Positions 1 through 46,875 of a stretch of DNA of 46,875 nt are shown here, one piece after another; the first letter of the stretch is position 1; every line of letters starts with the position of its first letter. Source of the DNA: Archangiaceae bacterium (GTDB taxonomy: Bacteria > Myxococcota > Myxococcia > Myxococcales > Myxococcaceae); NCBI GenBank assembly GCA_016879935.1, contig JAACJQ010000004.1, forward strand, positions 1 through 46,875. The letters run 5' to 3'. Position numbers and translations under genes: made by a program. The notes under the pieces are model-generated. The model was not told where the DNA came from. It saw only the letters and a list, made by a program, of their open reading frames with translations, and ran no database searches.

Positions 1-657
1 GACGGGAACGGAGGGGTTCGACGGCGCGACCGTGAGCTGGCGAATCGTCGCGTCGGTGACGGTGATGATGGCGTGCGCCGAGACGCCGTCGAACGAGACG
101 AGCAGGTCTGACTGGCCCGGCGTCGCCCCGATGATGACGCCAGGGGTCTCGTCGCGCATCGCGATGGCCGAGGCGTTGCCCATGGAGCTGTAGATGGCGG
201 TGCGGGTGACGTCTTCGACCGAGTCGTCGGCGCGCACGGCGTTCACCGTGAGCTGCATCGACAGGCCAACTGGAACGATGGGCGCCGAAGGTGAGATCTC
301 GAGACGCACCACGGCCCCGCCGACGACGGTGAAGGCGAGTGCGCGGGAGATCTCTCCCGAGACGGCTCGTACGCGCGTGGTGCCCGTGTTGAGGGCGTGC
401 ACGCGGCCCGGCACGTCGGCGTCGATGGTCGCGACGAAGCCGTCGACGACCTGCCAGACGACCTCGTTGGTGATCTCCTTCACCGAGCCGTCGGCGTAGA
501 TGCCGGTGGCCACGAAGTCGGTCGAGCCGCCGCGCTCGATGCGGGCGTTCTCTGGAGTGATGGCGATCGAGACGAGCTCGGCCGAACGGGGCCGCGGGCA
601 GCCGGTGAGGGCGAGCACAGCGGCGAAGATGATGGCGGTGGGTTGAAGGTGACGCAT
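1..657 (-). CDS. Lipoprotein with bacterial Ig-like (Big_2-type) domains, 3' end outside window
   Basis: The minus-strand frame is open from an ATG at 657 to the window edge (219 codons, no stop), so the C-terminus is missing. The N-terminus has a hydrophobic signal sequence ending in a lipobox (LALTGC, Cys20), so export and lipid anchoring are expected. After it come at least two Ig-like units. Each opens with a pattern such as LVSIAITPENARIERGGS or VVRLEISPSAP and contains the GxTxVxA-type strands usual for Big_2 domains, which occur in surface proteins of many bacteria. A third unit starts at the edge (QLTVAPSNPSVPV). The start is supported by a GAGGGG ribosome binding site six bases upstream of the ATG; that site lies inside a perfect inverted repeat (see 664-688). 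The next gene upstream on this strand is 179 bp away. The ligand is unknown; a structural or adhesive surface role is inference. Confidence 0.85.
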   Translation of the reverse strand, partial: MRHLQPTAIIFAAVLALTGCPRPRSAELVSIAITPENARIERGGSTDFVATGIYADGSVKEITNEVVWQVVDGFVATIDADVPGRVHALNTGTTRVRAVSGEISRALAFTVVGGAVVRLEISPSAPIVPVGLSMQLTVNAVRADDSVEDVTRTAIYSSMGNASAIAMRDETPGVIIGATPGQSDLLVSFDGVSAHAIITVTDATIRQLTVAPSNPSVPV

Positions 658-663
658 GGCATT

Positions 664-688
664 CCCCTCGAACGGGTGTCCCGAGGGG
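664..688 (-). promoter_or_regulatory. Inverted repeat that could hide the ribosome binding site of the first lipoprotein gene
   Basis: In the minus-strand transcript the arms CCCCTCG (688-682) and CGAGGGG (670-664) are perfectly complementary, separated by an 11-base loop. The 3' arm contains GAGGGG, the Shine-Dalgarno-like sequence of the lipoprotein starting at 657, six bases before its ATG. A folded leader would occlude the ribosome. The complementarity is direct; regulation is inference. Confidence 0.5.
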
Positions 689-836
689 TGACCGAACTCA
701 AAGCCAGTGCCAGCCGGCAGAGACTGATCTCACTGGGCAATTGCTGCCTCATGGTGGGTAGAGATGGCCGGGGTGGGTCGAGCCAACGCCGCGCAGCGAC
801 GCGATCATTCGTCGGCGGGTCTCGATCGACTGCGAC

Positions 837-1490
837 TCAGTTCAGCTCGAGCGCGACCTTCATCCACGGGGCGGGGGAGCGCCTCGAAGCCTCGGCGTAG
901 CAGCGGCGCGCCTCGTCGAGCTCGCCTCGGGCTTCGTGCAACACGCCGAGGTCGTACCAGGCGCCGGTGGGCTCGCTCATCGAGGCAGTCAACGCCTCGA
1001 GCTCGACGCGTGCCTCATCGAGTCTGCCTGCGCTGATCAGTTCGGCCGGGTGTGCGAGCGGGCCCGTGACGTCGAGGCGAAGTCGCAGCGTCTCCTTCGA
1101 CGGCTCGACGAGCAGCGTCGTGATGGCGGTGATGCAGGGCTCGAGGTCTCGCACTGGCACGGTGAGCGCGCCGCGCTTCGTCTTCGGCGTGAGCCACGAC
1201 TCGCCCGTGTAGACCTCGGCCTGACAGGTGCGATCGATGCGGCCGTCTTGCGGGCCTGGCGTGAGCGAGAGCGACGCATAGAGCCCGACCGCTGGGCAAC
1301 CGAGCACGCACGCCTCGACCTTCACGCGCGGCGCGAGCTTCGAGCGAACGCCGGCGACCAGCTCCATCGCGTACGGCCCTGAAGCCGCGACGGCGATGAC
1401 GGTGTCGTTGCGAAGCGCGGACGGCACCGTGCGGGTGACCGTCATCGACGCGGCGCACCCCGAGAGGAGCACCAGCCACCACGCCTTCAT
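837..1490 (-). CDS. Small lipoprotein with C-terminal TPR-like helices
   Basis: This encodes 217 residues. The ATG at 1490 is chosen because it overlaps the stop of the upstream gene in an ATGA junction and gives a clean signal sequence with lipobox LLSGC (Cys12). The middle (about residues 30-140) is a mixed region with four Cys (two near EACVLGC, one in RTCQAE, one in EPCITA) and is not recognised. The last 70 or so residues read as TPR-type helices (GAWYDLGVLHEARGELDEA, then RRCYAEASRRSP), typical protein-protein scaffolds. It is probably co-transcribed with the membrane-anchored protein at 1487-2368. The lipoprotein and TPR features are visible; the partner and process are unknown. Confidence 0.8.
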   Translation of the reverse strand: MKAWWLVLLSGCAASMTVTRTVPSALRNDTVIAVAASGPYAMELVAGVRSKLAPRVKVEACVLGCPAVGLYASLSLTPGPQDGRIDRTCQAEVYTGESWLTPKTKRGALTVPVRDLEPCITAITTLLVEPSKETLRLRLDVTGPLAHPAELISAGRLDEARVELEALTASMSEPTGAWYDLGVLHEARGELDEARRCYAEASRRSPAPWMKVALELN

Positions 1491-2368
1491 CGCTGCTCCA
1501 ACGGGTCGACGGCGGTGCAGGGCAGCACGTCGCACGCTTCGACGTAGGGCCCGTTCGCACCCGCGAGGACGGAAGGCATGCGCTTCGCCGGAGCGGCCGT
1601 CTCCTGCGCGCCCGTGTCGGTGTCGAGCACCAGCGCGAGGCCGTCGCTGCGGCACGAGATGAGCGCGCGATGGCCGCCCTTCAGCCACCACAGCTGAGAC
1701 ACCTCGCACGGCGCCTCCATGCGCACCGGCGTCAGGGCCGTCGCGTCGAACACGCGCACCGCCCCATCACCGACGACGGCCACGCGCTGACCGTCGCTGC
1801 TCACGAGCAGTCGCTGCCCACGCGTCATCGCGATCTCGACGAAGCCCGTGCCTTCACCGCTCGACGAGAGGGCGACGAGCTTGCCGCTCTGCTCGAGCAC
1901 GACCAGTCCCGTGGTCGTTCCTGCGAGGTCGACGGCGCCGGTCTCTCCATGCGCGATGGAGCCTGCGTCAGTCACCTCGAGCAGCGTCGAGGTCAGCCCG
2001 CCAGGCTGCGACACGACCCAGAGGGTGCCCGTGCCATCGAACGCGCCGACCGTGATGCCGTTGAGGTTCCACCGGGCCTCGCTGGTGCCGCCGTCGGGTC
2101 GATCAGCCGAGCAGCGCGCGAGCGTGTTCGTCGACCAGACCGCCGCCTGCTTCGCGTCGCGCGACACCGCGAAGCCGGTGCGTGACGGCACGAGGTGATG
2201 GAGACAGGCGTTGAGCGCGCCGAACGTTGGATCCGTCGTGGGGGAAGACGCGAGGTACGGAAGGCTCGAGGTGGCGAAGTAGAGGGTCGCTCCCAGCGTG
2301 CCCGCGAGCGCGACCGAGACGAGCAGCGTCGTCCATTGCCAGGTCGGGCGTCGGGTCGGCCGGCTCAT
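1487..2368 (-). CDS. Membrane-anchored protein with a propeller-like extracytoplasmic domain
   Basis: This encodes 293 residues starting at ATG 2368. Residues 1-13 are basic and cytoplasmic-looking, residues about 13-31 form one transmembrane helix, and the rest is predicted outside the cytoplasm. The soluble part has blade-like beta repeats: FAVSRDAKQAAVWS, GAFDGTGTLWVVS, LLVSSDGQRVAVVGDGAVRVFDA and LISCRSDGLALVLDTDTG. These resemble WD40 or YVTN-type propellers but are too short and degenerate for a confident family. Several Cys suggest disulfides. Its last four bases overlap the start of the TPR lipoprotein, so the two are probably translated together. The 159-bp gap upstream faces the divergent small gene at 2528 and should hold both promoters; no consensus element is clear there. 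Function unknown. Confidence 0.8.
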   Translation of the reverse strand: MSRPTRRPTWQWTTLLVSVALAGTLGATLYFATSSLPYLASSPTTDPTFGALNACLHHLVPSRTGFAVSRDAKQAAVWSTNTLARCSADRPDGGTSEARWNLNGITVGAFDGTGTLWVVSQPGGLTSTLLEVTDAGSIAHGETGAVDLAGTTTGLVVLEQSGKLVALSSSGEGTGFVEIAMTRGQRLLVSSDGQRVAVVGDGAVRVFDATALTPVRMEAPCEVSQLWWLKGGHRALISCRSDGLALVLDTDTGAQETAAPAKRMPSVLAGANGPYVEACDVLPCTAVDPLEQR

Positions 2369-2527
2369 CGGGAGTCGATGTATCGCACGAGAACGACACG
2401 GGTGCCCCTCTGTGCGCAGATGTCGGGTGATCTGTTCGTGAGGCTGCCGGTATCAACGCCGTAACGCTCGCTGACCTGTTTGCACCACTTCGTGACTCCT
2501 CAATGCAGCACACCCCCGGGGGACCGC

Positions 2528-2722
2528 ATGGCCGACCAGAAGACGAAGGCGTTTCATGGAGAGTTCTTCGCGAAGCTCGCGCGGGAAGAGCTCGAACGCG
2601 GTGCGGTGTGGATGGCCGAGATGGCGGCGCGGCTGGCTCAGCAGGTCGACGCGAAGAACGAGGAGTACGCGGCGTTGCTCACGATGGCGATGCAGGCGCG
2701 GCGCGAAGCGACAGGCGAGTAA
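2528..2722 (+). CDS. Small helical protein of unknown function (64 aa)
   Basis: The frame is open from further upstream (2480), but the ATG at 2528 is preferred: it follows a G-rich GGGGGA stretch at ribosome-binding distance and gives the natural start MADQKTKAF. The product is short, charged and almost wholly helical in appearance (FFAKLAREELERGAVWMAEM, then AARLAQQVDAKNEEYAAL), with no signal peptide or membrane segment. Third codon positions are strongly G/C as in neighbouring genes, supporting real coding. It sits 50 bp upstream of the PilZ gene on the same strand and may share its transcript. No family is recognised. Confidence 0.65.
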   Translation: MADQKTKAFHGEFFAKLAREELERGAVWMAEMAARLAQQVDAKNEEYAALLTMAMQARREATGE

Positions 2723-2772
2723 TCGCCGGCCAGAAACTCGACGCGCGACAACGCTGTGGAAGCCTGTTGCGC

Positions 2773-3105
2773 ATGACGACCCGCCGAACCTCTCTTCGCC
2801 GTGCGCTGCGCCTTCCGCTCTCCCTTGGTCGCCGTCTGCCTGCCCTTACCGCCGACGTCTCGCGTGGTGGCTTTCAGGCCGAGCTGCCGCAGGTGTTTCT
2901 CCCCGGCTCGAAGGTGCATGGCTTCTTCCTCGTCGATGGCACCGAGGTCGACTTCACCGGCACGGTCGCGTGGGCCGAAGCCGGCAGCCCGATGACGTCG
3001 GTGTTCAGCCGCATCGGCGTGGCGTTCGACACGATGCCGAAGGGCCTGGAGCCGCTCTTCCTTCAGCTCGACGCCCGCAAGAAGCGCGTGAAGGCGCGCA
3101 GCTGA
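2773..3105 (+). CDS. PilZ-domain protein (putative cyclic-di-GMP binding)
   Basis: This encodes 110 residues; the ATG at 2773 (MTTRRTSLRRALRLPL) is the first good start, the longer frame upstream being an extension through the previous gene. The product is essentially one PilZ-like domain. An Arg-rich N-terminal segment corresponds to the RxxxR part and TADVSRGGF matches the D/NxSxxG part of the cyclic-di-GMP site. The beta strands GSKVHGFFLVDGTEVDFTGT and RIGVAFDTM follow in the usual order. Single-domain PilZ proteins are numerous in myxobacteria, where they act in motility and envelope control. Whether this one binds the nucleotide is not certain because the Arg spacing is not canonical. 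Its stop codon directly abuts that of the convergent gene (TGA/TCA at 3103-3108). Confidence 0.75.
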   Translation: MTTRRTSLRRALRLPLSLGRRLPALTADVSRGGFQAELPQVFLPGSKVHGFFLVDGTEVDFTGTVAWAEAGSPMTSVFSRIGVAFDTMPKGLEPLFLQLDARKKRVKARS

Positions 3106-3933
3106 TCAATCCGTCGGCAAGCGAACGCGCAGTGACGTGCTGACCTCGAAGGTCGGTGGATCTCTGAAGGTTCGTGAGACGCCGAGCAGCACGTCGATCA
3201 TCGGCGTGAGTTCGAACTCGGCCTGCGCCGATGCCAGCACCGGCGTGTCGTTGCGAAGCCACCCTGCGTAACCACGCACCTCGAGCCACAGCGTCACGTG
3301 CGCCCAGCGTGCGAGCACGGCCCCGGCGAGCGCGACCGCGTCGTTCTGTCCCACCGCTCCCTGCTGCCACGCGAGAAATCCCACGGCGAGGCGCGCTTCG
3401 AGTCGCGTGCTGCCGAGCAGCCAGTGCCACGCGTTGATCAGATCGAACTGATACGCGGGCGCGTCGAGGAATCGTCGCGTGTACAGATCTTCGCCAGTCG
3501 CCGTCTTCAGCACGACGCGCACGGCCGACGCGGGACGAAACCCCGAATCGCTCCACAGTCGAACGCGGGTGCCGAGCCGAACGTCGGCGCGCGTGATGCC
3601 CTTCGAGCGCTTCGGCTGCCACGCGGCGTACGTCTCGGGTGAGTACTGCCACAGCTCGAACGGGCTCCCCTCGGCCCAGAACGCGATGCGCTCGTACAGC
3701 CCGAGCTCGAGCCGAAACGGCACCACCATCGAGCCGTCGAGCCCGCCGCCTTCGGGCGTCGAGAGCTGGCCCGCCCACCCGAGCTGCACGCGCAGCTCGT
3801 TGCGAACCCACGGCGAGTCCGTCGCGAGCGGAGGCAGCGCGTTGGGCCCGAGCACGCCCGGGTTGATGTCGCGACCCATCGGCTCGGCGAACGCGAGCGA
3901 GGCGAGGCAACCGAGGGTGAACGCGAGCCGCAT
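3106..3933 (-). CDS. Predicted outer-membrane beta-barrel protein, last gene of a four-gene operon
   Basis: This encodes 275 residues with a cleavable signal peptide (about residues 1-16, ending LAFAEP). The mature part alternates aromatic and hydrophobic residues in strands typical of small outer-membrane barrels, e.g. ELRVQLGWAGQL, RLELGLYERIAFWAEG, ADVRLGTRVRLWS, TRLEARLAVGFLAWQQ and THVTLWLEVRG-like segments. It ends in a long beta strand (TFEVSTSLRVRLPTD) that does not end in the usual Phe. Its ATG overlaps the stop of the large repeat lipoprotein by one base (TGATG), so translation is probably coupled. No specific transporter family is recognised. A barrel working with the neighbouring lipoprotein is inference from gene order. 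Confidence 0.7.
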   Translation of the reverse strand: MRLAFTLGCLASLAFAEPMGRDINPGVLGPNALPPLATDSPWVRNELRVQLGWAGQLSTPEGGGLDGSMVVPFRLELGLYERIAFWAEGSPFELWQYSPETYAAWQPKRSKGITRADVRLGTRVRLWSDSGFRPASAVRVVLKTATGEDLYTRRFLDAPAYQFDLINAWHWLLGSTRLEARLAVGFLAWQQGAVGQNDAVALAGAVLARWAHVTLWLEVRGYAGWLRNDTPVLASAQAEFELTPMIDVLLGVSRTFRDPPTFEVSTSLRVRLPTD

Positions 3934-6725
3934 CAGTTGATGGTCGCCGCCACCGAGAACGTCATGTCGCCGGAGCTGAACGCCGAGACGACGAGGAACA
4001 CGGTGCGTGGAGCTCCCGTCGTGTTCACGAGCGAGACGACCTCCGGCGCGCCGTCACCGCCTTGATCGGCCCGCGCCAGACACGCCGTCGCGGCTGCGCA
4101 CGAACCGGCCGGTCCATCGAGCACGTTGAGCACCGCGTCGCTCATCGCGTCGGGCGTGACGGTGATGGTGAACGAGTTCGTGAACGTGACGGCGTAGACC
4201 ACGTCGTCGCCGAACGAGCTGCTGCAGGTCGCTCCGGCCAGGTCGTAGTCGCGCAAGAGCCCGCGCAGAGAATCGCCGCTGCGCGTGTTGGTGACGGTGA
4301 TGGGAATCGGCTTCTCGCAGACCTCTCCGTCGAGCAGCGGCTGGCTGGTCGCGACGATGGAGAACGTCGAGTCGATGGGTGCGCTCTCGTACGCGCCCAC
4401 GGCCACGAAGACCTGCTGCGCCGCGCCGGCGTGATTGAAGACGAGCGTCTCGCCGCTCCCCTGTGCGCCATCGTCGACCTGGCCGATACACACCCGGCTG
4501 ACCGAGTCGCACCGTGCCGACGGCCCACCAATGACCGAGAGCACGGGGTCGAAGCTGCCGGCGTCGGGCACGAGCGGCGTCGGCGTGACGGTGATGCTCA
4601 CGCGTTGGAGCGCGGCGACCTGCGCGCCGTACACGCGGTCGGCTCCCGAGGCGAACGACACGCAGTCGTAGTCGCGCGCAAAGCCCGTGAGCGTCTGGCC
4701 CGTGAGTGGCTGCGTCGAGGTGCTGGGCGTGACGGCGAGCGTCGCGGTGGCCGTCGTGCAGACGTCGTTCGAAGGCGGAGTCGCGGCCGTCGCCGAGAGC
4801 GTGAAGGTGCCCGAAGACGCGCTCGCGCCATCGACGATGACGAAGGTCGAGAGCGGTGAAGTGCCGGCGTTGTAGGCGGTCGCCGTGCGCGGGGCCGCGC
4901 TGCCGAACGCGGCGCTTCCTGCACCGATGCAGACGCGAGGGCTCGCTTCGCACGACGCAGCAGGCGCGGGCACGATGGAGAGCGAAGGATTGAAGCCGCC
5001 ATCTCCAGACGTCGGCGTCACCGTCAGGGTCGCGCGTTGCCCTGGGGGAATGTCGAGCGCGTACGTCGTGTCAGGCCCCGTATAGCCCGAGGCGCAGCGG
5101 TCGCCGTCTTCGTAGTCGTTGGTCGCACCGACCGTGGTGCCGGCGACGCCCGCGTCGAACGTCAGGGTGTTCGCGATGCCGCAGAAGTCTCCCGTCGGCG
5201 GGTCGGCGACGGAGGCCGAGAGGTCGAACGTGCCACTGCCTCCCGCGCGGGAATCGACGGCGAGGAGCACGGCGAGCGGCGTCGTGTTGCGGTTGGTGAA
5301 GAAGAGCTGGTCGACCTGGCCCGGGGTGTTCGACGGCGCACCGGCCAGACACGTCAGTGGACTCGCGCAGGAGCCCGCCGCGTCGATGAGCGAGAGCACG
5401 GTGTCGAGCGTGGCTTGCGGCGTGGCGGTGACGGTCACCTGCTTTCCGGCGGGAATGGTGAGCGCGTAGAAGCGGTCGCTCCCCGTGCCGCCCGAGGCGC
5501 AGCTGGTGCCCGAGCTCACGTCGTCGCCGTAGCCTGCGAGCGTCTGCCCGGTGAGCGGTGTTCCCGCGACGAGCGTGGTGGCAGTCGCGCACGTGTCTCC
5601 AGGCGGCGGCGGCACCGAAGTCATCGTGAGCGTGAAGTCTCCGCCCGGCGGCATCGCGAAGTAGCTGCCGACGACGACGAAGAGTGACTGCGTGGCGGCG
5701 CTCGTGTTGACGAAGGTGGCGCTGTCGGGTTCGTCGGTCAGCCCCCGGTCGGCGCTCGCGAGACAGACGGGCGGTGACGCGCGGCAGGTCGCGACGGGCG
5801 CGGCCACGAAGTTCACGACGAGGTCGAGGCCGGCGTCGGGCGCGGGCGTCGCGGTTGCCGTGAGCCGTTCACCCGCTGGCACGTCGACGGCGAAGACGCG
5901 GTCGGGCCCCGATTCGACCGTGCAGCCGGTGCTCTGCGAGAAGCGATAGTCGGGGCCGTAGCCCGCGAGCGTGCTCTGGCGCGTTCCATTCGCGGGTGCC
6001 TGCTCGGCCGTCTCACAGCGGTCTCCCGCCCCCGGCACCTCGAGGCGCGCGCTCAACGAGAAGGCGCCTTGAAACGTGGCGCCAGCCGTCTCGTCGGGCT
6101 CCGTCAGGTACGAGTCGACGACGACGAAGACCTCGCGCTCGAAGACGTCTTCGTTGAGCCACGCCGCGGTGTCGCCGCCCCGTTCGTCTCGGCCGACGAG
6201 ACACACGCCCGCGTCCGTCGAGGCGCAGTTGGCGGCGGGCCCGGAGACGATGGAGAGCGATGGGTCGAAGCGCAGGCCGGCATCACGCTCCGTTGGCTCG
6301 ATGGAGACGACGAGGCGTTGGCCCGCGGGAACGGTCGCTGAGTAGACGAGGTCGGGGCCGGGGTTCGCAAAGCCGGTGCAGCGCAGTGAGACGTCGTTGC
6401 GCGCGCCGATGGTGGTGGCCGTGAGCGTCGAGGGCAGCGTGAGCGTGCTCGGCCGAGCGCACGACTCGCCGTCGATGGGAGCACTTCCTCCGCCCGTCGC
6501 TCCGCCCGCGCTCCCGCCGCCCATGCCTCCAGCCGTCGTCGCTCCACCAGCGCTGCCGCCTGCGGTGACTGTTCCACCTGCTGCGCCCGTGCCCGCGTCG
6601 GTCGCCACACAGACTGCGTTCACGCACTCGAAGCCCTTGAAGCAGTCGTTCTTCGACTTGCACGAGTCTGCAGAAGGGCAGGCGGTGAGCAGCAACGCGG
6701 CGACGAGGCCGACACGAATCGACAT
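3933..6725 (-). CDS. Large lipoprotein with six Cys-rich PPC-like repeats
   Basis: This encodes 930 residues. A signal sequence ends in lipobox LLTAC (Cys16). Residues 22-39 hold a compact four-Cys module (CKSKNDCFKGFECVNAVC), as seen in many myxobacterial surface proteins, followed by a Gly/Ala/Ser/Thr linker to about residue 85. Six tandem repeats of about 140 residues run to the C-terminus. Each starts with a G/N-D/E-x-C pattern (GESCARP, GDRCETA, GDTCATA, GDFCGIA, NDVCTTA, GEVCEKP). Each then carries a GPDxVYAxxVPAGQRxxVTVTP-like core and a closing FVVVDSY...FTLSA strand, resembling bacterial pre-peptidase C-terminal (PPC) domains. Every repeat has four Cys at equivalent positions. It lies between two small membrane proteins and a predicted barrel in one operon. 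A surface adhesin, stalk or carrier role is inference; no catalytic domain is present. Confidence 0.85.
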   Translation of the reverse strand: MSIRVGLVAALLLTACPSADSCKSKNDCFKGFECVNAVCVATDAGTGAAGGTVTAGGSAGGATTAGGMGGGSAGGATGGGSAPIDGESCARPSTLTLPSTLTATTIGARNDVSLRCTGFANPGPDLVYSATVPAGQRLVVSIEPTERDAGLRFDPSLSIVSGPAANCASTDAGVCLVGRDERGGDTAAWLNEDVFEREVFVVVDSYLTEPDETAGATFQGAFSLSARLEVPGAGDRCETAEQAPANGTRQSTLAGYGPDYRFSQSTGCTVESGPDRVFAVDVPAGERLTATATPAPDAGLDLVVNFVAAPVATCRASPPVCLASADRGLTDEPDSATFVNTSAATQSLFVVVGSYFAMPPGGDFTLTMTSVPPPPGDTCATATTLVAGTPLTGQTLAGYGDDVSSGTSCASGGTGSDRFYALTIPAGKQVTVTATPQATLDTVLSLIDAAGSCASPLTCLAGAPSNTPGQVDQLFFTNRNTTPLAVLLAVDSRAGGSGTFDLSASVADPPTGDFCGIANTLTFDAGVAGTTVGATNDYEDGDRCASGYTGPDTTYALDIPPGQRATLTVTPTSGDGGFNPSLSIVPAPAASCEASPRVCIGAGSAAFGSAAPRTATAYNAGTSPLSTFVIVDGASASSGTFTLSATAATPPSNDVCTTATATLAVTPSTSTQPLTGQTLTGFARDYDCVSFASGADRVYGAQVAALQRVSITVTPTPLVPDAGSFDPVLSVIGGPSARCDSVSRVCIGQVDDGAQGSGETLVFNHAGAAQQVFVAVGAYESAPIDSTFSIVATSQPLLDGEVCEKPIPITVTNTRSGDSLRGLLRDYDLAGATCSSSFGDDVVYAVTFTNSFTITVTPDAMSDAVLNVLDGPAGSCAAATACLARADQGGDGAPEVVSLVNTTGAPRTVFLVVSAFSSGDMTFSVAATIN
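3936..6470 (-). repeat. Six tandem PPC-like domain repeats (about 140 codons each)
   Basis: Repeats start at the codons for GESCARP, GDRCETA, GDTCATA, GDFCGIA, NDVCTTA and GEVCEKP. Each contains a GxD-V/R-x-Y/F-A core, a VPAGQR-like turn and four Cys in the same order: one at the start, one before the GPD core and two near the AxCxxxxxVCL segment. The repeats are diverged, so this is an old domain expansion and not a recent DNA duplication. Confidence 0.75.
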
Positions 6726-6735
6726 TCACGCAGTG

Positions 6736-7278
6736 TTAGCGCACGGGCTCGAACGTCACCATCTGCCCTGCGATGAGGTAGCCGCGGTAGGTGGCGCCGT
6801 GGGTGACGAGCTCCCAGGTGCGCTGGCTGACGAAGAAGCGCTTGCCGCCGAGGTCGAGCCAGAACGTCGAGGCACTGCCGCGCACGCCGCCCTTCGCGAC
6901 GAGCCCTTCGACGACGGTGACGCTGCCGGCTCGAAAGGCCTCACGGCGCCGTGCCGCGCGTCGCACCGAGGCGAAGCCGACGGCCGAGAAGACGAGCGCT
7001 CCGATGGCGGTGGCGCCGAGAATGCCGATGAGCGCGTTGCGGTCGACGCGCGAGAGCGGGCTGCTGGAGCCGTCGACGAACGCGTACGCGCCGCCGAGCC
7101 CACCCGCCAGCAGCACCACCACCAGGAGCACCCAGAAGACAGGGCCGCTCACCGCGCCGCGCTGTGACCGCGCGAGCTGCGCCGGGTGAATGGCGCCCCG
7201 CCGGTTGGCCTCGAGCTCCTCCTTCGAGAACCCGTGCGCTGCGCCAAGCTGGTCGAGGTACTGCTCGAGGTCTGACAC
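6736..7278 (-). CDS. Small membrane protein with two transmembrane helices
   Basis: This encodes 180 residues from a GTG start at 7278, whose upstream base follows directly on the stop of the gene before it (stop and start abut without a gap). Residues 1-40 form a charged cytoplasmic-looking segment (MSDLEQYLDQLGAAHGF), two hydrophobic helices lie at about 45-68 and 84-105, and a basic stretch (RRAARRREAFR) follows. The last 70 residues are a soluble domain with beta character (FWLDLGGKRFFVSQRTW; GATYRGYLIAGQMVTFEPVR). That tail resembles the soluble part of small bacterial membrane proteins of unknown function. It is second in the operon that encodes the PPC-repeat lipoprotein and the barrel. 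Function not recognised. Confidence 0.75.
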   Translation of the reverse strand: MSDLEQYLDQLGAAHGFSKEELEANRRGAIHPAQLARSQRGAVSGPVFWVLLVVVLLAGGLGGAYAFVDGSSSPLSRVDRNALIGILGATAIGALVFSAVGFASVRRAARRREAFRAGSVTVVEGLVAKGGVRGSASTFWLDLGGKRFFVSQRTWELVTHGATYRGYLIAGQMVTFEPVR

Positions 7279-7866
7279 TCACGGTCCTTTCGCGAGAGCG
7301 AGCGCGAGGTCGATGGCGCCGGTGAGCTCTTTCGCGTCGGTGACGAGCTCGCCGAACGACACCACCACCTGTTGGCCTTCGCAGGTGATTCGCAGCGTGT
7401 GTTGCGGGCACTGGAGCAGCGCCGCGCGCACGGTCGGCGTCAGCACCGCCTGCACCGCGGCCTTCGACTCCGAGGTGACGAAGCGGCGCGCGTCGAACGC
7501 GGCGTCACCCGTCGTGACGAGGTGGAACGAGGCGGCGGGTCTCGTCGACTCGACGTCGAAGCGCGCAGGGCTCGGCCAGGCCACGGAGCGCGCGGTGATG
7601 ACGTTGCTGCGACGACGGGTTCGGCCAATCTGCTCGCGCATCGAGACGACCGAGAGTGAGGGCCCGTCGAGCAGGTCGAAGTCGCGCGAGTTGCCGAGCG
7701 GAATCGGCTCCGACTTCTTCGAGTAGGTGAGGCCGTACTTCGCCGCGGCGTCGGGCCAGATGGCGTTCTGCTGCTTCACGAAACGCGCGATGGCGAAGAT
7801 GACGCCGCCGCCCACCACACCTCCGGCGCCCAGCGCAGCCCATTGCATCAGCTCGTTCTCGGACAT
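7279..7866 (-). CDS. Single-pass membrane protein of unknown function, first gene of operon
   Basis: This encodes 195 residues starting at ATG 7866. One transmembrane helix near the N-terminus (about residues 8-28, WAALGAGGVVGGGVIFAIA) is followed by a basic FVKQQNAIWP segment and a soluble domain of about 160 residues. That domain contains GLTYSKKSEPIPLGNSRDF, an Arg cluster (GRTRRRSN), and a C-terminal half with a Cys pair (LQCPQHTLRITCEGQQ) and a closing amphipathic helix. The layout recalls small membrane proteins annotated only as domains of unknown function. It leads the minus-strand operon and faces the divergent STAS/SEC14-like gene across a 107-bp region holding a 12-bp palindrome. 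Function unknown. Confidence 0.75.
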   Translation of the reverse strand: MSENELMQWAALGAGGVVGGGVIFAIARFVKQQNAIWPDAAAKYGLTYSKKSEPIPLGNSRDFDLLDGPSLSVVSMREQIGRTRRRSNVITARSVAWPSPARFDVESTRPAASFHLVTTGDAAFDARRFVTSESKAAVQAVLTPTVRAALLQCPQHTLRITCEGQQVVVSFGELVTDAKELTGAIDLALALAKGP

Positions 7867-7907
7867 GGGTCGAGGGTACCCCGGCGACGAGCGAAGCCAC
7901 CGTCTGA

Positions 7908-7919
7908 CGATTGCAATCG
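7908..7919. promoter_or_regulatory. Perfect 12-bp palindrome in a divergent promoter region
   Basis: CGATTGCAATCG is its own reverse complement and lies between the divergently transcribed genes at 7866 (minus) and 7974 (plus). Such palindromes often bind dimeric regulators. No regulator is encoded next to it, so the operator role is inference. Confidence 0.35.
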
Positions 7920-7973
7920 ACGCGGACGGACTGGAGTCGCGACGTGTGATCGCAGCTTGCAGGAGCGACGGCC

Positions 7974-8330
7974 ATGCCCATCGCCTGGCTCGACCACAAG
8001 GGAACGAAGATTCTGTACAGCGACTATCGCGGCCTCTCGCTCGACAAGATGTTGCTCCAGCTCGACGAGACGGCGGCCATCATGGCGAAGCTGCCCAACA
8101 AGGTCGCGACGCTGTCGAACTTCGAGGGCATCGGCGTGCCGCCCGAGTTCATGAAGCGCGCGAAGGAGCTGGGGAAGACGACCTTCGAGCCGAAGACGGC
8201 GAAGTCAGCCATCGTGGGCATCGACGGCCTCAAGGGCCTGCTGCTGAAGGCGTACAACACCTTCACGGGCGCCACGATGCAGCCGTTCCCGTCGGAGAAC
8301 GAGGCGAAGGACTACCTCGCGAAGAGCTGA
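7974..8330 (+). CDS. STAS/SEC14-like small cytoplasmic protein
   Basis: This encodes 118 residues from an ATG preceded by a good ribosome binding site (AGGAG, eight bases upstream). The sequence follows the pattern of short proteins usually annotated as STAS/SEC14-domain or SpoIIAA-like. It has an opening strand (KGTKILYSDYRGLS), a helix (DKMLLQLDETAAIMAKLP), a strand plus loop (KVATLSNFEGIGVPPEFMKR), the strongly typical KSAIVGIDGLKGLLLKAYN segment, and a final MQPFPSENEAKDYLAK helix. There is no signal peptide or membrane segment. Relatives are thought to be regulatory or lipid-associated, but no biochemical role is established here. It lies 22 bp upstream of the SDR gene on the same strand and is probably co-transcribed with it. 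Confidence 0.75.
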   Translation: MPIAWLDHKGTKILYSDYRGLSLDKMLLQLDETAAIMAKLPNKVATLSNFEGIGVPPEFMKRAKELGKTTFEPKTAKSAIVGIDGLKGLLLKAYNTFTGATMQPFPSENEAKDYLAKS

Positions 8331-8352
8331 CGCGTGGTAAGCGCCTCGCTCC

Positions 8353-9273
8353 ATGAGTTCGCCGGAGCGTCGTCGCGTCGTCATCGCCGGAGGGACCGGA
8401 GCGCTCGGGCGTGCGCTCGCCCAGCGGCTGTCGACGTCGTGTGACGTGACGGTGGTGGGCACGCGCGCGAGCGGAGAGGGCGCGTGGAAGGCCGACCTGC
8501 TCTCGATTGCCGAAGCCGAGGTCGCGCTCGCCGGTGCGCAGGTGGTGGTCTTTCTCGCCCGCACCTCGGGGCCGCGCGCGCGTCTGTTCCAGGGCTCGGC
8601 TGACGACGTCGACCTGCTGCTCGCCGACTCGGTGTCGCGCGCGGTGCGCCTGACGAAGCCGCAGCGGGTCGTCTTCTTTCCGTGTGGCGAGCAGGACGAG
8701 CGCGAAGCGTGTCTGCGCGCGAGCGGCGTGCCGCTGTCGGTGCTCTCGGGTGGTGGTGACGACCCGGTCTCGCAGCTCGAGCAGCTGGTGCTCGCCGCCG
8801 ACGTCGAGACGCGCCGGTTGCCTGCGTACAAAGGCGGCGCCTCCGAGCCGGCCGAGTGGAGCGGGCCCTCGACGGTGCTCTCGGTGCAGCGCTTCGCGCC
8901 GAAGGCCGGTTGGAGCGCGAAGCAGACCGCGCGTGGCTACTTCGAGTGGCTGTCGTCGGACGTGCCGGGGCTGTCGACGGTGCTGGGCGCCGAGGCCATC
9001 GAGGTGAAGTTCGGCGGCGTGAGCGTGCTGCGCCTGCGGCACGTGCCCGGGCAGAGCGACGACGATGTCGACGTGCTCGAGGTGCGAGACGGCGCGCTGG
9101 TGTCGGAGGGCGCGACGGGTGCGTTCGAGTTCAGGCTGCTGCGCGAGCCGAAGGTGTTGATGACGACGCTGCGCGGGTTCGTGCCGGCGATGCCGTGGCT
9201 CGTGTATCGGGGCTCCCAGGCGTTGATGCACGCGCGGTCGATGCGGCGCTTCGGCGAGTTTCTCGCGAGCTGA
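8353..9273 (+). CDS. Atypical short-chain dehydrogenase / NAD(P)-binding Rossmann protein
   Basis: This encodes 306 residues. The N-terminus contains the dinucleotide-binding fingerprint GGTGALG (residues 13-19), typical of extended or atypical SDR and NmrA-like proteins. A second strand TVVGTR and a third strand QVVVFLARTSGP fit a Rossmann fold. The classical YxxxK catalytic pair is not evident, which fits the atypical subgroup whose members act as redox-sensing or sugar/isoflavone-like reductases. The C-terminal half contains KAGWSAKQTARGYFEWLSSD and GFVPAMPWLVYRGSQAL, not assigned to a substrate. The gene follows the STAS/SEC14-like gene closely and ends 4 bp before the convergent lipoprotein gene. 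The cofactor is likely NAD(P)(H); the substrate is unknown. Confidence 0.8.
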   Translation: MSSPERRRVVIAGGTGALGRALAQRLSTSCDVTVVGTRASGEGAWKADLLSIAEAEVALAGAQVVVFLARTSGPRARLFQGSADDVDLLLADSVSRAVRLTKPQRVVFFPCGEQDEREACLRASGVPLSVLSGGGDDPVSQLEQLVLAADVETRRLPAYKGGASEPAEWSGPSTVLSVQRFAPKAGWSAKQTARGYFEWLSSDVPGLSTVLGAEAIEVKFGGVSVLRLRHVPGQSDDDVDVLEVRDGALVSEGATGAFEFRLLREPKVLMTTLRGFVPAMPWLVYRGSQALMHARSMRRFGEFLAS

Positions 9274-9277
9274 GCCG

Positions 9278-9955
9278 TCAGCAGAAGCACTCGAAGCTCG
9301 AGGTGCACCCTCGCGAGCGGCAGTGCATCGGCGCGCAGTAGCCGTTCGAGGTCTGACCCGTGCCGCCGTCGATGATGAACCGGCGGCAGAAGTAGCCCTC
9401 GCTCGTGCGGCAGTCGGCGTCGTCGTGGCACTCCGCGAGGCAGGTGCCAGTGCGCTGCCTGTTGAAGTCGGGCAGGCACACGGAGCGCGTTGGGCAGTCG
9501 GCGCGCGCGAGTCCTCCGTCGATGATCATTCCGGGTGGCGCGGTGCAGGTCGTCACGCAGTACTGCACGACGCCGTTTCCGAAGCCCTGACAGATGGGCG
9601 CCGCACCTCTGCATTGAGTCATGGAGGAGCAGGCGTCGCCGACGGCCGGCCCGGCATCACCGGCTCCGGCGTCGGTCGTGGTGCCCGCGTCGGTCGTGGT
9701 GCCCGCGTCGGTCGTGGTGCCCGCGTCGGTCGTGGTGCCCGCGTCGGTCGTGGAGCCTGCGTCAGTCGTGGTGCCCGCGTCGGTCGTGGAGCCCGCGTCG
9801 GTCGTGGAGCCCGCGTCGGTCGTGGAGCCCGCGTCCCTCGTGGAGCCCGCGTCCATCGTGGTGCCCGCGTCCATCGTGGATCCCGCGTCGAGCTGCACGT
9901 TGGGCTCGACGCGCCCACAGCCAATCATCGCGATGACCACCCAGACGAAGCGCAT
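9278..9955 (-). CDS. Cys-rich lipoprotein with an Asp-Ala-Gly hexapeptide repeat linker
   Basis: This encodes 225 residues. The ATG at 9955 is chosen because it opens a lipoprotein signal (MRFVWVVIAMIGC, Cys13); the longer upstream frame runs through non-coding DNA and the neighbouring gene. Residues 23-94 are twelve units of DAG(S/T)T(T/M/R), a low-complexity acidic stalk. The remaining 125 residues form a Cys-rich module with pairs such as DACSSMTQCRGAAPIC, AECHDDADC and APMHCRSRGCTSSFECFC, expected to be disulfide-bonded after export. Such linker-plus-Cys architectures are typical of myxobacterial surface lipoproteins without known enzymatic function. It starts 44 bp after the 131-residue membrane protein and may be the last gene of the efflux operon. 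The role is unknown. Confidence 0.8.
   Translation of the reverse strand: MRFVWVVIAMIGCGRVEPNVQLDAGSTMDAGTTMDAGSTRDAGSTTDAGSTTDAGSTTDAGTTTDAGSTTDAGTTTDAGTTTDAGTTTDAGTTTDAGAGDAGPAVGDACSSMTQCRGAAPICQGFGNGVVQYCVTTCTAPPGMIIDGGLARADCPTRSVCLPDFNRQRTGTCLAECHDDADCRTSEGYFCRRFIIDGGTGQTSNGYCAPMHCRSRGCTSSFECFC
9674..9889 (-). repeat. 18-bp tandem repeat, 12 units, coding for DAG(S/T)T(T/M/R)
   Basis: Twelve in-frame units of 18 bp encode a hexapeptide starting Asp-Ala-Gly. The central units are near-identical at the DNA level, differing mainly in the Ser/Thr codon and the last codon. The two outermost N-terminal units have Met and the third has Arg at the last position. Close identity of adjacent units suggests slippage or unequal crossover, so copy number may vary between strains. 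Confidence 0.9.
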
Positions 9956-9999
9956 GCCCTGCGTATGCCGCGCCTCGTTCGATGGGACAAACCGTCTGC

Positions 10000-10395
10000 T
10001 CAATCGGCTCCGAGGCATCGAACCCGGCGGAAGGTCGGGCCCATTGGCGGAGCTACCTCGAGCCGTCGTGCATCGACACGCCACGAGCTCGACGGCTCCA
10101 GGTTGCCCAACACCAGCACTCCACCATCGAGCGACCACGCCGCCGTACGGACGTCGGTCGTTTCGGCGAGCACGCCCTGGGTCAGCTGCAGCGCGCGCAC
10201 CACCCCGCCGGGGCGCAGCACCATCACCTCGTGGTTGAACTCGTCTTCGCTTCGCCACGTGCCCTCGAGCGGCGCGGTGGCGACCGACGTCTCCATGCAG
10301 ACCACGCCGTGGTTCACGACGAACAGCCAGGCGACGAGGCCGCCGAGCAGACACGTCACGCAGCCCGCGACGAGCGCCCAGCGAGCGGGTGTCAC
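10000..10395 (-). CDS. Small membrane-anchored protein, possible lipocalin-like beta domain (131 aa)
   Basis: This gene is easily missed because it starts with GTG at 10395, overlapping the stop of the TolC-like gene in a GTGA junction. The product has one N-terminal transmembrane helix (ALVAGCVTCLLGGLVAWLFV). A soluble domain of about 95 residues follows, built of beta segments: LEGTWRSEDEFNHEVMVLRP, VVRALQLTQGV, TAAWSLDGGVLVLGNL and WRVDARRLEVAPP. The EGTWRS opening recalls lipocalin-like or copper-resistance-type barrels that start with a GxW motif, but this is only a resemblance. Codon use matches real genes in the window. Position after tetR-adaptor-pump-channel suggests an accessory role in efflux or its sensing, which is inference. 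Confidence 0.7.
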   Translation of the reverse strand: MTPARWALVAGCVTCLLGGLVAWLFVVNHGVVCMETSVATAPLEGTWRSEDEFNHEVMVLRPGGVVRALQLTQGVLAETTDVRTAAWSLDGGVLVLGNLEPSSSWRVDARRLEVAPPMGPTFRRVRCLGAD

Positions 10396-11885
10396 TCTTC
10401 GGTGAGGCCCAGCATCGAGGCGAGCCGTCCCTCGGCTGCGGCGAGCTCGACCTTGCGAATCTCGAGCTGGGCGCGTGACTGCGCCGCCGACGACGCCGCG
10501 AGGAAGCGCTTGTTGTCGACGTCGCTCACCTCGAGCGAGGTGGTGAGGCCCGCTTCGTACGCCGCGCCGACCTGCTTCTGCGCCCGCGTCGCCAGCGCGG
10601 CCTGGGCTTCGGCCTGCTGCAACGCCACGGTGGCCGCGTCGAGGTTCGTCTTCGCGCCAATCCAGTTCGCCTTCGCCTTCGCGCGCGCCGCCTCGAGCTG
10701 GGCCCGCTGCTGCGTCAGCTTCGCCTCGTTGTCGTGCATCTGGGCGTACCGGAGCCCGCGGTCGTACAGCTTCCACTCCGCCGCGACGATGCCGTCGAAG
10801 ATGAAGTTCGTGCCGGCGAAGCCGCGGTTCGAGTTGTAGCTGCCCTTCGCCTGCGCCACGACGGTGGGGAGCCAGGTGAGCTTGTCGACGCCCGAGATGC
10901 GCTCCTGAATCTTCACGCCCACCACCTGCGCCTTGATGGCGTACGAGTGCTCCCACGGAGATTCCTCGTCTTTCGCCGCGGTGATGTCGAAGCGCGTCGG
11001 CGTGTCGTCCATCGGGCGCACGGGCTCTCCCACCAGCGCTTCGAGCAACGCCGTCAACGCCACGCGCTGACCCGAGAGCGACGACAAGAGCGACCGCGCC
11101 TGCGCCGTCTCTGACTGCGCGCGGAGCACGGCAATCTCGGTCGAGGTGCCGACGCTCGCCTGCGCTTTCGCGTCGCGTTCACGCTTGAGCGCCACCTGCT
11201 CGGCCTCTTTCGCGGCCTGCTCGAGCTGCCCGATGCCCTCGAGGCCCAGGTACACACGCGCGACGGCGAGCAGAATCTGCTCTCGCGCTTCGAGCGTGCC
11301 CAGCTTCGCTGCCTCGCCGCCTTCCCACGCCGCCGGCAGCAGGAAGAAGTTGGGCGAGAAGAGCACCTGCGTCAGCAGCAGGTTCCCGTACACCGAGTTG
11401 GTGCCGACGATGACGATGTCGTTCACCTGGTCGATGGCCGCCTGCTGCTGCGCCTTCAGGGGCGCGAGCTGCGCATCAGTGAGCGGGAAGCCGAAGGTGT
11501 TGGCCATGTAGTTGACGAGGCCGATGGTGCCTTCGGCCTGGGCCTTGGCCGAGTCCTTGGCTTTGAACTCCTGCTGCACGCTCGTGCGCACGTAGCTGGC
11601 GCTCACCGAGAGCTCGGGCAGCGCGACCGCCAGTGCCTGGCGCGTTCTCGCGGCCGCCGCGGCAATCGCCGTGCGTGCGGCCTGCAGGTCGGCGTTCTTC
11701 TTCTCGGTGATGGTGAGCGCCTCTTTCAGCGTCACCTGCCGCCGCTCGGCCATGAAGGCCTGCTCGGTGGCGAGCGTCTGCTGCACGCCTGACGTCGCTG
11801 GTGCGGTGGCGGGCGTGAGCGCGGGTTGGGTCTGGCCGAGCGCCGTCCCTGCGAAGGTGAGCGCGGCGGTGATGAGGGCTTTCAT
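10392..11885 (-). CDS. TolC-family outer-membrane channel protein of an RND efflux system
   Basis: This encodes 497 residues with a signal peptide (about residues 1-17, TAALTFAGTALGQ). The mature part has the two-fold repeat of long alpha-helical hairpins and short beta segments typical of TolC-like outer-membrane efflux proteins. Examples are VTLKEALTITEKKNADLQAA and ARTRQALAVALPELSVSASY near the N-terminus, and the second-half counterparts WLPTVVAQAKGSYNSNRGF and AQLEAARAKAKANWIGAKT. Length fits the family (about 420-500). The protein forms the trimeric exit duct working with the adaptor and inner-membrane pump encoded just upstream. It starts 12 bp after the pump gene ends and overlaps the following small gene by four bases. 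The substrate is not evident. Confidence 0.93.
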   Translation of the reverse strand: MKALITAALTFAGTALGQTQPALTPATAPATSGVQQTLATEQAFMAERRQVTLKEALTITEKKNADLQAARTAIAAAAARTRQALAVALPELSVSASYVRTSVQQEFKAKDSAKAQAEGTIGLVNYMANTFGFPLTDAQLAPLKAQQQAAIDQVNDIVIVGTNSVYGNLLLTQVLFSPNFFLLPAAWEGGEAAKLGTLEAREQILLAVARVYLGLEGIGQLEQAAKEAEQVALKRERDAKAQASVGTSTEIAVLRAQSETAQARSLLSSLSGQRVALTALLEALVGEPVRPMDDTPTRFDITAAKDEESPWEHSYAIKAQVVGVKIQERISGVDKLTWLPTVVAQAKGSYNSNRGFAGTNFIFDGIVAAEWKLYDRGLRYAQMHDNEAKLTQQRAQLEAARAKAKANWIGAKTNLDAATVALQQAEAQAALATRAQKQVGAAYEAGLTTSLEVSDVDNKRFLAASSAAQSRAQLEIRKVELAAAEGRLASMLGLTEE

Positions 11886-11897
11886 GATGTCTCCGAT

Positions 11898-14800
11898 TCA
11901 GACGGGCCGTGGGGCCGCGCCGTGAACCTCGTCTTGTTTCGCGGCCATTCCCGGCGCCGGCACGATGCGCGTCGTCTCGTCGGCCTTCGGCGTCGCGTCG
12001 TCGGCCGTCTTCTTGATGCGCATGCTCGGCGGCGTCAGCTTCTCGAACACCGCGAACACCAGGGGCACCACGAAGAGCGTGAGGAACGTCGAGGTGATGA
12101 CGCCGCCGATGACGCCGATGGCCATGGGCGCGCGGAACTCGAAGCCCTGCCCGCGGCCGATGGCGGTGGGCACCATGCCGATGGCCATGGCCGCCGACGT
12201 CATGAGAATCGGGCGCAGGCGGCGCGGGCCGGCCTTGATGAGCGCGGTGTCGAGGTCGTCGCCGGCGCGGAGGTTCTGCAGCGCCTGGTCGACGAGCAGA
12301 ATCGCGTTCTTCGTCACCAGGCCCATCAAGAGCACGATGCCGATGGCCGCGCCCATGTTGAGGCTGAAGCCGGTCGCGAGGAGCGCCAGGAACGCTCCGA
12401 TGAAGGCGAGCGGCACCGACATGAGAATGGTGAACGGGTGCTTGAACGACTCGAACTGCGAGGCGAGCACCATGTAGACGAAGATCGCCGCGAGGATGAA
12501 GACGAGCCCGAACGCCTCGTTCTGCTCGTCGAGGTTCTTGATCTGCCCGTCGTAGTAGAGCGTGACGCCCGGCGGCGGCGGCTCCTTGGCGAGGCGGGCC
12601 TTGAGCGCGGTCGCGAGGTCGCCGAGCGCGCCACCTTCACCGACCGACGCGGCCTGCACCATCACGCGGCGTTCACGGTTGAAGCGCTCGATGATGCTGG
12701 GCGTGTCGCGCATCGAGAGCGTCGCCACGTCGGAGATGGGGCGCAGGCCGGTGGGCGTGAACACGTCCATCGTCTTGAGCGCCTCGGGCGTCGCGCGGTC
12801 CTTCTCGCTCAGGCGCACCATGATGTCGGTCTCGACGCCGTCTTGCCGCAGCTTGCCCGCGAGCTGCCCGTTCATCGCCAGGCGCATCTGCATGCCGAGC
12901 ATCGCGCTGGTGAGGCCGGTGTCGTTGGCGCGGCTGCGGTCGATGGCCACCGCAAGCTCGGGGCGTGGCGGGTTCGAGGCCACGCGCACGTCGTTGGCGA
13001 GCGGCTTGCCGTTGGCGCCCTTGAGCTCCTTCAAGATGCCCGCGATGCGGTTCGCCTCGGCGTTGATCTGCGCGTAGTCGTTGCCCATCACCGACAGCAT
13101 GATGGGGAAGAAGTCGCCGAGGCCTTCGATGACGGGCGGGTCGAGCAGGCCGATCTCGGTGCCAGCCGCGAGCGCGCCGACGAGCTTCGTGCGCGTCTCT
13201 TCTTGAATGGCCTTGAGCGTGAGCTGCCGATCGGTGCGGCCCTTGATGAGCACGCGAATGCGGGCGCGGTTCGCGTCCTGGCCGGCGCCGTCCGACGAGG
13301 TGCCGATGACCGTGTACATCTCCTTCACGTCGGGGAAGCTCGAGATGACCTCTTCGGCCTGCTTCGCGCGCGAGGCCGTCTCGGCGAGGCTCGAGCCCTC
13401 GGGCAGCTTCAGGTCGACCATGAACTGGCTGCGGTCTTCGGGCGTGACGAAGTCGAGGCCGAGGCCGCCCGCGACGGTCGCGCCGACCGAGCCTCCCACC
13501 ACCAGCACGATGAGCACGGCCGTCAGCCAGCGGTGGGCGATGCTCCACTTGAGCGCGCTGGCGTAGAGCGACTCCTGCCACTCGAAGGAGCGGCGCAGCA
13601 GGCCGGCGATGGGGTTCTCACGGTGCTGCGCGCCCAGCACGCGCTGTTTCGAGAAGCGCGCCGACAACATCGGGTCGAGCGTGAAGGAGATGAAGAGCGA
13701 GATGACGACGGCCACCGACATGGTGACGCCGAACTGTTTGAAGAACTGGCCGACGATGCCGGGCATGAACGCGACGGGCACGAACACCGCGACCAGCGAC
13801 AACGTCGTCGCGAGCACCGCGAGGTACACGTCACGGGTGCCGTTGGCCGCCGCGTCCATCGGGGTCTCGCCCTGCTCGAGGCGGTGCGTGATGGCCTCGC
13901 GCACCACGACGGCGTCGTCGATGAGCAGACCGATGGCCAGCGACAGGCTGATCAGCGTCATCTGGTTCAGCGTGTAGCCGAGCACGTACATCACGAAGAA
14001 CGTGCCCATCACCGACGTCGGCAGGGCGAGCGCGCTGATCATCGTGCCGCGCACGTCGAGCAGGAAGATGAGGATGATGAGAATCGCCATGAGGCCGCCG
14101 AAGAGCAGGGCGACCCAGACCTCGTGGGTGTTCTCTTCGATGACGGTGGAGTTGTCGATGATGAGCGCCGGCTTGAAGCCCTGCCCGATGATGGGCGTGA
14201 GCTCTTCCATGCGGGCCTTCACCAGCCGCGAGACCTCGATGGTGTTCGACCCGGGCTGCTTGATGACTTCGACCACGACGGCCTCTTTGCCGTTGAGCCG
14301 CGCGATGGAGCGCCGGTCGCCCACGCCGTCGGTCACGGTCGCCAGTTCGTCGAGCCGCACCTGGGTGCCGTTCTGGCTCTTCACCAGCGGCAGCGCGCGC
14401 ACCTCGTCGATGTTCTGGAACTGGCCGAGCGAGCGCACGTTGAGCTCGGTGGGGCCGAGGTCGAGGCGGCCGGCGGGCACGTCGAGGTTCTCCATGCCGA
14501 TGCGCTCGGCGATCTGCGCGGGCGCGATGCCGGCGGCCTTCGCCTTGTCGAGCTCGACGTCGACGCGAACCTCACGCACGTCACCGCCGATGATGCGCAC
14601 CTGGGCGACGCCGTCGAGCTGGGCGAGCGCGGGCTCGAGCTTGTCCTTGAGGAGCTGTCGCAGCGGCGCCGACTGCAGGTCGGCCGACACGGCGTAGGTG
14701 ACGATGGGCGCGGCGCCGAAGTCGATGCGCGCCACCTTGGGCTGGTCGACCTCTTTGGGCAGCAGCTGCTGCACCACGCTCACCTTGTCGCGAACCTCCT

Positions 14801-15116
14801 GCACCGCGCGGTCGAGCGGCGTCGAGAGCTTGAACATCACGAAGACGAGCGAGAGGTTCTCGCGGCTGACCGACTGAATGACTTCGACGCCAGCGATGCC
14901 GGCGACGGCGTCTTCGATGGGCTTGGTGACCTGCTGTTCGATCTCGGTCGGGCCGGCTCCACGGTACACGGTGGTGATGGCCACGAAGGGGAACGACACG
15001 TCGGGGAAGAGGTCGGTGCCGAGCCGTTTGAGGCCCAGCAGGCCCAGCACCACCAGACACAACGACATCATCGTGGTGAAGACGGGGCGCTTGATGGAGA
15101 CGTCTGAGAGCGTCAT
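11898..15116 (-). CDS. RND-family efflux pump, inner-membrane transporter (AcrB/HAE1-like)
   Basis: This encodes 1,072 residues, the usual length for an RND pump. The N-terminus ([19 protein letters not shown]) carries the conserved IKRPV segment before transmembrane helix 1. A large periplasmic loop follows ([20 protein letters not shown]). Helix 4 contains the proton-relay pair Asp400-Asp401 in [10 protein letters not shown], corresponding to D407/D408 of AcrB. The second half repeats the layout, including [19 protein letters not shown] and [17 protein letters not shown]. The pump exports small molecules from periplasm or inner membrane using the proton gradient, through the TolC-like channel encoded next. 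It closely follows the adaptor gene (21 bp). Substrates cannot be read from sequence; the divergent-looking TetR regulator suggests inducible export of hydrophobic or toxic compounds. Confidence 0.96.
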
Positions 15117-15137
15117 GGCGGGGCTTTCTTCGGCGCT

Positions 15138-16175
15138 TCAGCGCTGGGTGACCTTGGTGCCTTCGACGAGCGCGGTGGTCGGGTAGTCGACGACGGTGTC
15201 GAGGGCCTCCGAGGCCGAGACGACGACCTCGGCGCCGCGGCGCTCGATGACGGTGACGAAGACCTTCTTGAGCGTGCCGTCGGCGCCCACCGCGTACACG
15301 TGGTCGCCGCCGGTGCTGTTCATCGCCGTCGAGCTGATGACGAAGGCGAAGCGCGCCTCTCCGACGGGGAAGACGACGCGCGCGAGCGTGTTGGCCACGA
15401 ACTCACCCTTCGGGTTGGGCACCGAGACCTCGACGGGCACGCGGCGCGTCTGCGGGTCTGCCGACGGAATGACGACCTTCACCACCGCGTCGTCGCTCGT
15501 CGCGCTGCCGCCGACCGCCTCGACGCGCACCTTCTGGCCGGGCTTCACCGCCGCGCGCAGGTTCTCGGGAATCGTCACCTTCACCGTCAGCGGGTCGAGC
15601 TGCATGATGATGTAGACGGGGTTGCCCGGGCCGACCATGCCGCCCACCGTGTCGGGCGCGTCGATGATGGTGCCCGAGAACAACGCCTTGAGCTCGTGAC
15701 GGCGGCGGCCTGCGCGCGCCTGCGCGAGCTGGGCCTTCGCGAGCGCGAGCCCGGCCTGCGCCTGCTTCGCGCTGACGTCGGCCTGGCGGTTCTGCACGTC
15801 AGAGACCGAGCCCTCGGCTTTGAGCTTCTCGTTGCGCGCGGCGACGTCGAGGGCGAGGCCGGCGACCGCCTCGGCCTGCGCGACGCCCGCTTCGGCCTGC
15901 ATCACCTGCGCGTCGGAGATCTCGGTGTCGAGCGAGCCCAGCAGCTGGCCCGGCTTCACCACCTCGCCCTTCTGCACCTTCGACACCGCCAGCCGCCCGC
16001 CGAGCTCGAAGCCCATGGGCAGCATGCGCGACGGGAAGAGCTGGCCGGTGACGGTCTCTTTCGACGACGACTTCACCTCGCGGGCCTTCACGAGGCGCAG
16101 CTTCGCGGCGGCGGGCGGTTCGGCGGCGAACGCTCCCACGGCGACGAGCGACGACAGCAGCAACAGGCGGTTCAT
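15138..16175 (-). CDS. RND efflux periplasmic adaptor (membrane fusion protein)
   Basis: This encodes 345 residues with a signal peptide (about residues 1-18, VAVGAFAAEPP). The order of parts is typical of membrane fusion proteins: a first lipoyl half (GGRLAVSKVQKGEVVKPGQLL), a coiled alpha-hairpin rich in Ala/Gln/Glu (AEAGVAQAEAVAG to LAKAQLAQARAG), a second lipoyl half (LKALFSGTIIDAPDTVGGMV), a beta-barrel (VTIPENLRAAVKPGQKVRVE) and a membrane-proximal domain at the C-terminus. The adaptor bridges the pump and the outer-membrane channel. Its ATG overlaps the stop of the upstream tetR gene (ATGA), and the pump gene follows after 21 bp, so regulator and efflux genes form one operon, a fairly unusual order that would allow autoregulation. 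Confidence 0.93.
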   Translation of the reverse strand: MNRLLLLSSLVAVGAFAAEPPAAAKLRLVKAREVKSSSKETVTGQLFPSRMLPMGFELGGRLAVSKVQKGEVVKPGQLLGSLDTEISDAQVMQAEAGVAQAEAVAGLALDVAARNEKLKAEGSVSDVQNRQADVSAKQAQAGLALAKAQLAQARAGRRRHELKALFSGTIIDAPDTVGGMVGPGNPVYIIMQLDPLTVKVTIPENLRAAVKPGQKVRVEAVGGSATSDDAVVKVVIPSADPQTRRVPVEVSVPNPKGEFVANTLARVVFPVGEARFAFVISSTAMNSTGGDHVYAVGADGTLKKVFVTVIERRGAEVVVSASEALDTVVDYPTTALVEGTKVTQR

Positions 16176-16927
16176 GGAGCCTTCCTCATGCGGGCACTGC
16201 GGGGGTTGCGCGTACGGGCGACGGGAACGCGCGGGGCAGACGACGATTTCCGGGCGGGCTTGGCTGCAGGGCGCGCCGACAGCGGGCTCAGGCCTTCACC
16301 GACGACGACGTTGAGCTCGGTGATGATGGCGGTGAAGTCGGGCTTCTCGGGGCGCGACACCATCTTGCGCATGGTGAGCACCCACGCGCCCATCAACACC
16401 ATGGCGATGGCCTCGCTCGAGAGGTCGGTGCGAATGACGCCGAACTTCTTGAGGCGGTCGCAGGCCACCACCACGCGGTGCTCTTCGCGGTCGATGATGT
16501 GCCAGATGACGCCGTCGAAGGCCGTGCCCTGCGAGCCGTTGATCAGCACGTGAATGACGTCGCGCATCGCCCACATGACCTCGAGGGCCTCGACGTCTTG
16601 CCGGGTCTGCAGTTCGAGGAGCGCCGCCAGCCGCTCGGAGCCCGGCGCGAAGTCGTTGCTGCGAAACGCGCCGCGCTTCGAGAAGAACGCGTCTTCTTCG
16701 GCGGTGCGCCGCTCGAACATGTCGTCCATGCGCCGCTCGAAGTCCTTCACCAGCTCGGCGAACAGCGCCTCCTTCGACTCGTAGTGCAGGTAGAAGGCGC
16801 CCTTCGACAGCCCGCACGCGGCGGTGATGTCTTCGATGCGCGCGCGCTGAATGCCGTGCTCACGGAACTGGGCGCGGGCCGCAGCCACGAGGGCGCTCTT
16901 CGCGTTGGGGTCGGCAGGTCGGGCCAT
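16172..16927 (-). CDS. TetR-family transcriptional regulator of the efflux operon
   Basis: This encodes 251 residues from ATG 16927 (MARPADPNAKSAL). The N-terminal domain is a clear TetR helix-turn-helix: AARAQFREHGIQRARIEDI, then TAACGLSKGAFYLHYESKEALF (about residues 8-55). The C-terminal part is the helical ligand-binding and dimer domain. The last 40 or so residues form an unusual Pro/Ser/Arg/Lys-rich basic tail (e.g. RPAAKPARKSSSAP), not part of the normal fold. No Shine-Dalgarno sequence is visible before the start; the leader instead has the palindrome GCTGATCAGC at 16934-16943. As first gene of the operon with overlapping adaptor start, it probably represses its own operon and releases on binding a pump substrate. 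This is standard for the family but not shown here. Confidence 0.93.
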   Translation of the reverse strand: MARPADPNAKSALVAAARAQFREHGIQRARIEDITAACGLSKGAFYLHYESKEALFAELVKDFERRMDDMFERRTAEEDAFFSKRGAFRSNDFAPGSERLAALLELQTRQDVEALEVMWAMRDVIHVLINGSQGTAFDGVIWHIIDREEHRVVVACDRLKKFGVIRTDLSSEAIAMVLMGAWVLTMRKMVSRPEKPDFTAIITELNVVVGEGLSPLSARPAAKPARKSSSAPRVPVARTRNPRSARMRKAP

Positions 16928-16976
16928 GGGCGTGCTGATCAGCGGGGGGAAGACGCCCCCATTCCTAAACGGCGGG

Positions 16977-17001
16977 TCAGAAACTGCAACGCGATTTCTG
17001 A
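16977..17001. promoter_or_regulatory. Candidate operator between tetR and the divergent VWA gene
   Basis: TCAGAAA and TTTCTGA form a perfect 7-bp inverted repeat with an 11-bp spacer. The same 148-bp region has GAAACTGCA as a direct repeat (16980-16988 and 17018-17026), each copy preceded by GGTCAG within ten bases. TetR regulators usually bind palindromes of this size upstream of their own gene. No strong -35/-10 pair is evident on either strand. Confidence 0.45.
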
Positions 17002-17074
17002 ATTCCCGGTCAGGAAAGAAACTGCAGGGCTGAAAAGTTGCCCTCATGCGACCTCGCCGTACGGTCGGCGCACC

Positions 17075-18157
17075 ATGCGATACATCGTGCGACACGCAGG
17101 AATCGGGCTGTTTGCGGTGCTGGCGGGGTGTGGCGACACCTCTCTGACGCAGGGGCCGCGCTGCCTGAACCTGAACGCGCCCGAGAGCCAGGAGTCGCTG
17201 GCCGTCGCTCCGCCCGCGCGTGTCTCGCTCTTCTTCAGCGTCGACAGCTGCGATGGGCAGCCGGTCGCGGGCCTGTCGGCCGACGCGTTCGAGGTGCAGG
17301 AAGACGGCAAGCCGCTGTCGGCGCTCGAGAGCAAACGGGCCGTGCGCGCGAAGGGGCAGCGCTACCGCATGGCCTCGATTCTGCTGCTCGACCTCTCGGG
17401 CAGCGTGCTGCGCACCGGCGACTTCTCGCTGTTGAAGGACTCGGCGGCCCGCTACGTGCGCACGGTGCTGGGCTCGCGCGACGACGGCCAGCGGCTGGCG
17501 ATTCTCACCTTCGACGGCCGCGAGGCGCCCGAGGTGCTGGTCGGCTTCACGGCTGATCAGGCGACCGCGCTGCGTGGGCTCGACTCCCTCGAGACCCGGC
17601 AGTGTTCGTCGAACGCCGACTGCTCGGGCTTCTCCGACCACCGCACGTGCGCGGGCTGGCGGTGCGTCGACGACTCCACGAACCTCAACGGCGCGGTGGT
17701 GAAGTCGCTCGACGTGCTCGACGAGGCGCTCGCGCAGGAGACGGCGGCCTGGAAGGAAGGTGCGCTGGTGGTCTTCACCGACGGGTCTGATCAGGCCGCG
17801 CGCGTGGGCACCTACGAGATGCTGCAGCGCGCGTCGAAGTCGAACGTGCGGCGCTTCACGGTGGGCCTGGGCGGAGAGATCGACGAGACGACCCTGCGCG
17901 CGCTCGGCAGCGATGGCTCGTGGCCGGTGGCGAAGGCTTCGAACCTGTCGGAGGCGTTCGACGCCGTGGCGGCGAAGGTGACGGCGCGGGCGAACCGCTT
18001 CTACCTGCTCGAGTACTGCAGCCCGAAACGCTCGGGCCAGCACACGGTGAAGGTGGTCGCGAAGTGGAACACGCCGGCGGGTGAGACGCTGGTCGGCGGT
18101 CTCTCTCGTACCTTCGACGCGACGGGCTTCGCGAGCGGCTGCGAGCTGTCGGAATAG
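17075..18157 (+). CDS. Lipoprotein with a von Willebrand factor A (VWA) domain
   Basis: This encodes 360 residues. The ATG at 17075 gives a lipoprotein signal with lipobox VLAGC (Cys19); the frame is open further upstream, but that stretch overlaps tetR. Residues about 45-90 form a small beta domain (ARVSLFFSVDSCDGQPVAGL). A VWA fold follows with the MIDAS metal-site start DLSGS (ILLLDLSGSVLRTGD), a central insert holding a four-Cys loop (QCSSNADCSGFSDHRTCAGW), and the later strand ALVVFTDGSD. The C-terminal region includes FYLLEYCSPKRSGQHTVKV. VWA domains mediate metal-dependent protein binding on the cell surface. The gene is divergent from the tetR-efflux operon and shares its control region. 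Its ligand is unknown. Confidence 0.85.
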   Translation: MRYIVRHAGIGLFAVLAGCGDTSLTQGPRCLNLNAPESQESLAVAPPARVSLFFSVDSCDGQPVAGLSADAFEVQEDGKPLSALESKRAVRAKGQRYRMASILLLDLSGSVLRTGDFSLLKDSAARYVRTVLGSRDDGQRLAILTFDGREAPEVLVGFTADQATALRGLDSLETRQCSSNADCSGFSDHRTCAGWRCVDDSTNLNGAVVKSLDVLDEALAQETAAWKEGALVVFTDGSDQAARVGTYEMLQRASKSNVRRFTVGLGGEIDETTLRALGSDGSWPVAKASNLSEAFDAVAAKVTARANRFYLLEYCSPKRSGQHTVKVVAKWNTPAGETLVGGLSRTFDATGFASGCELSE

Positions 18158-18231
18158 CGCTGCGTCACGAGCGGGTGTCGCGCCGCTTTCCCGCATGGAC
18201 GGGTGACCGGCGGGTGGCTATGGGCGCCCGC

Positions 18232-19005
18232 ATGACTCCGACCATCGTCGACGACATCGAGACCTCCCGCGAAGGCAGCACGCTCATCGTTCGCTTCGCG
18301 CGGCCGGCGAAGAAGAACGCGCTCACCATCGCCATGTACGAGCGGCTCAACGCCGTGCTCGCCGAGGCGGCCGGCGACAAGTCGGTGCGCGCCGTCGTCT
18401 TCGGCAGCACGAGCGAGACCTTCACGGCGGGCAACGACCTCGCCGACTTCATGCAGAACCCGCCGAGCGGCTCCGACTCGCCCGTCTTTCGCTTCATCAT
18501 GGGCCTCGCCTCGTTCGAGAAGCCGCTCATCGCCGCCGTCGACGGCAAGGCCATCGGCCTGGGCCTCACCATGCTGCTGCACTGTGACTTCGTGTACGCG
18601 ACCGAGCGCGCGTCGTTGGTGGCGCCGTTCGTGAACCTGGGGCTGGTGCCCGAGGCCGCGTCGTCGCTGCTGCTGCCCAAGCTCATCGGCCACGCGCGCG
18701 CCGCCGAGGTGCTGCTGCTGGGTGAGCCCGTCTCGGCGCAGCAGGCCTTCTCGTGGGGGCTGGTGAGCGCCATCGTCACGCCTGATCAGCTCATGCCGCG
18801 CGCGCTGGCGACGGCGCAGAAGCTGGCCGAGCGCGCCCCGACGGCCGTGAAGCTGTCGAAGGCGCTGATGAAGGACACGACCCTGGTGAAGGAGCGCATG
18901 CAGCAGGAAGGCGCGCACTTCGTCTCGCAGCTGCAGTCGCCCGAGGTGGCCGAGGCCATCGGGGCGTTCTTCGAGAAGCGCAAGCCCGACTTCTCGCAGT
19001 TCTGA
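18232..19005 (+). CDS. Enoyl-CoA hydratase/isomerase family protein
   Basis: This encodes 257 residues from ATG 18232 (MTPTIVDDIE); an in-frame ATG at 18220 would add four residues. The crotonase fold is clear: IVRFARPAKKNALTIAMYER, the first oxyanion-hole segment TFTAGNDLADF, the second KAIGLGLTMLLHCDFVYA, and a C-terminal helix region ending KRKPDFSQF. The segment NLGLVPEAASSLLLPKLIG has Glu in the PEAxSS position typical of delta3,delta2-enoyl-CoA isomerase-like members, while the other hydratase Glu is not evident. An isomerase or other crotonase activity is therefore more likely than classical hydratase. It would act on acyl-CoA in fatty-acid breakdown in the cytoplasm. Neighbours do not clarify the pathway. 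Confidence 0.88.
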   Translation: MTPTIVDDIETSREGSTLIVRFARPAKKNALTIAMYERLNAVLAEAAGDKSVRAVVFGSTSETFTAGNDLADFMQNPPSGSDSPVFRFIMGLASFEKPLIAAVDGKAIGLGLTMLLHCDFVYATERASLVAPFVNLGLVPEAASSLLLPKLIGHARAAEVLLLGEPVSAQQAFSWGLVSAIVTPDQLMPRALATAQKLAERAPTAVKLSKALMKDTTLVKERMQQEGAHFVSQLQSPEVAEAIGAFFEKRKPDFSQF

Positions 19006-19051
19006 GCGGGGGCTGGCGACGCGGCCAGCGCGGCGCAAGAGTCGTGGCCTC

Positions 19052-20329
19052 GTGACGGTCGCGACTCGTTCCCCTCAGCGAGCAGGAGAGGTTGCAGGGC
19101 CGCAGCCGCAGTCCGTTCTCGCCCAGGCTTCGTTCACCGTCGACGAGCACCCCGAGCGGTTCATCGAGCTGGTGCGCGCGGCGTCGGTCGAGGAGCTGAA
19201 GCCCGTCGCGCCGCGCCTGCTCGAGCTCTTGAGCTCGAAGGCGTTCGGGCTGCAGCAGGTCGAGGGCGCGACGCCACGACTGGTCACCGTGCAGGCCGTG
19301 TTGCGCGCGGGGTACCCGTGGGCGCTCGAGCTCGAGCCCGAAGACGTCGCCTTCGTCCATGAGCAGGGAGCGGCGGCCCGGAGCGCGTGGCGTCGTTCGC
19401 TCCTGCGTCGCTCCGTTCCGCTCGCGTTGGTGTTGGTGGGCGTCGGGTTCGTGGTGAACGGCTTCGTGCGCGTCGTCTCGGCGCGGAGCTCGGAGAACCC
19501 GGTGAGCGCGCCGCCGCGCAGCGTGGCGTTGCTCCCACCGCGCTCGAAGCCGTTGGCGCCCGACCTGAGGCTCCCGACCCTCGACGAGCTGGTGCCAGAG
19601 GGTGACCGCGCCGCGCTCCTCTCGGTCGCCAGCGACCGCCTCGTCGCCGATGGCCGCGAAGTCGAAGCGCTCGGCGTTGCGCTCGATTGTCTGGCGCTGC
19701 GCGGAGCTGACGAAGGGCGCTGCGCGCTGGCAGCGGACCGGGCGGTCACTGCGATGGCCCGACGTGATGGTCACGAAATGCTCCGGCTCCCCGGCGGCTC
19801 GACCGCGACACGCGCCGACTCGGAGCCGGCAGGAGGGGCTGACGAACCGCTCGAGGGGGCAGCGCGCGCGGACGACCGGGTGAGTGCACGCACGCTCTCA
19901 GACCAGCTGTTCGTGTTCTCGGAAGCGCCGCACGCAGCGGCCGTTCGGCGCGAGACCCGAGCGGTGATGGGAACACTGCGGGAGCTGGCGCGAGGCGAGG
20001 TGGTCTCGTCTTCCAGGTCGGAGTCGATGGCTCGTGAAGCGCAGGCCCGCTTCGCGCGTGGTGAGTTCATGGCTGCGCTCAACGTGGCTGAGCGGTGTGT
20101 CGCATTTCTTCCCCCCGACGCCGACTGCCTCGCGGTGGCAGCGACGGCCCTGCCGCTCGTGCAGGCCGCCCGCCCCGGTGCCGACAGAATCGCCCACAAA
20201 GCGGCAGTCGCAGAGCAGCTCGAGGGCTACCGACGGCAGATGGCGCGCGCGTTGGCCCACGACGCACGAGAGCGGTGCGAGGCGCGGCCGCCGGGTACCG
20301 ACGAGTCACGCCCCATCGCCTGCCCCTGA
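19052..20329 (+). CDS. Single-pass membrane protein of unknown function
   Basis: This encodes about 425 residues if translation starts at the GTG at 19052; no early in-frame ATG was found, so the start is uncertain. Residues about 25-105 form a cytoplasmic domain (EHPERFIELVRAASVEELKP, then TPRLVTVQAVLRAGYPWALE). One transmembrane helix follows at about 120-140 (SVPLALVLVGVGFVVNGFVR). The remainder is predicted outside the cytoplasm. It contains Ala/Glu/Arg-rich helices that look TPR-like (ESMAREAQARFARGEFMAAL, then NVAERCVAFLPPDADCLAVA) and several paired Cys. A membrane-tethered helical-repeat protein with a cytoplasmic head is the best description. Its 3' end overlaps the convergent gene at 20306 by 24 bp. 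No family is recognised. Confidence 0.7.
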   Translation: MTVATRSPQRAGEVAGPQPQSVLAQASFTVDEHPERFIELVRAASVEELKPVAPRLLELLSSKAFGLQQVEGATPRLVTVQAVLRAGYPWALELEPEDVAFVHEQGAAARSAWRRSLLRRSVPLALVLVGVGFVVNGFVRVVSARSSENPVSAPPRSVALLPPRSKPLAPDLRLPTLDELVPEGDRAALLSVASDRLVADGREVEALGVALDCLALRGADEGRCALAADRAVTAMARRDGHEMLRLPGGSTATRADSEPAGGADEPLEGAARADDRVSARTLSDQLFVFSEAPHAAAVRRETRAVMGTLRELARGEVVSSSRSESMAREAQARFARGEFMAALNVAERCVAFLPPDADCLAVAATALPLVQAARPGADRIAHKAAVAEQLEGYRRQMARALAHDARERCEARPPGTDESRPIACP

Positions 20330-20740
20330 CTCCTCTTCTTGCTCCGGCTCGGGGAACGGCTGCGCGCACGGCCCCGCCGCGAGCGCCAACACGTTCCACC
20401 CCGGGGTGCTGCCGGGAGTGAGGCGCGCCAGCAGCTGTCCTCGAACGTGCACATCGGCCAGCAGCAGCGGGCCATCGAGCGTCCACTGCACCGAGAGGTC
20501 CTTCGCGCCCGGCAGCTTTCCTGCGAACGGCCGCGCGAGCTCGGGCGGGTTGAGGAACGGCGCCTGCGTGGGGTCGGCCCAGTCGATGGGTGTCTCCGGG
20601 GCGATACGGTTGAACAACCACACGTCGCCGATGATGGCGTCGTCCGGCCCGCGCAGGAACGCGTACGCCACGCGGCCGTCGTCATCGATGACGACCGAGC
20701 AACCCGTCTCGTGGGCGAAGGTCAGGAGCAGCGGCTTCAC
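20306..20740 (-). CDS. Conserved-looking hypothetical cytoplasmic protein
   Basis: This encodes 144 residues. The GTG at 20740 is chosen because it overlaps the stop of the upstream methyltransferase gene in a GTGA junction; the longer frame to 20788 would overlap that gene by about 50 bases. The product has no signal peptide or membrane segment. It alternates short beta strands (CSVVIDDDGRVAYAFLRGPD, then LSVQWTLDGPLLLADVHVRG) and ends in a very acidic tail (EPEQEEESGAGDGA). No family is recognised. It is probably co-transcribed and translationally coupled with the methyltransferase. The 3' end overlaps the convergent membrane-protein gene, so both genes lack a conventional terminator here. 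Confidence 0.65.
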   Translation of the reverse strand: MKPLLLTFAHETGCSVVIDDDGRVAYAFLRGPDDAIIGDVWLFNRIAPETPIDWADPTQAPFLNPPELARPFAGKLPGAKDLSVQWTLDGPLLLADVHVRGQLLARLTPGSTPGWNVLALAAGPCAQPFPEPEQEEESGAGDGA

Positions 20741-21339
20741 GGCTTCGTCGCGAGCACCTGCACCACGGCCGCGCGACCGCGATGCCATTGACCCTCGAGC
20801 ACCTCTCGCTCGAGCTCTTCACAACGCTCCACGGTGAGGCCGGTCAGCTCGGTGCGCAGGGCGGCGGGCTCGTAGAGCAGCTCGGCGTTCTTCGGCCCGC
20901 CGGTGTCGAACGCGAGCTGCCTCGGGGTGTACGCCTCGAGCACGAAGTGGCCACTGGGGAGCAGCGCGCTCGCGAGGTTCGCGTGCACCTTCGTGCGAAC
21001 CCACGGCGGCAGGTGACAGAAGATGGCGACGATGGCGCCCCACTTCGCCGTGCCGAGGTCGTAGGTCTCGAGGTCGGCGACCTGTGTCGTCACAGAGACA
21101 CCACGCTGCTGCGCGAGCGCCTGCGCCTTCTCGAGGCCCACGGGCGACAGGTCGATGGACGTCACCGCGAGCCCCTGCTGCGCGAGGAAGACGCCGTTGC
21201 GGCCTTCACCGTCTCCGATGCACAACACCGGCCCCTTCAGCCTCGGCGCGACGCTCTTCAAGAAGTCGTTCGGCTCGGTGCCGTACATGTAGCCGGGCTG
21301 CGCGTACCGCTCGTTCCAGAACTCCCGTGGGTCAGCCAT
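20737..21339 (-). CDS. Class I SAM-dependent methyltransferase (TehB-like)
   Basis: This encodes 200 residues. The opening ADPREFWNERYAQPGYMYGT is typical of TehB/UbiG-like small methyltransferases. The SAM-binding motif I is VLCIGDGEGRNGVFLAQQG (about residues 38-56). The acidic end of strand 2 is in VTSIDLSPVGLEKA, and motif III-like ADLETYDLG and IVAIFCHLPP follow in order. The C-terminal half (FVLEAYTPRQLAF) fits the same family. Length matches soluble cytoplasmic members. Family substrates include tellurite, thiols and small metabolites; none can be chosen from sequence. It is 14 bp downstream of the adenosine-deaminase-like gene and overlaps the next gene, so it is probably part of one operon. 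Confidence 0.88.
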   Translation of the reverse strand: MADPREFWNERYAQPGYMYGTEPNDFLKSVAPRLKGPVLCIGDGEGRNGVFLAQQGLAVTSIDLSPVGLEKAQALAQQRGVSVTTQVADLETYDLGTAKWGAIVAIFCHLPPWVRTKVHANLASALLPSGHFVLEAYTPRQLAFDTGGPKNAELLYEPAALRTELTGLTVERCEELEREVLEGQWHRGRAAVVQVLATKP

Positions 21340-21353
21340 GAGGGCTCCTGTCT

Positions 21354-22406
21354 TCAGAGAGAGACGCCGGTCATCTCGAGCCAGCGGCGGCGCATGTCGG
21401 CCTCGAGCTGGTTCAGGTTCACGCCGATGGTGCGCGCGACGTCGAGCTCGGCGTGAAACGTGGTGCCCATCGGCGTCGGGTCATCGCTGCCCAGCACGCA
21501 GTGCACGTGCGCCCGCTGCAGGGCAGGGAGCGGCTCCAGCCCTCCCGTGTGTGCCCGCAGCTGCGCCAGCGCCGACGGAATCAGCAGCCGGTTGCTCGTC
21601 GGGCACACCTCGAGCGTGACGCCGTCTTTGACCAGCCGCTCGAGCGTGGCGCCGCTCTCGAGCGCGTGCACGCCGTGGCCGATGCCGCGCGGTGACAGGC
21701 CCAGCACCTTGTCGATGGAGCCGTGGCCCGCGAACTCGCCCGCGTGAATGGTGAGGTCGTTCAGGTGCGGGCGCAGCCGGTGGATGAGCGAGACGAGCCC
21801 CTCGGGCATCGGCTCGGTGTCGGGCGGTGGAACGATGCCGAGCACGTCGAGCCCGACGAGCTGCCTGGCGTGCTCGATGACGACGTCGGCGAGCGCCTCG
21901 TAGTGCGGGCCGCTCTCCCAGGTGCGCGAGAGCCCCAGCCGCACCACCATCGGCTTCTTCGTCTTCGCGGCCACCTCGTCACGCGCCGAGAGCACGGCGA
22001 GCAGCACCGGGCGGGCCCAGGTCTCGGCGAACTCGCGCGTCGGCACCTCGCGCCACGCCTTCTTCAGGTTCTCGAGCAGCGTGCGCGTCATCGAGAAGAG
22101 GCTGATGCGCAGCTCGAAGCCGTCGGTGGTGGCGGCGGCCTCTTCGAAGGCGGCGACGGCGAGGGCGCGAATGGCGGGCACGCTCACGTACGCCTGCCGG
22201 GCCAGCACGATGCACCGGTAGAAGACCGACGCGTCGTCCGACGGGCCGGCCATGGTGAGCGCGCGGCTCAGCTCGGCGGCGTCACGGAAGCGGCCCGTCG
22301 TCTCGTCGAAGAAGAACGGGGTGCGCAGGTCGAAGTCGCGCGCGACGGTGGCCAGCGCGGCCGGGCTGTGTGAGCCCTCGAGGTGACGGTGGAGGTCGAG
22401 GAACAC
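21354..22406 (-). CDS. Adenosine deaminase family enzyme
   Basis: This encodes 350 residues, the usual family length. Zinc-site and catalytic motifs are in order: LHRHLEGS at residues 5-12 (first His pair), LTIHAGEFAGHGSI (His and catalytic Glu), GIGHGVHAL, EVCPTSN, and GSDDPTPMGTTFHAEL with the metal-binding Asp pair. Members hydrolyse the amino group of adenosine, adenine or related nucleosides in purine salvage. Family members outside the strict adenosine subgroup share all these motifs, so the exact substrate is open. The enzyme has no signal peptide and should be cytoplasmic. It is separated by 46 bp from the upstream amidohydrolase lipoprotein and 14 bp from the methyltransferase, suggesting one transcription unit. 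Confidence 0.9.
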   Translation of the reverse strand: MFLDLHRHLEGSHSPAALATVARDFDLRTPFFFDETTGRFRDAAELSRALTMAGPSDDASVFYRCIVLARQAYVSVPAIRALAVAAFEEAAATTDGFELRISLFSMTRTLLENLKKAWREVPTREFAETWARPVLLAVLSARDEVAAKTKKPMVVRLGLSRTWESGPHYEALADVVIEHARQLVGLDVLGIVPPPDTEPMPEGLVSLIHRLRPHLNDLTIHAGEFAGHGSIDKVLGLSPRGIGHGVHALESGATLERLVKDGVTLEVCPTSNRLLIPSALAQLRAHTGGLEPLPALQRAHVHCVLGSDDPTPMGTTFHAELDVARTIGVNLNQLEADMRRRWLEMTGVSL

Positions 22407-22452
22407 GGTCTGCCAGCACTACGTCACGAATGCGGCCGACTCAATCGTCCCC

Positions 22453-23805
22453 TCACGGGGCCCGGTGCACGGGGCGGCCAGCGCGCCAGACGAAGGCGAC
22501 GTGCTCGAGCGCGGTGAGGTCTTCGAGCGGGTCTCCTTCGACGAGCAGCAGGTCGGCGCGCGCCCCGGGCTCGATGACGCCCACGTGTTCACCTGGCAAC
22601 AGCACCTTCGCGGCGATGGAGGTGGCCGACGCGAGCGCCTGGGTCGTGGTGAAGCCCGATGCGACGAGCGCCTGAAGCTCCCGATGCAGCGCGCCGCCGT
22701 GAATCACGTTCGGCAGACCCGAGTCGGTGCCCGCCACCAGCACCACGCCCGCCTCGTGAAGGCGTCGCACGTTCTGCTGCAGGTTCGCGTCGTAGCGGGC
22801 CAGCGCGTGCTCCTGCGTCGCGTCGAGGCCCCGCATCACGAAGCCCTCGGGCCGGTGGTGAATCGCGGGCTCCACGTCGGGGCGCACCTGACGCTCGAGC
22901 GCGTGCAACGACACACGGCCTTCGAGCACCTCGGTGAGCGCGCCGTGCACGCGCCGCGTCGTCACGATGGGCACCTTCGTCGCCGCGAGCCGCCGAACCT
23001 CGTCGTCGGTCAACACCGACTCCCACGGCGTGTGCATCAACAGTGACGCGCCTGCCTCGGCGGCCTCGATGGCTTCGGTGGCCGAGCCCACGTGCACGAC
23101 GACGCGAACGCTGCGCGCCTTCGCCGCCGAGAGCAGCGCCACCAGCACCGGGTGCGAGAGGTGCGGCGAGCCGGGCGGCATGTCGTCGTAGACGACCTTC
23201 ACCACGTCGGGCTTCGAGGCGAGCACCGACGAGAGCACGGCCCCGACGTCGGTCGTGTCGCTCGACACCGGCGCCAGCATCGGCGCGAGCATCACGTCGG
23301 CGATTGGCCACGGCGCGCCGGCTCGAATCATCGGAGCGGGGTGGCCTCCTGTGGCGGTGATGATGCGGCTCGCCCGAACGAGGTGCGCGAACGGAGCCTC
23401 TTGCGCCAGCACCTCGTCGAGGCCTCGTGACGCTGCCGCGTCGAGCGCGGTGGTGACTCCGGAGAAGAGGAGCCCATCGAGCTGCTGCTTCAGGTCGGGC
23501 ACCCGCAGGTCCCACGGGGCGTGGCCTGCCGAGAGCCCGAGGTGCACGTGCGCGTCGATGAGGCCCGGCGTCAGCGTCTTGCCCCGGCCATCGAGACACG
23601 CCGGCTTCGGGCCCGTCGTCGGCCTGACGGCGTCGATGGTCTCGCCACGCACGAACACATCCATCGGGCCCTGGCGCGCGCTGCCGTCGAAGATGAACGC
23701 GCCCGTCACGCACCAGGCGTCGACCCGGTCTCCCCAGCGAACGAGCGGGCGCGGCGTGGCGCAGGAGCACCCGAGCGCGAGCGCGGCGACGAAGGCTCGC
23801 TTCAC
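22453..23805 (-). CDS. Lipid-anchored metal-dependent amidohydrolase
   Basis: This encodes 450 residues. The GTG at 23805 overlaps the stop of the upstream FHA frame (GTGA) and gives a lipoprotein signal with lipobox LALGC (Cys13), so the enzyme is probably periplasmic or surface-exposed. The catalytic domain is the amidohydrolase/imidazolonepropionase-like type: GLIDAHVHLGLS (HxH metal pair), KPDVVKVVYDDM (possible carbamylated Lys), RVVVHVGSATEAIEAAEAGA (His), SLLMHTPWES, and VAGTDSGLPNVIHGG (Asp). The C-terminal beta domain includes GVIEPGARADLLLVEGDPLE. Members hydrolyse cyclic amides, dipeptides or similar bonds. The substrate is unknown, and export is unusual for many close families. 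The stop codon in the FHA gene could affect its coupled translation. Confidence 0.88.
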   Translation of the reverse strand: MKRAFVAALALGCSCATPRPLVRWGDRVDAWCVTGAFIFDGSARQGPMDVFVRGETIDAVRPTTGPKPACLDGRGKTLTPGLIDAHVHLGLSAGHAPWDLRVPDLKQQLDGLLFSGVTTALDAAASRGLDEVLAQEAPFAHLVRASRIITATGGHPAPMIRAGAPWPIADVMLAPMLAPVSSDTTDVGAVLSSVLASKPDVVKVVYDDMPPGSPHLSHPVLVALLSAAKARSVRVVVHVGSATEAIEAAEAGASLLMHTPWESVLTDDEVRRLAATKVPIVTTRRVHGALTEVLEGRVSLHALERQVRPDVEPAIHHRPEGFVMRGLDATQEHALARYDANLQQNVRRLHEAGVVLVAGTDSGLPNVIHGGALHRELQALVASGFTTTQALASATSIAAKVLLPGEHVGVIEPGARADLLLVEGDPLEDLTALEHVAFVWRAGRPVHRAP

Positions 23806-24314
23806 GCGCGTGTTCGCTCGGCGGCCTCGAGCACGTGCGGCAGCAGCTTGCCCTGAGCCCTGAAGGTGAGCTGCACGCCACCCGCGACGATGGCGCACCC
23901 GTCGACGAGTCGCATGGTCTCTCCCGGCTGCAGCGACATCTTGCGCACCAGCGTGGTGGCGCTCGACTGCGGCGGCACCCGCACGAACCAGCCCTCGGCG
24001 TCGACGCACAGCTAGAGGTGGTCGCGCGACACGGTGAGGTCGTCGATGACGATGTTGCTCTCGAGCGAGCGGCCGACCCGAACGACGCCGCCGGCGCTCG
24101 CCACCAGCGCGAAGCACAGCGGGTCACCTTTGGCCGGCTGACTGGGCGACGTCACCGGCACCACGGTGGTGACGGGAATGCCGTGGGGCGAAGGCGCGCT
24201 CACGCGGTTGCCCGGCTCCCAGACGAGCCACGGGTGTGGGTAGCGCGCGTTGAAGCTCTTCCCGAGCATCAGCGCCTGCCGCGCCAGCGTCGATAGCGGA
24301 AGTGGAGCGCCCAT
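23802..24314 (-). pseudogene. FHA-domain protein gene interrupted by an in-frame TAG
   Basis: The same minus-strand frame is open before and after one TAG at 24014-24012 (codon 101 from the ATG at 24314; a GTG at 24326 is another start). Before it the protein has an N-terminal region and the start of an FHA domain: VVRVGRSLESNIVIDDLTVS then RDHL, with the GRS..SN and SRxH phosphothreonine-reading residues. After it the fold continues as LCVDAEGWFVRVPPQSSATT, then LQPGETMRLVDGCAIVAG and VQLTFR, ending at 23802. The TAG sits between two domain strands, where GAG or another single-base neighbour would restore CTC-xAG-CTG. It could be a disabled gene, a sequencing error or readthrough. The end overlaps the amidohydrolase start. 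Confidence 0.8.
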
Positions 24315-24416
24315 GAGGCCGTGCACTGTAGCCTGCGCCGCCGCTCGTCGGCGCCTTCACGCCGTTCGTCAGCCGATGGGCGGCGCGTGAAGCGTGGGCC
24401 GAATATGGTGCCAGCG

Positions 24417-25481
24417 ATGAGTGGTTCGACGCGCATCGACGTGCCGGCGCCCGAAGCGGCGCCCCTGCTCCCGAAGGAGCTGCTCTTCGTCTACCCGTTC
24501 GCGCCCCTCATCGCGGTGTTGCTGCTCGTCGAAGACCTCTTCACCCTGTCGACGACCGCGCAGCTGCAGAAGCTGGCCTCGATGACGATTCCCTTCGTGG
24601 CGATGACGCTCACGCTGCACCCGCTCTACGTCTTCGTCATGCCGCGCCTGCTGGCCCGCCTCGAGTCGCGCCTGGCTCGCGGGGCGCTGCACGTGGTGGT
24701 GGTGGCGGGCGGCGCCACGCTCCTCAGCCTCGCCATCAGGCCGCTGCACAACTTCGTCTGCGGCAAGGAGCTGGGCGCGCTGCCCTTTGCGGTGGTGAGC
24801 GTCATCATCTCGAGCCTCATCATCTTCCCGTCGCTGCTCGTGCAGGGGCAGCGCAACCGTGCCCAGCGCATCGAGCGCCTCGCCATGGCCGAACGTCAGG
24901 CGTCGCTGCGGGCCCAGCTCGAGGCGCTCCAGGCGCGTACGAACCCGCACTTCTTCTTCAACTCCATCAACACCGTCGCCAGCCTCATTCCCGATGACCC
25001 GGCGCTCGCGGAGCGCACGCTCGAGCGCCTCGCCGACCTCTTCCGCTACGCGCTCGACAGCAACAAGACGCGCGTGGTGCCGCTCTCGCGCGAGTTCGAG
25101 ATGGTGACCGACTACCTCGCGATTCAGCAGGCGCGCTTCGGTTCACGGCTGGCCACGAGCATCTCGCTCGACCCGTCGCTCGCGTCGTTCGAGGTGCCGC
25201 CGCTGTTGCTGCAGCCGCTCGTCGAGAACGCGATTCTGCACGGGCTCGCCGACCGCAAGTCGGGGCGGGTGGACGTGTCGGCGCGACGAGAAGCCGGCCA
25301 CGTCGTCATCGAGGTGCGTGACGATGGGCCCGGGCCCGGCGCCTCGACGCACCACGGCACCCAGACGAGCATGAAGGACCTCGCCGAGCGGCTGCGCCTC
25401 GCCTTCGGTGAGTCGAGCCGGTTCGCCCTCGAGGCGGCGCCGGGTGGTGGTTGTCTGGCGCGGCTCGCGCTGCCTGCCTGA
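24417..25481 (+). CDS. LytS-type sensor histidine kinase
   Basis: This encodes 354 residues from ATG 24417; an in-frame ATG at 24405 is an alternative, and neither has a strong ribosome binding site. The N-terminal half has four predicted transmembrane helices (e.g. FVYPFAPLIAVLLLVEDLF, MTIPFVAMTLTLHPLYVFVM, ALHVVVVAGGATLLSLAI, FAVVSVIISSLIIFPSLLV). The cytoplasmic part is a His_kinase domain with phospho-acceptor His178 in LQARTNPHFFFNSINTVASL. The ATPase follows with PPLLLQPLVENAILHGL (N-box) and VEVRDDGPGPG-like GxG loop (IEVRDDGPGPGAS). This pairs with the LytTR response regulator that begins 10 bp downstream. The two form a two-component system sensing a membrane or envelope signal of unknown nature. 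Confidence 0.92.
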   Translation: MSGSTRIDVPAPEAAPLLPKELLFVYPFAPLIAVLLLVEDLFTLSTTAQLQKLASMTIPFVAMTLTLHPLYVFVMPRLLARLESRLARGALHVVVVAGGATLLSLAIRPLHNFVCGKELGALPFAVVSVIISSLIIFPSLLVQGQRNRAQRIERLAMAERQASLRAQLEALQARTNPHFFFNSINTVASLIPDDPALAERTLERLADLFRYALDSNKTRVVPLSREFEMVTDYLAIQQARFGSRLATSISLDPSLASFEVPPLLLQPLVENAILHGLADRKSGRVDVSARREAGHVVIEVRDDGPGPGASTHHGTQTSMKDLAERLRLAFGESSRFALEAAPGGGCLARLALPA

Positions 25482-25491
25482 GGGTCTCGCC

Positions 25492-26220
25492 ATGGCGCTC
25501 CGTGCACTGGTCGTCGACGACGAAGCGCCCGCGCGAAGACGCCTGCGCCGACAGCTCGAGGAGCTCGGGGTCGAGGTGGTGGGCGAGGCCGAAGACGGCG
25601 AGCAGGCGCTGAACCAGGCGCGCGCGGTGTCGCCCGACGTGCTCTTCCTCGACGTGCGCATGCCGGGCCTCGACGGCCTCACGCTCGCGCAGCGCCACGC
25701 CGACCTGCCGCCCGTCGTCTTCTGCACGGCCTACGACGAGTTCGCGGTGAAGGCCTTCGAGGTGAACGCGGTCGACTACCTGCTCAAGCCCGTGCGTGCC
25801 GAGCGGCTGGCGGCGGCCGTCGAGAAGGTGCGCGCGAAGCAGGGCGCGGCCCGGGAGCGCGTCGCCAGGGCGCTCGAGGCGGTGGCGCCAGCGCAGGCCA
25901 CGCGGGTGGTGGCGAGCACCCGCGGCACGGTGCGCTTCTTCGATGCGCGGCAGCTCACGCGCTTCTGGTCCTCCGACAAGTACACCGTCTTCGTCGCCGA
26001 AGGAGAGGAGCACCTCATCGAGGAGTCGCTCTCGACGCTGGAGGAGCGGCTCGCGCCTCACGGGTTTCTGCGGGTGCACCGGGCCGAGCTGATTCGCCTC
26101 GACGCGGTGAAGTCGTTGAGCACGGCCGACGGAATGCACGAGGTGAAGCTGGCCGACGGGCAGGTGGCGAAGGTGAGCCGCCGCAGCGTCGGTGCCGTGA
26201 AGGCCGCGCTCGGGTTGTGA
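25492..26220 (+). CDS. LytTR-family response regulator
   Basis: This encodes 242 residues from ATG 25492. The receiver domain (about 1-115) shows the acidic pair in ALVVDDEAPARRR, the phospho-acceptor Asp54 in VLFLDVRMPG, a Thr/Ala switch in VVFCTAYDEFAVKAF and the conserved Lys in YLLKPVRAE. A linker with Ala/Glu helix leads to a LytTR DNA-binding domain (about 145-240): TRGTVRFFDARQLTRFWSSD, the EEHLIEESLSTLEERL helix, FLRVHRAELIRLDAVKSL, and AKVSRRSVGAVKAALG. LytTR regulators bind DNA through beta strands and usually control envelope or secreted functions. It is encoded 10 bp after its cognate kinase. Target promoters are not identifiable here. The stop lies 3 bp from the convergent small ORF. 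Confidence 0.94.
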   Translation: MALRALVVDDEAPARRRLRRQLEELGVEVVGEAEDGEQALNQARAVSPDVLFLDVRMPGLDGLTLAQRHADLPPVVFCTAYDEFAVKAFEVNAVDYLLKPVRAERLAAAVEKVRAKQGAARERVARALEAVAPAQATRVVASTRGTVRFFDARQLTRFWSSDKYTVFVAEGEEHLIEESLSTLEERLAPHGFLRVHRAELIRLDAVKSLSTADGMHEVKLADGQVAKVSRRSVGAVKAALGL

Positions 26221-26223
26221 CGG

Positions 26224-26424
26224 TCAGCGGGTGAAGGGCCAGCCGCGGCGGTCGGGCTTCGGCGTGCGCGCGCGGACGAACATCGAGAGCAGCCGCTGCG
26301 CCACGGCCTGCGAGGCACAGAAGTAGCGCTGCACCGCTCCGAGCCGCGCCGGCACCGTCACGCACCAGTGCGGCGTGCTGAAGGAGAGGGTGGGGAGGTT
26401 CAACTCCAGGCTCGCGTCGCTCAT
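26224..26424 (-). CDS. Small ORF of unknown function (66 aa)
   Basis: The frame starts at ATG 26424 and ends 3 bp from the stop of the convergent response regulator. Nearly every codon ends in G or C, as in proven genes of the window, which supports coding. The product has no signal peptide; it begins MSDASLELNLPTLSFSTPHW, has two Cys (HWCVTV, RYFCASQ) and ends with a basic segment (FVRARTPKPDRRGWPFTR). No family is recognised. It could be a small regulatory or membrane-associated protein, but chance ORFs of this size do occur in high-GC DNA. Confidence 0.45.
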   Translation of the reverse strand: MSDASLELNLPTLSFSTPHWCVTVPARLGAVQRYFCASQAVAQRLLSMFVRARTPKPDRRGWPFTR

Positions 26425-26515
26425 GAAGGGTCAGGTGAGCAAACCGCCTGCCAGCGGTGCAGCGCCGGAATTCGCACCGTTGCGGAGTGGGCGTGGTCAT
26501 CGGCCCACGCCTGCT

Positions 26516-28396
26516 TCACGGCAGCTCGAGCTGGAGCACCAGCCTTCGCGCCACGACCTTCGAGGCGGGGGTGGTGAGGTGCCCATAGTCCCACGTCGAG
26601 AGCACGAGCGGCTCGAGCGAGAGCCGCACCAGGCACGTCGCGTTGGCATCACACAGGGCGTCGAGGGCCGAGGTGAAGGCCGCTCCGCCAGTCGTCGAGA
26701 GCGCCCGGGTCTGCTGCTCGAAGGTGCGCTGCTCGGCGAGGCTCTCGGGCTCGAGCCGCTCGGGCACCACCTCGTCGCCGACCCACTTCGTCAGCGCCCA
26801 CGGCAGGCCGACGTTCCACTCGGGGGGTTGGCCCAGCACCATCACCTTCGTCGAGGGCAACATCTGCTTCAGGGCCAGCAGCGTCTGCGGCAGGTCGTGC
26901 GGCACGCCGTTCCACCTCGCGTGGAGCACCAGCACGTCGGGCCGGAGGGTTCTCAGCTCTTCCATGACGCCGGCGTTGGCGTCGCGGCAGACGGTGGTGC
27001 CGTGGCCGAAGAGGGGCGGGCAGCTCGCGCGCGTTCGTTGGCCGATGCGAAAGGTGGGGCGCTCGGCCTGAATGAGGCGCAGGCCCGCGGTGAGGCGCGC
27101 GGCGTAGGAGTCTCCCCAGACGACGACGAGCGGCCGCTCGGCCGGTGTGCGCTCGATGCACTCGTCGGCGTCGGGCCCGTGTTCGTCGTCGAGCAGCCAG
27201 CAGGTGCCCCAGCGCGCGTCGGTCTTGAAGTCGTAGTCATGCTCGAAGCGGGTGACCTTCGCGGCGAGCGGGCCACGCAGCGCCCACTGCTCGGGCGTGA
27301 AGGTGAGCACCATGGCAGCGAGCACGACGGCGGTGACGGCGCCCGAGGTGGCGAGCGCGAAGGCGACGCGGCGCGACTGCTTCGTGCGCACGGGCCGCTC
27401 GACGAAGCGGGCGGTCAGCCAGGCCAGCACCAACGCCGCAGCCACCAGCACGGGGGTGGCGACGGCGTGGCTCGAGGGCGGCAGCGAGAGGCGGCCGATG
27501 GTGAGCAGCGGCCAGTGCCAGAGGTAGAGCGGGTAGCTGACGAGCCCGGCGCCGACGACGAGCGGGGTCGAGAGCAGGCGGTTCACGCGACTGGAGCTGC
27601 CGGCGCCGATGACGAGCACCGTGCCGACGACGGGCAGCAGCGCGAAGGCTCCGGGGAAGGGCGTGCTCGCGTCGAGCCCGAGGGCCGAGCCAATGATGAA
27701 GACCACGCCTGCCACGCTGGCGAGCTGCTTCGGGCCGCTCGTCGAGGGAGAGGGGGAGGCGAAGAGGGAGAGCAACACGCCGGCGAGCAGCTCCCACGCG
27801 CGCGTCATCGGCAGGAAGTAGGCCCAGCGCGCGCTGGCCCGGGTGAGCGCGACACAGAGCACGAACGAACCGAGCGCCGCGACGATGACGAGCGGCCGAG
27901 TCCACCGCGGGGCGGCGCGGGCGACGAGCGCGCCGACGGGCACGAGCAGGTAGAACTGTTCTTCGACGCTCAGAGACCACAGGTGGAGCAACGGCTTCAC
28001 CTCGGCAGCGGCGTCGAAGTACCCGCCCTGCGTCGCGATGAGCAGGTTCGCGCTCAGGCCCAGTGACGCGGCCGCGTGCGAGGCGGTCAGCGCCAGCAAC
28101 GTGGGCGAGAAGCGCCACGCCGCGAAGCCCAGCGTCGCTCCCACCACGACGAGCAGCGCGGGGGCGAGCCGGTTCACCCGGCGAAAGAAGAAGTCGACGA
28201 CGCGGAAGGTGCCGGCCGCACGCTGCCGCTGCACCAGGCCCGTGACGACGAAGCCCGAGATGACGAAGAAGACGTCGACGCCGACGTAGCCGCCCGGGAG
28301 CAGGCGGGGCCATGCGTGAAAGAGCACGACGAGCAGCACCGCCAGGCCGCGCAGGCCGTCGATGTCTCGTCGATGTGACCCGGGTGCCGCGCTCAC
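26516..28396 (-). CDS. OafA/YrhL-type membrane acyltransferase with C-terminal SGNH domain
   Basis: This encodes 626 residues. The N-terminal half (about 1-380) is an acyltransferase-3 domain with many transmembrane helices. It includes the conserved DIDGLRGLAVLLVVLFHAWP start (Arg16 and His27, the R-x10-H pattern), VDVFFVISGFVVTGL, LLHLWSLSVEEQFYLLVP and VSYPLYLWHWPLL. The C-terminal part (about 400-626) is a periplasmic SGNH-like domain with the nucleophile motif VVVWGDSYAARLT. A late segment, WDYGHLTTPASKVVARR, carries a His consistent with the DxxH block. Such fusions O-acetylate or otherwise acylate exported polysaccharides such as O-antigen or peptidoglycan. The acceptor is unknown. It is followed downstream by the small 66-residue ORF and preceded by the protease gene 44 bp away. 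Confidence 0.92.
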   Translation of the reverse strand: MSAAPGSHRRDIDGLRGLAVLLVVLFHAWPRLLPGGYVGVDVFFVISGFVVTGLVQRQRAAGTFRVVDFFFRRVNRLAPALLVVVGATLGFAAWRFSPTLLALTASHAAASLGLSANLLIATQGGYFDAAAEVKPLLHLWSLSVEEQFYLLVPVGALVARAAPRWTRPLVIVAALGSFVLCVALTRASARWAYFLPMTRAWELLAGVLLSLFASPSPSTSGPKQLASVAGVVFIIGSALGLDASTPFPGAFALLPVVGTVLVIGAGSSSRVNRLLSTPLVVGAGLVSYPLYLWHWPLLTIGRLSLPPSSHAVATPVLVAAALVLAWLTARFVERPVRTKQSRRVAFALATSGAVTAVVLAAMVLTFTPEQWALRGPLAAKVTRFEHDYDFKTDARWGTCWLLDDEHGPDADECIERTPAERPLVVVWGDSYAARLTAGLRLIQAERPTFRIGQRTRASCPPLFGHGTTVCRDANAGVMEELRTLRPDVLVLHARWNGVPHDLPQTLLALKQMLPSTKVMVLGQPPEWNVGLPWALTKWVGDEVVPERLEPESLAEQRTFEQQTRALSTTGGAAFTSALDALCDANATCLVRLSLEPLVLSTWDYGHLTTPASKVVARRLVLQLELP

Positions 28397-28440
28397 GAAG
28401 GAGCGCGACGGTACAGCACCGCTCCGGCCAATGTGTCAGA

Positions 28441-31191
28441 TCACTTCTTGGGCGTCGGCAGGTACTTGTCGGAGTCGGCGATCCACAGGCGGAGCTTCGA
28501 CAGGCAGGTCTGGTCGAACTTCCACTGCAGCGTCTGGAAGGTGGGCGTCGCGAAGTCGCTCAGCGCCTCGGCCCCCTTCGCGGGGCAGTACTCGTTGCCG
28601 CAGCCGTTGATGGCGTCATAGTCGTAGAGGTACGTCGACGAGAACGACGGTGGCACCAGCGCGTCGTCGAGGTGCCACGCGTCCATCATGATGGCGAGCC
28701 ACCAGCGGTCGTCGGTGAAGTAGCGCATGGGGCAACGCACGTCGCCGTTCTCGGTGTACGCGCCCTTGCCGTGGTGTGGCACCCCGAACGCGTGGCCGAA
28801 CTCGTGCGTGACGCTGAACGCGAGGAAGTCTTCGACGACGTGGCGGCCGGTCGAGCCGTTGAGCGTCTGGGCCACCTTCTTCACGAACGCCTCCTGCGTG
28901 AGGTGGGTCGCCGCGAGGTAGGGCGCGAGGTACTTGCGGCCGTACGAGTTGGTGGCGTTCGCCTTCCAGTTCTCGACGGCGGCGGCAATCAACCCTTCGG
29001 AGCGGCTCGGGTACACGCTGATCCAGAACGTCTCGCGCGGGCCTCGCGACTGCAGCGTCTCGTCGGGTGAGTACCCCTCGGTGTGGGCGTGGGTCGCGAC
29101 GGCCTGGCCGTTCTCGTCGACGTAGGGCCCGTTCTCGATGAACGGCGTCGCGGTGAGTTCGGTCAGCCCGCTGCCTTCGTCGTGCTTCGCGAGCAGCTCC
29201 TTGGGCGTGTTGGCGTTGCACCAGCGTGCGTAGGTGTCCTGGGGTTTGGGTTTGTCGAGCGCGGCGAGGAAGCGCGCGGGGATGTTGAGGGGCTCGACGT
29301 GGAGCGTGTTCTTGAAGGCCTGCAGCCCGCGGCCGACGCCGTTCACCGCCACCTTCGACTTCACGCGAATGCTGACGAACACCTCTTTCTCTTCGGGGCT
29401 CAACCGGCGGAACGTGGGCTTCGACTCGCCGTCGAGGGGGTTCTTGCTGACGAGGAAGCCGCGGTACTCCTCGAAGAGCGAGATGCCGTCACCAGCGTGC
29501 GCCATGCCGTTGGCGGGCTCCTCGTCCCACTGGCCCGAGGCGCGGTGACCGCCGTGCTCTTCTTCGAACTGGTCGGCGACGTGGTTGTCGTTCTCGTCGC
29601 GCGGCAGCGGCAACGTCGTCTTGCCGGTGAACGGAAACGTGGCCTGCACGGTGAGGTCTTCGACGCAGTTCGCGGTGACCTGGCCATACGCGCCCGAGGA
29701 GCGCGCGACGACGGTGAGCTCGGCGCTGGTGACGGGCTCCTTCGTGCGCGCGAACTGGCCGTCGCCGCCCAGCTCCCAGCCTTCGTTGAGGTGCTGCTCG
29801 GCGTCGAGCGGGAAGAAGAGCGAGAGGCGGTCGTCTTTCGGGTTGGGCGGCCAGTTGGTGACGATGCCCGACTGCCGGCCGACGCCGATGAGCTGCGCCT
29901 GCACCGTGCACCGGCGGCCTTCGGGCAGCTGGAAGGCGACGCGCGCGGCGGTCTTGAGGTCGTGCCGCTTCTTCGGCGCGTGTGCGTCGGCGCTCGCGAC
30001 CTCGGCGAAGAAGCCCACGTCGTCGTCGCTCTCGAGCCAGGGCCACGGCAACCACGAGCGCCAGCGCGCCTGGTCGGGCTTGCCGTCGTCACCGAGGAAC
30101 GTCATCTCGAGCGAGTCGTGCGTGGGCGTGCGGAAGTCGAGCGTCACCACCGTCGACACCGTCACCGTGTTCTCGTCGGTCTCGAGGCGGTGCGAGTAGG
30201 TGCCCGAGACGAAGGGGTTCTCGACGGTGCGCTTCTTGAGGAGCGCCCGCAGCGCGTCGGCGTTCATCGTGAAGTTCGCGCCCTTCACTGCCGCGTTGAG
30301 GCGCGCGTCGACCTGCCGCACCTGCGCGACCTGGGCGCCGTAGCGTCTCGCGAGCTCGTCGTTCACCGCCGCGCTGGCCTGCCAGGTGACGTCGCTGCGC
30401 AGGGAGTCGAGCATCATCAGGCCCGTCAGGTTGACGAAGACGCGTGAGCCGCCGAGCACGAGCTCGCCGCCCATCACCACCGCGCCCGGGGCCGTCGCGG
30501 TCTTCGCGCCGCAGTGGGTGACGGTGGCGGTCGTGGCTCCCGGCGTCACCACGCCGCGCGGCTCGAGAATGACGCTGAAGGGCCCCGAGGCGGGCACCTC
30601 GGCGGTGAACGAGCGCTGGCGCCCGGGCTGCTGCGTTCGAAGGACGACCGGCGTGGTGGTCTCGGTCACCTGGTGCGTCAGCTCGACCTGCTCGCCGCCG
30701 CCCTCGCACGCGGTGGCCTTCTTCGCGACCGTGTCGACGGTCTGCGTGACGCGCAGCGTGCCCTCGACGAACGGGCTCTTCTTCGCCGAGGCCGGCTGAC
30801 CGTCGACGGGCTTCGAGGCCCGCAGCAGCTCGGCGTCGGCCTTCTCACCCGAGAGCAGCTCGCCCTTCTGGCCCTCTACCTTCGCGCTCCACGTCTTGAG
30901 CCGCTCGAGCTCGGCAGGAGAAGGGGGTTGCCCACGCTGCGCGCGCTCCATGATGGCTGCGACGTCGGCCGGCATGCCGCCGAACGCGCCGGGCCCGGTG
31001 GCTTCGCTGAGGCCGCTGGCCTTCGCCGTGCCGCGCTGCTGCCACTCCCGCAGCTGACGCTGCTCGTCGGTCGTGAGCAGTTGCCGGGTGCGCGCCTTCA
31101 CGAGAATCGCCTGAATCTCGGGGGGCGGCGGTTCGGCGAGGGCGCGTTCGCTCACGCAGAGCACGAGGGTGACCAGCAGCAGGCGGGGCAT
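28441..31191 (-). CDS. Secreted metzincin-like zinc metalloprotease
   Basis: This encodes 916 residues with a signal peptide (about 1-19, VLCVSERALAEPP). Residues about 20-130 form a helical, charged propeptide-like region; residues about 130-550 form beta-rich domains of unknown type. The segment DENDNHVADQFEEEHGG resembles an EF-hand-like or thrombospondin-type calcium loop. The catalytic site is THEFGHAFGVPHH with zinc ligands His796, His800 and His806 and catalytic Glu797 (HExxHxxGxxH). The Met of CPMRYF follows as a probable Met-turn. This combination defines metzincins, which cleave extracellular proteins. Its substrate is unknown. It starts 85 bp downstream of an araC gene on the same strand, whose product may control it; that link is inference. 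Confidence 0.88.
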   Translation of the reverse strand: MPRLLLVTLVLCVSERALAEPPPPEIQAILVKARTRQLLTTDEQRQLREWQQRGTAKASGLSEATGPGAFGGMPADVAAIMERAQRGQPPSPAELERLKTWSAKVEGQKGELLSGEKADAELLRASKPVDGQPASAKKSPFVEGTLRVTQTVDTVAKKATACEGGGEQVELTHQVTETTTPVVLRTQQPGRQRSFTAEVPASGPFSVILEPRGVVTPGATTATVTHCGAKTATAPGAVVMGGELVLGGSRVFVNLTGLMMLDSLRSDVTWQASAAVNDELARRYGAQVAQVRQVDARLNAAVKGANFTMNADALRALLKKRTVENPFVSGTYSHRLETDENTVTVSTVVTLDFRTPTHDSLEMTFLGDDGKPDQARWRSWLPWPWLESDDDVGFFAEVASADAHAPKKRHDLKTAARVAFQLPEGRRCTVQAQLIGVGRQSGIVTNWPPNPKDDRLSLFFPLDAEQHLNEGWELGGDGQFARTKEPVTSAELTVVARSSGAYGQVTANCVEDLTVQATFPFTGKTTLPLPRDENDNHVADQFEEEHGGHRASGQWDEEPANGMAHAGDGISLFEEYRGFLVSKNPLDGESKPTFRRLSPEEKEVFVSIRVKSKVAVNGVGRGLQAFKNTLHVEPLNIPARFLAALDKPKPQDTYARWCNANTPKELLAKHDEGSGLTELTATPFIENGPYVDENGQAVATHAHTEGYSPDETLQSRGPRETFWISVYPSRSEGLIAAAVENWKANATNSYGRKYLAPYLAATHLTQEAFVKKVAQTLNGSTGRHVVEDFLAFSVTHEFGHAFGVPHHGKGAYTENGDVRCPMRYFTDDRWWLAIMMDAWHLDDALVPPSFSSTYLYDYDAINGCGNEYCPAKGAEALSDFATPTFQTLQWKFDQTCLSKLRLWIADSDKYLPTPKK

Positions 31192-31276
31192 GGGTGGCTT
31201 GGACCTTTCGTTCGAGCGCGGGCCGACGAGTGTGCCGCACTTCAGTCGTGGTGGCTTTCAGGGCGATGCCAACCGA

Positions 31277-32086
31277 TTACAGATTCGCGCCAGCCGCGCG
31301 CCGGAAGGCAGCGGGCGTGTCACCGAAGGCCACCCGGAAGACGGTGGTGAGGTGTTGCTGCGAGGCGAACCCGCAGGCGTCGGCGACCTCGGCGATGGAG
31401 TGGGTCGAGTTGCCCAGCAGCACCCTGGCGCGGTCGAGGCGCACCTGTTGGCGCAGGGCCGAGAAGCGGGTGCCGCGCTGCTCGAGCGCGCGCTGGAACG
31501 AGCGGGTCGACAGCCCGGCAGCCTTCGCGCAGGCCGCGACCGTGGTGGCTCCCTCGTCGAGGGCGTCGACGGCCCGCTGGAGCACCACATCGCGGCCCGA
31601 CCGCTCGGCCCGTCGGCGCTCGAGCCAGGCGACGAGCGGGTCACGCCGCGGAACCTGCAGCCACCGCAGGTTTCGCACGAGGTCGGTGCCGAAGCGCACC
31701 GGGTAGAGCCGCGGCACCTGGAAGTAGATGCCGCCGAACGCAATCGCGAGCGCGCCCGTCGGAAGAATGAGCAGACGCCGGGTCACCCGCTTCGCGAAGC
31801 GCGGCAGATGCCGGCGCAGGGTCGCCAAGAAGAAGTCCATCGCTGGCAGGTCGGTGTACGTGACGCCCCGGAAGTCGACGATGCTGACGTGTGGGCCGAG
31901 GGCAGGGTGCAGGTCGAGCCGCGCCAACGTCTCGAAGAAGGCCGTGACGCGTTTGCGGTCGAAGACGCCGAACACGCTGACGCCGCAGCGCCCGCTGCCC
32001 GAGCACCACACCAGCCCCCACGGCGTGGTGACGCAGGCGTCGAGGGGCGCCGAGAAGAAGGCCTCGAGCGTCGGGGCTGACTTCAC
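31277..32086 (-). CDS. AraC-family transcriptional regulator with an N-terminal STAS-like region
   Basis: This encodes 269 residues. The GTG at 32086 (VKSAPTLEAFF) is preferred; the open frame continues far upstream, but that part is antisense to the lipase gene. The last 100 residues are a typical double helix-turn-helix AraC DNA-binding domain: TVAACAKAAGLSTRSFQRAL, then STHSIAEVADACGFASQQHL and TTVFRVAFGDTPAAFRR. The N-terminal part is not a cupin. The segment VSIVDFRGVTYTDLPAMDFF followed by LILPTGALAIAF resembles a STAS-type fold, a low-confidence reading. It lies between the protease gene (same strand, downstream) and the divergent lipase gene, so one or both are likely targets. Confidence 0.85.
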   Translation of the reverse strand: MKSAPTLEAFFSAPLDACVTTPWGLVWCSGSGRCGVSVFGVFDRKRVTAFFETLARLDLHPALGPHVSIVDFRGVTYTDLPAMDFFLATLRRHLPRFAKRVTRRLLILPTGALAIAFGGIYFQVPRLYPVRFGTDLVRNLRWLQVPRRDPLVAWLERRRAERSGRDVVLQRAVDALDEGATTVAACAKAAGLSTRSFQRALEQRGTRFSALRQQVRLDRARVLLGNSTHSIAEVADACGFASQQHLTTVFRVAFGDTPAAFRRAAGANL

Positions 32087-32093
32087 GGCCGTC

Positions 32094-32117
32094 GTTTGTA
32101 CCTGTCTCACCACAAAC
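32094..32117. promoter_or_regulatory. Inverted repeat in the araC/lipase divergent promoter region
   Basis: GTTTGT and ACAAAC form a perfect 6-bp inverted repeat with a 12-bp spacer. Adding one unmatched base extends the match to GTCG/CGAC flanks. The site lies 8 bp upstream of the araC start and 62 bp upstream of the lipase start. An operator role is inference. Confidence 0.35.
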
Positions 32118-32179
32118 CGACCATGCGGAATGGTGAGCCGTTGCTTCTCACGCGCGCACCCCCGGCGTACCTGCGCTGC

Positions 32180-34150
32180 ATGCGTCGTCTCGTGATGCTG
32201 TTGCTGCTCGCCGGTTGTGAAGCGCCTGACACGTTCATCGCCCGCGGCACGCGCGTGGTGTTCGAGCCTGGTGGGCGTGACTTCTGGAGCGTGCCGATGC
32301 CGTCGGAGCTGCGGCGTCAGAGTGACGGCACCTTCAACCTCGACCGCTGGCCGGGAGAGCGCTCGTCGCTGGTGACGACGTGGCTCACCTCCATCGACGC
32401 GCGCGTCGACGGGTGGGGCGTGAGCTCGGGCGCGTTCCTCCCGCTCTCGGGCGCCATCGACGTCGCCACGTTGCCGAAGACGCCGGCCGATTCGCTTGGC
32501 GAGACCTCGTCGGTCTTCTTCGTCGACGTCACGAAGGGCTCGCCCGACTACGGCAGACGTTTTCCGCTCGAGGTGAGCTTCACGACCGAGGCCGCCCCGT
32601 TCCGCGCGCCGAACCTGCTCGCGGTGATTCCCGTCGCCGGCTTCACCCGCCGCGCGAAGACGACGTACGCGGTGGTGGTGACCGATGCGGTGAAAGATGT
32701 CGGGGGCGCTGCGCTCGGTCGCTCGGAGGCCTTTCACGCCGCGCTCTCGGTGACGAAAGACGCGAACGCCGACGCGGTGGAGGCGCTGAAGCCGCTGCGC
32801 GCGTGGCTCGACGAGACGAAGTTCGACCGCCGCCGCGTGGTGGGCGCGACGGTGTTCACCACCATCGACCCCATGTCGTCGCTGCGCCGGTTGTCGGCGT
32901 GGGTCGAGACGTTGCCCGCGCCGTCGCTCGAGGAGCCCTTCACGCGCCTCGAGGGCTACGCGCGCTACGAACTCTACGTCGGGCGGTATCGCGTGCCGCA
33001 CGTGCAGTCGGGGCCGAAGCCTGGCCGTGGGAAAATCGTGTGGAGCGCGGACGCTGCGACGCCGGTGCAGCAGGGCACGCAGTCGGTGCGGTTGTCGGTG
33101 TCGATTCCCAAAGGGCCCATGCCCGCGGGTGGCTGGCCGTTGATGCTCTACCTGCACGGCAGCGGCGGCGAGTACCGCGAAGCGATGGACCGTGGGCCGC
33201 TGGCGCCGACGACGACGCGCGACAAACAGGGAGACCCGCCGCTCGGCAGTGGGCCGTCTGACTGGCTCGCGGCCCGCGGCGTGGCAGTGCTGGGCTTCGA
33301 CTTTCCGCTGCACGGCGACCGCGAGAGCCCGCCCGACACCACCGGCCGCATGCTCTACGACGTGTTCGGCGACATCGACTCGAGCGTCGACAACATGCAG
33401 GTCGCCGCGATGGAGGTGCAGTACCTGACGCGCCTGCTCTCGACGGGCGTGACGGTGAACGTGAACGGCACGCCGGCGCGCTTCGACCTCACGAAGCTCT
33501 CGGCCATGGGCCACTCGATGGGCAGCACCATCGGCATTCCGGTCGCGACCGTCGACCCGCGCATTCAGGGCTACGTGTTCTCGGGCGCGGGCGGGCTGTT
33601 GCTCGAGGTCGCGACGTCGACGACGTACCCCGTGCGGCTGCAGGAGCTCGTCTCGCAGCTGCTCGGCTTTCAGGGCACGCAGGTCATCGACCGCACGCAC
33701 CCGCTGCTCCATGCGTTTCAGAGCCTGTGGGACTTCACCGACCCCAGCGCGAAGGCGCGGCACGTCGCTGTCGAGCCGCTGCCAGGGAAATCGGCGCACC
33801 CGGCGTTTCAGCCTCAGGGCGTCATCGACGGGTACTTCCACCCGTGGGCGCAGACCGCGGTGGCGGTGCAGCTCGGCGTGACGCAGGCCGGAGACGTCTT
33901 CGATGCGACGAGCGTCGACGCCTTGTCACTCGCGGGGCGGCCGGTGCGCGCGAGCTTTCCCATCGCGAAGAACGTGAACGGCGTGACGGTGGGCTTGTCG
34001 CAGGTGCAGACACCGTTCGACCTCGGGCACTACGTCGTGTTCGACCGCGAAGACGTGCAGCACCAGGTGGAGTGTTTTCTCGACGGCGTCGGAACCGCCG
34101 AGGGGCCCCGCATCGTCGCGCCGGCTCCACGCTCGACGCCGTGTCAGTGA
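32180..34150 (+). CDS. Lipase/esterase-like surface lipoprotein (bacterial lipase N-domain + alpha/beta hydrolase)
   Basis: This encodes 656 residues from ATG 32180, giving a lipoprotein signal with lipobox LLLAGC (Cys13); the longer frame upstream is not needed. The N-terminal domain (about 15-300) follows the pattern of the bacterial virulence-factor lipase N-terminal family: TRVVFEPGGRDFWSVPMPSE, SSGAFLPLSGAIDVATLP and TFTTEAAP-like strands (FTTEAAPFRAPNLLAVIPVA). The hydrolase domain contains LMLYLHGSGGEY, VLGFDFPLHGDRESPPD, the nucleophile elbow AMGHSMGSTIGIPVA, and a late GHYVVFD segment that may hold the catalytic His. It should act on lipids or esters outside the cell, anchored to the outer membrane. 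The gene is divergent from araC and ends 4 bp from the convergent hybrid kinase gene. Confidence 0.87.
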   Translation: MRRLVMLLLLAGCEAPDTFIARGTRVVFEPGGRDFWSVPMPSELRRQSDGTFNLDRWPGERSSLVTTWLTSIDARVDGWGVSSGAFLPLSGAIDVATLPKTPADSLGETSSVFFVDVTKGSPDYGRRFPLEVSFTTEAAPFRAPNLLAVIPVAGFTRRAKTTYAVVVTDAVKDVGGAALGRSEAFHAALSVTKDANADAVEALKPLRAWLDETKFDRRRVVGATVFTTIDPMSSLRRLSAWVETLPAPSLEEPFTRLEGYARYELYVGRYRVPHVQSGPKPGRGKIVWSADAATPVQQGTQSVRLSVSIPKGPMPAGGWPLMLYLHGSGGEYREAMDRGPLAPTTTRDKQGDPPLGSGPSDWLAARGVAVLGFDFPLHGDRESPPDTTGRMLYDVFGDIDSSVDNMQVAAMEVQYLTRLLSTGVTVNVNGTPARFDLTKLSAMGHSMGSTIGIPVATVDPRIQGYVFSGAGGLLLEVATSTTYPVRLQELVSQLLGFQGTQVIDRTHPLLHAFQSLWDFTDPSAKARHVAVEPLPGKSAHPAFQPQGVIDGYFHPWAQTAVAVQLGVTQAGDVFDATSVDALSLAGRPVRASFPIAKNVNGVTVGLSQVQTPFDLGHYVVFDREDVQHQVECFLDGVGTAEGPRIVAPAPRSTPCQ

Positions 34151-34154
34151 CGTC

Positions 34155-39371
<5,217 letters not shown>

Positions 39372-39488
39372 GACGAGTCACCCGAGCGAGTTGCGCCTCG
39401 AACCGTAACACCGGGGCGCGCACACACGCCGAGGTCGTGGCTCCCACGCCGCTTCCCAGCCAGCCAGGCGTGATCGAAGCCACGCCAT

Positions 39489-40547
39489 TCAGCGCAGCTG
39501 ACAGTCGAGAACATGCGGCTCGAAGACGCTGCCAATCAGCGTTCGGCCACTCCCCAGCGGCACCGCGACGCTCGAGCCCGAGAGCAGCGCGCCGTCGTCG
39601 AGGGCCACGTCGCCGAGCTCGAACGCGCCGTTCGTGTACGTCGCGCGCAGCACCTGCGACGGCGAGTGGTGCGCCGGGTCTTTCGCGTGCCCGAGGAACT
39701 CGAGCATCTTCGGGTGGGCGCCGATGAAGAGCGCGCCGTCGTCGCCGATGGAGATGTTGTCGAGCCCCGCCTGCGTCATCAGCGCAGCGCGCTCGGTGAG
39801 CGCTCCCGTCGCGGCGTCACGTGAGAACGCGAGCAGGCGGCGGCCCGTCGTCTCCGACACGAACACCGTCGCTCCGTCTCTCGAGACCGCCACCCCGTTC
39901 GCGTAGCGCAGGCCCGACACCGCGACGCTCGCCTTCGTGCCGTCGAAGAAGCCCAGGCCCGACCACGGCATTCTCGCGAACGTCTCCACCACCCGGCCGA
40001 AGGTGCCCGCGCGCGTGCCGGCGTCGATGGTGACGTAGAACTGCTCGGGCCCGACGGGCGCGACGTCGTTCAAGCTGACGAACTCGGGCGCCTCCACCGT
40101 GCGCACGTGTTTGAGCGTCGGGCCGTCGAGCACGTCGAAGAGCTCCACCGTGCTCGAGGTGCGCGTCGGGTGGTTGACGACGAAGAGGCGCTTGAGGCCG
40201 TCACGAACGAACAGGCCGAGGCCATGCGGGTGCAGCGCCTGAAGGTCGTGCGGCACCGGCTTCGGAGCGCCCTTCGCCGCCACGTCCCACGAGAAGATGA
40301 CGCCGGGCTTCGGCGCGCCGGCCTCCATCGCGCGGAAGTCGTTGCTCGAGATGAACGCGAGGCCCGTCGACGCATCGAAGACGAGGTCTTCGGCGCCGGT
40401 GAAGCCAGCCACCTTCGTGCACTGCTCGAAGCCGTGAGGCGCCAGCGTTCGAAAGGCTCCCGCGTCGGCGAGGGTGTCGAGCACGAGGCCCACGACGGCG
40501 AGCAGGAGGACCACGACTGCCACGAGCACGATGCGTCGACGCGACAT
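39489..40547 (-). CDS. Paraoxonase (PON)-like arylesterase/lactonase, membrane-anchored
   Basis: This encodes 352 residues; ATG 40547 is chosen over the GTG at 40565. The N-terminal hydrophobic helix (VLVAVVVLLLAVVGLVL) may be retained as an anchor. The propeller carries key residues of animal paraoxonase 1 in order. They are Glu53 and Asp54 in GAEDLVF, His108 in HPHGLGLF (PON1 His115), His126 in VVNHP (His134), Asn160-Asp161 in SLNDVAPVGPEQFY, Asn217 in YANGVAVS, Asp263-Asn264 in LDNISIGDDG, and Cys43/Cys349 matching the PON1 disulfide. The end GSVFEPHVLDCQL also matches the family. PONs hydrolyse lactones and aryl esters with calcium; acyl-homoserine lactone cleavage is possible. It is divergent from the giant Ig protein gene across 170 bp. 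Confidence 0.88.
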   Translation of the reverse strand: MSRRRIVLVAVVVLLLAVVGLVLDTLADAGAFRTLAPHGFEQCTKVAGFTGAEDLVFDASTGLAFISSNDFRAMEAGAPKPGVIFSWDVAAKGAPKPVPHDLQALHPHGLGLFVRDGLKRLFVVNHPTRTSSTVELFDVLDGPTLKHVRTVEAPEFVSLNDVAPVGPEQFYVTIDAGTRAGTFGRVVETFARMPWSGLGFFDGTKASVAVSGLRYANGVAVSRDGATVFVSETTGRRLLAFSRDAATGALTERAALMTQAGLDNISIGDDGALFIGAHPKMLEFLGHAKDPAHHSPSQVLRATYTNGAFELGDVALDDGALLSGSSVAVPLGSGRTLIGSVFEPHVLDCQLR

Positions 40548-40717
40548 GGCCGGCGAACCGACCACGACTCGCCTCCCGGGTCACGAACCCAGCCACGAAT
40601 GTGACGAAGGGTGTGCACCGACACGCGCTCCTCGAACGCAACCGGCAAGGTTCGCTGGTGATCGGCGCTGGCCGCCGAATCGCAATCGGGACCCACAACT
40701 TCTCTTCGAGGGTCTCC

Positions 40718-43700
40718 ATGGACCGCACCACTGCACGCCTGGCGGCACTGCTCGCCGGCGCCTTCTTCATCTCGTCGTCGTGCTCCGATTCTCTTCTGCC
40801 CCGGGGAGAGTCCGACTCGCCTCAGCACACCGCCGAAGCACTCTTCGTGAACTCCGGGTTCGAGACGGGCAACACCAGCAGCTGGACGGTGACGACGAAC
40901 CTGGTCGCCACGACGCCCGGCGTGCAGGTGTACCCCGTCACCGCCGAGTCGCAGCTGGGCCTGCGCGCGGGCGGCGTGCTGAAGACGAACGTGTACGACG
41001 CGGGCACGCCGTTCTCGCTCGTTCCGCCCGGCCTCACCGCGGCCGACCCGGTGCGCTTCCCCCGCTTCGGCAACTGGGCTGCCGTCGTGAACGAGATGGG
41101 CGCGCAGTACAACGCGAACCGCATCACGCAGTCGTCGGTGGTGACGACGGCCGACATCGACCCGGCCGACGGCCTCGTGCACGTGCGCTTCGTCGTGCTG
41201 CCGGTGCTCCAGAACCCCGGGCACTCGCTGCGTGAGCAGCCGTACTACTTCGTCACCATCACCAACACGACGAAGGGCACGACGCTCGCGAGCCGCTTCA
41301 ACTTCTCGAACGAGGCCGGCGTGCCGTGGCAGTCGACCGCGAACGGGCAGGTCGTCTTCACCGACTGGCTGCTGTTCGACCTGCCGCTGTCTCGTGGCGC
41401 CGTCAGCATCGGAGACACGCTCACGGCCACCGTCATCGCGGGTGGCTGCGCGCAGTCGGGCCACTGGGGTGAAGCCATCATCGACAGCTTCGGCTCGAGC
41501 ATTCCCGGGCTCGTCGTGTACGGCAGCGCGCCCGACAGCGTCGAGGCTGGCAGCGACTTTCAGTACACCTACCGCGTGCTCAACGGCTCGTCGGCGACGT
41601 CGACGGGCGCGAAGCTGACGGCGTACCTGCCGGCGGGCGTCACCTTCCGCAGCATCGACACGCCCGGCATCACCTGCACCATGCCCACCGTCGGCACGCG
41701 CGGCACCGTCGCCTGCGACCTGGGCGCCATCGCCGTCGGCGCGTCGACCAACGTGAAGGTGACGGTGCGCGCTGACGCCACGGCCACGGGCGCGATTCGG
41801 CACGGCTGGTACTACAGCCAGTCGAACCAGGAGCAGCCGCTCACGGGCCCGCTCATCACCACCAACGTCACCACTGGCGGCACCGCGGCGTACGTGAACC
41901 TCGTCACCACCGTCGACGACGCGGCCGCCTCGGTCATGTGGAACCAGCACGTCACCTGGAGCATCACCGTTCGCAACGCGGGGCCCGCGACGGCCACCAA
42001 CGCCCCCATCTCGTCGAACGCGCCGGCGCAGCTGACGAACCTGGCGTGGACGTGTGTGGGGCAGGGCGGCGGCGCGTGCGGCGCGGCGTCGGGCACCGGT
42101 GCGCTCTCGACGCTCGCGACGTTGCCATCGGGAGGAAGCGTCACCTACTCGCTCGAGGCCGACGTCATTCTCAGCACGGGCATCGGCGCCGTGAGCGTCA
42201 CGGCGTTCGCGGCGGCGCCTGCGGGCACGGTGGAGTCTGCGGCGCTCGACAACGGCGGCGGTGATGACGACACCATCGCCGGCACCATGCAGTACGTGAC
42301 GGTGACGCGCGCGGGCGCAGGCCTGGGCACCATCACCTCGACGCCGGCAGCCATCTCGTGCGGCGCGGGCTGCACGACGACGTCGAGCGGCTTCGGCGTG
42401 GGCACCAGCGTGACGCTCCAGGCGACGCCGGCGACGGGCTCGGTGTTCGCAGGGTTCAGCGGCGGCACCTGCTCGGGCACCAGCGCGTGCACCTTCACCG
42501 TCACCAGCGGGCAGGCCGTCACTGCGACGTTCGACCGCAACCCCATCGCCATCACGAGCCCGTCGACCGCGCGCGCGGCCGTCGGTCGCCCGTTCTCGTT
42601 CACCGTCACCGGCCTCGGCACGCCGCCCATCACCTTCGGCGCGACGAACCTGCCGGCGTGGCTGTCGTTCGACGCGCAGACGCAGGTGCTCTCGGGCACC
42701 GCTCCCTCGGCGGGAACGTTCACGGCCGACCTCTCGGCGACCGACGTGAACGGCACCGCGACGCAGACGCTCACCATCACTGCGGGCCTGGCGCCCACCA
42801 TCACTTCGGCGCTGACGTACACGCTCGCGGCCGCTGGCACCGCGTGGGGCACCATCGACGTGAATGCCTCCGGCGCGACGCCGATTCAGTTCAACGCGAG
42901 CAACATGCCGGGCACCGTCTATTTCAACAGCACGACTGGCGTGTTCGCCGGGAACGCGGGCGCGGTGGGCGTCTACAACGTGCCCGTCATCGCGACGAAC
43001 GCGTTCGGCTCCGACTACAAGGTGCTCGCCATCTCGGTCGGCGGAGCGCCCGTCATCACCTCGCCCCTCACCGCGTCGTCCACCGTCGGCAACGCCTTCA
43101 CGTACACGCTGACGGCGACTGGAACCGCGACCATCGTGCTCGGCGCGTCGTCGCTGCCCTCGTGGGCCACGTTCACGGCTGCGACTGGCGTCATCAGTGG
43201 AACCCCGACGAGCGCGGGTACGCTCTCCATCGGGCTCTCGGCCACCAACGGCGTCGGCAGCAGCAGCCAGACGCTCGTGCTCACCGTCGACGGGCCGGCC
43301 GTCATCACCAGCAACGTCACCGCGAGCGGCACGGCGGGCCAGGCCTTCACGTACTCGCTCACCGCCGAAGGCACGGCGCCCATCACCCGCAGCATGTCGG
43401 GGCTCCCGGCCTGGCTCTCGTTCGACGCGAACGCCGGGCTGCTCTCGGGCACACCGCCCGCAGCGGGCACCTTCACCGTCACGATGGACGCGGCGAACGG
43501 CATCGGGAGCGACTCGAAGACGCTCACCATCATCATCGCAGCGCCGCCGCCGACACCGACGCCACCCGCCATCACGAGCGCGCTCACTGCGAGCGGCAGC
43601 TCGGGCGTCGCCTGCACGTACACCATCACCGCGAGCGGCCAGGTGCCCATGACGTTCAGCGCGACGGGGCTGCCCGCGTGGGCGAGCATCGACGCGAACA

Positions 43701-46700
43701 CCGGCGTCATCTCGGGAACGCCGTCGGGCGGCGGCAGCACGTCGGTCACCATCGGCGCGACCAACGCGCTGGGCGCCGACTCGAAGACGCTCGTCATCTC
43801 CATTCAGGCGCCGCCGCAGGTCACCTCGGCGCTCACCGCCACCGGCCAGATTGGCGTGCCCTTCTCGTACACGCTGACGGCGACGGGCAGCGGCGTCATC
43901 ACCCTGAGCGCGAGCAACCTGCCGGCGTGGGCGTCGTTCGACTCGGGGACTGGCGTCATCAGTGGCACCCCGACGGCCGACGGCTCGTTCTCGGTCAGCA
44001 TCGCGGCGTCGAACGGCGCAGGCACGGATTCGGAGTCGCTCGTCATCACCATCGAGACGCCAGCGCTCGTCACCTCGGCGCTCTCGGCCGACGGCATCGT
44101 CGGTGACGCGTTCTCGTACACGGTCACTGCGTCGGGCAGCGCGCCCGTCAGCACCAGCGCGAGCAACCTGCCGGCGTGGGCGTCGTTCAACGCGGGTGTC
44201 ATCAGCGGCACGCCGACGGCGACGGGGTCGTTCTCCATCACGCTCGGCGCGTCGAACGCCGCGGGCACGGATTCGAAGACGTTGACGCTCACCATTCGCG
44301 CCCGTCCCGTCATCACCTCGTCGCTCACCGCCGACGCCATCGTCGGAGACGCGTTCAGCTACACCCTCACCGCGAGCGGCACCGCGCCCGTCACGCTCAA
44401 CGCAGGCAGCCTGCCGGCGTGGGCGTCGTTCAACGCGGGCGTCATCTCGGGCACGCCGACCGCTGCGGGCGTCGTCTCCATCTCGCTCTCGGCCAGCAAC
44501 GGTGTGGGCTCCGACGCGAAGACGCTCGTCGTCACGGTGCGCGCGCGACCGGCCATCACGTCGGCGCTCGTCGCCTCTGGCGTCGTCGGCCAGCCGTTCT
44601 CGTACACGCTGACGTCGAGTGGAACGGCGCCGGTCTCGCTCTCTGCGAGCAGCCTGCCCTCGTGGGCCTCGTTCAGCGCGGGTGTCATCAGTGGCACGCC
44701 GACGGCCGACGGCTCCTTCAGCATCTCGCTCGGTGCGTCGAACGCGGCGGGCAGTGACTCGCAGACGCTCGTGCTGACGGTGCGCTCGGTGCCGGTCATC
44801 ACCTCGGCGCTCGCGGTCGACGCCATCGTCGGAGACGCGTTCAGCTACACGCTCACCGCCAGCGGCACGGCGCCAGTCACGCTCTCGGCCTCGAGCCTTC
44901 CGGCGTGGGCGTCGTTCAACGCGGGTGTCATCAGCGGCACGCCGACGGTCGATGGCGTCGTCTCCATCTCGCTCGGCGCGAGCAACGGCGTCGGGTCTGA
45001 CTCGAAGACGCTCGTCGTCACGGTGCGTGCGCGGCCGGCCATCACGTCGGCGCTCGTGGCCTCTGGCGTCGTCGGCCAGGCGTTCTCGTACACGGTGACC
45101 GCCAGCGGAACGTCGCCGCGTTCGCTCTCGGCGAGCGGGCTGCCCGCGTGGGCGTCGTTCAACGCGGGCACCGGCGTCATCTCGGGAACACCGAACGCCG
45201 AAGGCGCGACCTCCATCACGCTCGGCGTGTCGAACGCTGCAGGCAGTGACTCGCAGACGCTCGTGCTGACCGTTCGCTCCGTGCCCAGCATCACCTCGGC
45301 GCTCGCGGTCGACGCCGTCGTCGGAGACGCGTTCAGCTACACGCTCACCTCGAGCGGCACGGCGCCAGTCTCGCTCTCGGCTTCGAGCCTTCCGGCGTGG
45401 GCTTCCTTCAACGCGGGCGTCATCAGCGGCACGCCGACGGTCGATGGCGTCGTCTCCATCTCCCTCGGTGCGAGCAACGGCGTCGGCGCGGACTCGAAGA
45501 CCCTCGTCGTCACGGTGCGCGCGCGCCCGGCCATCACGTCTGCGGGCACGGCTGCTGGCGTCGTCGGTCAACCCTTCTCGTACACGCTGACCGCCAGCGG
45601 CACGGCGCCCGTCACGCGCTCCGTCAGTGGTCTACCGGCCTGGGCGAGCTTCAACGCGAGCACCGGCGTCATCAGCGGCACGCCGACGGCCGACGGCTCC
45701 TTCACCATCGCGCTGGGCGCCTCGAACGCGGCAGGCGCTGCGTCGGGCTCGCTCGTCATCACGGTCGGCTCCACGCCGGTCATCACCTCGGCGCTCACGG
45801 CCGATGGTGTCGTCGGTCAGGTCTTCTCGTACCGCTTCACCGCGAACGGCACCGAGCCGCTGAACCTCTCACTCTCGGGTCTGCCGTCGTGGGCGAGCTT
45901 CGCGAACGGCGTCATCTCGGGCGTGCCCGACGTCGAAGGCACGTTCAGCGTCACGCTCACCGCGAGCAACGGCTCGGGGGTCGACCAGCAGACGCTCACC
46001 ATCACCTCGCGGAAAGCGCCGGTCATCACCTCGCCGCTCACCTTCGCGGCCGTCGTCGGCCAGGCCATGACCTACCAACTGGTCAGCACGGGCACCGCGC
46101 CGCTCGCGCTCTCGGTGAGCGGGCTCCCGTCGTGGGCGTCGTTCGACCCGCAGACGGGAGTGCTCTCGGGCACGCCCGTCTCGGAGGGTGAGGTTCGGGT
46201 GACGTTGCAGTCGTCGAACCTCGCCGGCGCCGATGCTCGCGAGCTCGTCATCGCCGTGCGCACCACGCCCGTCATCACCTCGGCGCTCACGGCCACCGCG
46301 GTGACCGGCGATGCCTTCAGCTACACGCTCACGGCGTCGGGCACACCGTTCATCACCCGCTCCGTCACCGGCTTGCCGTCGTGGCTGCAGTTCGACTCGA
46401 ACACGGGCGTGTTGAGCGGAACGCCGACGGAGGACGGCGTCTTCACCATCGGCCTCGTCGCCACCAGCGGCGTGGGCACCGACACGAAGTCACTGCAGGT
46501 CACCGTTCGCACCCGGCCGCGCATCACCTCGGCGCTCGCCATCGACGCGGTCGTGGGAGACGCGCTGTCCTTCGCGCTCACGCTCGAGGGCACCGAGTTC
46601 ATCACGGTACAGGCGGTCAGCCTGCCGGCGTGGCTCGACTTCGACCAGAACACGCGCACGCTCTCGGGCACGCCGCCGGCCGAAGGCATCACCAGCATCG

Positions 46701-46875
46701 TCTTCGGAGCGTCGAACCTCGCGGGCACCGACGTGAAGACCATCGTCATCACCGCGCGCGCTCGGCCCGTCATCACCAACCTGCTCGAGGTCTTCGCGGT
46801 CGCAGGCTCGCCCTTCTCGTTCAGGCTCACTGCCACGGGGACGGCGCCGCTCTCGTTCAGCGCGGGCATGCTGCC
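40718..46875 (+). CDS. Giant surface protein with putative-Ig (He_PIG) repeats, 3' end outside window
   Basis: The frame is open from ATG 40718 to the window edge (2,052 codons, no stop); GAGGG lies seven bases upstream. The signal sequence ends near a weak lipobox (ISSSC, Cys22). Residues about 45-260 form a jelly-roll-like domain beginning FVNSGFETGNTSSWTV. Two DUF11-like beta domains follow (about 270-370 and 395-490; e.g. VTWSITVRNAGPATATN). An InlB-B-repeat-like domain comes next at about 526-610 (GTITSTPAAISCGAGC; FSGGTCSGTSACTFTV). From residue 612 on there are 17 complete and one partial He_PIG repeats of 80-85 residues, each near ITSALTADGIVGDAFSYTLT then LPAWASFNAGVISGTPT. The architecture fits a long, extended adhesin or stalk. 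A C-terminal sorting signal, if any, is outside. Confidence 0.92.
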   Translation, partial: MDRTTARLAALLAGAFFISSSCSDSLLPRGESDSPQHTAEALFVNSGFETGNTSSWTVTTNLVATTPGVQVYPVTAESQLGLRAGGVLKTNVYDAGTPFSLVPPGLTAADPVRFPRFGNWAAVVNEMGAQYNANRITQSSVVTTADIDPADGLVHVRFVVLPVLQNPGHSLREQPYYFVTITNTTKGTTLASRFNFSNEAGVPWQSTANGQVVFTDWLLFDLPLSRGAVSIGDTLTATVIAGGCAQSGHWGEAIIDSFGSSIPGLVVYGSAPDSVEAGSDFQYTYRVLNGSSATSTGAKLTAYLPAGVTFRSIDTPGITCTMPTVGTRGTVACDLGAIAVGASTNVKVTVRADATATGAIRHGWYYSQSNQEQPLTGPLITTNVTTGGTAAYVNLVTTVDDAAASVMWNQHVTWSITVRNAGPATATNAPISSNAPAQLTNLAWTCVGQGGGACGAASGTGALSTLATLPSGGSVTYSLEADVILSTGIGAVSVTAFAAAPAGTVESAALDNGGGDDDTIAGTMQYVTVTRAGAGLGTITSTPAAISCGAGCTTTSSGFGVGTSVTLQATPATGSVFAGFSGGTCSGTSACTFTVTSGQAVTATFDRNPIAITSPSTARAAVGRPFSFTVTGLGTPPITFGATNLPAWLSFDAQTQVLSGTAPSAGTFTADLSATDVNGTATQTLTITAGLAPTITSALTYTLAAAGTAWGTIDVNASGATPIQFNASNMPGTVYFNSTTGVFAGNAGAVGVYNVPVIATNAFGSDYKVLAISVGGAPVITSPLTASSTVGNAFTYTLTATGTATIVLGASSLPSWATFTAATGVISGTPTSAGTLSIGLSATNGVGSSSQTLVLTVDGPAVITSNVTASGTAGQAFTYSLTAEGTAPITRSMSGLPAWLSFDANAGLLSGTPPAAGTFTVTMDAANGIGSDSKTLTIIIAAPPPTPTPPAITSALTASGSSGVACTYTITASGQVPMTFSATGLPAWASIDANTGVISGTPSGGGSTSVTIGATNALGADSKTLVISIQAPPQVTSALTATGQIGVPFSYTLTATGSGVITLSASNLPAWASFDSGTGVISGTPTADGSFSVSIAASNGAGTDSESLVITIETPALVTSALSADGIVGDAFSYTVTASGSAPVSTSASNLPAWASFNAGVISGTPTATGSFSITLGASNAAGTDSKTLTLTIRARPVITSSLTADAIVGDAFSYTLTASGTAPVTLNAGSLPAWASFNAGVISGTPTAAGVVSISLSASNGVGSDAKTLVVTVRARPAITSALVASGVVGQPFSYTLTSSGTAPVSLSASSLPSWASFSAGVISGTPTADGSFSISLGASNAAGSDSQTLVLTVRSVPVITSALAVDAIVGDAFSYTLTASGTAPVTLSASSLPAWASFNAGVISGTPTVDGVVSISLGASNGVGSDSKTLVVTVRARPAITSALVASGVVGQAFSYTVTASGTSPRSLSASGLPAWASFNAGTGVISGTPNAEGATSITLGVSNAAGSDSQTLVLTVRSVPSITSALAVDAVVGDAFSYTLTSSGTAPVSLSASSLPAWASFNAGVISGTPTVDGVVSISLGASNGVGADSKTLVVTVRARPAITSAGTAAGVVGQPFSYTLTASGTAPVTRSVSGLPAWASFNASTGVISGTPTADGSFTIALGASNAAGAASGSLVITVGSTPVITSALTADGVVGQVFSYRFTANGTEPLNLSLSGLPSWASFANGVISGVPDVEGTFSVTLTASNGSGVDQQTLTITSRKAPVITSPLTFAAVVGQAMTYQLVSTGTAPLALSVSGLPSWASFDPQTGVLSGTPVSEGEVRVTLQSSNLAGADARELVIAVRTTPVITSALTATAVTGDAFSYTLTASGTPFITRSVTGLPSWLQFDSNTGVLSGTPTEDGVFTIGLVATSGVGTDTKSLQVTVRTRPRITSALAIDAVVGDALSFALTLEGTEFITVQAVSLPAWLDFDQNTRTLSGTPPAEGITSIVFGASNLAGTDVKTIVITARARPVITNLLEVFAVAGSPFSFRLTATGTAPLSFSAGML
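42551..46875 (+). repeat. Tandem He_PIG-type Ig domain repeats (17 complete, 1 partial)
   Basis: Each unit begins with ITS and contains VGxxFSYTLTASGTAP, LPAWASF, VISGTPT and a closing TLVVTVRARP-like strand. Unit length is 243-258 bp. The second unit (from 42799) is the most diverged. The array continues past the right edge. Confidence 0.9.
44312..45532 (+). repeat. Higher-order two-domain repeat within the Ig array
   Basis: Adjacent Ig units alternate between an ITSALAVDAIVGDAF...VRARPA type (44312, 44798 and 45290) and an ITSALVASGVVGQPF...VRSVPV type (44555 and 45041). Units 44798-45040 and 45290-45532 are nearly identical, as are parts of 44555-44797 and 45041-45289. This points to recent duplication of a block of about 486-492 bp. 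The unit from 45533 again has the VGQPF type. Confidence 0.85.

Follow-up and report, generated by a model that had tools for sequence, protein, structure and literature searches.

Paraoxonases (PONs) have lactonase activity in common (PMC6995636), and in their chemistry calcium polarises the carbonyl of a lactone or ester, which is then attacked by activated water (PMC7766523, PMC7915308). Their calcium ligands and disulfide closure have been described (PMC7766523, PMC7915308, PMC6995636), and PON2 is described as a type II membrane protein (PMC7915308). Bacterial members are already known: judging by its title and by papers that cite it (PMC9937041, PMC6995636, PMC13144609), the work of Bar-Rogovsky et al. 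(2013, J Biol Chem 288:23914) linked bacterial PONs to homoserine lactonases. The window analysed here, a stretch of 46,875 nucleotides, encodes on its minus strand a 352-residue protein (39489-40547, stop included, ATG at 40547) that is likewise a PON-like bacterial protein, as far as that title and those citations allow the two to be likened. The PON studied in 2013 was reportedly alphaproteobacterial (Oceanicaulis), whereas that of the window is myxobacterial. What the locus adds is a well-supported PON member from a lineage in which the family is common; among so many homologues of this kind, a single gene carries only modest weight. SMP-30/regucalcin, Drp35, DFPase and strictosidine synthase, a group that includes calcium lactonases or phosphotriesterases, share the six-bladed propeller but match the window protein far less well in sequence and fold, and are not known to have the histidine pair or the cysteine pair of PONs.

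The window protein is a true bacterial member of the PON family and not just of the wider propeller superfamily. A phmmer search with the single sequence against all PDB sequences gave significant matches to chains of serum paraoxonase 1 (PON1) only (E 4.1e-30), with 101 identities in 307 aligned columns (33%). Residues 160-237 matched Pfam Arylesterase (PF01731) at 41 bits against a cut-off of 21.3, a domain also matched by 28 of 28 aligned homologues; no family was assigned in an NCBIfam search. A PON look-alike from another propeller family (SMP-30/gluconolactonase, strictosidine synthase-like or DFPase-like) would have the six-bladed propeller in common and would fit the weaker SMP-30 (Pfam SGL) match and the sub-threshold strictosidine synthase (Pfam Str_synth) match of the same protein. 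However, the profile built from the 28-homologue alignment reached an E-value of approximately 1e-65 for PON1, while regucalcin scored 2.6e-6 and Drp35 3e-5; no other family comes within 55 orders of magnitude of PON1.

The same ranking was seen in structure. An AlphaFold2 model built on the homologue alignment (mean pLDDT 92.4, pTM 0.91) has a mostly beta body preceded by a helix, and is predicted to have the six-bladed propeller of the PON1 fold with its N-terminal helix. The top ten Foldseek entries were all PON1, and VIA-align superposed the model on PON1 with a Z of 42.9 and 2.3 Å over 322 residues; strictosidine synthase, the second-ranking fold, had a Z of 28.6. This lead of 14 Z units supports placement in the PON family, and neither sequence, profile nor structure brings the protein closer to SMP-30 than to PON1. 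With the counterparts of His115/His134 and Cys42/Cys353 invariant as well, a look-alike from another family is barely credible. The preliminary description had called the gene a bacterial paraoxonase, an assignment on which sequence, profile, predicted structure and tree all agree.

Alignment with PON1 located Glu53 (catalytic calcium) and Asp54 (structural calcium), which bear the same numbers in both proteins (40386-40391; minus strand, as for all residues listed here), followed by His108 for PON1 His115 (40224-40226), His126 for His134 (40170-40172), Asn160 and Asp161 for Asn168 and Asp169 (40065-40070), Asn217 for Asn224 (39897-39899), and Asp263 and Asn264 for Asp269 and Asn270 (39756-39761). 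Of the two predicted disulfide partners, Cys43 (40419-40421) aligns with PON1 Cys42 in the same way, and the profile alignment, at its C-terminal end, pairs Cys349 (39501-39503) with Cys353. Across the 28-sequence alignment, for which homologues were taken from 27 other Myxococcota genomes and in which the most distant homologue is 29% identical to the first sequence, the calcium ligands, both histidines, the counterpart of PON1 H285 and both cysteines are invariant. The catalytic calcium ligands of PON1 (E53, N168, N224, D269 and N270) thus appear as a complete set, and the structural calcium set (D54, D169 and the main-chain carbonyl of residue 117) would be made up of Asp54, Asp161 and, by its backbone only, Leu110. 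Ten PON1 residues had been listed in the preliminary description, all of which align with PON1 and are invariant; the Cys42-Cys353 pair that it also named is present as Cys43 and Cys349, probably joined in a disulfide.

The likeness to PON1 (PDB 1v04, 3srg) therefore takes in the fold, all calcium ligands, the histidine pair, H285, both cysteines and an N-terminal hydrophobic helix. Unlike PON1, the window PON has no free Cys284 (Ala277 at this position) and no N253 or N324 glycosylation sites, and its pocket differs by Y71 to F, F222 to Y, L240 to T, M196 to T and H184 to A (Ala176), so its substrate range may differ too. Having the PON1 active site in full and both cysteines but none of the PON1 glycosylation sites, such a bacterial PON might serve in the laboratory as a more convenient substitute for human PONs.

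The protein begins with MSRRR, followed by a long hydrophobic stretch whose last residues are TLADAGAF. In the model this region forms a helix at residues 3-28 (40464-40541, minus strand), part of which superposes on PON1, as the superposition begins at model residues 17-21. Most homologues retain the hydrophobic helix, and the DAG motif is largely kept too, whereas many homologues have Arg, His, Trp, Asn or Lys at position -3 of the sole plausible AXA-like signal-peptidase site, and general cleavage by signal peptidase is therefore unlikely. From a conserved helix without a conserved cleavage site, we infer a type II inner-membrane protein with its propeller in the periplasm, much as an uncleaved N-terminal helix had been proposed beforehand. 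The positive residues preceding the helix suggest an N-in, C-out orientation, and an oxidising periplasmic setting would fit the conservation of both cysteines. Human PON2 has a similar anatomy by description but is animal and glycosylated, and PON1 is found on HDL whereas the window PON would sit at a bacterial membrane. Twin-arginine export, considered for the SRRR start, was dropped because the motif is missing in many homologues. Translation may start upstream of the ATG, at an in-frame GTG (40565) that would add six residues (40548-40565, minus strand) for a 358-residue PON, since a Shine-Dalgarno-like GGGAGG (40573-40578, minus strand) is read seven bases before it. A scan of the gene's surroundings for sigma-70 promoter and terminator consensus sequences found none, which says little in this GC-rich genome.

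The reading that we favour, with moderate confidence, is that of a membrane-anchored periplasmic PON acting as a calcium-dependent hydrolase of hydrophobic lactones, foreign acyl-homoserine lactones (AHLs) included. The six-bladed beta-propeller would be tethered to the inner membrane by its uncleaved helix, facing the periplasm, with a disulfide between Cys43 and Cys349 closing it. Asp54, Asp161 and the Leu110 backbone would bind a structural calcium that stabilises the fold, and a catalytic calcium held by Glu53, Asn160, Asn217, Asp263 and Asn264 would polarise the lactone or ester carbonyl for attack by water. The His108/His126 pair would activate this water, and one of the calcium-bound acids, either Glu53 or Asp263, might act as backup base. 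Propellers often serve as scaffolds, and a calcium-binding propeller that has lost catalysis and taken on a binding or scaffolding role can also be envisaged. This seems to us very unlikely, given that 28 sequences, down to 29% identity, show no change in any catalytic calcium ligand or in either histidine. No published activity for the window PON or its close homologues was found in the literature examined.

With regard to physiology, the gene most likely encodes a broad lactonase/esterase for foreign lactones, AHLs of other bacteria among them. Its native reaction is most likely the hydrolysis of hydrophobic lactones, with which it would serve a myxobacterium in scavenging, quorum quenching or detoxification. 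In seven genomes including the source, no LuxI synthase was found, a weak absence because the LuxI control matched nowhere, and no autoinducer-binding LuxR domain was found either, the LuxR control being positive in E. coli. Foreign AHLs are therefore the likelier substrate than own AHLs. Myxococcus xanthus produces no AHLs yet responds to those of its prey (PMC5348527), and in Archangium gephyra a solo AHL synthase has been described (PMC7862692). Destroying AHLs would seem counterproductive for a predator that profits from sensing prey AHLs, and no conserved neighbours name a pathway.

These last points can be set beside a different substrate: the enzyme could be a general esterase or detoxifying lactonase for natural-product or other lactones, protecting for example against the cell's own or rivals' lactone antibiotics, with AHLs hydrolysed incidentally. 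PONs are broad and promiscuous, and their native substrates are unsettled (PMC9937041, PMC6995636); the altered pocket and the failure to find LuxI or LuxR parts in the genome, the former with a control that matched nowhere, would be in line with such a role. On the other hand, biosynthetic or transport genes do not adjoin the gene in any conserved manner, and we consider such an enzyme possible but on the whole doubtful compared with the reading favoured above.

The surroundings of the gene differ from locus to locus. Downstream by 117 bases and on the same strand lies a gene for a 1738-residue sensor (34155-39371, minus strand), whose single chain holds a partial protein kinase domain together with AAA_16 ATPase, GAF, HisKA/HATPase and receiver domains. 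Upstream and divergent, a giant Ig-like repeat surface protein of at least 2052 residues (40718-46875, plus strand) runs off the contig end and has a lipoprotein-like start, DUF11 stretches and 15 He_PIG Ig-like repeats. Among six related loci and one more distant locus, no conserved neighbours were found; these loci share the PON gene alone, which therefore behaves as a solitary gene. Elsewhere in the window, an acyltransferase-3 fused to an SGNH domain (26519-28396, minus strand) is typical of surface-polysaccharide acylation.

Searches of 195 genomes of the phylum with Pfam Arylesterase gave matches in 36, mostly from one large genus of the same family, and the source genome carries one PON copy. 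The homologues of six relatives (five from the same genus and one from the same family) are 59-66% identical to the window PON. A single-sequence scan of genome contigs returned one relative, which reflects the limit of that search and not the spread of the family. Phage relatives were not found, and plasmid relatives were weak matches only, in Azospirillum and Sphingobium. The rarity outside animals implied by the preliminary description was overstated, as bacterial PONs have been published and clear homologues occur in many genomes of the same family.

Trees were built from PON1 (the sole animal sequence), homologues from myxobacteria and propellers that are more distantly related. The first tree set a gluconolactonase on a very long branch (L052) within the PONs and was rebuilt without it. 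In both trees, a supported clade (96/97 and 97/99) unites the window PON, its same-genus relatives and L007. PON1 branched within or next to the bacterial PONs, close to L016, which comes from a different family of the phylum; a single clade of bacterial PONs without PON1 was not rejected by the AU test (p 0.36), and long branches meet at this point. With one animal sequence, these trees say nothing firm on the origin of animal PONs. The window PON nevertheless opens the question of whether predatory bacteria turn PONs on prey signals. The bolder combined proposal, that a membrane-displayed myxobacterial PON dismantles prey quorum signals in predation and that animal PONs arose within bacterial diversity, is in our estimation unlikely.

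Two further kinds of PON-like sequence were seen among the relatives. One relative has a second, short PON-like fragment (L011, G002:C391:11165-11488; approximately 107 residues matched), which looks like a decayed or partial duplicate. Two same-family relatives with large genomes contain divergent propellers (L009 and L010) that are approximately 29-30% identical over part of the PON and retain the NH, NSV and DN motifs.
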